Shown: piece by piece, positions 1 through 64,000 of the stretch
How positions within the stretch are numbered: the stretch's first letter is position 1
How the letters are laid out: each line of letters opens with the position of its first letter
Assembly (NCBI RefSeq): GCF_002934265.1
Contig: NZ_PTIX01000002.1
Location: 248,001 to 312,000, forward strand
Reading direction: 5' to 3'
Source: Actinokineospora auranticolor
GTDB lineage: Bacteria; Actinomycetota; Actinomycetes; Mycobacteriales; Pseudonocardiaceae
Length of the DNA stretch: 64,000 nt
The notes under the pieces: generated by a model
Database searches by the model: none
The model's input: only the letters and a program-made list of their open reading frames with translations
Told to the model about the DNA's origin: nothing
Position numbers and translations under genes: made by a program

Positions 1-518
1 GTGCCCCGGGTCAGCAGGTGGTCGGCCAGCCACTGCACGCCCTCGATGTCGAGGTGGTTGGTCGGCTCGTCGAGCACCACCAGGTCCAGCTCGCGCACCA
101 GCGCGGCGGCCAGCGACACCCGGCGCCGCTCGCCGCCGGACATGGTGGCGACCGGGCTGTCCAGGCCGAGGTCGGTTATTCCCAAACCGATCAGCACGGC
201 GCGGGCGCGCGGGTCGGCGGCCCACTGGTGCTCCTCGGTGATGCCCAGCGGGTCGAGGATGGCGGCCCTCGGGGTGTCGCCCGCCAGCTCGGTGCGCTGT
301 GTGACAACCGCCATGCGCAGGTCACGATTGCGACTCACGCGGCCGTCGTCGGCCGGTTCGAGGCCCGCCAGGACCTCCAGCAGCGTGGTCTTGCCGCCGC
401 CGTTGAGCCCGACCACGCCGATGCGGTCGCCCTGCCCGACACCGAGGGAGACCCCGTCGAGCAGCGGCCGCACGCCGAAGCTCTTGCTGACGCTCTCCAG
501 GTTGACCAGATTGGCCAT
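1..518 (-). CDS. ABC-F family ATPase (N-terminal part, cut by window edge)
   Basis: This is the first ABC module of a soluble, ribosome-associated ABC-F ATPase. The ATG is at 518, with a weak AGG upstream. The Walker A motif (GLNGGGKTT) is near residues 37-45, MSGGERRRVSLAAAL is the signature, and VVLDEPTNHLDIEG is the Walker B with the NHLD D-loop typical of ABC-F proteins. There are no membrane segments, and the family has none. The linker and second ABC module would lie left of position 1. It runs in the same direction as ispE but is separated from it by about 930 bp that includes the lipoprotein gene on the other strand. Whether it is EttA-like or a resistance-type ABC-F cannot be told from this fragment. 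Confidence 0.9.
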   Translation of the reverse strand, partial: MANLVNLESVSKSFGVRPLLDGVSLGVGQGDRIGVVGLNGGGKTTLLEVLAGLEPADDGRVSRNRDLRMAVVTQRTELAGDTPRAAILDPLGITEEHQWAADPRARAVLIGLGITDLGLDSPVATMSGGERRRVSLAAALVRELDLVVLDEPTNHLDIEGVQWLADHLLTRG

Positions 519-786
519 CTACCTGCACTTTCCCTCATGACGCGCGGCCGGATACCCGACAGCGTACCGAGCACGGCGACGGGCCCCGGTCACCGCGGTC
601 GACGAAACTCAAGTGGACGGTCGCAAGATCACATTCCCAGTTTTACCGAATATCCACCGCGCTTGTCCGGCAACGCAAGGTGATCGTTTTCCGGCTGCGC
701 GACGAGTTGGCCACAGAGCGTGTGATTCTTTTGACGTGGTAACAAAAATCGACTAATTACGACGTACAAGTTCGTCTGGAGGTCCA

Positions 787-1317
787 ATGTCTTATGTGCG
801 CCGGTCGGCGCGGTTCGCGGCTGCCATCGTGGCGGCGACCGTGTCGCTCACGGCTTGTTCGAGCGAGTCCGATGACACCGCTGCCGACGGAACCCGCGGG
901 GTGGGGCTCGGGCGGCACATCGAGATCCGCGCGGGGGGCAGCCCCGTGCTGGCGACCCTGTGGCTCGACAGCGTGCAGGCGGTGAACTGCACCGAACCGG
1001 GCAGTCTGCCGCCCAACAACGGCCACTACCTGGCCGCGACGATCGTGCTGCAGACCAGCGAGGCGTACCAACCGGACTCCGGCTGGTGGATGAGCGCCGA
1101 GGACTTCACCACGGAGAACGGCGAGGGCAAGCAGACCGGCAAGGGGATCATCACCTCGTGCCTGCCCAAGCACCGCTACCTGCCGGACGACTTCTACCTC
1201 AACGACTCCGGCTACTACGGCATCGTCCTGATCGACTCGGCCAGTGAGCACGGCACCCTGACCTACAAGCCGCGCAACCTGCCGACAGACGTACCCGGCT
1301 GGCACTGGAAGTACTGA
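787..1317 (+). CDS. Small secreted lipoprotein of unknown function
   Basis: A 176-residue protein with an N-terminal Arg-rich segment, a hydrophobic stretch and the lipobox LTAC, with Cys24 as the predicted lipidated residue, followed by a Ser/Asp-rich linker. It should be exported and anchored to the outer face of the membrane. A GGAGG ribosome site lies just upstream of the ATG. The mature part contains two Cys (in AVNCTEP and TSCLPKH) that could form a disulfide, and it ends in an aromatic GWHWKY. The beta-rich look recalls DUF4352-type lipoproteins, but I cannot assign a family. It stands alone between two leftward genes. Confidence 0.8.
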   Translation: MSYVRRSARFAAAIVAATVSLTACSSESDDTAADGTRGVGLGRHIEIRAGGSPVLATLWLDSVQAVNCTEPGSLPPNNGHYLAATIVLQTSEAYQPDSGWWMSAEDFTTENGEGKQTGKGIITSCLPKHRYLPDDFYLNDSGYYGIVLIDSASEHGTLTYKPRNLPTDVPGWHWKY

Positions 1318-1446
1318 GGCACTTCCGCCCGCCACCCACCCCCACCCGGCACCGTTCCCGACCTGGCGAGCCCGGGTGGCGTGAGCCGCAGGCACGGACG
1401 TCTGAACCGCGACCGGCCTGCCCCCAGTCGTCCGGTCCAGCCCCGC

Positions 1447-2412
1447 TCAGGCGTGTGCCTCGGGCGGGGCCGGGCGGGGCGCCTCCTCGGTGCTGACCAC
1501 CTTGGCGCCGGGCACCGGCCCGTGTGCCACCCGGACGGTCCGGCAGACACCGGCGCCGGAGAGTTCAGCCGCCACGCGCAGCGCGGATTCGGCGTCCTCG
1601 CACAGGAACGCGCAAGTGGGGCCGGAACCCGAAACGGTGCCCGCGAGGGCACCCGCGGTCACCCCGGCGCGCAACGTGCGGCGCAGGCCCGGTCGCAGCG
1701 ACACCGCGGCGGCCTGCAAGTCATTGCCCAACAACAAAGCCAATTGGCGTGGGTCCCCCGTGGCCAGTGCCTCTAGTACGGGCTCCACCTCACCGATGCG
1801 CGGCGGGTCGCCGTCCTCGCGCAACCGGTCGAGTTCGCCGAACACCTTCGGGGTGGACAGTCCACGCCGGTCGAACGCGAGCACCCAGTGGAACGTGTGC
1901 CTGGCCAGCACCGGCACCAGCCGCTCACCCCGCCCGGTACCCAGCGCCGTGCCACCGTGCAGGGTGAAGGGGACGTCGCTGCCGATCCGCGCGGCGATCT
2001 TGGCCAGCTCGTCGCGGCCGATCTCCAGCTTCCACAGCGCGGCCAGCCCGACCAGGGTCGCCGCCGCGTCGGCGCTGCCGCCCGCCATGCCGCCCGCGAC
2101 CGGGATGCCCTTGCGGATGACGATGCGCACCTTAGGCTCGTCGACGTCGCGGCCGACGTGCGCGGCCAACTCCTGCACGGCCCGCCAGGCGAGGTTGCTC
2201 GGCCCGGTCGGCACCGAATCGGCGCCTTCGCCGTGCACCTCGACCCCGGGCTCGTCGGTCACCGCGACGGTGACCTCGTCGGTGAGCGAGAGCGCCTGGA
2301 AGATGGTGGCCAGGTCGTGGTAGCCGTCCGGGCGCAGGTCACCGACCGCGAGGTGCAGGTTGACCTTGGACGGCACGCGGACGGTCACCGGGGGAGGCAC
2401 GACAGCGAGCAC
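1447..2412 (-). CDS. ispE: 4-(cytidine 5'-diphospho)-2-C-methyl-D-erythritol kinase
   Basis: A GHMP-family kinase of the non-mevalonate isoprenoid pathway that phosphorylates CDP-ME at the 2-hydroxyl. The first motif (VPSKVNLHL, about residues 13-21), the substrate region RPDGYHDL and the glycine-rich ATP loop [11 protein letters not shown] (about 107-117) are all intact. The C-terminal GHMP motif is also visible ([10 protein letters not shown]). I chose GTG at 2412 because AAGGTG sits five bases upstream; a TTG at 2415 is in frame. The length (321 aa) is normal. Gene order relative to rsmA and rpfB matches other actinobacteria, except that a metN-like gene lies between ispE and rsmA here. 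Confidence 0.95.
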
Positions 2413-2424
2413 CAACCCACCTTA

Positions 2425-2498
2425 CTGTGACACGGCCTTGGGTCCGCCAAGGCGGCGAGAGCTGTGACACGGCCCCGGCTCCGCCGAGGCGGCGAGAT
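2425..2498. repeat. Two tandem 37-bp imperfect repeats upstream of ispE
   Basis: Each 37-bp unit begins CTGTGACACGGCC and ends GGCGGCGAGA. The units start at 2425 and 2462. In between, each carries a small inverted repeat (CCTTGG/CCAAGG in the first unit, CCCCGG/CCGAGG in the second). The unit nearest ispE begins only 12 bp from its start codon, so the repeats lie in the ispE leader or promoter. Confidence 0.7.
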
Positions 2499-2560
2499 CG
2501 CGCAGGTTGCTCAGGGTCGATCAAGCAGCCGCCGCGATGCCCTGGGAGCACGAACACGCG

Positions 2561-2591
2561 CGAGGGGCGCCCCCGGTGGGAGCGCCCCTCG
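2561..2591 (-). terminator. Hairpin terminator downstream of the metN-like gene
   Basis: CGAGGGGCGC (2561-2570) pairs perfectly with GCGCCCCTCG (2582-2591) around an 11-base loop. It lies 39 bp past the metN-like stop codon. The T-run (TCGTTTTCG) is on the + strand side, so the usual U-tract is not on the metN transcript; it may work as a GC-rich, U-poor terminator. Confidence 0.6.
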
Positions 2592-2629
2592 TCGTTTTCG
2601 CCTGTTCGCGTTCCGGCGGACCGGCCTGG

Positions 2630-3643
2630 TCAGGCGGCGGCTGCGATGCCGTGGAGGCCGGAAACGCGCTGGCGGACCAGGCCGCCGCGCTCGGCGATCC
2701 AGCCCAGGGCGGCGTCGGCGTGGCCACCGGAGACGCCCAGCAGGAAGCGGGCCACCGGGGTCTCGCCGATGCGGGTCAGGCCGCCGCCGATCACCGAGAT
2801 CGCCGCGCCGTAGCGGGCGGTGGCCTCGGGCAGCAGCGCGCCGACGGCGGCGAAGCCGACCAGCACCACCTCGGCGACGCGGTCGTGCCCGGCCGCGGCC
2901 TCCTCCGGCGCGTCGATGGCGGGCAGCAGCTCGCGGGCGACGCGGCTGGTCGGGTCCTGGACCAGGGCGAGCAGGTTGCCGCGCTCGGTGACCTTGCCGG
3001 ACTCCAGCAGCGCGACGTCGTCGGCGATGCGGCGCACCACGCCCGCGTCGCTGGTGACCACCAGCACGGTCGCGCCCAGCTCGGCGCGGGCCCGGTCGAG
3101 CACGGTCAGCACGCCCGCGGCGGCGTCGGTGCCCAGCTCGTGGGTGGGGTCGTCGGCCAGCAGCAGGCCGGGGTCGCCGACCAGGGCGCGGGCGACCTCG
3201 ACCCGGGCGCGCTGGCCGGGGGTCAGGGTGTCGGGGTAGCGGGCGGCCTTGTCGGTGAGGCCGATCAGGTCGAGCAGCTTGCCGACCTTCTCCCGCCGCT
3301 GCGGGCCGTCGACACCGGCCTGCTCCAGCGGGAGCGCGATGTTGCCCGCGGCGGTGCGCTGCGGGAGGAGTTCGCCCTTGGCAACCACGCCGATGCGGCG
3401 GCGCGCGGCGCGCAGCCTGCGCGGGTCGAGGGCGGCGGTGTTGAACCCGTCGACGCGGATGACACCGCTGTCGGGGCGCTCCTGGAGCGCGACGAGTCTG
3501 GCCAGTGTGGACTTCCCGGAACCGGAGGGGCCGACGACACCGGTGATCGTGCCGGTGGGCACTTCGAGGGTGACGTCGTCAAGCGCGACGACGGGGCCGG
3601 TGTTGCCCCAGAAGGACTTGCTCAGGTTCTCGACGGTGATCAC
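2630..3643 (-). CDS. MetN-like ABC protein with NIL domain and degenerate ATPase motifs
   Basis: This resembles the ATP-binding subunit of the methionine importer MetNIQ, with an ABC domain (residues 1-230) and a C-terminal methionine-sensing NIL domain (about 255-330). Walker A is intact (GPSGSGKST, 38-46), but the other motor motifs have changed. The Q-loop Gln is Lys89, the signature reads LTPGQ (140-144), Walker B is LLLADD with Asp in place of the catalytic Glu, the D-loop is HELG, and the switch His is Ser198. No metI permease or metQ binding protein is adjacent. The start is GTG with GGAG nine bases upstream. A SAM-I-type riboswitch and a short leader peptide precede it. It could be a poorly active transporter subunit or a regulator that uses the NIL domain. 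Confidence 0.8.
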   Translation of the reverse strand: MITVENLSKSFWGNTGPVVALDDVTLEVPTGTITGVVGPSGSGKSTLARLVALQERPDSGVIRVDGFNTAALDPRRLRAARRRIGVVAKGELLPQRTAAGNIALPLEQAGVDGPQRREKVGKLLDLIGLTDKAARYPDTLTPGQRARVEVARALVGDPGLLLADDPTHELGTDAAAGVLTVLDRARAELGATVLVVTSDAGVVRRIADDVALLESGKVTERGNLLALVQDPTSRVARELLPAIDAPEEAAAGHDRVAEVVLVGFAAVGALLPEATARYGAAISVIGGGLTRIGETPVARFLLGVSGGHADAALGWIAERGGLVRQRVSGLHGIAAAA

Positions 3644-3762
3644 GGTTCTGCTCCAAGCTGGCGCGGCGGCATGCCGAAGGATCGGCTCAAGTCCGGTCAG
3701 GACTGTCCGATGTGGTGGTGAAAGGGGTGTCGAAGACGTGGTGCTGCGCGAAAATCAGCTAG

Positions 3763-3837
3763 CTACGCCATGCGACGACATGCCGTCACGGTCCGCCTGC
3801 ACTGGTCGATGACCCGCCGTGAGGTGAGGATCCGCAT
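3763..3837 (-). CDS. 24-residue leader peptide upstream of the metN-like gene
   Basis: The open frame runs ATG (3837) to TAG (3763). It begins MRILTSRRVIDQCRR and ends TACRRMA, with two Cys. The Leu-Thr/Ser-x-Arg-Arg-x-Val-Asp pattern followed by Cys is the one I know from short actinobacterial leader peptides upstream of sulfur-metabolism genes, thought to sense cysteine by ribosome stalling. A GGAGGAG ribosome site lies about 11 bases upstream and overlaps the 3' arm of the riboswitch P1 stem. The leader ends about 120 nt before metN. Too short for default gene callers; the assignment rests on the motif and the context. Confidence 0.65.
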   Translation of the reverse strand: MRILTSRRVIDQCRRTVTACRRMA

Positions 3838-3852
3838 CACTTTCTCAACTCC

Positions 3853-3938
3853 TCCATCGCTCCTGGCGGTAGCACCTGCCCGCGATGGGTGGTTGCTGCG
3901 GCGTCAACGAGCCAGGTCTCTCAGCCGCTCAGGATGGA
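3853..3938 (-). promoter_or_regulatory. SAM-I-family (S-box clan) riboswitch
   Basis: Read on the minus strand. P1 pairs TCCATC (3938-3933) with GATGGA (3858-3853). P2 pairs GCGGC with GCCGC and encloses TGAGAGACCTGGCTCG. It is followed by the conserved AGCAACC and then AGGTGCTACC. The loop ACCTGG can pair with CCAGG downstream of the AGGTGCTA segment, as in the SAM-I pseudoknot. At 86 nt it is short and I see no P4, so it may belong to the SAM-IV or SAM-I/IV variant rather than classic SAM-I. Its position before a methionine-transport-type gene fits. The 3' arm of P1 runs into the leader-peptide ribosome site, suggesting SAM-dependent masking of translation. Confidence 0.8.
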
Positions 3939-4048
3939 TCGCTCACAGAGTAGACCCGACCGGGACCACCAAAAGCAAGTACGAGCGGTCAAGATGGGGT
4001 TTGACGTTCCGCACGTCACACGGAGGGAGTAGTGCTCGTGTGACGGGA

Positions 4049-4906
4049 CTACGACAAGCGTGTGAACGCCTGGGCTATCCGGACGTAGTCCCGTACCGAC
4101 AATTGCTCGCCCCTCAGACCGGGGTCCACCCCAGCCTCGACCAGTGCGCGCTCGGCTACCGCCGGTGACCCGGCCAGGCCAGCGAGCGCCGCGCGCAGGG
4201 TCTTGCGCCGCTGTGCGAAGGCGGAGTCCACGACCTTGAAGACCTCGGCCCGCGCCACCCCGGTGGGGACTTCGCGGCGCTTGAGGAGGACGAGCGCGGA
4301 GTCGACGTTGGGCACCGGCCAGAAAACCGAACGCGACACGGTGGCGACCCGGCGCGCCTCGGCGTACCAGGCGACCTTGACGCTGGGCACGCCGTAGACG
4401 CGGCTGCCGGGGCCCGCGGCCATCCGGTCGGCGACCTCGGCCTGGACCATGACCAGGACCGTGCGCAGGCTGGGCACCTCGGCCAGCAGGTGCAGCACGA
4501 CGGGGACGGCGACGTTGTAGGGCAGGTTCGCCACCAGCGCGGTGGGCTCGCCGAGCTGCTCGCGGGCCACGCGCATGGCGTCGGCGTGGATGACGGTCAG
4601 GTTGCCCGCCAGCTCGGGCGCCCGATCCGCGGCGGTCTGCGGGAGGCGCTCGGCGAGGACCGGGTCGAGTTCGACGGCGACGACGCGCTCGCAGGCCGGG
4701 AGCAGGGCCAGGGTCAGGGAGCCGAGTCCGGGGCCGACCTCGAGGACGACGTCGTCCGGCGTGAGGTCCGCGGTGGCGACGATGCGGCGGACGGTGTTGG
4801 GATCGTGCACGAAGTTCTGGCCCAGTTTCTTCGTGGGGCGCACGTCGAGTTCGTCGGCGAGCCTGCGGATGTCCGCGGGGCCGAGGAGTGCTGCCGATCC
4901 GGTCAC
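4049..4906 (-). CDS. rsmA: 16S rRNA dimethyladenosine transferase
   Basis: KsgA/RsmA dimethylates the two adjacent adenines in the 3'-terminal hairpin of 16S rRNA, using S-adenosylmethionine. The RNA-binding start [13 protein letters not shown] (about 25-37), SAM motif [17 protein letters not shown] (54-69), acidic motif AVELD and catalytic NLPY (127-130) are all present, as is the C-terminal helical domain with [12 protein letters not shown]. The length of 285 residues is normal. It follows rpfB on the same strand with a strong hairpin between them, a conserved actinobacterial order. Confidence 0.96.
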
Positions 4907-5021
4907 CTCCGAAAGGTTACGGGACCGGGGCGCCCGGCTAATCCGCGGCTCCTGGCGAAGCGAACCGAGAGCGCCCGCGATAAACCCTTCACGTTCACCG
5001 CGAATATCGTTTCCGCCTGAA

Positions 5022-5067
5022 CGAAAAGACCGCCGGTGCCCGAGGTGGGCGACCGGCGGTCTTTTCG
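5022..5067 (-). terminator. Strong hairpin terminator after rpfB
   Basis: CGAAAAGACCGCCGGT (5022-5037) pairs perfectly with ACCGGCGGTCTTTTCG (5052-5067). This gives a 16-bp stem flanked by A and T runs on both strands, 24 bp past the rpfB stop. It should end rpfB transcription and may lower read-through into rsmA. Confidence 0.85.
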
Positions 5068-5090
5068 AACTCCTGGCGGGGTTTTCCCGA

Positions 5091-6948
<1,858 letters not shown>

Positions 6949-7800
6949 TCACTCACCGCTCGCAAGGTCAGATGTCACGGAGCGCAGTCGGAACACGCGG
7001 TCCGCGGTGGCGGACACCGCACCCGCCAGCTCCGCGACGTCGTCACCGCGCAGCGCCGCGAGGTCGCGCAGCGTGTACGCGGCGCAGTACGGCTCGTTGG
7101 GCCGACCGCGGAACGGGTGCGGGGTGAGGAACGGCGCGTCGGTCTCCACCAGCAGCTGCTCGACGGGCGTGTACGCCGCCGCCTCGCGCAGCGCGGCCGC
7201 GTTCCGGAAAGTCACCGGGCCGGCGAAGGACAGCACGAATCCGCGTTCCACGCACGCTTTCGCGAACTCGAGATCGCCGGAGAAGCAGTGGAAGACGACC
7301 TGTTCCGGCGCGCCTTCCTCGGTGAGGATGCGCAGCACGTCCGCGTGCGCGTCCCGGTCGTGGATCATCAGCGGCTTGCCGACCCGCTTGGCGAGGTCGA
7401 TGTGCCAGCGGAACGCCGCGTGCTGCGCCTCGGGCGGCGAGTAGTCCCAGTAGTAGTCGAGCCCGGTCTCGCCGACCGCGACGACCCGGGGCGCCCGCGC
7501 CAGCTCCTCCAGCGCGGACTTCTCAGCCTCGCCGAAGGTCGAGGTGCGGGTCGGGTGGACCGCGACGGCGGCGAACACCCGGTCGTCCCAAGTGGACGCT
7601 TCGGCCGCCCACCGAGCGGAGGCGAGGTCGTCGGCGACCGTGATCACCCGGTCCACACCGGCCGCCGCCGCGCGATCGAGCATTGTGGACACCTCGGCGG
7701 AATCCTTGGCACCGCAGGCGTCCAGGTGCGTGTGCGCGTCGACCACCGGCGCCGGGAGTGGCTCCGGCACCGGCGGTCGCTCGCCTCTGCGGGGTGTCAC
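6949..7800 (-). CDS. tatD: TatD-family metal-dependent hydrolase
   Basis: A TIM-barrel amidohydrolase-fold enzyme; family members act as metal-dependent DNases. The first metal site DAHTHLD, the [10 protein letters not shown] Glu region, [17 protein letters not shown] and [20 protein letters not shown] are all present. A longer frame reaches 7818, but GTG at 7800 overlaps the metG stop as GTGA, so translational coupling to metG is likely and I use that start (283 aa). The metG-tatD-rpfB order is shared with mycobacteria. Confidence 0.93.
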
Positions 7801-9587
7801 TTGGTGATCGGCGCCCACTCCGGACCGGTCTCGCCGAGCTCCGGGTCGAGCTTGGCGAACAGCGGCTCCGGCTTGTCCAGCGGCCTGCCGACCTCGATCT
7901 CGGTCGACTCCCAGCGCGCGGCCTCACCCGCGTAGTCACCGGTCAGGATCGGGTAGCTGATCTCCGGGTGGTCGAGGTCGTCGACCTCCTTGAGCTCCGG
8001 CTGCGCCGCCCACACGCCCTTGCCGCCGAGCAGCTCGTGCACCTTCTGCGCCGAGTGCGGCAGGAACGGGGTGAGCAGGGTGTTCGCGTCCGAGACCACC
8101 TGCAGCGCGGTGTGCAGGATGGTGTCGCGGCGCTCCGGGTCGTCCTTGCGCTTCCAGGGCTCCTCGTCGGAGAGGTACTTGTTCGCCGCGCCGACCAGCC
8201 GCATCGCCTCGGACGCGGCTGCCTTGAAGCGGGACCGGCGCAGGTTGGCGCCGATGGTGTCGAACGCGGCCCTGGACTGGGCCTTGAGCTGCTCGTCGGC
8301 GGCGGTCGGCGCGGTCGGCCGGGGCACGGCGCCGACGTTCTTGTGCGCCATCGAGATGGACCGGTTGACCAGGTTGCCCCACTCGTTGGCCAGCTCGAAG
8401 TTGGTGCGGCGGACGAACTCGTCCCAGGTGAAGTCGGTGTCCTGGTTCTCCGGGCCCGCGATGGAGATGAAGTACCGCAGCGGGTCCGGCCCGAACTGCT
8501 TGAGGAAGTCCCGGACGTAGATGACCGTGCCGCGCGAGGTGGAGAACTTCGACCCGCTCATGGTCAGGAACTCGCTGGAGACGATCTCCGTGGGCAGCGC
8601 CAGGTCGCCGAGCGAGCCGGTGGTGCCGCCCTTGTCGCCGCGGCCGTTCTGGCCGAGCAGCATGGCGGGCCAGATCAGCGAGTGGAAGACGATGTTGTCC
8701 TTGCCCATGAAGTAGTAGCCCTGGGCCGGGTCGGTCCAGAACTCCTTCCAGGCGTCCTTGTCACCGGTCCGGCGGGCCCACTCGACGCTGGCGGACAGGT
8801 AGCCGACGACCGCGTCGAACCACACGTAGAACCGCTTCATCGGCAGGTCGCGCCAGCCGTCGAGGGGGACGGGCACGCCCCACTCGAGGTCGCGGGTGAT
8901 GGCCCGGGGGCGCAGGTCGGAGACCAGGTTCGTGGCGAACTTGAGCACGTTCGGCCGCCACTCGGTGCGCGTGGACAGCCAGCTGCCCAGGCTCTCGGAG
9001 ACCGCGGGCAGGTCGAGGAACAGGTGCTCGGTCTCGACGAACTTCGGCGTCTCGCCGTTGATCCGCGAGCGCGGGTTCTTCAGGTCGATCGGGTCGAGCT
9101 GGTTGCCGCAGTTGTCGCACTGGTCGCCGCGCGCGCCGTCGTAACCGCAGATGGGGCAGGTGCCCTCGATGTAGCGGTCGGGCAGCGTGCGGCCGGTGGA
9201 GGGGCTGATGGCGCCCATCTGCGTCTTGGACTGCACGTAGCCGTTGCGGTGCAGGGCGAGGAACAGCTCCTGCACCACCTGGTAGTGGTTGCCGGTGGTG
9301 GTGCGGGTGAACAGGTCGTAGGACAGCCCGAGCCCGTGCAGGTCCTCGACGATGACCCGGTTGTACTTGTCGACGAGCTGGCGGGCGGTCAGGCCCTCCT
9401 GGTCGGCCTGCACCTGGATGGGCGTGCCGTGCTCGTCGGTGCCGCTGACCATGAGCACCTTGTGCCCGGACATGCGCATGTAGCGGGAGAAGACGTCCGA
9501 GGGGACACCGAATCCGGAGACGTGACCGATATGGCGGGGGCCGTTGGCGTAGGGCCAGGCCACCGAGGTCAGCACGGGGGCGCTCAT
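7797..9587 (-). CDS. metG: Methionyl-tRNA synthetase
   Basis: Charges tRNA-Met with methionine. The protein is 596 residues from ATG at 9587 ([16 protein letters not shown]); the open frame continues 48 codons upstream, but those codons are Arg/Pro-rich and unlike the family. The HIGH motif appears as RHIGHVSG, the zinc knuckle has paired CxxC (CPIC and CDNC), and the KMSKS-like loop is GSKFSTSRG. The anticodon-binding helical domain follows. There is no C-terminal tRNA-binding EMAP domain, which fits the shorter bacterial class. The 3' end overlaps tatD by four bases. Confidence 0.96.
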
Positions 9588-9774
9588 AGCGGCCAAGCGT
9601 ACGGAGGCCCGTGGACCGGGAACCACCGGGTTGCGCCCGACCCGCCCGCGGTCCGGGCGCGCTCGCTCGATCAGGTGAGGCCCCGCGGTCGGCGGGGCCG
9701 GTCCGGCGCGGCTCCGGCGGCGGAGCGCCACCTAATCTAAAACCGTCCAGGCGGTGCTGCGGTGTGGAGGTCCG

Positions 9775-10347
9775 ATGTCGGCCACGCGGATGTTGGTGCT
9801 CGGCGTGGTCTTCTGGGCCGGGAAGGCGCACGGGTACCAGCTGCGGGCGGAGCTGCTGAGCTGGCGGGCGGACAGCTGGGCGCGGGTCAAGCCCGGTTCG
9901 CTCTACCACGCCCTGCGCAAGGCCGTGGACGACGGGATGATGGTCGACTCCGTCGAGCCGGGGGACGGCGGGCCGGAGCGGACCGTCTACGCGGTGACCC
10001 CCGCGGGCCGGGTCGAGCTGGAGCGGCTGGTCCGCGCCGGGCTGAGCGTGCCCGGGGACCCGACGATGCTCAACGCGGCGGTGGCGATGTTGCCGGTGCT
10101 GCGGCGCGAGGTCGCGGTGGAGATGCTGCGGCAGCGGGTGGCGCGGTTGCGGATCCAGCTCGCCGAGTTGGAGTCGTGGCGGTCGGGCGGCGCGGGGGTC
10201 AAGCCGGAGCACGTCAACGAGCAGGCCGGGCTGTGGATCGGGCAGACGGTGGCCGACCTGGAGTGGGCCGAGGGGCTGATCGAGCGCATCGACGGGGGCG
10301 CCTACACGTTCGCCGTCGGCGACGAGCCGCCAGCTATTCAAATTTGA
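9775..10347 (+). CDS. PadR-family transcriptional repressor
   Basis: A 190-residue winged-helix regulator. The N-terminal PadR domain (ATRMLVLGVVFWAGKAHGYQLRAEL through TVYAVTPAGRVEL, residues 3-85) has the typical GSLYHALRKAVDDGM recognition helix region, and a long C-terminal dimerisation helix region follows. ATG at 9775 has GGAGG upstream; a frame extension to 9754 is less likely. Its last codons and stop lie inside a palindromic operator-like site, and a drug-efflux ABC pair follows immediately, so it probably represses that operon and perhaps itself. Confidence 0.9.
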   Translation: MSATRMLVLGVVFWAGKAHGYQLRAELLSWRADSWARVKPGSLYHALRKAVDDGMMVDSVEPGDGGPERTVYAVTPAGRVELERLVRAGLSVPGDPTMLNAAVAMLPVLRREVAVEMLRQRVARLRIQLAELESWRSGGAGVKPEHVNEQAGLWIGQTVADLEWAEGLIERIDGGAYTFAVGDEPPAIQI

Positions 10348-10401
10348 CTAGTAAACGCCGGGCGGGCCATCCTGCGTACGGCACTAGTCAAGTTTGAATA
10401 G
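10334..10401 (+). promoter_or_regulatory. Paired palindromic operators around the efflux promoter
   Basis: CTATTCAAATTTGACTAGT (10334-10352) is repeated in inverted form as ACTAGTCAAGTTTGAATAG (10383-10401), with one mismatch. The first copy has a perfect 10-bp core palindrome, TCAAATTTGA. TTGACT inside the first copy (10344-10349) with CATCCT 18 bases later makes a plausible promoter. One site would then cover the -35 box and the other the transcription start. The padR stop codon lies inside the first copy. The likely ligand is the PadR protein just upstream. Confidence 0.75.
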
Positions 10402-10410
10402 AGGTGACCC

Positions 10411-11394
10411 ATGATCGAGGCACGCGGTCTCGCCCGGACGTTCCGGACGCGGGGCCGGACCACCGACGCCGTCCGGGGGGTGGACCTGGACGTCGCGGCC
10501 GGGGAGCTGGTCGGCTTCCTCGGCCCCAACGGCGCGGGCAAGACCACCACCCTGCGGATGCTCACGACCCTGCTCCGCCCCACCGCGGGCACCGCCACGG
10601 TGGCGGGGCGCGACCTGGCGGGCGACCCGCTCGGCGTCCGCCGCCGCATCGGGTACGTCGGGCAGACCGGCGGCACGCGGCCCGAGGCCCGGGTGCACGA
10701 GGAACTGGAGGCCATCGGCAGGCTCTACGGCCGCACCAAGTCCGACGCCCGAGCCCGCACCGTCGCCCTGGCCGACCGGCTCGACCTGACCGACCTGCTG
10801 CGCCGCCCGGTCAAGGCGCTCTCCGGCGGACAGCGGCGCAGGCTCGACATCGCCATGGGCCTGGTCCACGACCCGCGCCTGGTGTTCCTCGACGAGCCCA
10901 CCGCCGCGCTCGACCCGCGCAGTCGCGCCAACGTGTGGCAGCACATCCGCGCGCTGCGCGAGCAGCACGGCACCACCGTCTTCCTCACAACCCACTACCT
11001 CGACGAGGCGGACGCCCTGTGCGACCGGGTGCTGGTGATCGACAACGGCACCATCGTGGCCACCGGCGCCCCCGCCGAGTTGAAGGCGCGCGTCGCCGGT
11101 GACCTGGTCGCCGTCGGGGTCGAGCACCGCGACCTGCCCAGGGTCGCGGAGATCGCGGCGCGCATCCCCCGGTCCAGCGAGGTGGCCACGGTCGAGCGGG
11201 GCGTGCAGTTCCGCGTGCCGCGCGGCGATCTGGCGATGCCCGAGCTGTTGCGCGCGCTCGATGTCGCCGACATCGCCACGACCTCGCTGCGGGTGCACCA
11301 GCCGACCCTCGACGACGTCTTCCTCACCCTGACCGGCCGCACGATCCGCGACGCCGAGCTGAGCACCGAGCAGGAGGCCCCCGTTGGCGCGTGA
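10411..11394 (+). CDS. DrrA-like ABC transporter ATP-binding protein
   Basis: The nucleotide-binding subunit of an ABC-2 type exporter of the daunorubicin-resistance class. Walker A is GPNGAGKTTTLRML (about 40-53), the signature is LSGGQRRRLDIAMGLVHDP, Walker B/D-loop is VFLDEPTAALDPRSR, and the switch His is in LTTHYLDEAD. The DrrA-type C-terminal domain (after about residue 225) ends with PTLDDVFLTLTGR. It starts 9 bp after the second operator and its 3' end overlaps the permease start by 11 bp, so the two are coupled. Confidence 0.93.
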   Translation: MIEARGLARTFRTRGRTTDAVRGVDLDVAAGELVGFLGPNGAGKTTTLRMLTTLLRPTAGTATVAGRDLAGDPLGVRRRIGYVGQTGGTRPEARVHEELEAIGRLYGRTKSDARARTVALADRLDLTDLLRRPVKALSGGQRRRLDIAMGLVHDPRLVFLDEPTAALDPRSRANVWQHIRALREQHGTTVFLTTHYLDEADALCDRVLVIDNGTIVATGAPAELKARVAGDLVAVGVEHRDLPRVAEIAARIPRSSEVATVERGVQFRVPRGDLAMPELLRALDVADIATTSLRVHQPTLDDVFLTLTGRTIRDAELSTEQEAPVGA

Positions 11395-12151
11395 GACGTG
11401 GCTCGTGTTCTCCCGAGCCCTGATGCTGTCGCTGCGCAATCCCGCGTGGATGATCATCGGCCTGATGCAGCCGGTGCTGTACCTCTTCTTCTTCGGCCCG
11501 CTGCTGGAGCAGATGACCGAACACACACCCGGCTTCCCACCGGGCACGTCGTGGCAGATCCTCACTCCGGCGTTGATCGCGCAGTTGGCGCTCTTCGGCG
11601 CGGCCTTCGTCGGTTTCGGTCTCTTGGCCGAATTGCGGCTGGGTGTGATCGAGCGCCTTCAGGTCACACCGGTGAGCCGTACGGCTTTGCTGTTGGGACG
11701 CGTGCTGCGGGACGCGGTGCACCTGTTGACGCAGTCGGTGCTGATCCTCATCCTCGCGTTCACGGTGTTCGACCTAAGAGCGTCATTCGGCGCGGTAGTG
11801 CTGACCCTGACCATGGTGTTCCTCTTGGGAATCGCGCTCGCGTCCTGCTCTTACGCGCTCGCGCTGACCTTGCGCAGCGAGGAGGCGTTCCCCGCGGTGC
11901 TCAACACCGTGCTGCTGCCGATCATGCTGCTGTCCGGGATCATGATCCCGATCACCCGGGGCCTGGCCCCGGACTGGCTGTACGCGATCTCGCGCTGGAA
12001 CCCGTTCACGCACGTCATCGACGCCGAGCGGGCGTCCTTCCGGAGCGAGTTCACCACCGACGCGCTGCTGACCGGCTGGCTCGTGCTGCTCGTGCTGGCC
12101 GGGCTCGGGGTGCTGTGGGGCGTCAGGACGTTCCGCCGGGAGAGCGCGTGA
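11384..12151 (+). CDS. DrrB-like ABC-2 permease
   Basis: A 255-residue integral membrane subunit with about six membrane helices and the ABC-2 pattern (LMQPVLYLFFFGPLLEQM; LLPIMLLSGIMIPITRGLAPDWLYAISRWNPFTHVIDAER). The start is TTG at 11384 with GGAGG eight bases before it, inside the end of the ATPase gene. Together they form an exporter, probably for a hydrophobic drug or lipid-like product; the substrate cannot be told. The 3' end overlaps the convergent DUF4185 gene by 29 bp. Confidence 0.92.
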   Translation: MARETWLVFSRALMLSLRNPAWMIIGLMQPVLYLFFFGPLLEQMTEHTPGFPPGTSWQILTPALIAQLALFGAAFVGFGLLAELRLGVIERLQVTPVSRTALLLGRVLRDAVHLLTQSVLILILAFTVFDLRASFGAVVLTLTMVFLLGIALASCSYALALTLRSEEAFPAVLNTVLLPIMLLSGIMIPITRGLAPDWLYAISRWNPFTHVIDAERASFRSEFTTDALLTGWLVLLVLAGLGVLWGVRTFRRESA

Positions 12152-13133
12152 GGCGCGAGTGCATGAGGAAGACGTTGTAGGGACCCCACTGCGACATCGT
12201 GTAGTGGATGTCCGGGCCGTCGGCGGACGCGGGGTGCAGGAATCCGCCGTAGAGCGCCGGGTAGTCCTTACCGCTCACGAGTACCACTGGCTCCGACCAC
12301 GGGCCGGTGAGGTGTTCGGCGGTGCGTAGGACAAGAGCGGCCAGGGTTTCGTTGAGGTGCACGGCAAGCCACCGTCCGAAATAGACGGAATAGAGCACCG
12401 ACAGCTCACCGATCGGACCGCGCATGACCGGTACGGCACGGAACTCGTCACGGGGGTACCAGGTGGCGCCGGTCCAGTACTCGTAGGCGCGGCGGTTGAG
12501 CACGTCGGTCGGGGCGACGCGGGCAAGGCACGCGTCGCCCCATCGGCCGTTGGGAACGCCCAAGAGGTACAGGTAGTCACCTTCACGCGCGAAAGCGCCC
12601 AACTGGAACGGGTTGTCGTGCCTGCGTCGGTTGACCCACCGCGCGTCGGCGGGTTTGTCCCAGGTATAGCCGCCGTCATGGGACACCGCGATGCCGCCGT
12701 AGTTGGTCCACCAGCCGACGGGCCCCTCCCAGCCCCGCACGGACATGTACTGGAGGTAGTGCTTACCGTCGATTGATACGCCGGAACACGGAATGACGGT
12801 CTCTTCGCGACGGCTGGACCCTCGGTCGAGGATCTGGCGGGCGTGCCCGTCCGGACGGGTCACCACCGAGGACAACCGCAGGCCGGTGGCGAGATCGCGG
12901 TCGTCGGCGAAGGCGAGGAAGTTGTACCGCCAGTCGGCCTCGCGCGGCCCGGCGCCGTTGCCGCACCAGCCCTCGCCGTAGGTGTCGCCGAAGGCGACGA
13001 GCGTCCGGCCCCGGTCGTCGTCCCACATGATCCCGAGGTCGGTGCCGTGCACGCCGTAGCGGCGGTCGGTCTCGTTGATCGACTCGCGGCCGGTGACCTT
13101 GGCGACCAGCCGGGTGTCCACGACCTCGATCAC
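12123..13133 (-). CDS. DUF4185 domain protein
   Basis: A 336-residue protein with the look of a five-bladed beta-propeller glycoside hydrolase-like fold. Blade-type motifs include GTDLGIMWDDDRGRTLVAFGDTYG, VSHDGGYTWDKP, ALYGGFLHPAS and the C-terminal IHYTMSQWGPYNVFLMHSRL. These fit DUF4185. Most members I know are secreted, but no signal peptide is seen here, so this one may be cytoplasmic. It converges on and overlaps the drrB-like gene and ends a leftward run that starts with rsmI. Function unknown. Confidence 0.8.
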   Translation of the reverse strand: MIEVVDTRLVAKVTGRESINETDRRYGVHGTDLGIMWDDDRGRTLVAFGDTYGEGWCGNGAGPREADWRYNFLAFADDRDLATGLRLSSVVTRPDGHARQILDRGSSRREETVIPCSGVSIDGKHYLQYMSVRGWEGPVGWWTNYGGIAVSHDGGYTWDKPADARWVNRRRHDNPFQLGAFAREGDYLYLLGVPNGRWGDACLARVAPTDVLNRRAYEYWTGATWYPRDEFRAVPVMRGPIGELSVLYSVYFGRWLAVHLNETLAALVLRTAEHLTGPWSEPVVLVSGKDYPALYGGFLHPASADGPDIHYTMSQWGPYNVFLMHSRLTRSPGGTS

Positions 13134-13145
13134 GACCGGTCCCTC

Positions 13146-13973
13146 CTAGGCGCGGCTCACCGCGGCGTCGTAGAGGGTCTTCTTGCTGACCCCGGCCGCC
13201 GCCGCGACCTCGGCGGCGGCCTCCTTGAGCCGGGTGCCCTCGGCGGTCAGCGCCCGCACGCGCTCGACGAGGGTGTCGAGGTCCGCCGTGCGCGGCTCCG
13301 CCCCCGCCAGCACGACCGTGATCTCCCCGCGCACGCCGTCCTTCGCCCACTCGGCCAGTTCGGCGAGGGTCCCCCGCTTGACCTCCTCGTGGGTCTTGGT
13401 CAGCTCCCGGCACACGGCGGCCCGGCGCTCGCCGCCCAGGACCTCGACCGCGTCGGCCAGGCAGTCCTCGATCCGGTGGGGCGCCTCGAAGAGGACGGCG
13501 GTGCGCGGTTCGTCGGCCAGCTGCGCCAGCCACTTCCGCCGCTCCCCCTGCTTGCGCGGCGCGAAGCCCTCGAAGCAGAACCGGTCGCACGGCAGCCCGG
13601 ACAGCGCGAGGGCCGTCGTGACCGCGGACGGGCCGGGCAGGCAGGTGACCGCCAGGTCCTCGGCGACGCAGGCCGCGACCAGCCGGTAGCCGGGGTCGGA
13701 CACGCTCGGCATGCCCGCGTCGGTGATCAGCAGGACCGTCTGCCCGCTCCTGACCGCCTCGACCAGCGACGGCGCCCGGGTGTTCTCGACGGCGTCGTAG
13801 AAGCTGACGACCCGACCGCTCGGCGCGACCCCCAGCGCGGACGCGAGGTTGCGCGCCCGCCGGGTGTCCTCGGCCGCGATGACGTCCGCGCTCCCGAGCG
13901 CCTCGACCAGTCGTGCCGAGGCGTCACCGATCTCCCCCAGCGGCGTGGCCGCGAGGATCAGCAGACCGCTCAC
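13146..13973 (-). CDS. rsmI: 16S rRNA (cytidine1402-2'-O)-methyltransferase
   Basis: A 275-residue SAM-dependent tetrapyrrole-methylase-fold enzyme that modifies C1402 in the decoding centre. Motifs include ILAATPLGEIGDAS, AAEDTRRARNLA, LITDAGMPSVSDPGYRLV, LPGPSAVTTALALSGLP and FCFEGFAPRKQGER. The GTG start at 13973 overlaps the upstream stop as GTGA, so it is translationally coupled to the small membrane gene before it. rsmI and pmt are divergent neighbours in many actinobacteria; here two extra genes sit between them. Confidence 0.94.
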   Translation of the reverse strand: MSGLLILAATPLGEIGDASARLVEALGSADVIAAEDTRRARNLASALGVAPSGRVVSFYDAVENTRAPSLVEAVRSGQTVLLITDAGMPSVSDPGYRLVAACVAEDLAVTCLPGPSAVTTALALSGLPCDRFCFEGFAPRKQGERRKWLAQLADEPRTAVLFEAPHRIEDCLADAVEVLGGERRAAVCRELTKTHEEVKRGTLAELAEWAKDGVRGEITVVLAGAEPRTADLDTLVERVRALTAEGTRLKEAAAEVAAAAGVSKKTLYDAAVSRA

Positions 13974-14455
13974 CGGGTCACCGCCGCGGCAATCGGGGAA
14001 GTGCGCCAGTCTTCGAAGAAGTAGGACACCGGGAGCCTGCGGTCGCGGAGGCGCCGCACAACCTTGCCGGACGCCCGCCCCCGAACGCGGTCGGCGTTCG
14101 CCGAGACGATCTCGCCCTTGCTGAAGCGCAGGGTCTCGGCCGCGAACCACCTGCGCTCGGCGGTCTCGAAGTCCGCCCAGGTCAAGATGACCAAGCTCCC
14201 GGGGCGGTACCACCGCACCCCGTCCTCCCCGAGCACCAACCGGTACTCCCGCATGGTGCCGAACCCGACGTAGCCCCACACCACCACGGGCACGAGCACG
14301 GCGGGCACGGTGATCGACGCGTCCACGGTCTTCGCCCAACCGCTGATCAACAGCCGGGTGATCAGGAACAAGGCGCCGGTGCCCAGCGCGCCGACGAGGG
14401 TGTACGCCACCACAACGGATCGCCGCACCCGGTACTCCCCAGCCATCTCCACCAC
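13970..14455 (-). CDS. Two-helix membrane protein with a PH-like domain
   Basis: A 161-residue protein with two membrane helices in the first half (VVAYTLVGALGTGALFLITRLLI and ITVPAVLVPVVVWGYVGF) and a cytoplasmic domain reading MREYRLVLGEDGVRWYRPGSLVILTWADFETAE, which looks like a bacterial PH-like fold. It overlaps rsmI by four bases. Starts GTG 14455 and ATG 14449 are both possible; neither has an ideally spaced ribosome site. Function unknown. Confidence 0.75.
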   Translation of the reverse strand: MVEMAGEYRVRRSVVVAYTLVGALGTGALFLITRLLISGWAKTVDASITVPAVLVPVVVWGYVGFGTMREYRLVLGEDGVRWYRPGSLVILTWADFETAERRWFAAETLRFSKGEIVSANADRVRGRASGKVVRRLRDRRLPVSYFFEDWRTSPIAAAVTR

Positions 14456-14507
14456 CCCGCAAGCGTACCCAGCACGGCCCGGCCGGAACGCGGCAACAAG
14501 TCCGTGA

Positions 14508-15347
14508 TCAGCAGAGCGCGGCGATCAGGTCCGCCGAGTCGCGCGGGGACAGGGCCAGGTCCTCGATCCGCCGCCAGGCCCGCCGGTGTTCGGCCACCTC
14601 GGACTCGTCGTCGAGGAACAGGCTGCGCGAGCGGTGTTCGGTGTGCACGACCCGCCGCCCCTGCGGCAGGTCCATCACCAGGAACGGCCCCTCCAGCCCC
14701 GGGTGCGCGCCCCGGGTCTCCGGCACGACCTGGAGCACCACGTGCGGCCTGCGCACCACCTCCAGCAGGTGCCGCAGCTGCGCGGACAGCACCGCGTGGC
14801 CGCCCACCGGCAGCCGCAGGGCGGGCTCACCGATGATCGCGTGCAGCGACGGCGGGCTCTCCCGGCTCAGGATCCCCTGGCGGGCGAGCCGGGCCGCGAC
14901 CTTGACGTCCAGCTCCGGTTCGCCGGGCGTGATCGACGAGGTGTCCCGGATGGCCGCGCGGGCGTAGTCGGCGGTCTGGAGCAGCCCGGGAACCAACGCT
15001 CCATGGTGGACACGCAGGGCCACCGCGCGTGACTCCCAGTCGATCAGGGTCTGCCACTGCTCGGGGAGCCCGCGTCCGTGGACCTGGACCCACCCGGGCT
15101 CGGCCGCCTGGCGCACCAGGTCGAGGATCTCCGCGGCTCGCGGCTCGGGGACCCGGTACAGGCCGAGCATCGCCTGGACGTCGCGCATCCGCAGGCCGCT
15201 GGAGCCCGTCTCCACCCGGCTGACCTTCGCCTGCGACAGGCCGAGCCGGGCGCCGACCTCGCCGGTGGTCATGCCCGCCTGCTTGCGGAGTCTGCGCAGT
15301 TCGCCCGCTACCTGCCGTGACCTGATGGTGGGTCGTCCAGGAGGCAC
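14508..15347 (-). CDS. XRE-type regulator with DUF5753 domain
   Basis: A 279-residue actinobacterial regulator. The N-terminal Cro/CI helix-turn-helix (ELRRLRKQAGMTTGEVGARLGLSQAKVSRVETG, about 15-47) is followed by a DUF5753 domain (about 105-275) with the hallmark GLLQTADYARA and LVMDLPQ. Such proteins often pair with a small DUF397 protein (Scr1/Scr2-like). No DUF397 gene lies next to it, so its partner, if any, is elsewhere. The GTG start at 15347 is the best available. Confidence 0.9.
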   Translation of the reverse strand: MPPGRPTIRSRQVAGELRRLRKQAGMTTGEVGARLGLSQAKVSRVETGSSGLRMRDVQAMLGLYRVPEPRAAEILDLVRQAAEPGWVQVHGRGLPEQWQTLIDWESRAVALRVHHGALVPGLLQTADYARAAIRDTSSITPGEPELDVKVAARLARQGILSRESPPSLHAIIGEPALRLPVGGHAVLSAQLRHLLEVVRRPHVVLQVVPETRGAHPGLEGPFLVMDLPQGRRVVHTEHRSRSLFLDDESEVAEHRRAWRRIEDLALSPRDSADLIAALC

Positions 15348-15536
15348 CGCGAACCCCGTCCGTGCGCGCGCCGGCGTCCCCGTAACGACAGCGACTCAAC
15401 ACCTCTTCTACCCGCCCTGAACTGGGCAAACAATTACACGATCAGTTGACTTCTAGATCACCCGGCGCACAGCGCGCCACCCGAACGAGGAAGTTCCGAC
15501 GCGGATCGCACACCGGGCACCCTACGATCTCCCCCC

Positions 15537-17105
15537 GTGAGCGCCCTCGTAGCCGACGACGAGGCCAGCCGGACCCCGTCACCCGAACCGGTGACACCGG
15601 TGGCCGACCCTGCCGACGTCGCGCGCGCGCGACTGCTGGGCAGGCCGATGCCCACCGACCGGCTGCGCGGGTGGCTGGTCACGCTCTTCGTCGGGATGCT
15701 CGCGGGCATCGTCCGGTTCCAGAACCTGGGCTGGCCGACGGACAAGGGCACCCCGGTCTTCGACGAGAAGCACTACGTGCCGCAGGCGTGGCAGATGCTG
15801 CGCAACAGCGGCGTCGAGGACAACCCCGCCTACGAGCTGACCGTGCACCCGCCGCTGGGCAAGACGCTCATCGCGGCCGGGGAGTGGCTCTTCGGCTACA
15901 ACGGGTGGGGCTGGCGGTTCACCGGCGCGCTGTTCGGCGTGGTCATGGTGGTGCTGGTCGTCCGGATCGCCCGGCGGCTGACCCGGTCCACGCTGCTCGG
16001 CGGGATCGCGGGCGTGCTGCTGATCGCCGACGGCGTGTCCCACCTGGGCTCCCGGATGGGCATGCTCGACATCTTCCTGGCCGGGTTCGTGCTGGCCGCC
16101 TTCGGCTGCCTGCTGCTCGACCGCGACCAGGTGCGCGACCGGCTGTGGACCGCGTCCATGGAGGGCTGGGCCACCGAGTCGGCGTTCGGACCACGGCTCG
16201 GGGTGCGCTGGTGGCGGATCGCCGGTGGCGTGCTGCTCGGCCTGTCGTGCGGCGTCAAGTGGTCCGGCATGTACTTCATCGCCGCGTTCGGGCTGCTGAC
16301 GATCCTGTTCGACTACACGGCCCGGCGCACGGTCGGCGTGCGCAAGCCGCTGCTCGGCGCGCTGCTGCGCGACCTGATCCCGGGGCTGTGGGCGTTCCTC
16401 GGCATCGCGACGCTCGCGTACCTGTCCACCTGGCTCGGCTGGTTCGGCAGCGAGGTGGCGATCGACCGGCACCTGGTCGAGACGACCGGCGGCAGCCCGT
16501 GGGCGATCGCCAAGGGCGCGATCGGGTCGCTGTTCCAGTACCACGACCACGTGCTGAAGTTCCACGAGAGCCTGGTGACCAAGTCCGAGTCGCAGCACCC
16601 GTGGGAGTCCAAGCCGTGGGTGTGGCCGATGGGCCTGCGGCCGATGCTCTACTACTACGAGGGTTCGACGACCGGGTGTGGCGAGACCCGGTGCGTCTCG
16701 GCGACGATGCTGATCGGCACGCCCGCCATGTGGTGGCTGTCGCTGCCGATGCTGGCCTGGGGCATCTGGCGGATGTTCTCCCGCCTGGACTGGCGCTACG
16801 CGGCGGTGGTGACCGCCTACCTCGCCGGGTACCTGCCGTGGTTCCTCAACCTCGACCGGCAGATGTACTTCTTCTACGCCACCCCGATGGCGGCGTTCCT
16901 GGTGCTCGGTCTGACGTTGTGCCTGGGGCACCTACTGGGCAAGGACGGGGACGGACCGGAACGCCGTCGTACCGGTCTGCTCGCCCTCGCGCTCTACGTG
17001 GGGTTGGTGGTGGCCAACTTCGTCTGGCTGTGGCCGATCCTCAACGGCGACTCGATCACCGAGTGGCGCTGGCAGGCCGAACTGTGGCTGCCGTCCTGGC
17101 GCTGA
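15537..17105 (+). CDS. pmt: Polyprenyl-phosphate-mannose protein mannosyltransferase
   Basis: A GT39-family multi-pass enzyme (522 aa, about 10 membrane helices) that O-mannosylates secreted proteins. The first external loop carries the catalytic acidic pair in VFDEKHYVPQAW, and VHPPLGKTLIAAGEW and SRMGMLDIFLAGFVL are family motifs. The C-terminal four-helix part includes YLPWFLNLDRQMYFFYATPM. The GTG at 15537 opens the frame. The 189 bp before it is the only space for a promoter shared with the divergent XRE gene. Its 3' end overlaps the small membrane gene on the other strand by 50 bp. Confidence 0.95.
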   Translation: MSALVADDEASRTPSPEPVTPVADPADVARARLLGRPMPTDRLRGWLVTLFVGMLAGIVRFQNLGWPTDKGTPVFDEKHYVPQAWQMLRNSGVEDNPAYELTVHPPLGKTLIAAGEWLFGYNGWGWRFTGALFGVVMVVLVVRIARRLTRSTLLGGIAGVLLIADGVSHLGSRMGMLDIFLAGFVLAAFGCLLLDRDQVRDRLWTASMEGWATESAFGPRLGVRWWRIAGGVLLGLSCGVKWSGMYFIAAFGLLTILFDYTARRTVGVRKPLLGALLRDLIPGLWAFLGIATLAYLSTWLGWFGSEVAIDRHLVETTGGSPWAIAKGAIGSLFQYHDHVLKFHESLVTKSESQHPWESKPWVWPMGLRPMLYYYEGSTTGCGETRCVSATMLIGTPAMWWLSLPMLAWGIWRMFSRLDWRYAAVVTAYLAGYLPWFLNLDRQMYFFYATPMAAFLVLGLTLCLGHLLGKDGDGPERRRTGLLALALYVGLVVANFVWLWPILNGDSITEWRWQAELWLPSWR

Positions 17106-17313
17106 CCGCCCGGCGCTCGACCCCCGCGGCCGCCACCCGGTCCACATCGGACCAGGTGGCGGCCGCGGCCAGTTCCGCGGTCGTGCGGGCGAGATCACGG
17201 TCCTCGACGTCGGTGGAGCCGGCCAGTCTGGTGTGGAGGGACCTGGAGTGGTTGCGGTCGAGGCCGTAGACCAGGAGTCCGGCCAGGGCGACCAGCAGGA
17301 GTGCGGTTGTCAT
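17056..17313 (-). CDS. Small single-pass membrane protein
   Basis: An 85-residue frame with an N-terminal membrane helix (TTALLLVALAGLLVYGLDRNHSR) and an Ala/Arg-rich cytoplasmic tail (ARTTAELAAAATWSDVDRVAAAG). The ATG has no clear ribosome site. The last 50 bp overlap the end of pmt in antisense, which lowers confidence. Promoter space is shared with the divergent GlxA-type gene. Function unknown. Confidence 0.5.
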   Translation of the reverse strand: MTTALLLVALAGLLVYGLDRNHSRSLHTRLAGSTDVEDRDLARTTAELAAAATWSDVDRVAAAGVERRAVSARTAATVRPASATR

Positions 17314-17399
17314 GGCACTAAGTTTGCGGTGGCCACAATCCTGCCAACAGTGGCAGATACGACCTTGTGCGCAAAAATCCTGCCAGCTACCCTACCGAC

Positions 17400-18356
17400 A
17401 TGCTCCAGACCGTGACCGCGGTGCTCGTCGAGGGCTTCGCGCCGTTCGAGTTCGGCATCCTGTGCGAGGTGTTCGGCACCGACCGCACCGACGACGGCGT
17501 GCCACCCATCGAGTTCCGGGTGTGCGGCGAGGTCCCGGGTGCGCCCGTGCGGTCCAACATCGGGGTACCGCTCACCCCGGAGTTCGGGCTCGACGCGCTC
17601 GACGGCGCCGACCTGGTCGCGGTCCCCGCGATGACCATCCGCGCCGAGTACCCGCCCGCCGTGCTGGCGGCGCTGCGGGCGGCGAGCGCGCGCGGCGCGA
17701 CCCTGCTCTCGGAGTGCAGCGGCGCGTTCATCCTCGGCGCCGCGGGCCTGCTCGACGACCGCGCGTGCACCACGCACTGGCGGCACGCGGACGAGTTCGC
17801 CCGCCGGTTCCCGCGCGCCCGGCTCAACCCGGACGTGCTGTTCGTCGACGACGGCAACATCGTGACCAGCGCGGGCACCGCCTCCGGCATCGACGCGTGC
17901 CTGCACGTGGTGCGCCGCGAACTGGGGGCCGCCGCGGCGACCGCCGTCGCCCGGCGGATGGTGGTGCCGCCGCAGCGCGACGGCGGGCAGCGGCAGTACG
18001 TCGACCTGCCGATCCCGCAGTGCACCAGCGACAGCCTGCAGCCGGTGCTGGCCTGGATGCTGGAGAACCTGGCCGAGGAGCACACCGTGGCCGCGCTGGC
18101 GCACCGGGCCAGGATGTCCGAGCGCAGCTTCGCCAGGCACTTCGTCGCCGAGACCGGCACCACCCCGCACAAGTGGCTCTCCGCGCAGCGCGTGCTGCAC
18201 GCCAGGGAACTGCTGGAGCGCACCCCGATGTCGGTCGACGAGGTGGCCAGGCGGTGCGGGTTCGGCAGCGCGGCCCTGCTGCGCCACCACTTCCAACGGG
18301 TGGTCGGCGTGTCACCGACGGATTACCGCCGGACGTTCGCCAGCCAAACCGCGTAA
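17400..18356 (+). CDS. GlxA-family AraC-type regulator
   Basis: A 318-residue regulator with an N-terminal DJ-1/PfpI-like domain (about 1-170; nucleophile-elbow-like LLSECSGAFILGAAGLL) and a C-terminal AraC double helix-turn-helix (about 225-315; HRARMSERSFARHFVAETGTTPHKWL and VDEVARRCGFGSAALLRHHF). I start at ATG 17400 (MLQTVTAVLVEGFAPFEFG); the frame opens 11 codons earlier. It is followed 32 bp later by the EACC1-like gene, so it may share or control that transcript, but no operator is evident. Confidence 0.9.
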   Translation: MLQTVTAVLVEGFAPFEFGILCEVFGTDRTDDGVPPIEFRVCGEVPGAPVRSNIGVPLTPEFGLDALDGADLVAVPAMTIRAEYPPAVLAALRAASARGATLLSECSGAFILGAAGLLDDRACTTHWRHADEFARRFPRARLNPDVLFVDDGNIVTSAGTASGIDACLHVVRRELGAAAATAVARRMVVPPQRDGGQRQYVDLPIPQCTSDSLQPVLAWMLENLAEEHTVAALAHRARMSERSFARHFVAETGTTPHKWLSAQRVLHARELLERTPMSVDEVARRCGFGSAALLRHHFQRVVGVSPTDYRRTFASQTA

Positions 18357-18387
18357 CCACGGGTGACCGCACCGGTACCGTGCACGC

Positions 18388-18780
18388 ATGGAGATCCTGG
18401 TCACCGCCCCCGACACCGACGAGTCCGGCGACACCCTGCGGTCCGCGTTCTCGTGGCTGCGCGAGGAGGACGACCTGCGCGGCCGGGTCCACCTGCGCCA
18501 GGCGCCGCCGCAGGCCGGGCAGATGGGGTCGCCGTGGGAGGCCATCGTGGTCGCGGCGCTGAGCGCGGGCGGCGCGGTACCGGTGCTGATCAACACGCTC
18601 GGCACCTGGATCCGCAACCAGCGCACCACCCTGAAGCTGGAGGTCAAGATCGGCGAGACCTCGATCGTCATCGACGCCGACCGCGTCAAGGCCAACCCGG
18701 ACGAGATCGGCCTGCTCCTGGACAAGGCCACCCGAGCCGCCACCCACCTGGAGATCACCAACGGCGATGCGACTGGCTGA
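18388..18780 (+). CDS. EACC1-like effector-associated membrane component
   Basis: A 130-residue protein with a soluble N-terminal half, one hydrophobic segment (about 51-73, WEAIVVAALSAGGAVPVLIN) and the pattern TWIRNQRTTLKLEVKIGE. This layout matches what I recall of EACC1 (effector-associated constant component 1), which travels with varied effectors in actinobacterial NTP-dependent conflict systems. Its last 14 bp overlap the start of the caspase-fold gene, so the two are translated together. Assignment is by pattern only. Confidence 0.7.
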   Translation: MEILVTAPDTDESGDTLRSAFSWLREEDDLRGRVHLRQAPPQAGQMGSPWEAIVVAALSAGGAVPVLINTLGTWIRNQRTTLKLEVKIGETSIVIDADRVKANPDEIGLLLDKATRAATHLEITNGDATG

Positions 18781-20092
18781 CCCCACCAGGTCCTGCGCGG
18801 TCCTGGTCGGCAGCGCGCACTACACGGACCCCGCACTGCACGACCTACCGGCGGTCCGCAACAACGTAGAAGACCTATCCCGCGTCCTAACCGACCCAAC
18901 CCTGGGCGGCCTGTCCCGGGAGTCCTGCCACGTCTTCCACGACCTGACCTCCAACCAGACCGCGCGCATCGAACGCCTGGCCCGCACGGCGGAAGACCTG
19001 CTGCTGGTCTACTTCGCGGGCCACAGCGTGCTCAACACCGGTGGCCAACTCGCACTGGCCATGCAGGACACCGAACTCGACTACCCCGACTACAACGTCT
19101 GGCACCTGCACCAACTCCGATCGGCACTGATCAACAGCCGCGCCACCGTCCGCGTCCTGGTACTCGACACCTGCTACTCCGAGCGCGTCATGGCCCAGTT
19201 AGGCGTCATGGGCATGGCGGACGCGCAGTTGTCGGTCAACGGCACCTACACCCTGGTATCCGCACCGGCACACCTGCCTTCCCTCGCCCCACCAGGCGAA
19301 AAACACACCGCCTTCACCGGCGAACTCCTCACCCTCTTACGCGAAGGCATCCCGGATAGCGACGACCTGCTCTCCATGCAGACGGTCTACCGAGAACTGA
19401 GCCGCCGCCTCATCAGCCGAGGGCTGCCGTCCCCGAAACAACTCAACCGCGACACCGCCGACGAGTTCGCACTGGTGCGCAACCGCGCCCCCAAGCCGAA
19501 GCCACCGGAGCCGAAAGACTGGCTCGCCCTGCGCAATCGAGTCCTCGACCGCGCGCTGGACTTCGACGCCCGCATGCACGCCATCACCGACCTGGTGGCC
19601 CTCGCCGAGGTCCCCGGCATGGCGTCGGAACTGAAGTGGCTGGCGGCCAACGGCACCTTGCCGATCCTGCTGCGCATCCACCTGGTCCACCAGATCAGCG
19701 GCGTCCTGGGCGACGCGGACGCCGAAGACACCCTGGAGACGATCGTCGGCTACGGCCGGGGCAGGGCCGCGTGGCGGCGGCTGCGCGAGTTCATCGACCG
19801 GCTGGACGCCTTCGAGAGCGACGACCAGGCCTGGGTCTCGGCGAGCGAGCACTGGGACGTGTCCGATGTGGTCGCCTCCGGCGACCCGGACCGCCTGTGG
19901 GGCCTGCTGATGGCGATGATGCTCTTCGCCTGCGGGCTCACGGTCCGGGAGTGCTCCCGCGCCGCGGCGGAGTTGCACGACCTCGGGTACCCCGCGCACG
20001 CCCGGCACCTGTTCGAAGGGCTGAAGCTGGACAGGAGCATCGACCCCTACCAGCGCCTGGGACTCCGGTACTCACCGGTTGCGCGGGAGTAG
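18767..20092 (+). CDS. Caspase-fold protease (peptidase C14-like)
   Basis: A 441-residue protein. The N-terminal ~225 residues form a metacaspase-like domain opening with CAVLVGSAHYTD, with the catalytic His86 in LVYFAGHSV and Cys136 in VLVLDTCYSER, both after hydrophobic strands as expected. The C-terminal ~200 residues are helical and Trp/Leu-rich with no enzymatic motif, possibly a sensor or adaptor. With the overlapping EACC1-like gene it forms a compact effector pair of the kind seen in bacterial conflict or cell-suicide systems. The 3' end overlaps the convergent membrane gene by 21 bp. Confidence 0.85.
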   Translation: MRLADPTRSCAVLVGSAHYTDPALHDLPAVRNNVEDLSRVLTDPTLGGLSRESCHVFHDLTSNQTARIERLARTAEDLLLVYFAGHSVLNTGGQLALAMQDTELDYPDYNVWHLHQLRSALINSRATVRVLVLDTCYSERVMAQLGVMGMADAQLSVNGTYTLVSAPAHLPSLAPPGEKHTAFTGELLTLLREGIPDSDDLLSMQTVYRELSRRLISRGLPSPKQLNRDTADEFALVRNRAPKPKPPEPKDWLALRNRVLDRALDFDARMHAITDLVALAEVPGMASELKWLAANGTLPILLRIHLVHQISGVLGDADAEDTLETIVGYGRGRAAWRRLREFIDRLDAFESDDQAWVSASEHWDVSDVVASGDPDRLWGLLMAMMLFACGLTVRECSRAAAELHDLGYPAHARHLFEGLKLDRSIDPYQRLGLRYSPVARE

Positions 20093-20758
20093 CCGGTAGA
20101 CCGGGTCCGCGTTCCGGCCCATTTCCACGAGCAACGGACCGATCCCCAGCACGGGCGGCGGCCCGGGATCGACCACTGCGGGGACCTGCACCTCCTCGGT
20201 GGCCTCCGCCTCCGTGGTACTCGGGTGCGCCACTTCCGGCCGCCGATTCGCCAGGTGGGTGGCCGACGCGGAGAGGATGGCGCAAGCGCAAACAGCCACC
20301 AAGGCGAGCAGGACGAACGCGAGCCAGGGCGGCAGGTCGAACTTGAGGAGCACTACCACGATCGCCAGGGCGAACCCCGCTCCGGTGACGGCGACGAGCG
20401 CCGACTCACCCCGGCGTGGGTGTTTGGTCGAACCGGCGAACGCGATCGACGCGCCCAGGGGCAGGAGCGCCAGAGCCAGCGCCGCCCTGTCGAATGCCAG
20501 GCTCCGCTCCTTGGTCGGATCCGCCAACAACACCGTCGCCGCGGCGCCCAACCCCAGACCGAGGATCGGCAGACCGAGGACCAGTGTCGGCTTCGCCCCC
20601 GAGTCGATGGCGATCAGGCCCGCGCCGAGCGTCATCGCACCCAGGGCGATGGCGAACCACAGTGTGGCCGTGGGCGGCACGGTCGGTAGCCACTGCCAGA
20701 ACAGGTTGCTCGTGGTGAGCCCGAGGAGCAGGGCGAGCGCACCGAAGAACTTCACCAC
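20072..20758 (-). CDS. Multi-pass membrane protein, partner of the Ser/Thr kinase
   Basis: A 228-residue protein with about six hydrophobic helices up to residue 165 and a cytoplasmic acidic/Pro-rich tail ending GLLVEMGRNADPVYRLLPRNR-like. The GTG start has AGGAG six bases upstream and lies 9 bp after the kinase stop, so it is co-transcribed with it. It has no family I recognise. Possible roles are a kinase substrate or a membrane partner (inference). Confidence 0.75.
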   Translation of the reverse strand: MVKFFGALALLLGLTTSNLFWQWLPTVPPTATLWFAIALGAMTLGAGLIAIDSGAKPTLVLGLPILGLGLGAAATVLLADPTKERSLAFDRAALALALLPLGASIAFAGSTKHPRRGESALVAVTGAGFALAIVVVLLKFDLPPWLAFVLLALVAVCACAILSASATHLANRRPEVAHPSTTEAEATEEVQVPAVVDPGPPPVLGIGPLLVEMGRNADPVYRLLPRNR

Positions 20759-20767
20759 CGGCCGCTC

Positions 20768-22741
20768 CTAGCGCACGGGGCGGGTGCGGTCTTCGCCCTC
20801 GATGTCCTGGCGGCGGACGATCTGGGTGACCGGGCCGGTCTCGGTGTGGCCCTCGCGGGCCAGCCAGTCGCTGAGTTCTCGGCTGACGGCGGCCAGGGTG
20901 GGCCGGCGGCCCGGCTCCGGGTCGAGTGCGGCGAGCAACAACCGCCGGTGGGCGCTGCGCTGGGGGAGTTCCGTGAGGGGTTCCGCCTTGGCCGCTGCCA
21001 TCAGGGCGGCCATGGCGTTCTCGCGGTTGCCGCGCGGCGGCTTGCCGGTCAACGCGTAGCTCACCGTGGCCGCCAGCTGCCAGGCGTCCGAGGCCGGGGT
21101 GGCGTTCGCGCCCGCCGCGGTCTCCGACGCCAGGAAGTCCGGGGTGCCGACCATCATGCCCGTCGCCGTCAGGGTCGAGTCGCCCTTCGAGCGGGCGATG
21201 CCGAAGTCGATCAGGTGCGCGTTGCCGTCCGGGTCGATGATCACGTTCGACGGCTTCACGTCCCGGTGCAGCACGCCCTTCGCGTGCGCGGCCGACAGCG
21301 CCCCCGCCATGGTGATCCACAGCCGGGCCACCGCCACGTCGTCCAGCGCACCGCCGCTGGTGACGCGGTCGGCCAGGGGCTGGCCCTCGATGTACTCCAT
21401 GACCAGGCCGAGGCCGTCGGGCTCGGAGACGATGTCGTAGACCCGCACGCAGTTCGGGTGGTGCACGGCGGCCAGCGCGCGGCCCTCGCGCAGCATGCGC
21501 TCCTCGGTCTCGACGTCCGGCGCGTGCGCCATCTTCACCGCGACCGTGCGGTCGAGCTGGGTGTCCACGGCCAGCCACACCGAGCCGAACCCGCCCTGGC
21601 CCAGCACGCGGACCTTGCGGAAGCGGCTGCCCAGCGGCTTGATCGGCGGGGGCGGGGTGGCGCCGCGCGGGGTGAACGGCAGCGGCCCGGGGTCCGCGGC
21701 CAGCGCGCCCTCCGGTTCCGGCGCGCGCAGCGTCGGCGACTTGAGCGCGGGCGGCACGAACGGCTTGTCGCCGGTCACCCTCGTGGTGGCGTCCGCCTCC
21801 GGCACGTACTTTGGCACCGGGGGCGGCGGCACGTACGGCGGCGGCTTGCGCGGCCCGACCGGCCCCTGCGGCACCGGTGGCTGGACCGGCGGCGGCACCT
21901 GCCGCTGCTGCGCCGACATCTGCTGCGGCTGCCGCTGCACCTGCGTCGGCGGGTGCTGCCGGGCACCCTGGTGCGCGGGCTGCGGCTGGTGCTGGGACGG
22001 CTGGTGGTGCGCGGGCGGACCGGCGTCCGGCTTCTGGTAGCTGCGCTCGACCACCGACCAGCTCGGCGGCCCGATCACGTACACCGGGATCAACCCGAGC
22101 ACGCTGATCGGCAGGAACCCGGCCCACAGGTGCGACACGGTGTTCGCCTCGATCGGCAGCACCAGCAGGATCAGCACCACGAACGGGAGCCAGAACAGCC
22201 GCGACGGCCACTTCGGACCGCGCCGCAGCGCCGCCCTGGCCTGCAGCATCACGAACAGCAGGCACAGCGCGGGCACCACGACCAGCATGCCGATGCGCAG
22301 CAGCAGCATCGGCCAGGACTCGAAGGAGTGGAACAGCACCTCGTAGCCGTTGGCCCGGCCGCCGAGGTAGCTGGCCTGCTGGCCGACCCAGCAGTGCTCC
22401 TCGCCGAACGACCGCGTCTCGGCGGCGCTGAGCGTGACCTCGCCGTCACCGGTGAACACGCTGCGGTAGACACCGCCGATGCCGCCGAAGAGCAGCCACG
22501 GGAACAGGAAGGCGGTGAGCAGCCCGATCGCGCCGAACACCGAGATGGTGACGGCGTTGAGGGTGTTGCCGGTGACCTTGCGGACCAGCGCGACGGTCAC
22601 CGTGCCCAACACCGGCAGCAGCGCGATCAGCGCGCCTGCCGTGCTCGTCGCCCACACCCAGTCCCCGGGGCAGATCCCCGGGCCGAAGATGCTGTGCGCG
22701 AAGGACAGCAGCGAAGCAGCCAGCTCCAGCACCGCGTCCAC
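20768..22741 (-). CDS. Membrane Ser/Thr protein kinase with N-terminal multi-pass region
   Basis: A 657-residue protein. About five membrane helices occupy the first ~230 residues, then a long Pro/Gln-rich linker, then a C-terminal Hanks-type kinase domain (last ~280 residues). Active motifs are GQGGFGSVW, VAVKMAH, HRDVKPSN and LIDFGIA, with ASE in place of APE. Actinobacterial PknB-like kinases usually have the kinase first and one membrane helix after it, so this is inverted. The frame extends to 22777, but GTG at 22741 has GAGAGGAG eight bases upstream. It is followed by a co-transcribed membrane protein. Confidence 0.9.
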   Translation of the reverse strand: MDAVLELAASLLSFAHSIFGPGICPGDWVWATSTAGALIALLPVLGTVTVALVRKVTGNTLNAVTISVFGAIGLLTAFLFPWLLFGGIGGVYRSVFTGDGEVTLSAAETRSFGEEHCWVGQQASYLGGRANGYEVLFHSFESWPMLLLRIGMLVVVPALCLLFVMLQARAALRRGPKWPSRLFWLPFVVLILLVLPIEANTVSHLWAGFLPISVLGLIPVYVIGPPSWSVVERSYQKPDAGPPAHHQPSQHQPQPAHQGARQHPPTQVQRQPQQMSAQQRQVPPPVQPPVPQGPVGPRKPPPYVPPPPVPKYVPEADATTRVTGDKPFVPPALKSPTLRAPEPEGALAADPGPLPFTPRGATPPPPIKPLGSRFRKVRVLGQGGFGSVWLAVDTQLDRTVAVKMAHAPDVETEERMLREGRALAAVHHPNCVRVYDIVSEPDGLGLVMEYIEGQPLADRVTSGGALDDVAVARLWITMAGALSAAHAKGVLHRDVKPSNVIIDPDGNAHLIDFGIARSKGDSTLTATGMMVGTPDFLASETAAGANATPASDAWQLAATVSYALTGKPPRGNRENAMAALMAAAKAEPLTELPQRSAHRRLLLAALDPEPGRRPTLAAVSRELSDWLAREGHTETGPVTQIVRRQDIEGEDRTRPVR

Positions 22742-22997
22742 CAGCTCCTCTCGTGGTCGGACCGGGGAACGGCGCACTCCCGCGGCACTTCACCGAATAG
22801 GACGCGCCCGCGGGTGTCGAGGTTGTGGTGGTCTCGCCCACGCGGCGTCCGGTGGCGACCAGTTTATCGGCGACCGCGGCCCGGTTCGGCTCATCCGGTG
22901 GCTGTCGGCGGTATCGGTGGCGATCTGTGCCCCGGATGCCACACAGTTGCGTCCGGACCGGGCAACCCCCGGGGCCGCGAACGTCGGAGGAGGCGCC

Positions 22998-23210
22998 ATG
23001 CACCGCAAGCCGGTGGCCTCGTCCAGCGTCGCCGCCGTCGGCTACGACCCGGACCGGCTGATCCTGGAGGTCGAGTTCCACCACGGCGGGGTCTACCAGT
23101 ACCTGGACATCCCGAAGCGGGTGTACTGGCAGTTCATGTCCGCGCCCAGCCTCGGCGCGTTCCTCAACCAGGAGATCAAGGGCCGCTACCGGGTCCTGGG
23201 CGTGGAGTGA
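22998..23210 (+). CDS. KTSC-domain protein
   Basis: A 70-residue protein that is one KTSC domain: VASSSVAAVGYDPDRLILEVEFHHGGVYQYLDIP, then VYWQFMSAPSLGAFLNQEIKGRY. A strong GGAGGAGG ribosome site precedes the ATG at 22998. The domain is named from a C-terminal extension in some lysyl-tRNA synthetases; stand-alone copies have no known function. A perfect 24-bp palindromic hairpin follows the stop. Confidence 0.88.
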   Translation: MHRKPVASSSVAAVGYDPDRLILEVEFHHGGVYQYLDIPKRVYWQFMSAPSLGAFLNQEIKGRYRVLGVE

Positions 23211-23219
23211 ACGCGAAAA

Positions 23220-23243
23220 GGCCCGGCGGGATCCCGCCGGGCC
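23220..23243. terminator. Palindromic bidirectional terminator
   Basis: A perfect 24-bp palindrome made of GGCCCGGCGGGA and TCCCGCCGGGCC, preceded by AAAA on the + strand. It lies between the convergent KTSC and thioredoxin genes and is close to both stop codons, so it can end both transcripts. Confidence 0.8.
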
Positions 23244-23258
23244 GGTTGCTGGTCCGTG

Positions 23259-23633
23259 CTACTTCTGCTGCGCGGCCTCGGCCGCGGCCGCCTGGGCCCG
23301 GACCTCGTCCATGTCCAGCGCCTTGGCCTGGGTGATCAGGTCGTCCAGCGCGGCGGCGGGCAGCGCGCCCGGCTGGGCGTAGAGCAGCTGGCCGTCGCGC
23401 ACCACCATCACCGTGGGGATGCTGCGGATCTCGAACACCGCGGCGACCTGCGGCTGCGCCTCCGTGTCGAGCTTGGCGAAGACGACGTCCGGGTGCTTCT
23501 CGGACGCGGCCTCGAAGACGGGGGCGAACTGCCTGCACGGCCCGCACCAGGACGCCCAGAAGTCGACCAGGACGGTGCCGCCTCGGGCGACCACCTCGTC
23601 GAAGTTGTCGGCGGTCAGCTCGACCGTTGCCAC
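23259..23633 (-). CDS. Thioredoxin-family protein
   Basis: A 124-residue thioredoxin fold with the active site WCGPC (Cys30, Cys33) after VLVDFWAS and the cis-Pro in RSIPTVMVV. A C-terminal Ala/Gln-rich tail extends it about 15 residues beyond classic TrxA. It acts as a cytoplasmic thiol-disulfide reductant. No thioredoxin reductase is adjacent. The TetR gene beyond it is separated by 78 bp and runs the same way. Confidence 0.92.
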   Translation of the reverse strand: MATVELTADNFDEVVARGGTVLVDFWASWCGPCRQFAPVFEAASEKHPDVVFAKLDTEAQPQVAAVFEIRSIPTVMVVRDGQLLYAQPGALPAAALDDLITQAKALDMDEVRAQAAAAEAAQQK

Positions 23634-23711
23634 AGGGCCTCCTCGATCCAGTGCGCGAGAGCTACAGCCGTCCCAACGCGGGACGACCCCCGAACATTCC
23701 CCGCGCGCCCA

Positions 23712-24305
23712 CTACACCCCCAACCGGTGGCGGACGCCGGTCTCGGCGCGCGTGTAGGGCGTGTCGTCGCGGGTGGTCAGGCTCTCCTCGTTCGCCGCCC
23801 GCCCCAGCGCGTTGACCTCGAAGACCAGTTGGTCGACGTCGGTGTCCGCCGGAAGTTGACCGTCGGCCACGGCGTCGGCGGCCACCGCGACCAGCAGGCC
23901 CGCCCACTGCCGGTTCCGCGCGACGACGAGGTCGCGCACCCGCCCGTCGCGGGCGTCGAACTCGGCGCTCACGGCGGAGAAGAAGCAGCCCCCGGGGAAG
24001 ACCCGCTCGCGGGAGAAGCGCATCCACAACTCGAACAGCGCCATCAGCCGCGGCACGCCCCGCGGCGCGCGAAGGCCGGGCCGCACGACCTGGTCGATGA
24101 AGACCTGGGTGGCAAACTCGACGGTGGCGAGCTGCAACTCCTCCTTGGAGCCGAAGTGCGCGAAGACGCCGCTCTTGCTGAACCCGAGCTCGCCCGCGAG
24201 CCTGCCCACGGTCAGCCCCTCCAGCCCGTCGACGGTGGCGATGTCCACCGCGCGGGCGAGGGTCGCGCGGCGGGTCTCCTCACCGCGGGCAAGTCGTCCG
24301 TCCAC
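23712..24305 (-). CDS. TetR-family regulator
   Basis: A 197-residue repressor with the N-terminal helix-turn-helix (ATVDGLEGLTVGRLAGELGFSKSGVFAHFGSKEELQLA, about 23-60) and a helical ligand-binding domain with a TetR_C-like GGCFFSAVSAEFDARDG. The start is GTG at 24305. It is divergent from the DinB-like gene at 24413, and the gap between them holds a perfect CGAACGTTCG palindrome. Autoregulation and control of the neighbour are likely. Confidence 0.9.
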   Translation of the reverse strand: MDGRLARGEETRRATLARAVDIATVDGLEGLTVGRLAGELGFSKSGVFAHFGSKEELQLATVEFATQVFIDQVVRPGLRAPRGVPRLMALFELWMRFSRERVFPGGCFFSAVSAEFDARDGRVRDLVVARNRQWAGLLVAVAADAVADGQLPADTDVDQLVFEVNALGRAANEESLTTRDDTPYTRAETGVRHRLGV

Positions 24306-24380
24306 GGACCAAATCTAGGCGACGCGCCCGGGTTCCCCCGACACCTGGACGCCGGGCACCGAGGTCTGGAACTATTTGAC

Positions 24381-24390
24381 CGAACGTTCG
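24381..24390. promoter_or_regulatory. Palindromic operator candidate between TetR and DinB-like genes
   Basis: CGAACGTTCG is a perfect 10-bp palindrome followed directly by TATAAA, a strong -10-like box in this GC-rich DNA. It lies in the only divergent promoter space of the TetR gene. The spacing to the downstream GTG (23 bp from the palindrome) leaves a very short leader. Confidence 0.55.
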
Positions 24391-24412
24391 TATAAAAATC
24401 GGGAGGACAACC

Positions 24413-24979
24413 GTGGACCTCAGGGAGCTGGACCGCCGGGCCGTCGCCGCGACGGGCGCGATCATCGACGGGCTGACCGACGAGCAGTTGGACGCCGAGA
24501 CGCCGTGCACGCGCTGGGCCGTGCGGGACGTCGTCCAGCACATGGTCGACAACCACCGCACCGCGCTGGACACCTTCGGCGACGGCGCGCCCGAGCCCGG
24601 CGCGGACGTCCGGACCGAGTGGCGCCGGACCGCGGCCGCGGTGGTGGACCTGTTCGCCGACGACGCCGTGCTGGCCGCGTCCTACGAGGTGGTCGGCCGG
24701 TCCACCAACGGCCGGACGGCGCTGTCGCTGCACTTCGGCGACACCCTGGTGCACGGCTGGGACATCGGCACCGCCGTCGGCCTGCACGTGCGCATCGACG
24801 ACGACCTCGCCGAGGCGATGCTGGCCGGGATCGCCCGCTGGCCCAAGACAGCGCAGGTCTGGGGCCCGGACGGGTTCTTCGCCCGGCAGCTGCCGGTGGC
24901 CGAGGGCGCCACGCCGACGGAGCGGCTGCTGGCCGCTACCGGGCGGGACGCGGCGTGGACACCGGCTGGTAGGTCGTGA
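24413..24979 (+). CDS. DinB-like / TIGR03086-type protein
   Basis: A 188-residue four-helix-bundle protein of the mycothiol-dependent maleylpyruvate isomerase N-terminal type. The N-terminal block TDEQLDAETPCTRWAVRDVVQHMVDNHRTAL and the second His region LHFGDTLVHGWDIGTAVG supply the metal-ligand histidines of this superfamily. A GGGAGGA ribosome site precedes the GTG. Such proteins often act on small electrophiles with mycothiol, but the substrate is unknown. The end overlaps rlmA-like in antisense by 44 bp. Confidence 0.85.
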   Translation: MDLRELDRRAVAATGAIIDGLTDEQLDAETPCTRWAVRDVVQHMVDNHRTALDTFGDGAPEPGADVRTEWRRTAAAVVDLFADDAVLAASYEVVGRSTNGRTALSLHFGDTLVHGWDIGTAVGLHVRIDDDLAEAMLAGIARWPKTAQVWGPDGFFARQLPVAEGATPTERLLAATGRDAAWTPAGRS

Positions 24980-25775
24980 CCGACACCGAACCGGTCACCC
25001 GGACCGGCTCGGGCAGCGCGGCCACCCGCGCGGCGATGGTGTCCCGGTCGGCGTGGAAGGCGCTCGGGCCCATCCCGACCAGGGCGGCGGCGTCGGCGTG
25101 CGCCAGGGCCATCTCGAACTCGCAGGTCCGCGTGACCTCGGGGGTGAAGTAGGGCGCCAGCTTGGCGTCCACCTGGTCCCGCTTGCCCGCCCCGACGGTC
25201 AGCATGTCCACAGTGGACACCAACTCGGCGAGGTGGCCCGCGGTCGGGGCCACCACCACGAGCCTGCCGTCGGGGTGCAGGACCCGGTGCAACTCGGCCG
25301 GGTTGCGGGGGGCGAACACGTTGAGCACCAGGCCCGCCGCGCCCGACCGGATCGGCAGCGGCCGCCACACGTCGGCGAGCACCGCGCCGATCCGGGGGTG
25401 GGCGCGGGCGGCGCGGCGCAGCGCGGGTTTGGACGCGTCCACGGCGATGCCCGCGCGGTCGTGCGCGGACAGCACCTCGGCGAGGTAGTGCCCGATGCCC
25501 GCGCCCACGTCGACGACGCAGCCCGGCCCGGGCGGCACCAGGCACAGCTCCCACTCGATGAGGGCGTAGTGCCCGGCGCCGAGGAACGCCGCGCGGGCGT
25601 CGGCCATCTCGGCGGTGTCCCCGGTGAACGCGGTGGCCTCGCGCAGCAGGCTGACGTAGCCCTGGCGCGCGATGTCGAACGTGTGCCGGTTCGGGCAGCG
25701 CAAGGAGTTGCCGGACAGGTCCAGATCGCTACCGCAGTGTGGACAGACCAGGTACGGCAAGACGTCGGTGAGCAC
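24936..25775 (-). CDS. 23S rRNA (guanine-N1)-methyltransferase, RlmA/TlrB type
   Basis: A 279-residue SAM-dependent methyltransferase with an N-terminal zinc knuckle (CPHC at 12-15; RCPNRHTFD further on) that binds the target hairpin, then the RlmA signature GYVSLL and the SAM motif VVDVGAGIGHYLAEVL. The conserved Asn/Phe/Pro loop reads VFAPRNPAEL. Gram-positive members (RlmA-II, TlrB) methylate G748 and can confer tylosin-type macrolide tolerance. It begins 1 bp after the upstream FAD-oxidoreductase stop, so they form an operon. Confidence 0.88.
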   Translation of the reverse strand: MLTDVLPYLVCPHCGSDLDLSGNSLRCPNRHTFDIARQGYVSLLREATAFTGDTAEMADARAAFLGAGHYALIEWELCLVPPGPGCVVDVGAGIGHYLAEVLSAHDRAGIAVDASKPALRRAARAHPRIGAVLADVWRPLPIRSGAAGLVLNVFAPRNPAELHRVLHPDGRLVVVAPTAGHLAELVSTVDMLTVGAGKRDQVDAKLAPYFTPEVTRTCEFEMALAHADAAALVGMGPSAFHADRDTIAARVAALPEPVRVTGSVSVTTYQPVSTPRPAR

Positions 25776-25776
25776 C

Positions 25777-27144
25777 CTATGAGCGCAGATCCGTAAGAGC
25801 GGACTCGATGGCGCGATGGAAAGTCGGGTACGCGTAGATCATCCCGCGCAACTCGTCCACGGGCACCTGCGCGTGGACGGCGACAACCAGCGCACTGAGC
25901 ACCTCACCGCCCGTGGGACCCGCCGAGGTCGCACCGATCAGGACACCGCGGTCGGCGTCCTCGACCACCTTGATCAGACCGTGCGCCTTGTGCAGGAAAC
26001 CCCGTGTGGACGACGAAAGATCCGTAGTACCGGTGCGGACGTTGAGGCCCTGTTCGCGCGCAGCGGCCTCGGTTAGGCCTACCGAGCCGATTTCCGGGTC
26101 GGTGAACGTCACGCGCGGAATAGCGCGGTAGACGGCACCGGGGTGCTCTTCGCCGAGGATGTCCGCAGCGGCGATGGCCGCCTGGTACATCGACATGTGC
26201 GTGAAGGCGCCCTTGCCGGTGATGTCCCCGATGGCCCACAGGCCGTCGGTAACGCGCATGTGCTCGTCGACGTTCACACCGCGCGCGGACTCGTTCAGGC
26301 CGTACGCACCGACGCCGAGCGCGGCCATGTCCGACTTGCGACCGGCGGCTACCAGGACCTGCGCGGCCACGACCGGTTCGCCGCCCTCGATCTCGAGGGT
26401 GAACCTCTCGCCGTCGTGCGCGGCGGAGGTGATCTTGACCCCGGTCCGGACCCGGATGCCCTCCGCGGTGAACCGCTCGGCCAGCAGCGCGCTCGCCTCG
26501 GGCTCGTCCAGCGGGAGCAGGCGGTCGTTGGACTGCAACAGCGTGACCTGGGCGCCGAAGCGGGCGAAGACCTGGGTGAACTCGCACCCCACGGGTCCAC
26601 CGCCGATGACGGCCAGCGACTCGGGCACCGCGGTCGCGCGGACCGCGTCCCGGTTCGTCCACACGGGAGTGTCGGCCAGGCCCGGGACCGGCGGGATGGC
26701 CGGGTCGGTGCCGGGGTTGAGCACGATGCCCTTGCGCGCCCGCACGACCCGGTCGCCGACCGCGAGCACCCCGGGCTCGACGATCCGGGCCGCCCCGCGC
26801 AGGACCTGGACGCCCGCCGCGGTCAGCCGGTCGACGGCGACCTGGTCGTTCCAGTCGTCGGTGATCTCCGCGCGCACCCGGGCGGCGACCTTGCCCCAGT
26901 CCGGGCGCACGTCGGCGGTGCCCGCGAACTCCGGCACCCACCGGGCCTCGGCCAGCGCGTCGGCGGCCCGGATCATCGCCTTGGTCGGCACGCACGCGTA
27001 GTACGGGCACTCGCCGCCGACCAGCCGCGACTCGATGGCCGCCACCGCCAGGCCCGCCCCGCCGAGCCGGGTGGCCAGCGCCTCGCCACCGGGTCCGGTC
27101 CCGACGACCGCGACGTCCACCACCAGTTCGTCCGCCACCCGCAC
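25777..27144 (-). CDS. FAD-dependent pyridine nucleotide-disulfide oxidoreductase
   Basis: A 455-residue flavoprotein of the dihydrolipoamide dehydrogenase/mercuric reductase class. The FAD Rossmann motif is VVGTGPGGEALA (13-24), the redox disulfide is Cys46-Cys51 in GGECPYYACVPTKA, the NAD(P) motif is AVIGGGPVGCEFTQVFARFG, and the second FAD site is GLWAIGDITG. The C-terminal active-site segment reads YPTFHRAIESAL rather than the HAHPTLSE of Lpd, and the disulfide loop is unlike the usual CLNVGC/CVNVGC, so the substrate is probably not lipoamide. It is the first gene of a two-gene operon with the rlmA-like gene. Confidence 0.88.
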   Translation of the reverse strand: MRVADELVVDVAVVGTGPGGEALATRLGGAGLAVAAIESRLVGGECPYYACVPTKAMIRAADALAEARWVPEFAGTADVRPDWGKVAARVRAEITDDWNDQVAVDRLTAAGVQVLRGAARIVEPGVLAVGDRVVRARKGIVLNPGTDPAIPPVPGLADTPVWTNRDAVRATAVPESLAVIGGGPVGCEFTQVFARFGAQVTLLQSNDRLLPLDEPEASALLAERFTAEGIRVRTGVKITSAAHDGERFTLEIEGGEPVVAAQVLVAAGRKSDMAALGVGAYGLNESARGVNVDEHMRVTDGLWAIGDITGKGAFTHMSMYQAAIAAADILGEEHPGAVYRAIPRVTFTDPEIGSVGLTEAAAREQGLNVRTGTTDLSSSTRGFLHKAHGLIKVVEDADRGVLIGATSAGPTGGEVLSALVVAVHAQVPVDELRGMIYAYPTFHRAIESALTDLRS

Positions 27145-27164
27145 CAGCTCCTCGTCTCGCCCGG

Positions 27165-28337
27165 TCAGCCCGGGAGGCCCGCGCCCACCTCAGCACGGCC
27201 GGTCCGACCGCGCACGGCCAGTATCGCGATGACCACCGCGGCCGCGAACCCCGCCAGCACGTACGCGTTGCCCAGCAGCCCGTCGCCCAGGGTCCACCGC
27301 AGCTCGCTCTTGGCGCCGCTGGGCACGATCGGGAACTGCCAGCCGGTGAACACCGCGACCAGGGCCGCCAACGCCCACCAGCGGGCGTGCGCGATCAGGT
27401 ACCCGGCGAGCGGGACGATCCACACCCAGTGGTGGGTCCACGACACCGGGCTCACCAGCAGCCCCGCGAACGCGCTCACCAGCAGCGCGCCGAGGTCGTC
27501 GCCCGCCCGGTGCAGGCGGTGCGTGAGCCAGGCCGCGGCGGCCAGCAGGACCAGGGCGGACACGCCGTAGAGGACCAGCGCGGCGCGGCCCTCACCGGTC
27601 AACCGCTGGAAGATCCCGTTGAGGGACTGGTTGCCGATCCAGGAGTTGGTGGCGGCGTCGTTGCCGTCGAACAGGGCCTCGGTCCAGAACCGGCCGGTGT
27701 CACCGGGCAGCAGGAGCGCGGCGACCAGGTTCAGGCAGGCGAACGCGGCCAGCGCGCGGGCCGCGTCGGCCCAGCGGCGGGTGAGCACCAGGTGCCCGAC
27801 GAAGATCAGCGGCGTCAGCTTGATGGCCGCAGCGGTGCCGATGAGCAGCCCGGCGCCCTTGCGCCCCCGCAGCAGCAGCACGTCCGCGGCGACCATCGTC
27901 ATCAGGATCACGTTCACCTGACCGAGGCCGATCGAGCGCCAGATCGGCTCCAGCAGCAGCGTCGCGGTCAGCAGCGCGCCGATCGGCCACGCGCCGCGGT
28001 ACCGCTCCGGCAGGCTCTCCCGCAGCACGAGCCCCAGCCCCAGCGCGGACAGCACGGCCAGCAGGCCCCAGCCGAGCTGCGACGGCAGCGCGGCCAGCGG
28101 CAGGAACAGCACCGCGGCGATCGGCGGGTAGGTGAACGGCAGCGCGGGCGCCCAGCTCTCGCCGGTGGTCAGCGGCGAGTAGAGCGAATCGCCGTGCAGC
28201 AGGGTCAACGCCCCCGCGCGGTAGACCGCGCTGTCGACACCGATCCCGTGGCCCGCTACCCAGGCCGCGACCGCCAAGCACGCGAAGACCAGCGCCATGA
28301 CGACCGCGGCGGGCGGCACCCGCCGCACAACCCCCAT
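27165..28337 (-). CDS. GT87-family (DUF2029) polyprenyl-phosphate mannosyltransferase
   Basis: A 390-residue integral membrane glycosyltransferase with about ten helices. The catalytic Asp is in the first loop (GIGVDSAVYRAG), followed by TYPPIAAVLFLPLAAL. This class uses polyprenyl-phosphate sugars on the outer side of the membrane (PimE and arabinan/mannan enzymes). It stops 20 bp before the FAD-oxidoreductase start, so it could be co-transcribed with it. The acceptor is unknown. Confidence 0.88.
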   Translation of the reverse strand: MGVVRRVPPAAVVMALVFACLAVAAWVAGHGIGVDSAVYRAGALTLLHGDSLYSPLTTGESWAPALPFTYPPIAAVLFLPLAALPSQLGWGLLAVLSALGLGLVLRESLPERYRGAWPIGALLTATLLLEPIWRSIGLGQVNVILMTMVAADVLLLRGRKGAGLLIGTAAAIKLTPLIFVGHLVLTRRWADAARALAAFACLNLVAALLLPGDTGRFWTEALFDGNDAATNSWIGNQSLNGIFQRLTGEGRAALVLYGVSALVLLAAAAWLTHRLHRAGDDLGALLVSAFAGLLVSPVSWTHHWVWIVPLAGYLIAHARWWALAALVAVFTGWQFPIVPSGAKSELRWTLGDGLLGNAYVLAGFAAAVVIAILAVRGRTGRAEVGAGLPG

Positions 28338-28360
28338 GTGGCCAGCCTAGTGGCGCGGGA

Positions 28361-29266
28361 TCAGCGGGCGGTCCGCAATCGGCGGATTCGGTCGGCCGTG
28401 GCCGGGTGGCTGGCGAGCATCCTGGCGCGCAGCGGCCTGCGGCCCCCGCGCTCGGCGGAGAGCCACGCGGAGAGCACGTCGACCAGCGCGGGCCCGTAGC
28501 CGAGACGGGCCGCGGTCGCGTCCGCCCGGTACTCCCCGAGCCTGCTCGACCAGGCCATCAACGGGTTGAGCAGCGGCATCAGCAGCAGCCACGGGTTGAG
28601 CACGACCAACCCGAACAGCAGGACCAGGGCCAGCAGCACCGAGGCCAGCACCCCGGAGGCGCTGCCGAAGCGCCCGAACACGTCACCGACCCACAGCACC
28701 GCCCGCACCGCCAGCCCGACCAGCAGGATCGACCCGCGCGCGGGCAGCTCGTACCACCAGGCCAGCAGCGACACCCGCGAGTGGCCGGACAGGTGGTGGC
28801 CCAGTTCGTGGGCCAGGATCGCCTCCAGGGCGCGGGGCGGCAGCTCCAGTGCGCGACCGGTCACCGCGACCGTGCGCCCGCCCGCGGCGAACGCGTTCAG
28901 CTCCCGCGACTGGTCCACCCACAGCGTGAACCGCGCCGGGTCGACACCCGCCGCCGCGCACACCTGCGCCCACAGCGGCGCCATCCGGTCGAGTTCGTGC
29001 CGGGTGGGGCGGCGCATGTCGAACATGGCCCGGGCCAGCGCCTGCTCCACGGAGGGCACGAAGGTCAGCGCGCCGGAGAGCAGCCAGACCACCAGCACCG
29101 CGCCCACCGCGACGTTGTTGCCCGGCCAGATCAGGGTGGCCACCACGGCGAGCACGACGAGGCTGCTGACCAGCGCCGGGAGGGCGAACAGCACCCCCAT
29201 CACCGCCGAGGCGTCCGGCCGCGTCCGGCGGGTCGGCCGACCGCTCGGGATCCACCGCTGCTCCAC
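28361..29266 (-). CDS. M48-family membrane zinc metalloprotease
   Basis: A 301-residue protein with N-terminal membrane helices, the zinc motif HELGH (ILAHELGHHLSGHS) and the third ligand region GEYRADATAARLG. A further hydrophobic pair lies between them, as in HtpX-type enzymes. I place the start at GTG 29266, which has a GGGGG ribosome site; ATG 29200 lacks one. It should degrade or process membrane proteins. It runs with the ThuA-like and GDPD genes upstream. Confidence 0.88.
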   Translation of the reverse strand: MEQRWIPSGRPTRRTRPDASAVMGVLFALPALVSSLVVLAVVATLIWPGNNVAVGAVLVVWLLSGALTFVPSVEQALARAMFDMRRPTRHELDRMAPLWAQVCAAAGVDPARFTLWVDQSRELNAFAAGGRTVAVTGRALELPPRALEAILAHELGHHLSGHSRVSLLAWWYELPARGSILLVGLAVRAVLWVGDVFGRFGSASGVLASVLLALVLLFGLVVLNPWLLLMPLLNPLMAWSSRLGEYRADATAARLGYGPALVDVLSAWLSAERGGRRPLRARMLASHPATADRIRRLRTAR

Positions 29267-29348
29267 CGCACCCCCAGGGAAGATCGACGTCCGGCCCAGA
29301 CTGGCCACCCGGTGCCCGGCTGTCCAGCGGGCGCCGCAAATCCGCTCG

Positions 29349-30206
29349 CTACCGGTGCTTGCGGGTGGGTTTGGCGTGGTTGACCAGGGTGGCCAGGAGG
29401 GTGACCAATCCGCTTTCGGGGCGGGCCAGTGAGCGCGGCGGACCGTCGCCGTCGGTGTCGCCGCTGTTGACCCAGTAGACGTGCCCGTCGCCGACGACCC
29501 GGCGGGTGACCAGCGGCACCTCGGGGTCGCCGTCCCAGCAGTAGAGGAAGTCGACGTCGCGGTGCCAGGTGCCGACCACGACCTCGTTGTCGCTGAGGTC
29601 GAGGGACTCGGGCAGGTCGGCCAGCAGGTCGGCGTACTCGCAGGCGCGCGGACCGGAGTCCACCCGGGTGTAGCGGATGGGGGCGTCGGACCGCTCGAAC
29701 TTGTCGAGGCTGCACCCGGCGAGCTTCTGCAGCCGCTCGTTGCGGCTGCGGCGCCAGATGACGTCGTGGCCCAGGACCAGGCAGCCGCCACCGCGCACGT
29801 AGTGGGCCAGGCGCTTCTGCAGCCGCTCGCGTTCGCGGGGGCGGGAGCTGAGCTGGGTGACGTCGGTGATGAGCAGCACGATCCCCGCGATGGGCCGGGA
29901 GAACGGCCACCGGGCGAGGTCGCCACCGTCGCGCACCACGGACACCTTGGTGCGCGTGCCCGCCTCGGTCATCTCGGCCTGCAGGCGCTTGGCCAGGGCG
30001 TTGCTGGTGTGGAGTTCGTCGTCGCAGTCGGTGTAGAGCAGGACGGTGTCGGCGCGCCAGAGCCTGCGGGTGCGGACCCGCCCGGCCCGGCCGCCGCGGA
30101 TGAGGCGGGTGTAGACGTCGAAGCCGAACACCCGGGCGATGAAGACGATGAAGACGGCAACGAGGTTGACCCCGACCTCGTCGACGTAATTGGCGAGTTC
30201 GGACAC
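29349..30206 (-). CDS. Membrane-anchored ThuA/glutamine-amidotransferase-like protein
   Basis: A 285-residue protein with one N-terminal helix (VNLVAVFIVFIARVFGF) and a cytoplasmic alpha/beta domain. Segments such as TVLLYTDCDDELHTSNALAKRL, GIVLLITDVTQL, YVRGGGCLVLGHDVIWRRSRNERLQKLAGC and HVYWVNSGDTDGDGPPRS resemble a ThuA-like class I amidotransferase fold, but no catalytic triad is clear. GTG at 30206 has a GGGGGAG site. The gene starts 7 bp after the GDPD stop, so they share a transcript. Function unknown. Confidence 0.7.
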   Translation of the reverse strand: MSELANYVDEVGVNLVAVFIVFIARVFGFDVYTRLIRGGRAGRVRTRRLWRADTVLLYTDCDDELHTSNALAKRLQAEMTEAGTRTKVSVVRDGGDLARWPFSRPIAGIVLLITDVTQLSSRPRERERLQKRLAHYVRGGGCLVLGHDVIWRRSRNERLQKLAGCSLDKFERSDAPIRYTRVDSGPRACEYADLLADLPESLDLSDNEVVVGTWHRDVDFLYCWDGDPEVPLVTRRVVGDGHVYWVNSGDTDGDGPPRSLARPESGLVTLLATLVNHAKPTRKHR

Positions 30207-30213
30207 GCTCCCC

Positions 30214-30966
30214 CTAGGGCTGGATGTGTTCGAAGATCGGCGCCGCCCGCTGCGCCCGCGCGACGGCCAGGTGTTCGGGTGTGCGCACCGTCCACACCAA
30301 CAGCGGCACCCGCAGCACCCACCGCCAGAACGCGACAACGGGATTGGGCAACGCCCCGACCTCGTAGGCCAGGAAATCGGGCCGGGAAACCGCGTTGAGC
30401 ACCATGCCGCGCAACAAAACCCGGCGCGACCACGGCATCCGCTCCCCCCGGAACGACCCGGACAACTGCCCCCGCACCACAGCCGGGGCATGCGTCTTCA
30501 GCCACAGCACGATACGTGGATCGAAGGACTGGACGGCCACCTCACCGCCGTACCGACCGATTTCCGCCACAACGCCTGCCCCGATCCGCCCCACCGGATT
30601 CCCCGCCTTCACCTCCACCAAGACGGGGACCCGCCCAGCCACCAACTCGAAAACCTCCCGCAACAACGGAACCCGCTCCCCAGTCCCCCCCAACCGCAAC
30701 TCCGCGAGCTCCCCCACCCCAACATCCCGAACGACCACATCCCGCCCCGTCATCCGCAACGCGTTGGCGTCGTGGAAGACGACCACCTGCCCATCCCCGG
30801 TCAGGTGCACATCCAGCTCGATCGCGTATCCCTTGGCCGCAGCCGCCTCGAACGCGGCCAAGCTGTTCTCCGGTACCCCGTCGCCGTGCAGTCCTCGGTG
30901 CGCGACCACACCGGATGTCAACCACTGACCTCGCACCCCGACCTCCAACCACGTCGAGAAGACCAC
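30214..30966 (-). CDS. Glycerophosphodiester phosphodiesterase family protein
   Basis: A 250-residue TIM-barrel enzyme that hydrolyses glycerophosphodiesters to glycerol-3-phosphate. AHRGLHGDGVPENSLAAFEAA carries the catalytic His, Arg and Glu, IELDVHLTGDG the metal Glu/Asp, and VFHDANALRMTG the second His. It has no signal peptide, so it should be cytoplasmic. Codon third positions are G-rich and C-poor, unlike most genes here (see the strand-skew finding). Confidence 0.9.
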   Translation of the reverse strand: MVFSTWLEVGVRGQWLTSGVVAHRGLHGDGVPENSLAAFEAAAAKGYAIELDVHLTGDGQVVVFHDANALRMTGRDVVVRDVGVGELAELRLGGTGERVPLLREVFELVAGRVPVLVEVKAGNPVGRIGAGVVAEIGRYGGEVAVQSFDPRIVLWLKTHAPAVVRGQLSGSFRGERMPWSRRVLLRGMVLNAVSRPDFLAYEVGALPNPVVAFWRWVLRVPLLVWTVRTPEHLAVARAQRAAPIFEHIQP

Positions 30967-31015
30967 CTGGTCTCCGTCTTACCCCCGTCACCCTGACCGA
31001 GGAACGGAACCCCGC

Positions 31016-31798
31016 ATGTCCCTCTCCCACGACACCTACGCCAACGAGATCCTGGCCCAAACCAAGGCCCTGACCGCAACCATCGCCGACGCCGACCTCA
31101 CCACCCCGGTCCCTTCCTGCCCAGGCTGGACCCTCAACCACCTGCTCCGCCACATCGGCCACGGCCACCGCTGGGCCGCCGAGATCATCGACACCCGCGC
31201 CACCACCCCACCCCCCGACACCGCCCTACGCGACCTGACCCACCACACCAACGAAACCCCGGATTCCCTCACCCCCTGGCTACAAGAAGGCGCCACCCTC
31301 CTCTCCACCGCCCTCACAACCACCCCCACCGCCCAGATCTGGACTCCCCTGGTCCCCATCAGTTCCCCCGCCGACGCCCTGTTCTTCTACGCCCGCCGCT
31401 TCACCCACGAAACCCTCATCCACCGCGCAGACGCCACCCTCGCCCTAGGCAAGCACTTCACCGCCGCCCCCGAAGTAACCCAAGACGCCCTGGAGGAATG
31501 GCTGGTCCTAACCACCCTCCCCCAACTCTTCACCATCCACCCCGAACGCAAAGCACTCCTAGCCCCCAACCGCACCCTCCACTTGCAAACCCCCACCACC
31601 ACCTACGAAATCAACTTCACCGGCCCCACCCTCACCCACACCACCAACCCCACAACAAGCACCCCCACAGCCACCATCACGGCCCCCGCCCTCGACCTGC
31701 TCCTCCACCTCTACCAACGCTCCACCACCACCTCCGTCACCCAATCCGGCGACCAAACCTTCCTAACAACCTGGAAAACCCACTCCACCTTCGGCTAA
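31016..31798 (+). CDS. Maleylpyruvate-isomerase N-terminal (DinB-like) family protein
   Basis: A 260-residue protein in the mycothiol-dependent DinB-like superfamily. The N-terminal helix bundle has PVPSCPGWTLNHLLRHIGHGHRWAAEI and the second His pair is in RRFTHETLIHRADATLA. The C-terminal domain (after about 175) resembles the MDMPI C-terminal region. Thr is extremely frequent because codons in this stretch are C-rich and G-poor. ATG at 31016 has GAGGAACGGAAC upstream. Substrate unknown. Confidence 0.85.
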   Translation: MSLSHDTYANEILAQTKALTATIADADLTTPVPSCPGWTLNHLLRHIGHGHRWAAEIIDTRATTPPPDTALRDLTHHTNETPDSLTPWLQEGATLLSTALTTTPTAQIWTPLVPISSPADALFFYARRFTHETLIHRADATLALGKHFTAAPEVTQDALEEWLVLTTLPQLFTIHPERKALLAPNRTLHLQTPTTTYEINFTGPTLTHTTNPTTSTPTATITAPALDLLLHLYQRSTTTSVTQSGDQTFLTTWKTHSTFG

Positions 31799-31844
31799 CC
31801 CCACCCCACCAAACCCATCTCTCCACCACTCACAAAAAACAACA

Positions 31845-31873
31845 AGGCGGGTGCTCAACACAAGCACCCGCCT
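31845..31873 (+). terminator. Hairpin terminator after the MDMPI-like gene
   Basis: AGGCGGGTGCT (31845-31855) pairs perfectly with AGCACCCGCCT (31863-31873) around a seven-base loop. It lies 46 bp past the stop and is preceded by an A-rich stretch (CAAAAAACAACA). Confidence 0.8.
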
Positions 31874-32140
31874 ACCTACCAACGGTTTACGCTCCCCACG
31901 AACATGATCTGCGACGTATGGCGCGAATCGTGCCGTGGGCGCCCAGGGCCAGGGTGCCCCCAGTACCAGTCAGGTCGGCCACCTACCAACACTCGCCGGC
32001 CTGGCGGGCCCATTTCCGTCGATGGTGCGCCCGGGCGGTCGGCGAACGCAGAGGCCCGCTCTGAGGCAGGCGAACGCGCAAGCACCGTCGAAGAAGCCCC
32101 CGGGGAGCTGCTTCCACTGCGCTGCCGTACGGCAAGGTCA

Positions 32141-32340
32141 GACCTGCTGAGGTCTTACTCAAACCTTGCCCCACCCGACGCAACCACTACCGGGGTCCGG
32201 GGTCGCACCCCATAAAGAACAACAGGCGATCGACCGTGGACCTGCCAGGGCCTTACTCAAGCCCGGTCCCACCCAACGCAACCATGGTCGGGGGTTCGGG
32301 GGCTCGCCCCCGAGCGGGGTTTGGGGGTTGCACCCCCAAT
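32141..32340. repeat. Two tandem copies of the tRNA-flank repeat
   Basis: Two related blocks start at 32141 and 32239 (98 bp apart). Both contain GACCTGCxxxGxxCTTACTCAA, then CCCACCCxACGCAACCA, then a G-rich hairpin. The second block carries the longer hairpin part (32286-32338), which matches the element after tRNA-Arg at 56672-56723 when read in the tRNA direction. The 597 bp between 31798 and the tRNA otherwise shows no supportable gene. Confidence 0.65.
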
Positions 32341-32360
32341 GTGATCGCGGAACGCAAATG

Positions 32361-32379
32361 GTCCGCGCCCTTCGCGGAC
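32361..32379 (-). terminator. Hairpin just downstream of tRNA-Ala
   Basis: GTCCGCG (32361-32367) pairs with CGCGGAC (32373-32379) around CCCTT. It starts 17 nt after the tRNA 3' end on the tRNA strand. It probably marks the end of the tRNA transcript or a processing hairpin. Confidence 0.6.
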
Positions 32380-32395
32380 ACGGACCACCTATGCG

Positions 32396-32468
32396 TGGAG
32401 CTGAGGGGAATCGAACCCCTGACCTTCTCGATGCGAACGAGACGCGCTACCAACTGCGCTACAGCCCC
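32396..32468 (-). tRNA. tRNA-Ala (anticodon CGC)
   Basis: A 73-nt cloverleaf on the minus strand. The 7-bp acceptor pairs GGGGCTG with CAGCTCC and contains the G3-U70 pair that identifies tRNA-Ala. The anticodon loop is TTCGCAT (anticodon CGC) and the T arm is AGGGG-TTCGATT-CCCCT. The discriminator is A; CCA is not encoded. Confidence 0.97.
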
Positions 32469-32526
32469 TTGGTTGTTGCTCGGAGAGCTTAGCAGTGCCC
32501 TCCGAGTGGGCTGCAAACCGGGGTCC

Positions 32527-33234
32527 TCATTCGCCGACCGCCCGGCGGTAGGTCGGGGCCGTGGGTTCGCCGAGTTCGTCGAACCAGGGGTCTTCGTCGT
32601 CGAGTTCCACGACGACGGCGCCCGGGTGGACGACCCGTGCGGGCATGGTGGTGACGCGCTCGCGGCGCTGGTGGGCCTCGTCCTCGTCCTCCACCGGGCG
32701 GGCGTGGGAGCGACGGGGGGCGGCGTTGTAGCGGGCGACGCGGCGTTCGCGGATCTCCTCTTCTATCCGCACCTGGCGGCGCAGGTAGGTCAGGTAGGCG
32801 ACCAGGGTCACGTCGACGATGCCGTGCACCCACCACAGCAGGGGCATCACCAGGCCCGCCGCCACGCCGGTGGCGACGGCGGCGACGATCATCAGCAGCA
32901 CGATCCGCTGGCGGAAGGCGTACTTGGTGCGGGCGGCGTGGGCCGCGGCCTCGGGGTCGAAGCCGCCGCGGCCGGGGCGGTAGCGCCGGGGGGCGTCCGT
33001 CTCCGGCTCTTCCTCGACGCCGGAGTCCACACCGTCGGTTTCGCGCACGGCGAACTCCTCCCGGACGTGCTCCGGCTCCTCGTCGGCGTCGGGAGCGCTA
33101 CCGCTGCGGACCACGCGGGCGGCGAGGGCGGAGTCGGCCGTCTTGGCGATCTCCTGCCGCTTGCGCACGACCATCGGAACGAGGACGACGAGCCAGGCCA
33201 CCACCAGCCCGACCACGATCAACGAGCTCGGCAT
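32527..33234 (-). CDS. glpR: SepX/GlpR-type divisome membrane protein
   Basis: A 235-residue protein with an N-terminal membrane helix (SSLIVVGLVVAWLVVLVPMVV), an acidic cytoplasmic linker, two central helices (IVLLMIVAAVATGVAAGL and LLWWVHGIVDVTLVAYLTYL) and a basic/acidic C-terminal tail with RRSHARPVEDEDEAHQRRE. This matches the actinobacterial protein called SepX in Streptomyces and GlpR in corynebacteria, the membrane receptor of the gephyrin-like protein Glp that binds FtsZ. The glp gene lies two genes upstream on the same strand, which supports the call. Confidence 0.85.
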   Translation of the reverse strand: MPSSLIVVGLVVAWLVVLVPMVVRKRQEIAKTADSALAARVVRSGSAPDADEEPEHVREEFAVRETDGVDSGVEEEPETDAPRRYRPGRGGFDPEAAAHAARTKYAFRQRIVLLMIVAAVATGVAAGLVMPLLWWVHGIVDVTLVAYLTYLRRQVRIEEEIRERRVARYNAAPRRSHARPVEDEDEAHQRRERVTTMPARVVHPGAVVVELDDEDPWFDELGEPTAPTYRRAVGE

Positions 33235-33412
33235 GTCCCGTCACCTCCCCCTGCTCCGACTCCCTCGACGTGCTTCGTTCGCCACGTTAGTCACAACAGT
33301 CACACCAGTGGCGGAGGCGCGCCGACTCAGGCCACCCGTTCGGGTAGTTCGCTTGTGGACCTTTCCCCGTAACGGGGGTGATCAAACTTCACTTCGGCAA
33401 AACGTGAACGCC

Positions 33413-34066
33413 TTACACCAAGCTGGCTTTCCCACCCGCCACGAGCCGGTTCACCAGCCCGGTTGGAATGTCCTCTGTGGTCAGGGCGAGGCACAGGTGG
33501 TCGCGCCAGCCCCCCGCCACGTCGAGGTAGCGGCGGAACAGGCCCTCCTGGCGGAACCCCAGCTTGCCCAGCACCGCCAGGCTGGCCGCGTTCTCGGGCC
33601 GCACGGTCGCCTCGACGCGGTGCAGCCCGGCGTCCACGAAGCAGTGGTCCACGGCCAACGCGGTGGCCGCCGTGGCCACCCCGCCGCCCGCCGCGTCGGC
33701 GGCCACCCAGTAGCCGACCCACGCCGAGCACAGCGAGCCGCGCACCACGTTCCCGACCGTCACCTGCCCCACCAGCCGCCCGTCCAGGGTGATCACGAAC
33801 GGCAGCGTGGCCCCGCGCCGGGCCAGCGCGCGCAGCGTGGACCACTGGCCGAGCCAGGCCGACGGGGAGTTGCGCTCGCCCCACGCGCCGGGCGCGGCGG
33901 GTTCCCAGTTCTCCAGGTACGCGCGGTCGCGCAGCCGGACGCGGCTCCACGCGCGCGCGTCGAACAGCCGGGGTACACGCAGTTCCACCACGCCCGCGGG
34001 CACCGCCAGCGGCCCGAGCCGGGTGGGCCAACCGGGATGCCGCCCAGCGGGTCGCGGTGTGCTCAC
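33413..34066 (-). CDS. RimJ/RimL-type GNAT N-acetyltransferase
   Basis: A 217-residue acetyltransferase. The GNAT core runs from VELRVPRLFDARAW to FRRYLDVAGGWRDHLCLALT. The acetyl-CoA loop region is GYWVAADAAGGGVATAATALAVDHCF, with the family pattern HRVEATVRPENAASLAVLGKLGFRQEG. It likely acetylates a protein N-terminus or an amino metabolite. It starts 3 bp after the glp stop, so it belongs to the galU-glp-glpR set. Confidence 0.9.
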   Translation of the reverse strand: MSTPRPAGRHPGWPTRLGPLAVPAGVVELRVPRLFDARAWSRVRLRDRAYLENWEPAAPGAWGERNSPSAWLGQWSTLRALARRGATLPFVITLDGRLVGQVTVGNVVRGSLCSAWVGYWVAADAAGGGVATAATALAVDHCFVDAGLHRVEATVRPENAASLAVLGKLGFRQEGLFRRYLDVAGGWRDHLCLALTTEDIPTGLVNRLVAGGKASLV

Positions 34067-34069
34067 GGC

Positions 34070-35293
34070 CTAGCCGCGCTGCGCGAGGAAACTGACCCGC
34101 ACCTGCTCGCCGACCGAGACGTCGGTGGTCTCCTCGTCGATGAGCAGCAGGCAGTTGGCCTCGGCCAGCGACGCCAGCAGGTGCGAGCCGGACATCCCCA
34201 GCGGCTGCACCAGGTACTCGCCGTTGTGCTCGTCGCGCAGCAGCTGGCCGCGCAGGAAACCGCGGCGGGCCTTGGTGGAGCTGATCGGCGACAGCAGCCG
34301 CGCGTTGACCACCCGCCGGTGCGGGTTGCGCTTGCCCTGGGCGGCCCGGATGAGCGGGCGCACCATGACCTCGAAGACCACCAGCGCGCTCATCGGGTTG
34401 CTGGGCAGCAGGAACGTGGGCACCGCGTCGGGGCCGAGCCTGCCGAAGCCCTGCACCGAACCGGGGTGCATGGCGACCCGGGTGAGGTCGAGGTCGCCGA
34501 GGTCGCCGATGGCCGAGCGGACCTCCTGCGACAGCTCGCCGCCGACCCCGCCCGAGATCACCAGGACCTCCGAGAGCAGCAGCCTGCTCTCCACGATCTC
34601 GCGCAGCCTGCGGGTGTCGGTGGCGACGATCCCGACCCGGCTGACCTCGGCGCCCGCGTCGCGCGCGGCGGCGGCGAGCGCGTAGGAGTTCACGTCGTAG
34701 ATCTGGCCCTCGCCGGGCGTGCGGTCGATGTCGACCAGCTCGTCGCCGATGGAGATCACCGAGACCCGGGGCCGCGGGTAGACCAGCACCTTGGACCGGC
34801 CGACGGCGGCGAGCAGGCCGACCTGGGCGGACCCGATGACGGAGCCGCGGCGCACGGCCACGTCACCGGTCTGCACGTCCTCGCCGGTGCGGCGCACGTA
34901 GCCCGCCGACGGCACGGGCTGGTTGACCGTGACCCGCGCGTGGTGCCCGTCGGTGAACCCGAGGGGCACCACGGCGTCGGCCAGGGTGGGCAGGGGCGCG
35001 CCGGTGGCCACGCGCACCGCCTGCCCCGGCTGGAGCCTGCGGGGTTGGCGGGAGCCGGAGGCGATCTCGCCGACCACCGGGAGCACGACCGGCTCCACCC
35101 CGGCGGCCTGGGTGTCGACGCTGCGCACCGCGTAGCCGTCGACCGCGGCCTGGTCGAACCCCGGCAGCGCGCGCTCGGCCACCACCTCCTCGGCGCAGAG
35201 CAGGCCCTGCGCCTCGGCGATGGCCACGCGCACCGGGGCAGGCCGGACCGCGGCCGCCAGTGCCCTGGCGAGTTGCTCGTCGACTGACCTCAT
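34070..35293 (-). CDS. glp: Gephyrin-like MoeA family protein (Glp)
   Basis: A 407-residue MoeA/gephyrin-fold protein with domains III-I (LPGFDQAAVDGYAVRS; RRTGEDVQTGD), the molybdopterin-binding domain (VSVISIGDELVD through SGGVGGELSQEVRSA, about 180-320) and domain IV. In molybdenum-inserting MoeA the loop reads SGGVSxGxxD; here it is SGGVGGELSQE, which lacks the catalytic Asp. Corynebacterial Glp of this group links FtsZ to the membrane receptor GlpR. With glpR nearby, a cell-division role is more likely than cofactor synthesis. The start is ATG at 35293; an in-frame extension to 35470 is rejected. Confidence 0.87.
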   Translation of the reverse strand: MRSVDEQLARALAAAVRPAPVRVAIAEAQGLLCAEEVVAERALPGFDQAAVDGYAVRSVDTQAAGVEPVVLPVVGEIASGSRQPRRLQPGQAVRVATGAPLPTLADAVVPLGFTDGHHARVTVNQPVPSAGYVRRTGEDVQTGDVAVRRGSVIGSAQVGLLAAVGRSKVLVYPRPRVSVISIGDELVDIDRTPGEGQIYDVNSYALAAAARDAGAEVSRVGIVATDTRRLREIVESRLLLSEVLVISGGVGGELSQEVRSAIGDLGDLDLTRVAMHPGSVQGFGRLGPDAVPTFLLPSNPMSALVVFEVMVRPLIRAAQGKRNPHRRVVNARLLSPISSTKARRGFLRGQLLRDEHNGEYLVQPLGMSGSHLLASLAEANCLLLIDEETTDVSVGEQVRVSFLAQRG

Positions 35294-35357
35294 CCGCCTG
35301 TCCTCTTGTCCCGCGCCCGCTGTCCCGGCGCCTGTTGTCCCTGTGCCTCGCGCGCGC

Positions 35358-36245
35358 CTAGTCGGCGACGCGGTCGCGCAGCCACGCGCGCAGGCCCGGC
35401 CCATACTCCGGATGGTCGAGTGCGAAGTCCACGGCGGCACGCAGGAAGCCCCCGGGATTTCCCAGGTCATGGCGGCCGCCGCGGTGCACCACCACGTGCA
35501 CGGGGTGCCCCTCGGAGATCAGCAGCGCGATGGCGTCGGTGAGCTGCAGCTCGCCGCCCGCGCCCGGGGTGATCCGCTTGAGGGCGTCGAAGATCGCCCG
35601 GTCGAGCAGGTAGCGGCCCGCGGCGGCGAAGGTGGACGGGGCCTGGTCGGCCGGTGGCTTCTCCACCATGCCGTTGACCTTCTTGACGTCGTCCTCGCCG
35701 ATCTCCTCGACGTCGAAGACGCCGTAGGCGGAGACCTCTTCGAGGGGGACGTCGACGGCGCAGAGCACCGAGCCGCCCTTCTCCGCGCGCACCTGGGCCA
35801 TCCGGGCGAGTACGCCGGTGGGCAGGACCAGGTCGTCGGGGAGCAGGACGGCGACGGCCTCGTCCTCGGGCCGCAGGTTGGGCTCGGCGCAGCCGACGGC
35901 GTGCCCGAGGCCGAGCGCCTCCTCCTGGATGGCGGTCTCGGCGGCCAGCAGGCCCGGGGCCCGGCGGACCTTGTCGAGCAGGGCGGTCTTGCCCCGCGCT
36001 TCCAGCGTCTTCTCCAGCTCCGGGCGGGGCTGGAAGTACTGGGCGACGGCCTCCTTGCCCGGCGACGTCACGATGATGAGGCGGGTGGCACCGGCCTCGG
36101 CGGCCTCGGCGGCCACGTATTCGATACCGGGGGTGTCGACCACCGGCAGCAGTTCTTTGGGGACCGCCTTGGTGGTGGGGAGGAATCGGGTGCCCAGACC
36201 GGCCGCGGGCACGATGGCGGCGGTGAATGCGGTCGACGCGCTCAT
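35358..36245 (-). CDS. galU: UTP-glucose-1-phosphate uridylyltransferase
   Basis: A 295-residue nucleotidyltransferase that makes UDP-glucose for envelope glycans and galactose use. The nucleotide loop is AAGLGTRFLPTTKAVPKELLPV (residues 14-35), then DDLVLP (UTP/metal), GMVEKP and GGELQLTDAI. ATG at 36245; the longer frame to 36509 crosses the divergent gene and is not real. It is divergent from the 5-formyl-THF cyclo-ligase gene with only 24 bp between start codons, so their promoters overlap. Confidence 0.95.
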   Translation of the reverse strand: MSASTAFTAAIVPAAGLGTRFLPTTKAVPKELLPVVDTPGIEYVAAEAAEAGATRLIIVTSPGKEAVAQYFQPRPELEKTLEARGKTALLDKVRRAPGLLAAETAIQEEALGLGHAVGCAEPNLRPEDEAVAVLLPDDLVLPTGVLARMAQVRAEKGGSVLCAVDVPLEEVSAYGVFDVEEIGEDDVKKVNGMVEKPPADQAPSTFAAAGRYLLDRAIFDALKRITPGAGGELQLTDAIALLISEGHPVHVVVHRGGRHDLGNPGGFLRAAVDFALDHPEYGPGLRAWLRDRVAD

Positions 36246-36269
36246 GGACACGCAGCCTAACCTCGTGGT

Positions 36270-36878
36270 GTGGCCGGGCATGGGAGTGATCTCGATGCGA
36301 CTCGCGCGTGGAGCAAGGACCAGTGGCGGCGGGCGCTGCTCGCCGAGCGCAGGCGGGTCCCGGCCAGCACCCGCTTCGCCGAGGCGATCCAGCTCACGAC
36401 CCAGCTGACCAGCGGAAAGGTGGTCGGCCGGGGGCAGACGCTGTGCGCGTACGTGCCCATCGGATCGGAACCCGGCTCGGTCCAGATGCTTGATGAGGTA
36501 GCCGATCACGGGGTGCGGATACTGCTCCCGATCGTGGCGGGGGCCGGCCCGCTGGACTGGGCGTGGTATGACGGCAGGGAGTACCTGCGACCCGGCCCGT
36601 TCGGGCTGCTTCAGCCGATCGGGGAGCGGCTGGGCGAGGCGGCGTTACGGATCGCCGATGTGGTCCTGGTGCCCGCCCTGGCCGTGGACCGCAATGGCAC
36701 CCGATTGGGTCGAGGCGCGGGGTACTACGACCGATCGCTGTCGATCGCGGCGCCAGGAACGCCGCTGGTGGCGGTGGTGCGGGACGCGGAACTGTTCGAC
36801 GCGCTGCCCGCGGAACCGCACGACGTGACGGTCTCCGGGGTGCTGACCCCGGGGCGGGGGTTGCTCCGCTTTCGCTGA
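36270..36878 (+). CDS. 5-formyltetrahydrofolate cyclo-ligase
   Basis: A 202-residue enzyme that turns 5-formyl-THF into 5,10-methenyl-THF using ATP. The folate/ATP motifs are CAYVPIGSEPGS and the hallmark LGRGAGYYDRSL. The GTG at 36270 opens the frame; no ribosome site is visible, so leaderless translation is possible. The order galU/cyclo-ligase is shared with mycobacteria. Confidence 0.92.
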   Translation: MAGHGSDLDATRAWSKDQWRRALLAERRRVPASTRFAEAIQLTTQLTSGKVVGRGQTLCAYVPIGSEPGSVQMLDEVADHGVRILLPIVAGAGPLDWAWYDGREYLRPGPFGLLQPIGERLGEAALRIADVVLVPALAVDRNGTRLGRGAGYYDRSLSIAAPGTPLVAVVRDAELFDALPAEPHDVTVSGVLTPGRGLLRFR

Positions 36879-36943
36879 CCTCTGCCGATTGTGATGTCGT
36901 GCGGGAACATTTGCGCTCCGTACCGGCGTTGCCGCAGAATCGG

Positions 36944-36970
36944 TTAGCACTCATTCACATCGAGTGCCAG
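36944..36970 (+). promoter_or_regulatory. CIRCE-like HrcA operator upstream of ruc
   Basis: The left half TTAGCACTC is a perfect match to the CIRCE consensus, the spacer is exactly 9 bp, and the right half GAGTGCCAG matches GAGTGCTAA at seven of nine positions. It lies 24 bp before the ruc start. HrcA represses heat-shock genes through this element, and I recall that the M. tuberculosis homologue (Rv0991c) is in the HrcA regulon. Confidence 0.78.
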
Positions 36971-36993
36971 GTCGCGAAGAGGAGCTCAGCCCA

Positions 36994-37326
36994 GTGCCCA
37001 CGTACCAGTACGCCTGTACGGCATGCGCGCACCGGTTCGAGGCGGTGCAGTCGTTCTCCGACGCCGCGCTCACCGAGTGCCCGGAGTGCGCAGGCCGCCT
37101 CCGCAAGCTCTACGGCTCCGTCGGTGTCGTGTTCAAGGGCAGCGGCTTCTACCGCAACGACAGCCGCTCGAACACCAAGGGCACCTCGTCGACCACGCCG
37201 TCCACCAGCGCGTCGACGTCGTCCACCGACTCGTCCTCGACCCCGGCTTCCCCGTCGACCTCGACTCCGTCGACGCCCTCGGCGCCCGCCAAGTCGGACT
37301 CCGGGACGACCGCCAAGGCCTCCTGA
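36994..37326 (+). CDS. ruc: FmdB-type zinc-ribbon chaperone, Ruc-like
   Basis: A 110-residue protein with an N-terminal FmdB zinc ribbon (MPTYQYACTACAHRFEAVQSF; Cys8, Cys11, Cys29, Cys32) and a long disordered Ser/Thr/Pro tail from about residue 60. This size and layout match M. tuberculosis Rv0991c (Ruc), a redox-regulated holdase whose Cys release zinc on oxidation. The GTG at 36994 has GAGGAG upstream. The CIRCE-like operator in front supports a heat-shock chaperone role. Confidence 0.88.
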   Translation: MPTYQYACTACAHRFEAVQSFSDAALTECPECAGRLRKLYGSVGVVFKGSGFYRNDSRSNTKGTSSTTPSTSASTSSTDSSSTPASPSTSTPSTPSAPAKSDSGTTAKAS

Positions 37327-37434
37327 GTTATCCACATAGGGCTGAGTAGTCCACAGGCCCAACACGAGCGCTTCCGGGCACCGGATCTCCCTTTACGGTC
37401 GAGTCACCACAAGACTCAAGACCCGGGAGGTCCG

Positions 37435-38007
37435 GTGCCCGAACTCGTTCCCACCCTGCTGCGCGCCACCACGGTGCGGCGCGTCCTGGCCGCGTTGCTG
37501 CTGGTCGCCGCCGTGGTCGTCGCGGCCCGGCCGTCGACGGAGATCGACCTGGTGGTCGCCGCGCGCGCCCTGCCGCCAGGCGTCGCGTTGGCGGACGGCG
37601 ACGTCGTCATGATCAAAGGACCGCCGTCGCTGCGGTCGCTGACCAGCCCGGCGCAGGCCCGCGGCCGCGTGCCGACCGGTCCGATCGGCGCGGGCGAGCC
37701 GATCACGGAGCTGCGGCTGTTCGGGCCGGAGACGACCGCGGCGGCCGCGGGTCCGGACGCGGCGGTGGTGCCGGTCCGGGTGGCCGAGCCGGGCGTGGTC
37801 GCCCTGCTGCGGCCGGGGGCGCGGGTGGACGTGCTGGCGGCGGGCAAGGACGTCCACCACCCCGCTGTGCTGGCCCGGGACGCGTCGGTGGTGTCGGTGC
37901 GGCCGGGCGCCGAGGGGGACTTGGCGCTGCTGGCGCTGCCGCGCGAGGCGGCGACCGAAGTCGCCGCCGCCGCTTTGACGCGGGCGGTCGCACTCACACT
38001 TCGCTGA
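37435..38007 (+). CDS. SAF-domain membrane protein (CpaB/RcpC-like)
   Basis: A 190-residue protein with one N-terminal helix (VRRVLAALLLVAAVVVAARP) and an external SAF domain (IDLVVAARALPPGVALADGDVVMI through GEPITELRLFG). SAF domains of this class resemble pilus assembly CpaB and antifreeze/flagellar FlgA. The C-terminal part (VVPVRVAEPGVVALLRPGARVDVLAAG) is the RcpC-like repeat. No other Flp pilus genes are nearby, so the role is open. The GTG start has GGGAGG upstream. Confidence 0.82.
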   Translation: MPELVPTLLRATTVRRVLAALLLVAAVVVAARPSTEIDLVVAARALPPGVALADGDVVMIKGPPSLRSLTSPAQARGRVPTGPIGAGEPITELRLFGPETTAAAAGPDAAVVPVRVAEPGVVALLRPGARVDVLAAGKDVHHPAVLARDASVVSVRPGAEGDLALLALPREAATEVAAAALTRAVALTLR

Positions 38008-38068
38008 GCGCGCCCGCGTCCTATTTCCGATGGCATTTCCCGATCGGGGCGGAATCACCCCGGCCCGG

Positions 38069-38470
38069 TCAGCTCTTCTGCTGCTGCTGGCGGAGCAGGT
38101 CGCGGATTTCGATGAGGAGTTCGACGTCCGTCGGCTGCGCCGGACCGGGCTCCTCGCCGCGCTTGCGGCGTTCCTGGATGTGCTTCACCGGCAGGATGAT
38201 CAGGAAGTAGATGATCGCCGCGACGATGACGAAGTTGATGGTCGCGTTGATCACCGCCCCGAAGTCCAGGAAGGTGTTCTCCTTGCTGCCGATGATCCGG
38301 AACCCGAGACCGTCGGCGGCGTGCGTGCCGCCCGCGGAGTTGATCAGTGGTTTGACCAAGCCGTCGGTGAACGAGGTGACGATGGTGGTGAAGGCGGCGC
38401 CGATGATCACGGCGACGGAGAGGTCAATGACGTTCCCGCGCATCAGGAAGTCTTTGAAGCCCTTCAGCAC
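38069..38470 (-). CDS. mscL: Large-conductance mechanosensitive channel
   Basis: A 133-residue channel that opens under membrane tension to release solutes during osmotic downshock. The start is LKGFKDFLMRGNVIDLSVAVIIGAAF (TM1, 2-40), the periplasmic loop carries SAGGTHAADGLGF, TM2 is VINATINFVIVAAIIYFLIIL, and the C-terminal helix is LLIEIRDLLRQQQQ. GTG at 38470 is the family-like start; the longer frame is not. Confidence 0.95.
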   Translation of the reverse strand: MLKGFKDFLMRGNVIDLSVAVIIGAAFTTIVTSFTDGLVKPLINSAGGTHAADGLGFRIIGSKENTFLDFGAVINATINFVIVAAIIYFLIILPVKHIQERRKRGEEPGPAQPTDVELLIEIRDLLRQQQQKS

Positions 38471-39079
38471 TTTCGCACTCCTATCTCGGTGGGACGGTTC
38501 AGACGCCCGGGTGGCTGGGCTGCGGGGAGCGTAGCCGCTACCCCGAAGCACCCCGATCCGCCCAAGGGGTGACCGCGGTTGACCTCGAGGTCGCGGCTCA
38601 CGGGCTCCTCGACCGCGGGCGTCCTCGCCCACTACGGCGCCAGGCGACCCTGGGGAACGGCGTCGACGGCCGAGCTGGGGCAGGCTCTCACCGCCTGCCG
38701 ATCGCGGGCTCGGCGAGGTGGGACCGGACATGCCGGAAGCCGCGTCGGACTCCGCGTGCGCAGGTCGGGCGGTACCGGGTTCGACGTGCTCGGGTGGGGT
38801 GACAAACGGACTCGGTGTGATCAGGTTCGGTGGGCATGCGCCGGCTGGGTCAGCCGAGGCTGGGCCGGGCGCCCCCAGGTCGGGCGCCGTCGAGCTGGGA
38901 GTGGACGGCTTTGGCGGGCCGGAGCGGGGGGCTGGTCGGGTTGGGCCATCTCGAGCCGGGCGTCGGCGGGTTCGGTGTGGACGGTCCAGGACTCGGGCTG
39001 TTGGTCACCTGGACCGGGACACCGACCTGATCATGCGCCAGGCCAGGCCGCTGCTCGGTGGATCGCGTCCTCGGCGCAC
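38471..39079. other. Non-coding or decayed stretch upstream of mscL
   Basis: About 600 bp with several long open frames that have no family features and no codon-position bias. I see only the mscL promoter area and sequence leading into a decayed transposase. No gene is called. Confidence 0.5.
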
Positions 39080-39320
39080 GAGGTGACTGTTCGTCGAACC
39101 GGCAGGTCGCCTGGTCGCAGCCGACGGCGGCTACCAGGGCAACCCCACGGCGTGGTCATGCCCGTCGGCACGCCCTGCTCGACCGGCGGGAAGACCACAA
39201 CGCCGTCCATCGCGCCCACACGCTGCTGCGTCGAACACGCCCTCACCCGCTTGGAGAATTGGCAAATACCGCGCGACTATCGCGGCGGGCATCGCCTTCT
39301 TGCTCAACTTCACCACCACC
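39080..39320 (+). pseudogene. Remnant of an IS5-type DDE transposase
   Basis: The conserved C-terminal pieces of a DDE_Tnp_4-type transposase can be read, but in different frames. VAADGGYQGNP (about 39110-39145) is followed by ALLDRREDHNAVHRAH (about 39175-39215) and VEHALTRLENWQIPRDYR (about 39225-39285), which correspond to the usual ADxGYQG, the linker and the VEHxxARLKNW(K/Q)ILRD block. No intact frame or terminal inverted repeats are visible. It is a frameshifted fragment. Confidence 0.6.
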
Positions 39321-39461
39321 GGCTGTACAGCAACCACCGGGCAGACCCGCAAGATCAGTTACGAGACAGCACCCTGGCACGGGAGCCGATCGAATCGGTT
39401 CTCAGCGGTCGGGCGCGGTCGGGGCGTGCTCCACGAGGGTTGTGGGGCGAAGGGAGACCAC

Positions 39462-40331
39462 GTGATCGCGGCACTCAACCGGCTGGTCGACCTGGTCGAG
39501 GAGCACCTCACCGCGGAGTTCGACATCGGCGGGACGGCCAGGGCGCTCGGCACGACCGAGTACCACCTGCGCCGGATGTTCTCGTCGCTGCCGGGCATGC
39601 CGCTGTCGGAGTACGTGCGGCGGCGGCGCATGACCGTCGCCGCGGGCGAGGTCGTGCGGGGTGAGCGAGACCTGCTGGCCATCGCCGTCCGGTACGGCTA
39701 CGGCTCGACCGAGGCGTTCGGGCGCGCGTTCCGGGCGGTGCACGGCGCGAGCCCCGGCGAGGTCCGCCGCGCCGGGGGTCCCCCTCGCGCACAACCGCAG
39801 GTCAGGTTCCGCCTGACCGTCGAAGGGAGCACACCCATGGACACCCGCATCGTCGAGCGGTCCGCGTTCCGGCTCATCGGGCACGCGGCCCGCGTCCCGC
39901 TCGTGCACCAGGGCACCAACCCGCACATCGAGCGGCACATCGCCGCGCTACCGGAGGAGGCACACGTTCGGCTGAAAGCTCTCGCGGGCGGTGAACCGGG
40001 CGGGTTGTTGCAGGTCTGCGACGACCTCGACCCCGACAGCGCCGAGGGCAGCGAGTTGACCTACCTGCACGGGGTCGCCGTCTCCCCGGACACGCCCGCG
40101 CCCGACGACCTCGACGCCATCGAGGTGCCCGCGGGCACGTGGGCGGTCTTCCGCACCGAGGGGCCGCACCCCCAGGCGTTGCAGACGGCCTGGGCCACGA
40201 CGGCGACCGAGTGGTTCCCCGCCAACCCGTGGCGGCTGCGGGCGGGCCCGTCGATCGTCGCGGTCTTGGCGCGGACGACCGACTTCCGCACCGCGACCTG
40301 CGAGCTGTGGCTGCCGGTCGAGGCCGGGTGA
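39462..40331 (+). CDS. AraC-type regulator with GyrI-like ligand domain
   Basis: A 289-residue protein. The N-terminal AraC helix-turn-helix pair (about 1-105; LTAEFDIGGTARALGTTEYHLRRMFSS and VAVRYGYGSTEAFGRAFRAVHG) is followed by a GyrI-like small-molecule binding domain (about 125-285; FRLIGHAARVPLVHQGTNPHIERHI, AGTWAVFRTEGPHPQALQTAWATTATEWFP). It resembles Rob/BmrR-type multidrug sensors. GTG at 39462 has AAGGGAG upstream. The target genes are not obvious next to it. Confidence 0.9.
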   Translation: MIAALNRLVDLVEEHLTAEFDIGGTARALGTTEYHLRRMFSSLPGMPLSEYVRRRRMTVAAGEVVRGERDLLAIAVRYGYGSTEAFGRAFRAVHGASPGEVRRAGGPPRAQPQVRFRLTVEGSTPMDTRIVERSAFRLIGHAARVPLVHQGTNPHIERHIAALPEEAHVRLKALAGGEPGGLLQVCDDLDPDSAEGSELTYLHGVAVSPDTPAPDDLDAIEVPAGTWAVFRTEGPHPQALQTAWATTATEWFPANPWRLRAGPSIVAVLARTTDFRTATCELWLPVEAG

Positions 40332-40350
40332 CGGGCCGGTGAAACGCGTT

Positions 40351-40382
40351 CGCCCGGTCGGTACCGAGGTACCGACCGGGCG
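40351..40382. terminator. Hairpin between AraC-GyrI and small-protein genes
   Basis: CGCCCGGTCGGTAC (40351-40364) and GTACCGACCGGGCG (40369-40382) form a perfect 14-bp stem with a four-base loop between two convergent genes. Confidence 0.8.
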
Positions 40383-40403
40383 AACAGGAACGGGTAAGAC
40401 GGG

Positions 40404-40574
40404 TCAGCCGCCGTGGTGCGGGGGGCGGTTGGACAGGTACCAGTCGTCCGGGTTCGGGGTTTCCGGGTTCCGCAGCTGCTCGTCGCGGGTGATCTCCGGC
40501 AGCACGTCGCCGAAGATCTCGTCCAGGTTCGGGCGCTTCTTCTCCGGTTCCGGCTCGCGCGGGTCAGTTGCCAT
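40404..40574 (-). CDS. Conserved-looking 56-residue acidic protein
   Basis: This short gene starts ATGGCAACTGA inside the last bases of the moaB-like gene (11-bp overlap), so it is translationally coupled. The product begins MATDPREPEPEKKRPNLDE, continues IFGDVLPEITRDEQ and ends NPDDWYLSNRPPHHGG. It is acidic, Pro-rich and has no Cys or membrane helix. The coupling and the normal codon bias (mostly C/G third positions) argue that it is real. Function unknown. Confidence 0.75.
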   Translation of the reverse strand: MATDPREPEPEKKRPNLDEIFGDVLPEITRDEQLRNPETPNPDDWYLSNRPPHHGG

Positions 40575-41064
40575 CGAGACCGGACAGTTCGCCGATGACG
40601 TAGGGGACCAGCGCCGAGAGGGTGGCCATGCCGTCGCGGACGGCGGCGCGGGAGCCCGCCAGGTTCACCACGAGGGTGCTGCCCGACACGCCCACCAGGC
40701 CGCGCGAGATGCCCGCGTCGACGGCGGCCGCGGCCAGGCCGGAGGAGCGGATGGCCTCGGCGATGCCGGGGATGGGGCGGTCCAGCACGCCCTGGGTGGC
40801 GTCGGGGGTGACGTCGCGCGGGGACACGCCGGTGCCGCCGACGGTGATCACCAGGTCGGCGCCGCCGATGACCGCGGTGTTGAGCGCGTTGCGGATGGCG
40901 ACGGTCTCGCCGACCACGGACACGATGCCGTCGACGATGAAGCCCGCCTCCTCCAGCAGCTCGGTCACCAGCGGACCCACGGTGTCCTCGTGCTCCCGGT
41001 GCGCGACCCGGTCGTCCACAATCACGATGAGGGCCCTGCCGAGCCGCTGCACGCTGCGTTCCAT
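40564..41064 (-). CDS. MoaB/MogA-type molybdenum cofactor protein
   Basis: A 166-residue MoCF-fold protein. Motifs are ALIVIVDDRVAHREHEDTVGPLV, the molybdopterin loop VITVGGTGVSPRDVTPDA and LPGSRAAVRDG-like NLAGSRAAVRDGMATL. MogA-type proteins adenylylate molybdopterin before metal insertion. It corresponds in position to mycobacterial moaB2 near mscL. No other moa genes are in the window, so its link to Moco here is inferred from the family. Confidence 0.9.
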   Translation of the reverse strand: MERSVQRLGRALIVIVDDRVAHREHEDTVGPLVTELLEEAGFIVDGIVSVVGETVAIRNALNTAVIGGADLVITVGGTGVSPRDVTPDATQGVLDRPIPGIAEAIRSSGLAAAAVDAGISRGLVGVSGSTLVVNLAGSRAAVRDGMATLSALVPYVIGELSGLDGN

Positions 41065-41484
41065 GCTGTCACCGTAGCCGTACGGGCCGGGGTGGGCCGC
41101 TGGAGGTGGAGGCCGTCACAGCGCGCCCGCGGTGGCCGCCGCGGGTGCGCGGTCGGTGGGAATCCGCCGGGAATCACCTCTCGAAACCGCCATCCGGCGT
41201 AAACGCTCCCCCATTCCGACGACACGCCGGAGCGCGGGTACGTCAACACGCGTGGACAATGCGGGCGAAACGGTCCGCTTCTCGGAGGGAATCGCCGAAG
41301 CGGCGCGAGTGGACGGTCACTGTGGACACGGGAATCGCCCAGCCGGATTGGCCCGACAACTGAGCGAACGTCGAATACCGTCGCCCACCTGGCAATTCAC
41401 CGGCAAATGCACGAAGTCGAGCGCACGTCACTTTTCCCGGCCACCCACCCGGCGCCCCCGCCCGACGCACCCGCACGTGAACCC
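41065..41484. other. Intergenic stretch without a supported gene
   Basis: About 420 bp upstream of the moaB-like gene and downstream of a small membrane gene. Open frames here have no family features. I see no RNA gene, repeat or clear promoter box. Confidence 0.5.
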
Positions 41485-41796
41485 TCAGGCGAACCCGAGG
41501 GACAGCAGGAAGGTGAAGTACAGCCCGATGGCCAGCATGGCGGTCCTGGTCAGCACCACGCGCTCGGCGCGCAGGGCGTACTCCAGGCAGATCGCCCCCA
41601 GCACCACCCAGACGGCGGGATGCGCCCAGCGGACCAGGAACTCGTGGAACGCGGCCAGCCCCACGGGCGCCCGGACGGTAAGCACGGTCGCGTGCAGGAC
41701 GGCCACACCCAGGCACAGCACCGCGGCCGCCACCCCGAGCGGCAGCCGGATCGGCCCGCTGAGGGTGTCGCGCAGTCGGCGCAGCGGCGAGGACAT
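41485..41796 (-). CDS. Small multi-pass membrane protein
   Basis: A 103-residue protein with three membrane helices (LPLGVAAAVLCLGVAVLHATVL, HPAVWVVLGAICLEYALRA and TRTAMLAIGLYFTFLLSLGFA) after a basic N-terminal segment (RRLRDTLSG). ATG at 41796 has GGGGG immediately upstream. No family recognised. It stands alone. Confidence 0.7.
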   Translation of the reverse strand: MSSPLRRLRDTLSGPIRLPLGVAAAVLCLGVAVLHATVLTVRAPVGLAAFHEFLVRWAHPAVWVVLGAICLEYALRAERVVLTRTAMLAIGLYFTFLLSLGFA

Positions 41797-42309
41797 GCCC
41801 CCATTGTCAGGGCAGCGACCCGCTCCGCGCTCGCCACCCCCGCCTTCTCCGGGCGGACTCCCCCAGGTCAGAGCCCACCTCGGCCGTCCCGGTAGGACTC
41901 CACAACAAGAGTTTGACTGTCCACGGCGCGATGGACCGGACCACCTGGTCGCGCTCCCAAAGTCCACAGTGGAGAATCGGGAAAGTCTCCGACCAGCGAC
42001 GAAAGATCATCGGAGCCGGATCTGCATGTTGCATTCCGAAAGCAGGGCAACCACCTCGGGGAAACCGGGACGGGGTGTCCGCACCGGACAACACAAACCG
42101 ATCACATTTCCGCGACACCGCCCTTCCGGCCCCGAAATCAGCCCTTCGCGGGCAACGAACCCCCTCCGGATCGCCCTTCCCCGGCGCCGGACCGAACGGT
42201 CGCCGACCACCGACCTTCAGGCGGAGTTGAGAAACACTTGGGCGACGTCCGCATGTCGTACACCTACCCCGTCGCCCATTCACACCGCGTTCGCCGGAGT
42301 TCACACTCG

Positions 42310-42336
42310 TTCGCCAGGTGGGCACCACCTGGCGAA
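42310..42336. repeat. Perfect 12-bp inverted repeat hairpin
   Basis: TTCGCCAGGTGG and CCACCTGGCGAA flank a GCA loop. A partial copy of the arm (GTTCGCCGGAG) precedes it at about 42290. It lies in a 920-bp gap (41797-42720) where I find no supportable gene. No T-run follows, so a terminator role is not clear. Confidence 0.65.
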
Positions 42337-42576
42337 CAGGGCGAGGCCCCGCCAGCGGACAATCGCGGAAACCCCCGAACCGGAGGCGGACCGACGCACT
42401 TCTCCCGGAAGTCCTGCCCCGAGCTTTGAGCACAGCTGTTGGCGGCGCCCTACCGGATGAGCGAACCGGACAACGCGATCCGGGCCGCGCACACCGTCGC
42501 ACGGATCGTCACGGGCCGTTGGGAAGCAGAGTCCGCGGCCCGGGTCGGCTCCGGTTCGGCACTGCCGCAAAGCATT

Positions 42577-42652
42577 GGAGCCGCACCTACCGGATGAGGG
42601 GATTTCCGGTGGTGCGGCTCCAGTAGCGGGAGCTCCCTGGGGGTAGAGCTCC
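42577..42652 (-). terminator. Two hairpins downstream of htrA
   Basis: A long imperfect stem pairs 42577-42594 (GGAGCCGCACCTACCGGA) with 42605-42621 (one bulged T). A second, shorter one pairs GGAGCTC with GAGCTCC (42629-42652). Both lie 70-145 bp past the htrA stop and probably end its transcript. Confidence 0.6.
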
Positions 42653-42720
42653 GGCTCACCGGTTCGGGGGCAACTCGAACCGGGGTTGGTCTCGGGCGCG
42701 GGGCGCCCGAGCGTTCGGGG

Positions 42721-44247
42721 TTACTGCGGTTCCACGGTCTGGCCGCCGAGGGTGGCCTGGACCGTGCGGTTGTCGCTGAGGGTCAGCGTGACCTTGTCGC
42801 CGGGGGACTTCGAGCGGACCGCGGCGACCAGCGCGTCCGAGCTGTCGATGCGGCGATCGTCCAACTTGGTCACCACGTCGCCCGCCTTGAGTCCCGCGCC
42901 CTGGCCCGCACCGCCCGCGACGACGTCCGCGATCAGCGCGCCGCCGTCCTGGTTGTCGCGGACCGAGACGCCGAGCACGGTCTGGGTGGCCTTGCCGGTC
43001 TTGACGATCTCGTCCGCGGTGCGGCGGGCCTGGTCGATCGGGATGGCGAAGCCGATGCCGACCGAGCCGCCCTGGCCGGTGGCGCCGGTCTGCGGGCTGT
43101 AGATCGCCGAGTTGATCCCGATGACCTGGCCCTGCGTGTTGACCAGCGGGCCGCCGGAGTTGCCCGGGTTGATCGCCGCGTCGGTCTGGATGGCGTCCAT
43201 GACCGTCGCCTGGCTGCCGGACTCGCCGCCCGCCCGGGTGGGCCGCTGCAGCGACGACACGATGCCGGAGGTGACCGTGCCGGACAGCTCGTACGGCGAG
43301 CCGATGGCCACGACCGCCTGGCCGACCCGCAGGTCGTCCGAGCGGCCGAGCTCGGACACCGTGAGCTTGTCCACGCCCTGCGCCTTGACCACCGCGACGT
43401 CCGACGTCGGGTCGCGGCCGACGATGGTGGCCGGGGCGGTGCGCCCGTCCTGGAACACCGCCTTGATCTGGCCGCCGCCGCCCGCCGCCTCCTCGATGAC
43501 GTGGTTGTTGGTGATGATCAGGCCGTCGGCGCTGATCACGAAGCCGGACCCCTCCCCTGCGGAGGACCGGCCGCGCACCTGCAACTGCACCACCGTGGGC
43601 AACACCTTCTGCGCCACGGCCTCCACCGAGCCCGCGGGCGCGGCGGCGGCCTGCTTGGCGGGCGCGGGGGTGTCGAGCGCGGTGACCGAACTCGACTTCG
43701 TGTCGGCCGCGACGTACCCGCCCAGGGCACCGGCGGCGCCACCCACGACCAGCGCCAGCACCGTCATGCCCACGAGCATCCCGGTGCCCCGCCGCGACTC
43801 CCCGCGCGGCTGCGGCACCTGGTGTTGTCCCGGGTACGGCCCGGCGGGGAGGCCGTAGCCCTGCCCGCCCGCCGGACCGTGATTCACCCTGTCCCCGGGG
43901 TGCCACTCCTGCCGCGCCCATGAAGCTGTCCCGTGCTCCGCGGGCCGCGCCTGCCAGGAGGTTCCCGACCACGCCGGGGATCCCTGGACCGCCTGGTCCG
44001 AGGCGCCTGCCCGCGCCTGGGACCCGGCCGTTCCGGGCTGGGCGGAGTCTCCGGCCCCCGGCGCGGCGGGGCCCTGCTCCCCGCGCGCCTGAGGACCGGA
44101 CTCCGGTCGGGTGGGGCCCTGTTCCCCACCCGGCGTCGACTGGCCCGACCCCGGCTCGGGCAGCGGGTTCGCCGGGGAGCCCGAGGCTCCCTGGGCGGAC
44201 CACGGGCTGACCCCGCCGGTTCCTTCGTCGGGCTTGTTCTCCGTCAT
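42721..44247 (-). CDS. htrA: Membrane-anchored HtrA-type serine protease with PDZ domain
   Basis: A 508-residue protein. A long Pro/Gly/Gln-rich cytoplasmic N-terminus (about 1-155) leads to one membrane helix (GMLVGMTVLALVVGGAAGALGGYVAA), an external trypsin-like domain with the triad His (TNNHVIEE), Asp (DPTSDVAVVK) and Ser (GNSGGPLV), then a PDZ domain (about 405-505). This is the PepD-like envelope protease. In mycobacteria pepD is next to mprAB, which controls it; here galT and a DeoR gene separate them. ATG 44247 is chosen over GTG 44253. Confidence 0.93.
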   Translation of the reverse strand: MTENKPDEGTGGVSPWSAQGASGSPANPLPEPGSGQSTPGGEQGPTRPESGPQARGEQGPAAPGAGDSAQPGTAGSQARAGASDQAVQGSPAWSGTSWQARPAEHGTASWARQEWHPGDRVNHGPAGGQGYGLPAGPYPGQHQVPQPRGESRRGTGMLVGMTVLALVVGGAAGALGGYVAADTKSSSVTALDTPAPAKQAAAAPAGSVEAVAQKVLPTVVQLQVRGRSSAGEGSGFVISADGLIITNNHVIEEAAGGGGQIKAVFQDGRTAPATIVGRDPTSDVAVVKAQGVDKLTVSELGRSDDLRVGQAVVAIGSPYELSGTVTSGIVSSLQRPTRAGGESGSQATVMDAIQTDAAINPGNSGGPLVNTQGQVIGINSAIYSPQTGATGQGGSVGIGFAIPIDQARRTADEIVKTGKATQTVLGVSVRDNQDGGALIADVVAGGAGQGAGLKAGDVVTKLDDRRIDSSDALVAAVRSKSPGDKVTLTLSDNRTVQATLGGQTVEPQ

Positions 44248-44320
44248 GTGCACAACGATGCGCCCCGCGACTGAGAGGGACCTGAGACCGTCCTGTGCGC
44301 TTCCCGAGGATTTCCGGTCT

Positions 44321-45394
44321 TCAGCGGCCGTAGCGGGGTGTGGCCGCGCGCAAGCGCTCCGCGAGGTCCTCCGGGGCGACGTCGTTGATCCACACCGCCA
44401 TGCCGGATTCCGAGCCCGCCAGGTACTTCAGCTTGTCCGCGGTGCGCAGCACCGAGAACACTTGCAGGTGCAGCCAGGACAGGTCCCGGCCGACGCGCAC
44501 CGGGGCTTGGTGCCACGCGGCGATGTAGGGCAATTCCCGGTCGTACAAGCCGTCCAGGCGTCCCAGGACCCGCAGGTAGAGACCGGCGAAGTCGTCACGC
44601 TCGTCGGCGGTAAGAGCGGGCAAATCGGGAATCTGCCGGTGTGGTACCAAATGCACCTCTACGGGCCACCGCGCCGCTGCGGGCACATAGGCCGTCCAGT
44701 ACGCGGACTCCGCGACCACTCGGGTGCCCTCGGCCCGCTCGGCCGCCAAGACGTCCCCCACCACAGATCCGCCCCGGGCCGCCGCGACGGCCAGCATCCG
44801 CTCGGTTCGCGGGGTGACGAACGGGTAGCCGTAGATCTGGCCGTGCGGGTGGCCGAGCGTCACGCCGATCTCGTCGCCCCGGTTCTCGAACGGGAAAACC
44901 TGCGCTACACCGGGAAGCTCCGACAGCGCGGACGTGCGGTCCGCCCACACGTCAACGACCGTCCGCACATGGGAAGGGCTAAGCGTCCCGAACGACGCGT
45001 TGTGGTCCGAGGTGAAGCACATGACCTCGCACCGCCCCACCCCCGGTGCGCGCGGTACGAGCCCTTGGACGGCCTCACCGGTCGCCCGCTGTGCGAAGGC
45101 CGGAAAGCGGTTCTCGAAGACCACGACGTCGTAGTCGCTCTCCGGGACCTCGGTGGGCCTACCCGGCGTAGTCGGACACAGTGGACACAATCCGACAGGC
45201 GGTTTGTAGGTCCTTGTTTGCCTATGCGCGGCTAGCGCTACCCATTCACCGGTTAGCGGATCGCGCCGGATCTGCGAGGTGGGTTCCGTGCGCGGTAGGT
45301 CGCGTGTGTCGACGGCCGAGCGTTCCGGTGCATCCGGGCGGTCGTAGTAGAGGATCTCCCGACCGTCGGCCAACACGCGGGAGGTCCGCCTCAC
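44321..45394 (-). CDS. galT: Galactose-1-phosphate uridylyltransferase
   Basis: A 357-residue HIT-superfamily enzyme of the Leloir pathway that exchanges UMP between UDP-glucose and galactose-1-phosphate. The N-terminal zinc site has CPLCP and the active-site motif is GHPHGQIYGYP. Other blocks are RRDPLTGEWVALAAHRQ, VEVHLVPHRQIPDLP and SWLHLQVFSV. The GTG start at 45394 overlaps the DeoR stop as GTGA, so the two are coupled. With galU elsewhere in the window it links galactose to UDP-glucose. Confidence 0.94.
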   Translation of the reverse strand: MRRTSRVLADGREILYYDRPDAPERSAVDTRDLPRTEPTSQIRRDPLTGEWVALAAHRQTRTYKPPVGLCPLCPTTPGRPTEVPESDYDVVVFENRFPAFAQRATGEAVQGLVPRAPGVGRCEVMCFTSDHNASFGTLSPSHVRTVVDVWADRTSALSELPGVAQVFPFENRGDEIGVTLGHPHGQIYGYPFVTPRTERMLAVAAARGGSVVGDVLAAERAEGTRVVAESAYWTAYVPAAARWPVEVHLVPHRQIPDLPALTADERDDFAGLYLRVLGRLDGLYDRELPYIAAWHQAPVRVGRDLSWLHLQVFSVLRTADKLKYLAGSESGMAVWINDVAPEDLAERLRAATPRYGR

Positions 45395-46188
45395 GCCTCC
45401 GCCTCGGCGAACTCCGGCGCCTCGGCCACGATCAGCTCACCGACCCGCTCCCGCAGCACCTGCACCGCCTCGACCGGCAGGCCGTCGTCGGTGACCAGCA
45501 CGTCGGCCTCCTCCAGCGCGGCGATGGTGGAGATGCCGACGACGCCCCACTTGGTGTGGTCGGCGATGACGACCAGCTTGCGCCCGGCCTCGACCAGCGC
45601 CCGGTCGGTCTCGCTCTCGTTGATGTTGGGGGTGGTGAAGCCCGGTCCCTCGGCCATGCCGTGCACACCCAGGAAGACCATGTCCAGGTGCAGCGACCGC
45701 AGCGTCTGCACCGCGACCGGCCCCACCAGCGCGTCGGACGGTGTGCGCACCCCGCCGGTGAGCACGACGGTGCGGTCGCCGCGCCCGCCGCTGCGCAGCA
45801 CGTCCGCGACCCGGATCGAGTTGGTGACCACGGTCAGGTCGGGCACGCCCTCGAGGAACCTGGCGAACATCCACGTCGTGGTGCCCGCCGAGATGCCGAT
45901 CGCGGTGCCCGGGCGGATCAGGCCCGCGGCGCGCGCCGAGATGGCTTCCTTCTGCGGCAGCGAGCGCACGGACTTCGCCTCGAAGCCCGGTTCGTGGGTG
46001 CTGCGGCCGACCGCGGAGGTGGCCCCGCCGTAGACCTTCTCCACGAGGCCGCGCTTGGCCAGCACGTCCAGGTCGCGGCGGATGGTCATGTCGGACACGC
46101 CGAGCCGGGCGACGAGGGCGTGCACCTGGACGGCGCCGGTGCGCCGTATCTCCTCCAGGATCACTTCCTGACGCTGACGAGCGAGCAC
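45391..46188 (-). CDS. DeoR/GlpR-family sugar regulator
   Basis: A 265-residue repressor with an N-terminal winged helix (RQEVILEEIRRTGAVQVHALVARLGVSDMTIRRDLDVLAKRGLVEKVYGGA) and a C-terminal sugar-phosphate sensor domain (IGISAGTTTWMFAR; VFLGVHGMAEGPGFTTPNINES; ADHTKWGVVG). It is the first gene of a coupled pair with galT and probably controls galactose use. An A/T-rich block reading ATTTTGTTTTACT (46217-46229), just upstream of the start, resembles DeoR-type AAAACAAAA operators and is unusual for this genome. Confidence 0.9.
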   Translation of the reverse strand: MLARQRQEVILEEIRRTGAVQVHALVARLGVSDMTIRRDLDVLAKRGLVEKVYGGATSAVGRSTHEPGFEAKSVRSLPQKEAISARAAGLIRPGTAIGISAGTTTWMFARFLEGVPDLTVVTNSIRVADVLRSGGRGDRTVVLTGGVRTPSDALVGPVAVQTLRSLHLDMVFLGVHGMAEGPGFTTPNINESETDRALVEAGRKLVVIADHTKWGVVGISTIAALEEADVLVTDDGLPVEAVQVLRERVGELIVAEAPEFAEAEA

Positions 46189-46224
46189 AACACAATTCTA
46201 CGCAGTCAAACGCGCGATTTTGTT

Positions 46225-47640
46225 TTACTCGCTCCGCGCCCAGGTGCCCGGCAGCCGCATCGCCATCAACGCGCCACCGTCGGCCGAGCGACCGGCGAAC
46301 ACCGTACCCCCGTGCCGTTCCGCCGCCTGCTTGACGATGGAGAGCCCGAGCCCGGATCCGGGCAGGGTGCGGGCTTCCTGGGAGCGGTAGAACCGGTCGA
46401 ACACGTGCGGCAGGTCCTCGTCGTTGATGCCCGGTCCCGCGTCGGCGACCTGCAGGAAGGCGTAGCCGTCGCCGGAGGGCACCAGGTCCACCCGGACGGT
46501 CCCGCCGGGCGGGCTGAACTTGACGGCGTTGTCGAGCAGGTTGAGCACGGCCCGCTCCAGCGCGGCGGCGTGGCCGATCAGGTGCCACGGCTGCAACCGG
46601 ACGTCGAAGTGCACGTCACCGGCGCGCCTGCGGGCCCGGTCCAGCGCCTGCTCGACGACCTCGACGAGTTCCACGTGCTCCTGCACGGCGGGCGCGGCGT
46701 CCTCCCTGGCCAGTTCCACGAGGTCGCCGATGAGCTGGGTGAGCTCGTCGAGCTGGGCGCGCAGGTCGTCCTGGATCTCGCGGCGGTCCTGGGCGGAGAG
46801 CTGCGGGGCGCCCGGGGCCTCCGAGGCGAGCAGCAGCTCGAGGTTGGTGCGCAGCGAGGTGAGCGGGGTGCGCAGCTCGTGGCCCGCGTCGGCGACCAGC
46901 CTGCGTTGTCGCTCCTGGGCCTCGGCGACGGCGCCGAGCATGGTGTTGAAGCTGTGCGTGAGCCGGGACAGCTCGTCGTCCCCGGCCACCGGGATCGGCC
47001 GGAGATCACCCGTTCGCGTGACGCGTTCGGTGGCCGCGTTGAGCCGCTGCACCGGTCGGAGGCTGGCCCGGGCGACCGCGGTGCCCGCCAGCGCGGCCAC
47101 CATGATTCCGGACCCGCCGATGACGATCATGACCACGGCCAGCTTGCCGAGCGTGCTCTTGGTCGACTCCAGCGGCTGCGCGAGCACCAGCGCGGTGTTC
47201 TTCAGGAACGGGTACGGCCGGGCCAGCACCCGGGTGTCGGTGGCCGTGTCGGTGCGGATGGACTCGTCGGTGAGCCCGGCGGCGACCTTGAGCTCCTCGC
47301 CGCCGATCGCGGGCCGGGTGATGTCCGAGTTGATCGCGGACTGGCCGTCCGGGTCGACCACGTCGAACTTGAGGTCGGACAGGTCGAGCAGGATGCGCGG
47401 CAGCTCGGTCCGGCGGCCCTCCTCCACCACGCGGGTGTTGTTGAGCAGCGCGTCCGCGCGGGCCCGCAGGTCGTCGTCGACCTGCTGGTAGAGCCCGCTG
47501 TAGACGGTGATGTAGGCGCCGAGGGAGACCAGCGCGACCGCGCCGCCGACGCAGAACGCGGCCAGCAGGCTGATCCGGGCGCGCAGCGAGACGCGCTGCG
47601 GCTGGTGGTGCTCCACTCCGGTTCCGGTGGGGACGCCCAT
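46225..47640 (-). CDS. mprB: MprB-type sensor histidine kinase
   Basis: A 471-residue envelope-stress sensor. Two membrane helices (about 24-45 and 170-195) frame an external sensor domain, then come HAMP, HisKA (phosphorylated His in DAGHELRTPLTSLRTNLE) and HATPase (NLLDNAVKFS; VADAGPGINDEDLPHVFDRFYRS; GSGLGLSIVKQ). The ATG overlaps the MprA stop by one base (TGATG). Its partner controls envelope stress genes, typically including pepD/htrA and sigma factors. Confidence 0.93.
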   Translation of the reverse strand: MGVPTGTGVEHHQPQRVSLRARISLLAAFCVGGAVALVSLGAYITVYSGLYQQVDDDLRARADALLNNTRVVEEGRRTELPRILLDLSDLKFDVVDPDGQSAINSDITRPAIGGEELKVAAGLTDESIRTDTATDTRVLARPYPFLKNTALVLAQPLESTKSTLGKLAVVMIVIGGSGIMVAALAGTAVARASLRPVQRLNAATERVTRTGDLRPIPVAGDDELSRLTHSFNTMLGAVAEAQERQRRLVADAGHELRTPLTSLRTNLELLLASEAPGAPQLSAQDRREIQDDLRAQLDELTQLIGDLVELAREDAAPAVQEHVELVEVVEQALDRARRRAGDVHFDVRLQPWHLIGHAAALERAVLNLLDNAVKFSPPGGTVRVDLVPSGDGYAFLQVADAGPGINDEDLPHVFDRFYRSQEARTLPGSGLGLSIVKQAAERHGGTVFAGRSADGGALMAMRLPGTWARSE

Positions 47641-48347
47641 CAGGGAGGGGTCTCGCGCAGCACGTAGCCCACACCGCGCACGGTGTGGATCAGCCGCGGT
47701 TCGCCCTCGGCCTCGGTCTTGCGCCGCAGGTAGCCGACGTAGACCTCCAGCGCGTTGCCGGAGGTGGGGAAGTCGTAGCCCCAGACGTCCTCCAGGATGC
47801 GGCCGCGGGTGAGCACCTGCTTGGGGTTGGCCAGCAGCAGCTCCAGCAGCGCGAACTCGGTGCGGGTGAGGCTGATCGCGCGCTCGCCGCGGCGCACCTC
47901 GCGGGTGCCCGGGTCCATCTCCAGGTCGGCGAAGCGCAGCGCGGGCGCGGTGCTGACGGCCTGCTCCGGGGTGGCCCGGCGCAGCAGCGCGCGCAGCCGG
48001 GCCAGCAGCTCCTCCAGCGCGAACGGCTTGGGCAGGTAGTCGTCGGCGCCCGCGTCGAGCCCGGCGACCCGGTCGGACACCAGGTCGCGCGCGGTGAGCA
48101 CGAGGATCGGCAGGTCGTCGCCGACGCCGCGCAGCCGCCTGCACACCTCGAGGCCGTCGAGCCGGGGCATCATCACGTCGAGCACCATGGCGTCCGGCCG
48201 GACCGCGTCGGCGCCGCCGGTGCCGAGCACGGACTCCAGCGCCTGCTGCCCGTCGGTGGCCAGGTCCACCTGGTAGCCGTTGAACTGCAACGACCGCCGC
48301 AGGGACTCCCGCACGGCACGGTCGTCGTCGACTACGAGGATGCGCAT
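47640..48347 (-). CDS. mprA: MprA-type response regulator
   Basis: A 235-residue OmpR/PhoB-class regulator. The receiver has [10 protein letters not shown], the phospho-Asp in [13 protein letters not shown], Thr in VLTARD and Lys in LPKPF. The winged helix reads [39 protein letters not shown]. The gene pair mprA-mprB is conserved in actinobacteria and responds to cell-envelope stress. The 67 bp to the next gene upstream holds its promoter. Confidence 0.95.
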
Positions 48348-48414
48348 GCCGCTCAGTGTTCCCCCCGCTGCTGAGACGCGCCTGAGAGCAGCCCGTCAGT
48401 TTCCAACACCGATT

Positions 48415-49026
48415 TCACCTCTCCACGCCCCGCGCGACCGGCGCGTGCCACTGCCGCCACAACGTGACCACCCGGATGAGAACTACCAGGACCGAACCCA
48501 CGACCGCCACCAGTCCCGCCGGCCACGCCAGCCGGTGTCCCACCACTACGACCACGGCTCCGGCCAAGGCGGCAAGAGCGTAGATCTCCCGTCGGAGCAC
48601 CAAGGGGATCTCCCGCAGCAGGAGGTCGCGTAGTGCGCCGCCCCCGATGCCGGCGGTCATCCCGATAAGACACGCGGTATAGGCGGGGACGTCCATCGCG
48701 AGCGCGGTGGCTGTACCCGAAACGGTGAACAACCCGAGACCCACCGCGTCGGCCAAGAGGACGGCGCGGCGGAGTCGGGCCACCTGGGGGTGGAAGGCGA
48801 AGACGATGAGCGCGGCCACTACGGGGACGACGAGGTAAGGGAGGTTCCTCAGGCTTGCGGGCGGGTGCACGCCCAAGAGGACGTCACGGATGACACCGCC
48901 GCCCAGGGCCGTCGTGAGACCGAGGACGACGACACCGAAGGCGTCCAGCTGGGCCCGGACGGCCGCCAGTGCCCCGGAAGCCGCGAAGACCGCGAGCCCC
49001 GCCAGTTCCAGGACGACGAGCAGCAC
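48415..49026 (-). CDS. TRIC/UPF0126-family membrane channel protein
   Basis: A 203-residue protein made of two similar halves, each with the motif GxGGG(V/A)xRDxLL (TTALGGGVIRDVLLGVHPP and TAGIGGGALRDLLLREIPL), which defines the prokaryotic TRIC-like potassium channel family. About seven helices. Longer open frames upstream are not family-like; GTG at 49026 has a GAGG site ten bases before it. It runs with the Eis-like gene, 50 bp apart. Confidence 0.9.
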   Translation of the reverse strand: MLLVVLELAGLAVFAASGALAAVRAQLDAFGVVVLGLTTALGGGVIRDVLLGVHPPASLRNLPYLVVPVVAALIVFAFHPQVARLRRAVLLADAVGLGLFTVSGTATALAMDVPAYTACLIGMTAGIGGGALRDLLLREIPLVLRREIYALAALAGAVVVVVGHRLAWPAGLVAVVGSVLVVLIRVVTLWRQWHAPVARGVER

Positions 49027-49076
49027 GAACGCGCACGTTACCTCGCCGACCGCGGCGGCGAAGAGTCGTCCAGGGT

Positions 49077-50204
49077 CTAGAAGGCCTCCACCATGTGCAC
49101 CGGGTGTGGCGCGCCCGTCAGCCGGTCCAGCCTCTCCGCGATCTCCCGGTCTCCTTCGAGCAGTCCCGCCCGGCGGAGGGTCGCCGCCGTCGCCGAGCCC
49201 GCGTACCAGGGACCCAGCGCGCGCGACGCCAGTCGCACGGCCCCGGTCCCGCCGGGTTCGCACGTGACCACGCCGTCGTCCGCGACCAGGCGCCACCGAC
49301 CCGCGTTCCAGGGCGCCTGGTCGTCGGTCACCTCGATGTCCACCTCGAACCGGCCGTCGACCGACCACCCGCGCGCCGCCACCGCCGCGGGCAGGTCCAC
49401 GACCCGGAACATGAACGGGTCACGGCTCAGGGTCACGCCGCCCGGGGCGACGAGGTCGAGCAGCGTCCCGTCGAGGACCCGGACCTCGGCCTCGGTCATG
49501 CCACCGGCCCAGCTGGCGAGTTGCCGCAGCAGGGCCGACATGGTGGCGAGGTCCTCGGCGACGAGATCGCGGACCATCAAGCGTTTGCCGTCGGGCCGGT
49601 CGGCGACCAGGTGGCCGTGCGGCGCCACCGTGACCACGTCGTGGTCGAGTACCAGGGCCGGGTCGAACGCGGGGGCCGCGCGGTCGAGCATCCCGTTGAT
49701 GCCCGGCGCGACGCGCAGGTAGGACTCCCGCATTCCCTCGACGTCCTCGGGAGTCGCGGGCCGCAGCGGCACGTCGACGCGTGGGACGGCGCTCAACGCG
49801 GCCAGGGACAGGTTCGCGTAGAGCCTGGTGCCCGTGTGTTCCCAACCGTGGTTGCGGTAGACGGGAATGACGTAGGGGTACAACGTCGACACGTGCTGCC
49901 CTGACGCGCGCATCACCCGCAACGCCTCGGTCAGCAGTCGACCCGCGACGCCCTGTCCGCGCGCATGTGGGTGAACGGCAACGCTGGCCACCCCACCCAT
50001 CGGTACGGCCGCACCGCCGAAGAACTGGTTGTAGCGCCAAATCCGCAAGAACCCCGCGACAGCGCCATCCGACTCCGCGACAAGCCCGTTCCACGCACCG
50101 GGTAGATCAGGCACGGATGTCTCGCGTGGTCCACCGAACGACAAGCGGCGCAAGCGCCAGGCGGCCTCCGCGTCCTCTTCCCGGTACGCGCGAATGGTTA
50201 CCAC
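49077..50204 (-). CDS. eis: Eis-like GNAT acetyltransferase
   Basis: A 375-residue protein of the enhanced intracellular survival family with a tandem GNAT fold and an SCP2-like C-terminal domain. The acetyl-CoA loop is VASVAVHPHARGQGVAGRLLTEAL. The catalytic Tyr region is RLYANLSLAAL, and the C-terminus is Phe, whose carboxylate is the general base in Eis enzymes. Eis proteins acetylate aminoglycosides and other amines at several positions. It starts 7 bp inside the end of the acyl-CoA dehydrogenase gene. Confidence 0.88.
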   Translation of the reverse strand: MVTIRAYREEDAEAAWRLRRLSFGGPRETSVPDLPGAWNGLVAESDGAVAGFLRIWRYNQFFGGAAVPMGGVASVAVHPHARGQGVAGRLLTEALRVMRASGQHVSTLYPYVIPVYRNHGWEHTGTRLYANLSLAALSAVPRVDVPLRPATPEDVEGMRESYLRVAPGINGMLDRAAPAFDPALVLDHDVVTVAPHGHLVADRPDGKRLMVRDLVAEDLATMSALLRQLASWAGGMTEAEVRVLDGTLLDLVAPGGVTLSRDPFMFRVVDLPAAVAARGWSVDGRFEVDIEVTDDQAPWNAGRWRLVADDGVVTCEPGGTGAVRLASRALGPWYAGSATAATLRRAGLLEGDREIAERLDRLTGAPHPVHMVEAF

Positions 50205-51043
50205 GTGAAGAACCCCTGACCGCTCTTACGCCCCAGTTCCCCACGGGCGACTTTGTCCCGTAGTAGCTGCGGCGCCGCGAACCGCGCCCCCAGTTGCGTC
50301 GCCAGGTGATCCGCGATGGACAACCGCACGTCCAGACCCACCAGGTCCGTGAGCCGCAACGGCCCCATGGGCCACCCGTAGCCCAGGCGCATGCCGGTGT
50401 CGATGTCCTCCGCCGTGGCCACGCCCTCCTCCAGCATGCGGATCGCCTCCAGTCCGACCGCCACGCCGAGGCGGGAGGTGGCGAACCCCGGCGAGTCGCG
50501 GACCTCGATCACCGTCTTGCCCAGGGCCTCCGCCCAACCGCGCACGACGGCCACGGTTTCCGCCGGTAGACCCGCGTGCACGACCAGTTCCACCAGGGCC
50601 TGCACCGGAACCGGGTTGAAGAAGTGCATGCCGATCACCCGCTCGCCGGGCAACCCCTGGGCCAGTTCGGTGATGGACAGTGACGAGGTGTTGGACGCCA
50701 GCACCGCCTCCGGGCACCGTTGCGCCACCTCGGTGAACACCGCGCGCTTGAGGTCGAGGTTCTCCGGCACCGCCTCCACCACGAGCGCGGTCTCCACCGG
50801 CAGCGCGCCCAGGCTCTCCACAGTGGACAAACGGGTCAGGGCTTCCTCGGCCGTACCGGCGAGTTTCCCGCGCTCCTCGGCCTTGCGCAGCGACGCCGCC
50901 ACGTTGCGCGCACCGACCGCCGCGCGTTCGGCGTCGGCCTCCGCCAGCACCACCGCGCTCCCGGCGGCCAGGAAGACGTGCGCGATGCCCGCGCCCATGG
51001 TGCCGCCGCCGACCACCGCGACCGTTCCGGGGACGCCGCTCAT
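50198..51043 (-). CDS. 3-hydroxyacyl-CoA dehydrogenase
   Basis: A 281-residue NAD-dependent enzyme of beta-oxidation or butanoate metabolism. The Rossmann motif is AVVGGGTMGAGIAHVFLAAG, the catalytic His is in GMHFFNPVPVQALVELV, with SNTSSLSITELA and the Glu partner, and the C-terminal helical domain ends GELGRKSGQGFFTW. It is single-domain, like FadB2/HbdA. Its stop overlaps the Eis-like start by 7 bp. Confidence 0.92.
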   Translation of the reverse strand: MSGVPGTVAVVGGGTMGAGIAHVFLAAGSAVVLAEADAERAAVGARNVAASLRKAEERGKLAGTAEEALTRLSTVESLGALPVETALVVEAVPENLDLKRAVFTEVAQRCPEAVLASNTSSLSITELAQGLPGERVIGMHFFNPVPVQALVELVVHAGLPAETVAVVRGWAEALGKTVIEVRDSPGFATSRLGVAVGLEAIRMLEEGVATAEDIDTGMRLGYGWPMGPLRLTDLVGLDVRLSIADHLATQLGARFAAPQLLRDKVARGELGRKSGQGFFTW

Positions 51044-51164
51044 GCCCGGACCCCCGCCACGCGCGCGGAGATGTGGTCTCGGTCACTGAAGTACCTGGTC
51101 ACTGGTTCGCACTCCCGGGTCGCTCGGTTGCCCGCACTGTGGTGCGTGGACATTGGGCACGATA

Positions 51165-51812
51165 GTGAGTGTGCGGATAATCCTGCTGCGGCACGGCGAG
51201 AGCCTGGGCAACGTCGACGAACTCGCCTACTGCCGCATCCCAGACCACGCCCTGCCCCTGACCGCGCGCGGCGAGGAGCAGGCCCGGGCCGAGGGCTCGC
51301 GGCTGCGCGACCTGCTGCGCGACCGACCCGTCGCGGCCTACATCAGCCCATACGTGCGCGCGATGCGCACCTTCGAGCTGCTCGGCGTGCCCGTGGTGCG
51401 CCGCGTCCAGGAACCCCGCCTGCGCGAGCAGGACTGGGGGAACCTGCAGGACCCCGTCGGCCAGCAGGTGCAGAAGCAGAAGCGGCACGAGTTCGGGCAC
51501 TTCTTCTACCGGCTCGAGCACGGCGAGTCCGGCGCGGACGTGGACGACCGGGTGGCCAGCTTCCTCACCGAGCTGGAAGCGCGGATCCGGCACGACCCGA
51601 CGCACCCGGACACCACGCTCGTGGTCTCGCACGGGCTGACCATGCGGCTGCTGTGCAGGCGGATGTTCTCGTGGAGCATCGAGCTGTTCGAGTCGCTGTC
51701 GAACCCGCCGCACTGCGACCACCGGGTGCTCACCCTGGAGCACGGCCGCTGGCGGCTGGACCGGCCGTTCGCGCAGTGGCGGGACTCCCCCGACGCGACG
51801 ACCCAGACCTGA
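51165..51812 (+). CDS. Histidine phosphatase superfamily protein
   Basis: A 215-residue phosphoglycerate-mutase-like phosphatase. The catalytic motif is ILLRHGESLGNVDE, the second His is in LVVSHGLTMRLL, and EQDWGNLQD is a family block. Several in-frame starts are possible (TTG 51153, GTG 51165, GTG 51171); none has a good ribosome site. Similar proteins act on phospho-sugars or phosphoglycerate, and the substrate is not clear. Confidence 0.9.
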   Translation: MSVRIILLRHGESLGNVDELAYCRIPDHALPLTARGEEQARAEGSRLRDLLRDRPVAAYISPYVRAMRTFELLGVPVVRRVQEPRLREQDWGNLQDPVGQQVQKQKRHEFGHFFYRLEHGESGADVDDRVASFLTELEARIRHDPTHPDTTLVVSHGLTMRLLCRRMFSWSIELFESLSNPPHCDHRVLTLEHGRWRLDRPFAQWRDSPDATTQT

Positions 51813-51913
51813 GCGGGTGGTACTGGATCAATCACATTCCGTTAACCATTGGTTCGCGATACCACTACTCCGTTCGGGCCACCCCGCCAAACCCTTGTAG
51901 CCTGGCTACTACC

Positions 51914-53470
51914 GTGTCGCAGGCCACGTTCGGGCCGTTCGCAGGGGACATCGAGGACGGTGTGGGCGCTGTGGGGCTGGACGACCGAGTGGCCGCGACC
52001 GAGGCGCTGCGCGCCGACCGGGAGGTCCGGCTGCTCATCGACGCGGGTCGCGACGAAGAGGCCAACAGCCTGTTCGACCAGCAGCTCGCCAAGGTCCCGC
52101 CGGGGCTGGACCCGTGGACGCGGGCGGCGATCCTGACCAGGCGCGCGGTGGCCGCGTGGCGGCTGCGGCGCATCCCGCTGGCGCTGGAGCTGGCCGCCGA
52201 GGGCTGGAGCGACATCGACGCCGAGCAGCCGCGCGGGTCGTTCGCCGCCGACACCCTGGGCCGCCTCGGGTACCTGCTGGAGGGCATCGGTCACCGCAGG
52301 GCGTCGCTCGACATCTGCCGGGTGGCGGTGGAGGTCGCCCGGACAGGTGACGACCGGGAGATCCTGGCGCACTGCCTGCAAGGACTGGCGGGCACGCTGA
52401 ACTTCCGCGCGTGCGAGCAGGAGGCCGAGGCGGCGGAGGCGACCTTCCGGGAGGCCATCCCGCTGTTCGAGGAGGGCCTGACGCTGGTCGCGGACGGCCG
52501 CGTGCACCTCGCCCTGCTCTCCGCCTACGGCGCCGCGCTGGCCGGGATCGGCGAGCTCGACCGCGCGGAGCGCACCGCGCACGACGCCATCGCCCTCGCC
52601 GCGGCGCAGGAGAACCGGTGGGCGCGGTCGGTCGCGAACTGGGTCCTGTCGATGATCCGGCGCAGGCAGGGCGCGATGGGCCAAGCCGCCGACTACGGCA
52701 AGATCGCGGTGGACGAGGCCGCGCGCATCAACGACACCTCGCTGCTCCAGCGCTACTCCGCGGATCTTGCCGACATCTGCCACGAGAGCGGTGACACCGC
52801 CGGTGAGGCTGCCGCGCTGCGGTTGAACATATCCGCGCGCCACACCGCCATGGAGACGTTGCAGGAGGGGCTGGGTCAAGCGCTGGAGCAGCGCAGACTG
52901 GCCATCCGGGCGCAGCGGCTCGCCATGGCCGCGCAGGAAGCCGCCGCGCTGGACCCGTTGACGGGCCTGGCCAACCGGTTGGGGCTGGAGCGGACCGCGC
53001 CGCAGATCCTGGAGCGCGCGGTGGTCGGCGGCCGGGTGCCGTGGCTGGTGCTGATCGACGTCGACTGGTTCAAGAGCGTCAACGACGCCGCCGGGCACGC
53101 GGCCGGAGACGCCGCACTACGGGAGATCGCGCAGCTGCTGCGCGCGGAATGCCGTGGGGGTGACGTGATCGCGCGGTGGGCAGGCGACGAGTTCGTAGTA
53201 CTGCTCACCGAGGCGCCCATGGACCACTCCGAGGGCCGCACGAGTCCCGTGGGCGTCGCGGTGGCCGAGCGCATCCGGGTCGCGGTGGACATGCACGACT
53301 GGACCGCGGTGCTTGGTGGCACACAACGACCCACGGTCAGCGTGGGTGTCGCCACCGGCGACAACACGCTGGAGCGGTTGTTCGCCAACGCCGACGCCGC
53401 GCTGTACCGAGCGAAGAGGCACGGTCGCAACCGGGTCGAGGTGCACGCGCCCGCGCCCACTACGCGATGA
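51914..53470 (+). CDS. TPR-like sensor with C-terminal diguanylate cyclase
   Basis: A 518-residue cytoplasmic protein. The N-terminal ~340 residues are helical TPR-like repeats (ALELAAEGWSDIDAEQP; LDRAERTAHDAIALAAAQENRWA) and a coiled-coil linker (LGQALEQRRLAIRAQRLAMAAQEAA) joins a GGDEF domain (about 350-510). The active motif is WAGDEFVVLL, LIDVDWFKSVNDAAGHAAGD is the substrate loop, and RGGD five residues before AGDEF is an intact I-site for c-di-GMP feedback. It makes c-di-GMP and may sense a peptide or protein through the repeats. GTG at 51914. Confidence 0.9.
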   Translation: MSQATFGPFAGDIEDGVGAVGLDDRVAATEALRADREVRLLIDAGRDEEANSLFDQQLAKVPPGLDPWTRAAILTRRAVAAWRLRRIPLALELAAEGWSDIDAEQPRGSFAADTLGRLGYLLEGIGHRRASLDICRVAVEVARTGDDREILAHCLQGLAGTLNFRACEQEAEAAEATFREAIPLFEEGLTLVADGRVHLALLSAYGAALAGIGELDRAERTAHDAIALAAAQENRWARSVANWVLSMIRRRQGAMGQAADYGKIAVDEAARINDTSLLQRYSADLADICHESGDTAGEAAALRLNISARHTAMETLQEGLGQALEQRRLAIRAQRLAMAAQEAAALDPLTGLANRLGLERTAPQILERAVVGGRVPWLVLIDVDWFKSVNDAAGHAAGDAALREIAQLLRAECRGGDVIARWAGDEFVVLLTEAPMDHSEGRTSPVGVAVAERIRVAVDMHDWTAVLGGTQRPTVSVGVATGDNTLERLFANADAALYRAKRHGRNRVEVHAPAPTTR

Positions 53471-54113
53471 GACCGCCCCTATAGGCGACCAACGCCGCCT
53501 GCACGCGGTTGGCCGCACCCATCTTCCCCAGCACAGCAGAGACGTATCCCTTAACCGTGGCCTCGGATAGGTGTAACCGGTGCCCGATCTCGGCGTTGGA
53601 CAAGCCTTCGCCGACCAGCCCGACGACCTCCAACTCGCGGTCGGACAGCATCGACAGCAACCGGCGCGCAGGTTCGGCCACCCGCGCACCATCGGCGACC
53701 GTGTTCACCACGCGCGCGGCGACCTTCGGGTCCAAAACGGCCCCACCGCGCGCGAGGTCCCGCACGGCTTTGACGATGTGCCCGGGTTCGGCGTCCTTGA
53801 GGAGGAACCCGTTCGCGCCCCAGCGCAGGGCTTCGCGGACGTACTCGTCGACGTCGAACGTCGTGAGCATCGAGATGGCCGGGGGACGCGGGAGGGTCAT
53901 GAGGGCGCGGAGGGCGTCGATGCCGTCGGTGGTGCGCATCCGGATGTCGAGCAGGACGACGTGCGGGCGGTGCAGGCGGACCAGGTCCAAGACGCGGACG
54001 CCGTCGTCGCAGTCGGCCACGACGTCTATGTCGCCCGCGCCGCGCAGGATCGTCCGCAGGCCCGAGCGGACGAGCTCCTCGTCGTCCGCGATGAGCACCT
54101 TGATCACGCGCAC
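53460..54113 (-). CDS. Orphan NarL/LuxR-type response regulator
   Basis: A 217-residue regulator with a receiver (LIADDEELVRSGLRTIL; phospho-Asp in VVLLDIRMRTTDG; Lys in FLLKDAEPG) and a LuxR helix-turn-helix (LSDRELEVVGLVGEGLSNAEIGHRLHLSEATVKGYVSAVLGKMG). No kinase gene is adjacent, so its partner is elsewhere. Its 3' end overlaps the GGDEF gene in antisense by 11 bp. It is upstream of the NatAB-like ABC pair only in opposite orientation to the GGDEF gene. Confidence 0.92.
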   Translation of the reverse strand: MRVIKVLIADDEELVRSGLRTILRGAGDIDVVADCDDGVRVLDLVRLHRPHVVLLDIRMRTTDGIDALRALMTLPRPPAISMLTTFDVDEYVREALRWGANGFLLKDAEPGHIVKAVRDLARGGAVLDPKVAARVVNTVADGARVAEPARRLLSMLSDRELEVVGLVGEGLSNAEIGHRLHLSEATVKGYVSAVLGKMGAANRVQAALVAYRGGLIA

Positions 54114-54201
54114 CTCCCGACCTGCGTCAACGCGTCACCAACAACACGTCCATGCGGTTGGATTCTACCGTCGGGCCGCCCGGACGTGCTGACACACCCG
54201 T

Positions 54202-54227
54202 GGGGCCCCTCGAAGCCGAGGAGCCCC
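54202..54227 (-). terminator. Hairpin after the NatB-like permease gene
   Basis: GGGGCCCCTCG (54202-54212) pairs with CGAGGAGCCCC (54217-54227) with one mismatch, 17 bp past the permease stop. It probably ends the ABC operon transcript. Confidence 0.7.
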
Positions 54228-54244
54228 GCGGTGTCGATCTCGGG

Positions 54245-55450
54245 TCAGGCGGCGCGGAGGGCGTCGACGAGCTTCACCTTGGCACCGCTGCGCATGACCG
54301 CGTTGCGGTAGATCCGGCCGGAGAGCCAGACCAGCGCCGGGATGAGCGCGAGGACCAGGACCACGGCCAGGCCCGCCTCCCACACCGGGACACCGCCCAT
54401 GGCCATCCGCATCGGCATCAGCGTCGGGGCGAACAGCGGCACCAGCGAGAGCACCTCGACGAGGTGGTTGCCCGGGTCGCTGGGCAGGATCGAGATGCCG
54501 AGCACGTAGCCGAGGATGACGAACATCAGCGGCGGGGTGATCACGCCGCCGACGTCCTCCTGGCGGGAGACCAGGGCGGCGAGGGCGGCGAAGACCAGCG
54601 AGTAGGCGAAGAAGCCGAGCAGGAACCACACGATCAGCCAGACCACCGTGCCCACCGCGGCGGACAGCGAGATCGTCAGCACCCCGGTCGCGAGCCCGGC
54701 GACGAGGCCGAACCCGCCGATCGCGACCATCTGGACCAGGCCGACCACGCCGATGCCCAGCACCTTGCCCGCCATCAGCTGCCACGGCTGGATGGTGGCC
54801 AGCAGCAGCTCGACCACCCGGCTGGACTTCTCCTCCACCACGCCCTGGGCGACCGACTGGCCGTTGATCAGCAGGGACATGTAGATGAGCACGCCCGCGA
54901 TCATGCCCATGACCAGTTGTTGCCCGTTGTAGTCGAACGGCGGCTCCAACGGCTCGACCACGGCCTTGGCCTCGGCGACCGCCTGGCTGATCGCGGCCGG
55001 GTCGCCGTTGAGCTTGACGATCTCCTGGTTGAGCGCGAGCCTGCCCGCGAGCACGTCGAGCGCGGAGCGCAGCTTCCCGTCGATGTCCTTCTTCACCACC
55101 ACGACGATCTTCGAACCGTCGCCGACCAGCAGCGCGTCCAGGCTGCCGTCGTCGACCTGGCGCCGACCCGCGGCCTCGTCGACCGGGTGCACGTCGATGG
55201 TCTGGCCGAGCGTCTCGGCGGTGCTCTTGAGCGGCGCCTCGAGGGCGGTCGAGCCGCCCGCGACGCCGACGGAGGCGTCCGAGCCGCCCTGGACGAGCTT
55301 CATGACCAGGGTGAAGCCGATGAGCAGGACGATCGTGACGGCGGTGGTGGCGAGGAACGCCTTGGACTTCAACCGGGTCTTGACCTCGCGACCGGCGACC
55401 AGGCCGACCGCCTCCCACTTGCCCATGCGCACGTCGGGGGTGGTGTTCAC
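54245..55450 (-). CDS. NatB-type ABC-2 permease
   Basis: A 401-residue membrane subunit with an N-terminal helix, a large external domain (about 55-195, including VVVVKKDIDGKLRSALDVLAGRLALNQEIV) and five or six C-terminal helices with VVEEKSSRVVELLLATIQPWQLMAGKVLGIG, typical of the ABC-2/NatB class. Its GTG at 55450 overlaps the ATPase stop as GTGA. With the ATPase it forms an exporter, possibly for sodium or a toxic compound; the substrate is unknown. Confidence 0.9.
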   Translation of the reverse strand: MNTTPDVRMGKWEAVGLVAGREVKTRLKSKAFLATTAVTIVLLIGFTLVMKLVQGGSDASVGVAGGSTALEAPLKSTAETLGQTIDVHPVDEAAGRRQVDDGSLDALLVGDGSKIVVVVKKDIDGKLRSALDVLAGRLALNQEIVKLNGDPAAISQAVAEAKAVVEPLEPPFDYNGQQLVMGMIAGVLIYMSLLINGQSVAQGVVEEKSSRVVELLLATIQPWQLMAGKVLGIGVVGLVQMVAIGGFGLVAGLATGVLTISLSAAVGTVVWLIVWFLLGFFAYSLVFAALAALVSRQEDVGGVITPPLMFVILGYVLGISILPSDPGNHLVEVLSLVPLFAPTLMPMRMAMGGVPVWEAGLAVVLVLALIPALVWLSGRIYRNAVMRSGAKVKLVDALRAA

Positions 55451-56376
55451 GCGGCCACCTCCGGGGTGTGCTCGGAGACGACGTTGCGGAACAGCTCGGT
55501 CAGCGACTGCCTGCGCCTGCTGAACTCCAGCACGGGCCCGGTCGCCAGCGCGGCGCGCAGCACGGCCTGGTCGTCGGCGCCGTCCCGGAGCTCCAGCACG
55601 GTCCGACCGCCGAACTGCTCCTCCACCACCACCCCGGGCACCCCGTCGGCCCACCCCGGCTGCGCGTTCGGTGCGTCCACCACCAGTCGAACCGTCCCCC
55701 CGGCCTGCAACGCCTCGACGGTGTCGCACGCCACCATATGTCCACTGCGCACGATGCCGACCCGGTGGCACAGCCGCTCGACCAGCTCCAACTGGTGGCT
55801 GGAGAAGACCACGGGCACCCCCTCGGCGGCCTTGTCCTGCAAAACCTTGCTCATCACGTCCACCGCCACCGGGTCCAACCCGGAGAACGGCTCGTCGAGC
55901 ACCAGGATCGACGGGTTGTGCACCAACGCGGCGGCGAGTTGCACGCGCTGCTGGTTGCCCAGGCTCAGCTTCTGCACCTCGTCATCCCGACGCGAGGCGA
56001 CCCCCAACCGCTCGGTCCACTCCTCCACCGACCGCCGGGCCGTCACGGCGTCCAGCCCGTGCAGGCGGGCCAGGTAGACCAACTGCTCCCCGACCTTCAT
56101 CTTGGGGTAGAGCCCGCGCTCCTCCGGCATGTACCCGATATGGCGGCGCGTCTCCAGCGTGATGGGCTCCCCACCCCATCTCACCTCGCCCCCGTCCGCG
56201 GCGAGCACCCCCAACGCGATCCGCATCGTCGTGGTCTTGCCGGCCCCGTTCGAGCCGACAAACCCGAACAGCTCCCCAGCCCCCACCTCGAACGTCATCT
56301 CCCGCAAAGCCACGACGTCCCCGTACCGCTTGGAGACCCCGACGATCTCCAGCCGCCGCTGCGCCACCACCGTCAC
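55447..56376 (-). CDS. NatA-type ABC transporter ATP-binding protein
   Basis: A 309-residue ATPase with Walker A GSNGAGKTTTMRIALG, signature LSLGNQQRVQLAAAL, Walker B/D-loop ILVLDEPFSGLDPVAVD and the switch His in VVFSSHQLELVERL. The C-terminal domain ends LTELFRNVVSEHTPE. The signature LSLGNQQ is typical of this exporter class. Located 163 bp from tRNA-Arg, which runs the other way. Confidence 0.92.
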   Translation of the reverse strand: MTVVAQRRLEIVGVSKRYGDVVALREMTFEVGAGELFGFVGSNGAGKTTTMRIALGVLAADGGEVRWGGEPITLETRRHIGYMPEERGLYPKMKVGEQLVYLARLHGLDAVTARRSVEEWTERLGVASRRDDEVQKLSLGNQQRVQLAAALVHNPSILVLDEPFSGLDPVAVDVMSKVLQDKAAEGVPVVFSSHQLELVERLCHRVGIVRSGHMVACDTVEALQAGGTVRLVVDAPNAQPGWADGVPGVVVEEQFGGRTVLELRDGADDQAVLRAALATGPVLEFSRRRQSLTELFRNVVSEHTPEVAA

Positions 56377-56539
56377 CCCTCAACAACCTCTTGATCGGAC
56401 TCGCCGAGTATCACCCGCTCACAAGCGGACCGACATCCGGCATCCCCCCTAGTGGACCACCCACCCCCACCCCCCGGCGTCAACCCAGGGGACCACCGGC
56501 ACCCACCCTTCGACCCCACCCGGTAGGGTGTCACCGCCA

Positions 56540-56612
56540 GCCCTCGTAGCTCAGGGGATAGAGCATCGGTTTCCTAAACCGTGTGTCGCAGGTTCGAATC
56601 CTGCCGGGGGCA
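56540..56612 (+). tRNA. tRNA-Arg (anticodon CCU)
   Basis: A 73-nt cloverleaf. The acceptor pairs GCCCTCG with CGGGGGC (one T-G pair), the D arm is GCTCAGGGGATAGAGC, the anticodon stem CGGTT/AACCG holds anticodon CCT, and the T arm is GCAGG-TTCGAAT-CCTGC. It decodes AGG. Discriminator A; CCA is not encoded. Confidence 0.97.
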
Positions 56613-56632
56613 CTCGCTCTGGGCGAAGTGTG

Positions 56633-56649
56633 TTCGCGGAAAGCGCGAA
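56633..56649 (+). terminator. Hairpin and T-run after tRNA-Arg
   Basis: TTCGCG (56633-56638) pairs with CGCGAA (56644-56649) around GAAAG, 20 nt past the tRNA, and ATTTTCT follows 15 nt later. Comparable in place to the hairpin after tRNA-Ala. Confidence 0.6.
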
Positions 56650-56671
56650 CCAGGTCGCTCGTCATTTTCTC

Positions 56672-56723
56672 TGGGGTGCAACCCCAGACCCGCCCGGCGG
56701 GCTTCGCCCCCGGACCCCCAACC
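56672..56723 (+). repeat. tRNA-flank hairpin repeat
   Basis: Begins TGGGGTGCAACCCCAGACCC (a 6-bp stem with loop GCA) and continues through GGCGGGCTTCGCCC to CCGGACCCCCAACC. Reverse-complemented, 32286-32338 next to tRNA-Ala shows the same order of blocks. Beyond it, 56724-56800 is a GT-rich low-complexity run. Confidence 0.65.
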
Positions 56724-56875
56724 GGTGCGTGCGTGAGTGGTGGCGTGTGTGGGCGCGGGTGCGGTGTGGGTGCGGGTGTGGGGTGTGGGTGGGTTGGAAG
56801 GTCGTTGTATCAGTGGTCCCGCTGCCGGTTCGGGGGGCGAGGGGATCATTTGGGCGGTTTTCGCCATATTTGGGG

Positions 56876-57472
56876 TCAGGGTCGTGGTCGGTCGCGGAAG
56901 GCCCGGTAGTAGGCGGTGATGACCAGGACTAGGAGGAGTGCGTAGGCGGTGGCCATGGTGTAGAACAGGGTTCCGGGGCGGACGTAGGTCACCAGCAGGT
57001 GTGTCGTGTATAGGCCGACCAGGACCCAGGGGACTACGTAGACCACGGCGATGATGATTCGGTAGGGCCACGGCGCCAGTGTCGGGTTCACTATGTACTC
57101 GCCCGCTTTTGAGCCGACCTGGTTTTGTTTCTTCGGGTCCATGCCGGTGTGGCTGAACAGGGCCTTCTCGACGATGAGGGCTGAGGATCCACGTCTGCCT
57201 GCGAGTGCGACGAGCACGGTGCTGTAGAGCATGCCGACCCACAGCGGGATGGGGACGAGGCCCGCTGCCACGCGGGGTAGTTGTGGGACCTTGTCGAGGA
57301 AGGCTACCGACGCGGCCGCGTAGGCCAGGACGGCGCCGAGGAGGGCGATGTTGGTGTTGAGGAGGGAGACGTTCTCCGACCGCTCCGCCTGGTACATCGA
57401 GCCGAGGGCGGCGACCTCGATGGGGGCGCCCGCCTGGGTGTTCGGGAGCGGGACGTTGTTGCGTCTCTTCAT
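56876..57472 (-). CDS. Four-helix membrane protein of a two-component operon
   Basis: A 198-residue protein with a polar N-terminus, a helix pair (LLNTNIALLGAVLAYAAASVAFL and VAAGLVPIPLWVGMLYSTVLVALAG), a cytoplasmic loop (HTGMDPKKQNQVGSKAGEYIVNP) and a second pair (IIIAVVYVVPWVLVGLYTTHLLV and TMATAYALLLVLVITAYYRAF). It begins 11 bp after the sensor-kinase stop, so it is the last gene of that operon. It has no family I recognise; it could be a sensing partner of the kinase or a target of the system. Confidence 0.8.
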   Translation of the reverse strand: MKRRNNVPLPNTQAGAPIEVAALGSMYQAERSENVSLLNTNIALLGAVLAYAAASVAFLDKVPQLPRVAAGLVPIPLWVGMLYSTVLVALAGRRGSSALIVEKALFSHTGMDPKKQNQVGSKAGEYIVNPTLAPWPYRIIIAVVYVVPWVLVGLYTTHLLVTYVRPGTLFYTMATAYALLLVLVITAYYRAFRDRPRP

Positions 57473-57483
57473 GGCGCTCTCCT

Positions 57484-58635
57484 TTAAGCAGAAGGGTTGG
57501 CAGGTAGGAGGATCTCTACGACTGTGCCCCGTCCGGGGCCGCTGTCGATGGACGACGTCGCCCCTACCTCGGCCAGCCGGGCGGTCATGGAGCGGCGCAA
57601 CCCGGTGTCGTCCGGGATGGTTGCCGGGTCGAAGCCGCACCCGTGGTCGGTGACGGTCACCGTCACCTCACCGTCCGGTTCACCGGTGGCCACGACCCAG
57701 GCGCGTGTGGTGCGCGCGTGTTTGGCCACGTTGTTCAGCGCCTCGGTGACGGCCGCCGATAGGGCGCTGACCGTCGCGGCTGCCATCTCGGGAGGCAGGC
57801 CGTCCGAGCTGTAGTGCACTTCGAGGGCGTGTGCGCCTTGGAGGTAGACGACTTCGGCCAGTCTTGAGTCCAAAGTGGTCCCTTCCGCACCGGTTCCACC
57901 GTCCACTATGGCGCGCAGGAACCTGGCCTCGCGCGCGCACTTGGCGCGGACCGCCTCCGGTAGGGCGGGCTGACTCGCCAGCAGGGCAAGGGTGTTGAGG
58001 ACGTTGTCGTGCAACACCTCGTACTGGCGGACCCGCTCCTCCGCGCGGGCCGTGGCCTCACGGGCCCGTAGCGCGCCCTCCGCTTCGGCGTCCGCCTGCC
58101 GGGCGGTGCCCAGCAGCTTGGCCGCGACCAGTCCGCCAGCGAAGGTGAACACCACCAACTGACCCGTGACGCCGAGCAGCGTGCCAGCCTGGTCTAGACC
58201 GTGGCCGCGCAGCCCGGTCGCCAGATACGCCCCGCCCAGCGCCACCACGGCGCTCGCGCCCCAGCGGTACCCGCCGTAGACGTGGGCGAGCACGGCAACC
58301 CCGGTCGCGGGAGACGGCGTCCAGTTCTGCCAGGTGGACACCGCCTCCGCCGGGAGGACGAGACCGACGAAGATCTCCGCGGCCGTCATCACCGCGATCG
58401 CGACGGTGATCTGGACCCGGCCGACCGACGGGCGCTTGATCACCCATCGGAGGAGTCCCGCCGCCCACAACAGGTACAGCAGGTAGGACACGACCACCGG
58501 TACCGGCGCCCGTGAGGACTCCGAACCCGGCCACAGCAGCAACACCCCCCACGGCACGACTTGCGCGAACCACAGCAGCGCGAGCGCCCGCATCAGCCAG
58601 GCCCGTACTTGTTCTTCCACTCCACCCTTGCGCAT
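57484..58635 (-). CDS. Multi-pass sensor histidine kinase (HisKA_3-like)
   Basis: A 383-residue kinase with about five or six membrane helices in the first ~175 residues, a coiled-coil (LGTARQADAEAEGALRAREATARAEERVRQYEV), the His region YEVLHDNVLNTLALLASQ and a DesK-type ATPase domain (TEALNNVAKHARTTRAWV; VTVTDHGCGFDP; GRGTVVEILLP). The His box is shorter than the usual RIARELHD form but keeps His-Asp. It lies 65 bp after the response regulator and is probably its partner. Confidence 0.88.
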   Translation of the reverse strand: MRKGGVEEQVRAWLMRALALLWFAQVVPWGVLLLWPGSESSRAPVPVVVSYLLYLLWAAGLLRWVIKRPSVGRVQITVAIAVMTAAEIFVGLVLPAEAVSTWQNWTPSPATGVAVLAHVYGGYRWGASAVVALGGAYLATGLRGHGLDQAGTLLGVTGQLVVFTFAGGLVAAKLLGTARQADAEAEGALRAREATARAEERVRQYEVLHDNVLNTLALLASQPALPEAVRAKCAREARFLRAIVDGGTGAEGTTLDSRLAEVVYLQGAHALEVHYSSDGLPPEMAAATVSALSAAVTEALNNVAKHARTTRAWVVATGEPDGEVTVTVTDHGCGFDPATIPDDTGLRRSMTARLAEVGATSSIDSGPGRGTVVEILLPANPSA

Positions 58636-58700
58636 GCGGGAAACGATGCCCGATCGAGCGCTCTCCCGGTGACGGGTGTTTCCCCCTCATTTCCGCCTCG

Positions 58701-59366
58701 TCAGAGTTCGGCGCCGTCCTCGCGCAGGCGGTCGCGCAGTTGCGCGGCGGTGTTGTAGGGCCGGTCGGCGTCCTGGTACTTGGCCTTGACCCGTTCCAAG
58801 TAGCCTTCGACAGTCTTGGGCGTGACGTTCATCCGCTTCGCGATCTCCTTCACCTGCAGACCCCGACCACGCAGCATTGCCGCCTCCGTTTGCCGCTCCG
58901 ACAGGTCCGGGCTGCCAGGACCGCGATCACGGCTGATCGCGAACGCCAGTTCCTGGCCGAGCACATAGCGGTTCGCGGCGATGTCGGCCACCGCCTGGAC
59001 CAGGCCGACCAGGTCGCCCTTGGGGTGGAAGTCGACCGCGCCCGCGCGGATGGCGTCGAGCTTGACGTCGCGGCTGGTGTGCGCGGAGAGCAGCAACACC
59101 GCCGTCCCGTACTGGACGAGGCGGGAGATGTTGTCGACGAACCTGGTGCTGTCGTCGAGTCTGAGATCGAGCAGCACCAGGTCGTCGGCGGGTTCGAGGG
59201 CCAGGTACTCGGCCACCGTGCTGGCCTTGTGCTCGATGCGCATACCCGGCGCGTTGGCCGCGAACCAGCCCTCGGTGGTCGCCAACAGCATCCGGTCGTT
59301 GTCGATGAGCCCGAGCCGGATCAGCCCACCGCCCGCCGATCCGCGGGGCTCGATTCCCGTAGTCAT
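58701..59366 (-). CDS. LuxR-type response regulator, first gene of the operon
   Basis: A 221-residue regulator with a divergent receiver (LGLIDNDRMLLATTEGWF; phospho-Asp in LVLLDLRLDDSTRF; Lys in DFHPKGDLVG) and a C-terminal helix-turn-helix (LSERQTEAAMLRGRGLQVKEIAKRMNVTPKTVEGYLERVKAKYQ). It starts at ATG 59366. The ~410 bp to its right are shared with the divergent Crp-like operon, so it may control that operon too (inference). Confidence 0.88.
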   Translation of the reverse strand: MTTGIEPRGSAGGGLIRLGLIDNDRMLLATTEGWFAANAPGMRIEHKASTVAEYLALEPADDLVLLDLRLDDSTRFVDNISRLVQYGTAVLLLSAHTSRDVKLDAIRAGAVDFHPKGDLVGLVQAVADIAANRYVLGQELAFAISRDRGPGSPDLSERQTEAAMLRGRGLQVKEIAKRMNVTPKTVEGYLERVKAKYQDADRPYNTAAQLRDRLREDGAEL

Positions 59367-59779
59367 CCCATACTTATATCCCGCGTGTCACCTGTCGTGG
59401 TGCGCGGATTCAGCGATGACAGTTCTTCAACTATCCGGACAACACGGCCCGCCCAGCTGCCGTATCGCATAAACCCTTCAGCGGTCAAGGACAGATCCCG
59501 GTCAAATTGGGATCCCGGACAGCAAAAACACGTCAGCACCGCAGTGCGCTCCGGGTCGGCGTGCCATATTTGATAGTGTCCGCCCAGCAGGTTCAATGGC
59601 GCGGCGCTGGCACACCGAGGTGAGGCGGGTCCTCTTGCGCGCCAACACAAGAAGTGTGCGAACGTCTGACGGAGCGTCGAATCGTGTGCATCTGCCCTCA
59701 TTGCCCGTGTAACAGTGTCAGGGACACCGTCGAACTACCGGAAGTGCAACCTGAACATTGCACGACAGGAGACCCCGCA
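59367..59779. promoter_or_regulatory. Divergent promoter region of the kinase and Crp-like operons
   Basis: A 413-bp region. GTGTC and GACAC form a perfect inverted repeat around AGG at 59715-59727, which could be a regulator site for the Crp-like protein. GATCCC and GGGATC form another (about 59486-59507). An in-frame open extension of the Crp-like gene reaches back to 59654 and encodes a cluster of Cys. AT content is higher here than in the neighbours. Confidence 0.5.
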
Positions 59780-60499
59780 TTGACCGGCAGACCTCAGCCT
59801 CCAGGGTCGTGGCTGCGTGGAACATTTCTCGCCCGCCTCGATACCGATACGCGTGGTGAACTCCTGCGGCTGGGCACCTCGCGCACGATCTCGGCGGGAG
59901 CCTCCTTCATCACCCAAGGCATGCACGGGTCCGATGTGTTCCTGCTGCGCGCGCCGACCGGGCCGCGGGCGGCGTTTGCAAAGGTCAGCGGCGTGATGGC
60001 CAACGGGTCGGAGACCTTGCTGGCGATCCGCGTGGCGGGTGATGTTGTCGGCGAGGGTGCGATGTTCCACGCCGACGGCACGCGCTCGGCAACGGTGACC
60101 GCCTGCGCCGACATCGCGGTGCAGTCGATCGCCCGGGACACGTTCCTGGGGTTTCTGAGCACGTACCCGAAGGCGTATTTCGCCTTGTGCGCTCTGATCA
60201 GCGAATGTCGCGACTTCGCGAACCGGCGCAGGCTCGACTTCGCCGCCTACAGCGTCAAGGCTCGGTTGGCGCGGGTGATCTTCGAACTACTCACCGTGCA
60301 CGGCGTACCCCACGGTCATGGCAAGAAGTTGGGGATCGAGCTGTCGCAAGAGGAACTTGGCAAGCTCGTCGGCGCCAAGCCGGACTCGGCAAGGGACGCT
60401 ATGCGCAGGCTCCGCGCAGAAGGGCTGGTTCAGGTGCGGTACCGCGGGGTATCCGCGCCGGACCTCGACGCGTTACTCGCCGCGGCTGAAATGGATTGA
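59780..60499 (+). CDS. Crp/Fnr-family regulator
   Basis: A 239-residue protein with an N-terminal cyclic-nucleotide-binding-like beta-roll (ELLRLGTSRTISAGASFITQGMHGSDVFLLR, VAGDVVGEGAMFHADGTRSATVTA), a dimer helix and a C-terminal winged helix (LGIELSQEELGKLVGAKPDSARDAMRRLRAEGLVQVR). The phosphate-binding cassette GEGAMF lacks the usual GExA/L-RAA residues, so cAMP binding is doubtful. TTG at 59780 has AGGAG eight bases before it; an in-frame extension to 59654 is possible. It leads the operon with the cyclase-like, P-loop and SPFH-like genes. Confidence 0.87.
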   Translation: MTGRPQPPGSWLRGTFLARLDTDTRGELLRLGTSRTISAGASFITQGMHGSDVFLLRAPTGPRAAFAKVSGVMANGSETLLAIRVAGDVVGEGAMFHADGTRSATVTACADIAVQSIARDTFLGFLSTYPKAYFALCALISECRDFANRRRLDFAAYSVKARLARVIFELLTVHGVPHGHGKKLGIELSQEELGKLVGAKPDSARDAMRRLRAEGLVQVRYRGVSAPDLDALLAAAEMD

Positions 60500-60593
60500 T
60501 CATCACAACCGGGATTTCTGCGAAGTTCGCCTTCTCCCTGTCGGACAGACTCCCGACGACACCACCTCCGACATGACGTGAAGGACTCGTACC

Positions 60594-61325
60594 TTGAACG
60601 AATTCGGACGCCACGGCCTGATCGACTCCGATTCCGAGAGCTACAGCTCCCGTACCGACGTCGACCAGCACGAGTTGCAGCAGGTGCGGGTAGACGTCTG
60701 CGAGCAGGCGGCGGGCGACGCCGGGCTGGACCGTTCCGGCTGGGACATCCAGCAGGGCGGGGACGGCGAACTCGCCGTCCTGCCGCGCAACCAGCTGATG
60801 ACCTCGGTGATCGACGAGTTGCCGGAGTCGTTGTGCGACGCGCTCACCACGCACAACAGCACGGCGCGCCCGGCGATGCGGCTGCGCATGCGCATGGCGA
60901 TGCACGAGGGGATGGTCCGGCCCGCGGCGGGCGGGTTCGCGGGCACCGGCGTGGTCACCGTGTCCAGGATGGTCGCCAGTTCGGTGGCGCGGCAAGCGCT
61001 CATCGCGTGCCCCGAGGCGAACCTCGTCGTGCTGCTGTCGACCACGCTCTACAACGAGTACGTCCGGCAGGGGCACACCGCGATTCCCGCGGAGAGGTTC
61101 CGCAAGGTCGCGGTGAGCGTGAAGAAATTCAACGAAGCCGCGTGGCTGTACGTGCCCCGCTACGACGTCCACTCGTTGAACCTGGACGACGCACCGCCTC
61201 CCGCTGATCGGCCCGCGGCGAACGCGTCCGTGGCGAACCAGCACGCCACTACCATCACGAACGTCCAGGGGAACATCACCGGCGACAGGCACGTGTTCGG
61301 CGTGTCGTACCAGAACAACCGATGA
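60594..61325 (+). CDS. Cyclase-homology-domain protein with C-terminal signalling motif
   Basis: A 243-residue protein. Residues about 5-190 keep the outline of a class III nucleotidyl cyclase domain: a DSDSESYSSR start, GGDGELAVLP in the place of the GDG loop, MRLRMRMAMHEGMV, and a final KKFNEAAWLYVP. The metal-binding Asp residues and substrate residues are not clearly retained, so it may bind but not turn over nucleotides. After a Pro-rich linker, the C-terminus reads TITNVQGNITGDRHVFGVSY (221-239), a Gly/Asn/Val motif like bacterial amyloid signalling motifs. TTG start with AAGGA upstream; its stop overlaps the next ATG. Confidence 0.75.
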   Translation: MNEFGRHGLIDSDSESYSSRTDVDQHELQQVRVDVCEQAAGDAGLDRSGWDIQQGGDGELAVLPRNQLMTSVIDELPESLCDALTTHNSTARPAMRLRMRMAMHEGMVRPAAGGFAGTGVVTVSRMVASSVARQALIACPEANLVVLLSTTLYNEYVRQGHTAIPAERFRKVAVSVKKFNEAAWLYVPRYDVHSLNLDDAPPPADRPAANASVANQHATTITNVQGNITGDRHVFGVSYQNNR

Positions 61326-63379
61326 GTGAAGAGGCCCAACCCGAGACCCGGTCGGACGGCGAGGACAAGGGTGGCGAGCCGGCGAGGGACAAGGCCGCCA
61401 ACTCGTACGACATCGGAATGGTCAACGACGTCCGGCAGAGCTTCAACGGTCGGATCGAAACCGCGTACATCGGTGTGCACTCCTCGGACGGCGCAGGTGA
61501 GCGGGCGCCCAAGGTGACCACTTCCACCGGTCTCGTCGACGACAGCGACATCGAGGCACTGGGCCGGTTCGTGCAGCCGGACTGCTTCGACGACGGCTTG
61601 TCCCAGCTCGCCCGCGATCAGATCCTGGTCCTGTGCGGCCCGGCCGACACCGGCAAGCGCTCGTCCGCCTTGTCGTTGTTGCGCGAGGTCACCAACGAGA
61701 CGCTATACATGTTGTCACCACACGTATCCGTCACGGAGCTGGCCGAGTACGAGTACGAAGCGGGCTGCGGTTACGTCGTGTTCGACCGGGTGGTCGACCG
61801 GGGTGCCAAGGAGTCGGACTTCGACTGGCGGCTCGCCCGCGACCAGGTGGTGAAGAACGGCTGCTACCTCGTCGTCACGCAGCCGCACGAGGTGACCGAG
61901 CGCTTCGGGCACACCACCTGGCAGGCACCCGCCGCGGAGAAGGTGCTGCGCGCGTACTGGGACCAGGAGTGGTCGCCGGACCAGGCGGCGGTGCTCTCGG
62001 AGGTGCTGTGCACGGTCGACCGCGTGCGGGACCTGGTCGGACTGGCCCAGCAGCTCGCCGGTGGCAGCACGTTGGAGGACGCGCTCAACCACCTCGACTC
62101 GCGGGTGCGCGCGGTCGTGGAGAACTGGTTCGACGAGCACACCGATGACCACGCGCGGATCTCGGAGATCACCACGCTGGCGTTCACCGTCGGCGTCGAC
62201 GAGCGCACGTTCGAAGCCGCGCACCTGCGGTTCAAGCGCTTGCTGGACAAGTACATGCCGCCCGCCGAGCCGAAGGCCGCCGAGGGTGAGGCCCAGGAGG
62301 GCGCAGCCGAAGCGAAGCGCTTCTACAGCACGCGGGCGTTGTGGCGGGAGAACGACCTCGTCGCCACCGTGGAGATCCGCACGGAGCTCGGTACGCGCAA
62401 CGCGATGGTCTTCGCCAAGTCCGGGTACCACCGGCACGTGCTGGCGCAGCTCTGGCGGCGGATGGGCGTGGCGTTCTGGGACGCCGTGAAGGACTGGCTG
62501 GACGAGATCGTGCTCCGCACACAGGGCTACGAGTTCTCCGCCGCGGGTGGGTTGGCCGAACTCGGCGCGGTCGCGATCGGCGAGGTGGTGCCGACCCTGG
62601 ACCACTGGGCGCGGGGCAACCGCGGCACCGCCGGTCAGCGCGCCGCCGTCTACACCCTCTACCTGATGGCACAGGACGACTCGCTCGCCCCGACCGCGCT
62701 GAAGATCGCCACCGAGTGGATCACCCGCGGCGAGCCGACGCACCGGTGGGTGGGCACCATGGCGTTCATCGGCGAACTCGGCGTTCGCTACCCCCACGAC
62801 GCGCGCAGGCGGCTGTGGCAGGTGTGCATGCAGTCGCACACCGTCGACGGTGATGTCGAGAAGGTCTTCGGTGAGCTGTTCAGCACCCTGGTGCGCTCGT
62901 CCGGGAACGCGCACCTGGTGCTGAACTTCCTGGTCGAGCGGGTGAAGCGGTTCATCCGCCCGGGCGCGCGGCCCAAAACGCGCACGATCACCGCGCGGGT
63001 GGTGATCGCGGTGATCGCGTCGAGGGACGAGAACACCAAGCGCTCCACCGTGCTCGCACACCTCACCGAACGGCCGGAGCACACCGATCTGATCGCCGAG
63101 CTGCTGGCGGGCGTGCTGATGCACCGCCCGACCAGGGAGCAGGCCCTGCGGGCACTGCACATGGTGCTCGAAGACCTGGCTCGCGACGCGGAAACCGCGG
63201 GCACCCGCGCGCACGCGCTCGGCGAGGCACTGCGCGCCCACCTGCCGCGCGACGAACACGGTGCGCTGGAAGAGGACCTCCGGACCGTGGCCGCGCGGCG
63301 GACCAAGGGCATCGACATCAAATCCCTGATCAACGCGATCCTCGACGCCCTGCAGGGCCGCGGCGACAACGACGAGTAG
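61322..63379 (+). CDS. P-loop NTPase with long helical region (conflict-system type)
   Basis: A 685-residue protein. The N-terminus holds DVRQSFNGRIETAYIGVHSS (about 36-55), similar in spacing to the motif at the end of the preceding protein. The P-loop follows (VLCGPADTGKRSSALSLL, Walker A about 106-113 with Arg after the Lys) and a Walker B-like GYVVFDRVVD (150-159). The rest, about 220-685, is helical with HEAT/ARM-like features (RFYSTRALWREN; TNDLIAELLAGVLMHRPTREQALRALHMV-like) and no other enzyme motif. It looks like a STAND-class switch with a sensor region rather than a transport ATPase. Its ATG overlaps the upstream stop (ATGA). Confidence 0.75.
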   Translation: MSEEAQPETRSDGEDKGGEPARDKAANSYDIGMVNDVRQSFNGRIETAYIGVHSSDGAGERAPKVTTSTGLVDDSDIEALGRFVQPDCFDDGLSQLARDQILVLCGPADTGKRSSALSLLREVTNETLYMLSPHVSVTELAEYEYEAGCGYVVFDRVVDRGAKESDFDWRLARDQVVKNGCYLVVTQPHEVTERFGHTTWQAPAAEKVLRAYWDQEWSPDQAAVLSEVLCTVDRVRDLVGLAQQLAGGSTLEDALNHLDSRVRAVVENWFDEHTDDHARISEITTLAFTVGVDERTFEAAHLRFKRLLDKYMPPAEPKAAEGEAQEGAAEAKRFYSTRALWRENDLVATVEIRTELGTRNAMVFAKSGYHRHVLAQLWRRMGVAFWDAVKDWLDEIVLRTQGYEFSAAGGLAELGAVAIGEVVPTLDHWARGNRGTAGQRAAVYTLYLMAQDDSLAPTALKIATEWITRGEPTHRWVGTMAFIGELGVRYPHDARRRLWQVCMQSHTVDGDVEKVFGELFSTLVRSSGNAHLVLNFLVERVKRFIRPGARPKTRTITARVVIAVIASRDENTKRSTVLAHLTERPEHTDLIAELLAGVLMHRPTREQALRALHMVLEDLARDAETAGTRAHALGEALRAHLPRDEHGALEEDLRTVAARRTKGIDIKSLINAILDALQGRGDNDE

Positions 63380-63392
63380 AGCGGAACACCTG

Positions 63393-64000
63393 ATGGACAA
63401 GCAAACCTACCCGGTGGTCAACGAGCGGGCGCTCGCCCCCGTCTCGCCGAAGCGGCTCTTCGGCAAGGCGCCCCGCAGGTCGAGCACCGAGGTTCCGGTC
63501 CCGATGGTGGGGCAGTGCCTGGTCTACCGCACCCACGGCCAGTACACACTGGACACCGCCAACCTGCCACTGGACTCGGCTACCGTCGTCGAGGCCGCGC
63601 ATGTATCCCTTGTGGACATTACACCGGACACCGAGGTGCCGGTCGAGGTTCCGCTGCCGTCGAAGGACGGCTCGTTCTTCACCATGAGGGTCACGTTCCT
63701 GTGCACCGTCGAGGACCCGGTCGAGGTCGTCCGCGCCGGTGGGAGCAACGCGGCCCACATGCTGACCGGCTACCTGCGCGGTCACCAGCGGAACTTCGAG
63801 ATCGGCCTGAACTACGCGATCGACCACATCAACGACGTCCGGCTCAAGCTGAGCGCACAGGTGCGCGCCTACGCCACCGTGAGCCCGCCCGGCCTGCAGG
63901 GCATGCGGACGAGTCTCGCGAGCGTCGAGGTCCGCACGCCCGACGAGGTCGTCGAGTTCCAGGGCAAGATGCGCGCCACGCAACGGGACCACGCGGTGCG
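63393..64000 (+). CDS. SPFH/stomatin-like protein (5' part, cut by window end)
   Basis: The first ~202 residues of a protein that starts 13 bp after the P-loop gene. After a basic N-terminus, VEVPLPSKDGSFFTMRVTFLCTVEDPVEVVRAGG and HMLTGYLRGHQRNFEIGL fit the beta-rich start of an SPFH (band 7) domain, and LQGMRTSLASVEVRTPDEVVEFQGKMRATQ fits its helical continuation. No membrane helix is seen in this part. It belongs to the same operon as the Crp, cyclase-like and P-loop genes. The C-terminal effector part, if any, is outside the window. Confidence 0.65.
   Translation, partial: MDKQTYPVVNERALAPVSPKRLFGKAPRRSSTEVPVPMVGQCLVYRTHGQYTLDTANLPLDSATVVEAAHVSLVDITPDTEVPVEVPLPSKDGSFFTMRVTFLCTVEDPVEVVRAGGSNAAHMLTGYLRGHQRNFEIGLNYAIDHINDVRLKLSAQVRAYATVSPPGLQGMRTSLASVEVRTPDEVVEFQGKMRATQRDHAV

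Follow-up and report, generated by a model that had tools for sequence, protein, structure and literature searches.

A recurrent actinobacterial operon with an NLR-like P-loop protein, a class III cyclase-fold protein and a Crp-like regulator: a candidate NLR-type signalling unit

The window, a stretch of 64,000 nucleotides from the 8.4 Mb genome of Actinokineospora auranticolor (contig NZ_PTIX01000002.1, positions 248,001 to 312,000), ends within an operon that may be an NLR-type signalling unit, one that puts out a cyclic nucleotide for the operon's own transcription factor to sense, a reading for which we consider the case evenly balanced. It is based on the operon itself, its recurrence, short tags matched across the family, a cyclase fold with its metal-binding Asp residues, the nucleotide-cassette residues of the Crp-like regulator, and the linkage of the Crp gene to the cyclase-like gene. 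From these we infer oligomerisation of the P-loop protein, templating through the tags, cyclase activity and its product, a regulon and a role at the membrane. The features, in window numbering, are:

59780..60499, + strand: Crp/Fnr-family regulator, 239 aa; start codon TTG at 59780 with an AGGAG-like ribosome-binding site just 5' of it
60506..60529, + strand: candidate cis-element, weak, just 3' of the Crp stop codon, from a motif search
60594..61325, + strand: CYC, class III nucleotidyl-cyclase-fold protein with C-terminal tag, 243 aa
61248..61304, + strand: CYC C-terminal tag, residues 219-237, TTITNVQGNITGDRHVFGV, from the matched-tag analysis of the family
61322..63379, + strand: PLP, AAA/STAND-type P-loop domain plus HEAT-like helical repeats, NLR-like, 685 aa
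61436..61477, + strand: PLP N-terminal tag, residues 39-52, QSFNGRIETAYIGV, at the same position as the N-terminal tags of homologues
61637..61660, + strand: PLP Walker A, GPADTGKR, residues 106-113
63393..64868, + strand: SPFH-like coiled-coil protein, 491 aa; the window ends at 64000
64865..66202, + strand (continued window numbering; L002:6865-8202): DUF4407 protein (Pfam), the fifth gene, wholly beyond the window

An earlier note on this DNA had described four closely packed genes as a candidate operon. An ORF check found all four on the + strand, and their coordinates and spacing were borne out: 94 bp separate the Crp and CYC genes, CYC and PLP overlap by 4 bp, and 13 bp lie between PLP and the SPFH-like gene. 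Reading the contig past 64000, as the note had advised, completed the fourth gene at 64868 and added the DUF4407 gene at 64865-66202, which overlaps it by 4 bp; a single operon is supported. The note contained neither the matched tags nor the fifth gene nor the TIR and SARP variants described below. It had also named a downstream housekeeping pathway as evidence that would count against its reading. No such pathway was seen among the next genes scanned, and this explanation is not supported, since these genes run on the opposite strand and include two kinds of conflict type: a protein of 781 aa that has TNT and SseB domains and, farther on, two GT4-conflict genes (Pfam). The segment 66235-73388 (L002:8235-15388) that holds them is possibly another, adjoining conflict locus. 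On the 5' side, also on the other strand, are a LuxR-type response-regulator-like gene and a histidine-kinase-like gene.

To examine recurrence we searched for PLP relatives in 200 genomes of the order, which gave five at E 1e-70 or better (its own included) and ten at E ≤1e-3, with gene order retained around them, other genera included. A 20-row PLP profile was positive in 57 of 394 genomes of the class at E ≤1e-10. Scanning named genomes for the SPFH-like gene gave eight loci (two in Saccharothrix, three in Amycolatopsis, and others in Actinokineospora, Nonomuraea and Actinomadura), three of them already known (L075, L076, L080). The set used for counting comprises 62 distinct loci and was not drawn at random: searches seeded with the window proteins supplied 22 and the 394-genome profile search 40, the latter a selection that leaves out the remaining, mostly weaker places. 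All were drawn from searches within the actinobacterial phylum or among named actinobacteria, and the near-duplicates L074, L075, L076, L077 and L080 were removed before counting. The complete five-gene set is present in 13 of the 62 loci; G918, also of this genus, has another five-gene locus, which lies outside these counts. The survey shows that the gene order recurs in other actinomycetes, a point that the note had put up for checking, and the genes do not occur solely in isolation; the recurring order across genera rules out chance co-occurrence. Occurrence is sporadic, which bears on the note's question about variable islands: of the 16 genomes of the genus, 3 have a match to the SPFH-like gene. 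Two PLP genes are disrupted, that of Amycolatopsis azurea (L017/L075) by a TAA and that of Nonomuraea sp. SBT364 (L078) by a split over two frames; both were kept in fragments.

The gene directly 5' of PLP is exchangeable. It is cyclase-like in 46 of the 62 loci, a TIR gene in 6, a SARP gene in 4 and unclassified in 5, and is absent from one at a contig end. Pfam found TIR_2 in 5/5 and BTAD in 4/4 of the slot proteins tested; the unclassified genes are partly errors of gene choice by codon-position GC, and one such locus (L144) has both Crp and cyclase-like ORFs by profile. A Crp gene is present in 37/46 cyclase-type loci, in 0/10 TIR or SARP loci and in 1/5 unclassified ones (cyclase-type versus TIR/SARP, Fisher p 2.6e-6, not corrected for kinship). 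The regulator therefore accompanies the cyclase and not the receptor.

In class III cyclases two Asp residues bind metal, and the Arg and Asn of the VN..A.R motif are transition-state residues. CYC has the class III nucleotidyl cyclase fold, and its homologues have both metal Asp in 46/46 cases and R125 in 45/46. The protein had been described as keeping only the outline of a nucleotidyl cyclase, a view that does not hold, as CYC retains both metal Asp, D13 and D57. At the place of the classical Asn the window protein has V121, and Asn is found in 14/46 homologues, the one from L065 being an example; Ma1120, titled an adenylyl cyclase and solved with pyrophosphate, has Ala there when aligned with CYC. 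Pfam recognised no cyclase domain in CYC. A search with the CYC structure model gave no Pycsar cyclase title among the 50 matches listed, a result that excludes nothing.

The Crp-like regulator contains in one protein a cNMP-binding domain (Pfam cNMP_binding, 1.8e-8) and a Crp HTH (HTH_Crp_2, 3.4e-10), both above the curated cut-offs, which places it in the Crp/Fnr family, and it can be aligned with solved Crp/Fnr proteins. Across 38 homologues the cassette is conserved at G133 (38), E134 (35), R144 (36), S145 (29) and A146 (35), numbered on the longer ORF P0001 and not on the 239-aa form with the TTG start. The window protein has Gly at position 135, as do 3/38 homologues, Met or Leu being commoner, and one extra residue at position 140, where 31/38 have a gap. 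The "altered ligand cassette" of the earlier note holds for these minor changes and is not supported beyond them; the E, R, S and A of the phosphate-binding cassette are kept.

We also analysed the Crp-CYC intergenic regions of 36 loci. Motif search reached a log-likelihood of 156 versus 80-86 in four shuffled sets, a difference inflated by kinship, and a general dyad test gave p 0.049 versus 0.76 for a control stretch. By exact count, at most 4/36 loci share any one dyad, and shuffles reach 3. A Crp-type box, TGTG-N8-CACA, lies between the two genes in 6/36 loci against 0.07 expected; five of these six carry one common sequence, and the box is absent from the window's own gap. With dyads near the shuffle level and the box confined to six loci, one Crp operator common to all loci is not established.

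For PLP the predicted structure (pLDDT 81.7) combines a P-loop domain of AAA/STAND-like type with a HEAT-like superhelix. The Pfam profile nSTAND3 matches the window protein at E 0.039, under the cut-off, and 15/20 homologues at E ≤1 (best 4.3e-5); HEAT_2 is matched by 5/20. A sequence search among solved structures gave no relative at E ≤1. The model matches SAMD9, the AVAST5 filament, Orc1/Cdc6-like ATPases and HEAT/ARM proteins, the AVAST5 match being weak (E about 2e-5, TM-scores ≤0.3). The Walker A Lys is kept in the window PLP, and the rows aligned from the 62 loci have R in 34 and K in 22 at that place.

Across the family, short matched tags are found at the C-terminus of the CYC-slot protein and the N-terminus of the adjacent PLP. 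This is the layout that marks BASS pairs, where a short motif at the C-terminal end of one protein resembles one at the N-terminal end of its NLR-like neighbour. The tags diverge locus by locus and fall in low-confidence regions of the structure models. Dozens of locus-specific pairs were collected, those of L066, L146, L150 and L025 being strong ones. The window's own pair (score 23, shuffle p 0.47) is not significant alone. In the first tag count the P-loop was misplaced in some rows and heads were trimmed; the later analysis used longer heads and omitted the five unclassified loci. The shuffles ignore kinship, for which the nearest-relative comparison alone corrects. A Crp-CYC-PLP locus without a tag match, L068, was dropped from the 62-locus count by a filter on the start of the profile match. 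We tentatively regard the whole as an NLR-like receptor family in which each locus has its own prion-like tag pair coupling the receptor to an interchangeable output: a class III cyclase with a product that would drive a dedicated Crp regulator, a SARP regulator that would act directly, or a TIR enzyme. In our estimation this falls somewhat short of an even chance.

The SPFH-like gene lies directly 3' of PLP in 29/62 loci by a first profile and in 57/62 after iteration. A profile built from those 29 proteins recovered 18 more at E <1e-3 with 0 decoys among 3,000, so that 10 of the 57 loci rest on profile iteration alone; for three of the remaining five loci an SPFH-like ORF lies elsewhere in the locus. 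Band_7 matches the first 202 aa of the window protein at E 9.7e-6, over the cut-off, is not matched at full length, and is matched by 1/6 homologues (E 0.0016); comparison by sequence with solved structures gave none under 0.09. By eye, the partners at L125 and L065 have a long extra C-terminus, Pro/Gln-rich in the former and with a vWA-like stretch in the latter. The fifth gene matches Pfam DUF4407 at 1.5e-67, over the cut-off, its protein has hydrophobic segments at about residues 88-149 and 329-362, and it is present in 17/62 loci.

We propose that PLP would be a receptor, its HEAT-like part sensing a trigger and the protein then oligomerising. Its N-terminal tag would nucleate or capture the matching C-terminal tag of CYC, and the clustering would bring CYC domains together and switch the enzyme on, because class III cyclases are active as dimers. 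The cyclic nucleotide would bind the Crp-like regulator and alter transcription of the operon and perhaps of other genes, while the SPFH-like and DUF4407 proteins may tether the assembly to the membrane or be active at it. The SARP variants, in which a tagged regulator replaces Crp and cyclase together, support a transcriptional output.

The pathway just outlined has to be weighed against other explanations. CYC could be a non-catalytic, nucleotide-binding adaptor that assembles with PLP through the tags, the Crp-like protein only autoregulating the operon on cellular cAMP. The missing motif Asn (V121 in the window; Asn in 14/46) and the silence of Pfam would suit an adaptor, and inactive cyclase domains are described in conflict systems (PMC7159879). 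However, metal Asp in 46/46 and R125 in 45/46 would be unexpected in a dead enzyme, Ma1120 likewise lacks that Asn (Ala), and Crp is found with CYC but not with TIR or SARP; we judge this explanation distinctly unlikely.

An abortive-infection or cell-death system, in which the membrane or NAD effectors would be the SPFH-like and DUF4407 proteins or, in the variants, TIR, and Crp would merely control expression, seems to us unlikely to a slightly lesser degree. TIR in the CYC slot (6/62 loci; five Pfam-tested), the SPFH-like gene 3' of PLP in 57/62, the hydrophobic segments of DUF4407, the antiphage STAND protein AVAST5 among the PLP structure matches and the TNT and GT4-conflict neighbours all favour it. 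Yet CYC and PLP have no PADLOC match, DUF4407 is in only 17/62 loci, and SARP in the CYC slot points to transcription. The operon could also regulate development or the envelope-stress response in mycelial actinomycetes and have no part in conflict, which we again think distinctly improbable. Crp and SARP regulators, which often steer development and secondary metabolism, are both present, the SPFH-like and DUF4407 proteins hint at sensing at the membrane, and all loci are actinobacterial, as were the genomes searched; sporadic occurrence (57/394 genomes; 3/16 in the genus) and tag divergence nevertheless suit conflict or self/non-self recognition better.

Among described systems the closest in layout are the BASS NLR pairs (Dyrka et al. 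2020, via PMC7889193, PMC8086366 and PMC12261475), in which adjacent genes carry an effector C-terminal and an NLR N-terminal motif; effectors include TIR (PMC7889193), and the pairs occur in filamentous bacteria with several motif families. Our operon shares the adjacent genes, the motif pair, TIR among the slot proteins, the filamentous hosts and the existence of several motif families. What differs from BASS is that a class III cyclase-fold protein or a SARP regulator takes the place of the effector, and the operon adds Crp, SPFH-like and, in part, DUF4407 genes; the amyloid nature of its tags is only a candidate property. None of these three papers uses the word "cyclase" in its main text. 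The earlier note was reminded of NTP-dependent conflict systems, and the parts do recall them. The MoxR-vWA ternary and EAD-coupled systems of Kaur et al. (PMC7159879, PMC8195603) likewise use STAND NTPases, cNMP cyclases, TIR and Band-7 parts, couple neighbouring genes homotypically and sometimes have Crp-like regulators linked to them. However, there is no MoxR, vWA or VMAP among the operon's five genes, and EADs are small globular domains whereas the couplers here are short tags. Membership of the MoxR-vWA ternary systems was rejected, MoxR AAA+ and vWA genes being absent from all five by Pfam.

Pycsar consists of a PycC cyclase with a cNMP-sensing TIR or TM effector. The operon similarly sets a cyclase-type gene beside a cNMP-binding-domain protein, but the latter is a DNA-binding Crp and an NLR-like receptor is included. 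The Crp-like regulator matches PADLOC PycTIR over the cNMP domain and carries a Crp HTH instead; with this HTH, and with CYC matching no PADLOC model, Pycsar membership was rejected. In PADLOC, CYC, PLP and the first 202 aa of the SPFH-like protein were unmatched at E ≤1, and the full-length SPFH-like protein at 0.001; the DUF4407 protein weakly matches PbeC (0.00068), and the Crp-like regulator matches effectors by its cNMP domain. AVAST type 5 (Avs5), an antiphage STAND protein solved as a filament, resembles PLP weakly in structure, but in our operon the would-be effector has a gene of its own. In the literature covered, the BASS-like tag layout is known, and we found no description of its combination with a cyclase/SARP slot, Crp, SPFH-like and DUF4407 genes, DUF4407 being mentioned in three papers; this coverage is partial and hence no proof of novelty.

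Other parts of the genome and of the window were also scanned. A genome of the genus without the SPFH-like gene, G922, shares with window 56871-59337 a two-component block of 2.5 kb at 87.7% identity, and nothing else matches between 28 kb of G922 and 50 kb of the A. auranticolor contig (blastn 1e-10). Because G922 has this block and no other matching part, the surroundings of the locus are plastic, and window 56871-59337 is, judging from this alignment, part of a mosaic region; as an empty-site proof of a genomic island the comparison is only partial. The host genome has a second PLP locus with a TIR protein 5' (L022, G000:C7:264001-281000) and a third with a SARP (BTAD) protein 5' (L027, G000:C1:376001-394000), whose C-terminal part is cyclase-like by eye. 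Five more cyclase-like copies (L058, L059, L060, L061, L062) have flanks without a P-loop match; two lie in open frames, 800 and 1137 aa long, and two have a TGA inside the match. Window 30001-32000 has unusual skews (GC skew -0.342, AT skew 0.262, GC 0.664), and tandem repeats, sought at 29500-32500 as their cause, were not found.

For the most part, the NLR-like proteins of bacteria are known or believed to set off death effectors. If the proposed reading is true, the operon would link an immune receptor of bacteria to gene expression through a diffusible second messenger, and the order receptor, cyclase, Crp would add to bacterial innate-type immunity a branch that is inducible and works by transcription. 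The operon family would also point to a function for DUF4407 and for a branch of class III cyclase-like proteins that has gone unrecognised, and its dozens of locus-specific tag pairs, with three interchangeable outputs, bear on the specificity of amyloid-like tag signalling in bacteria.
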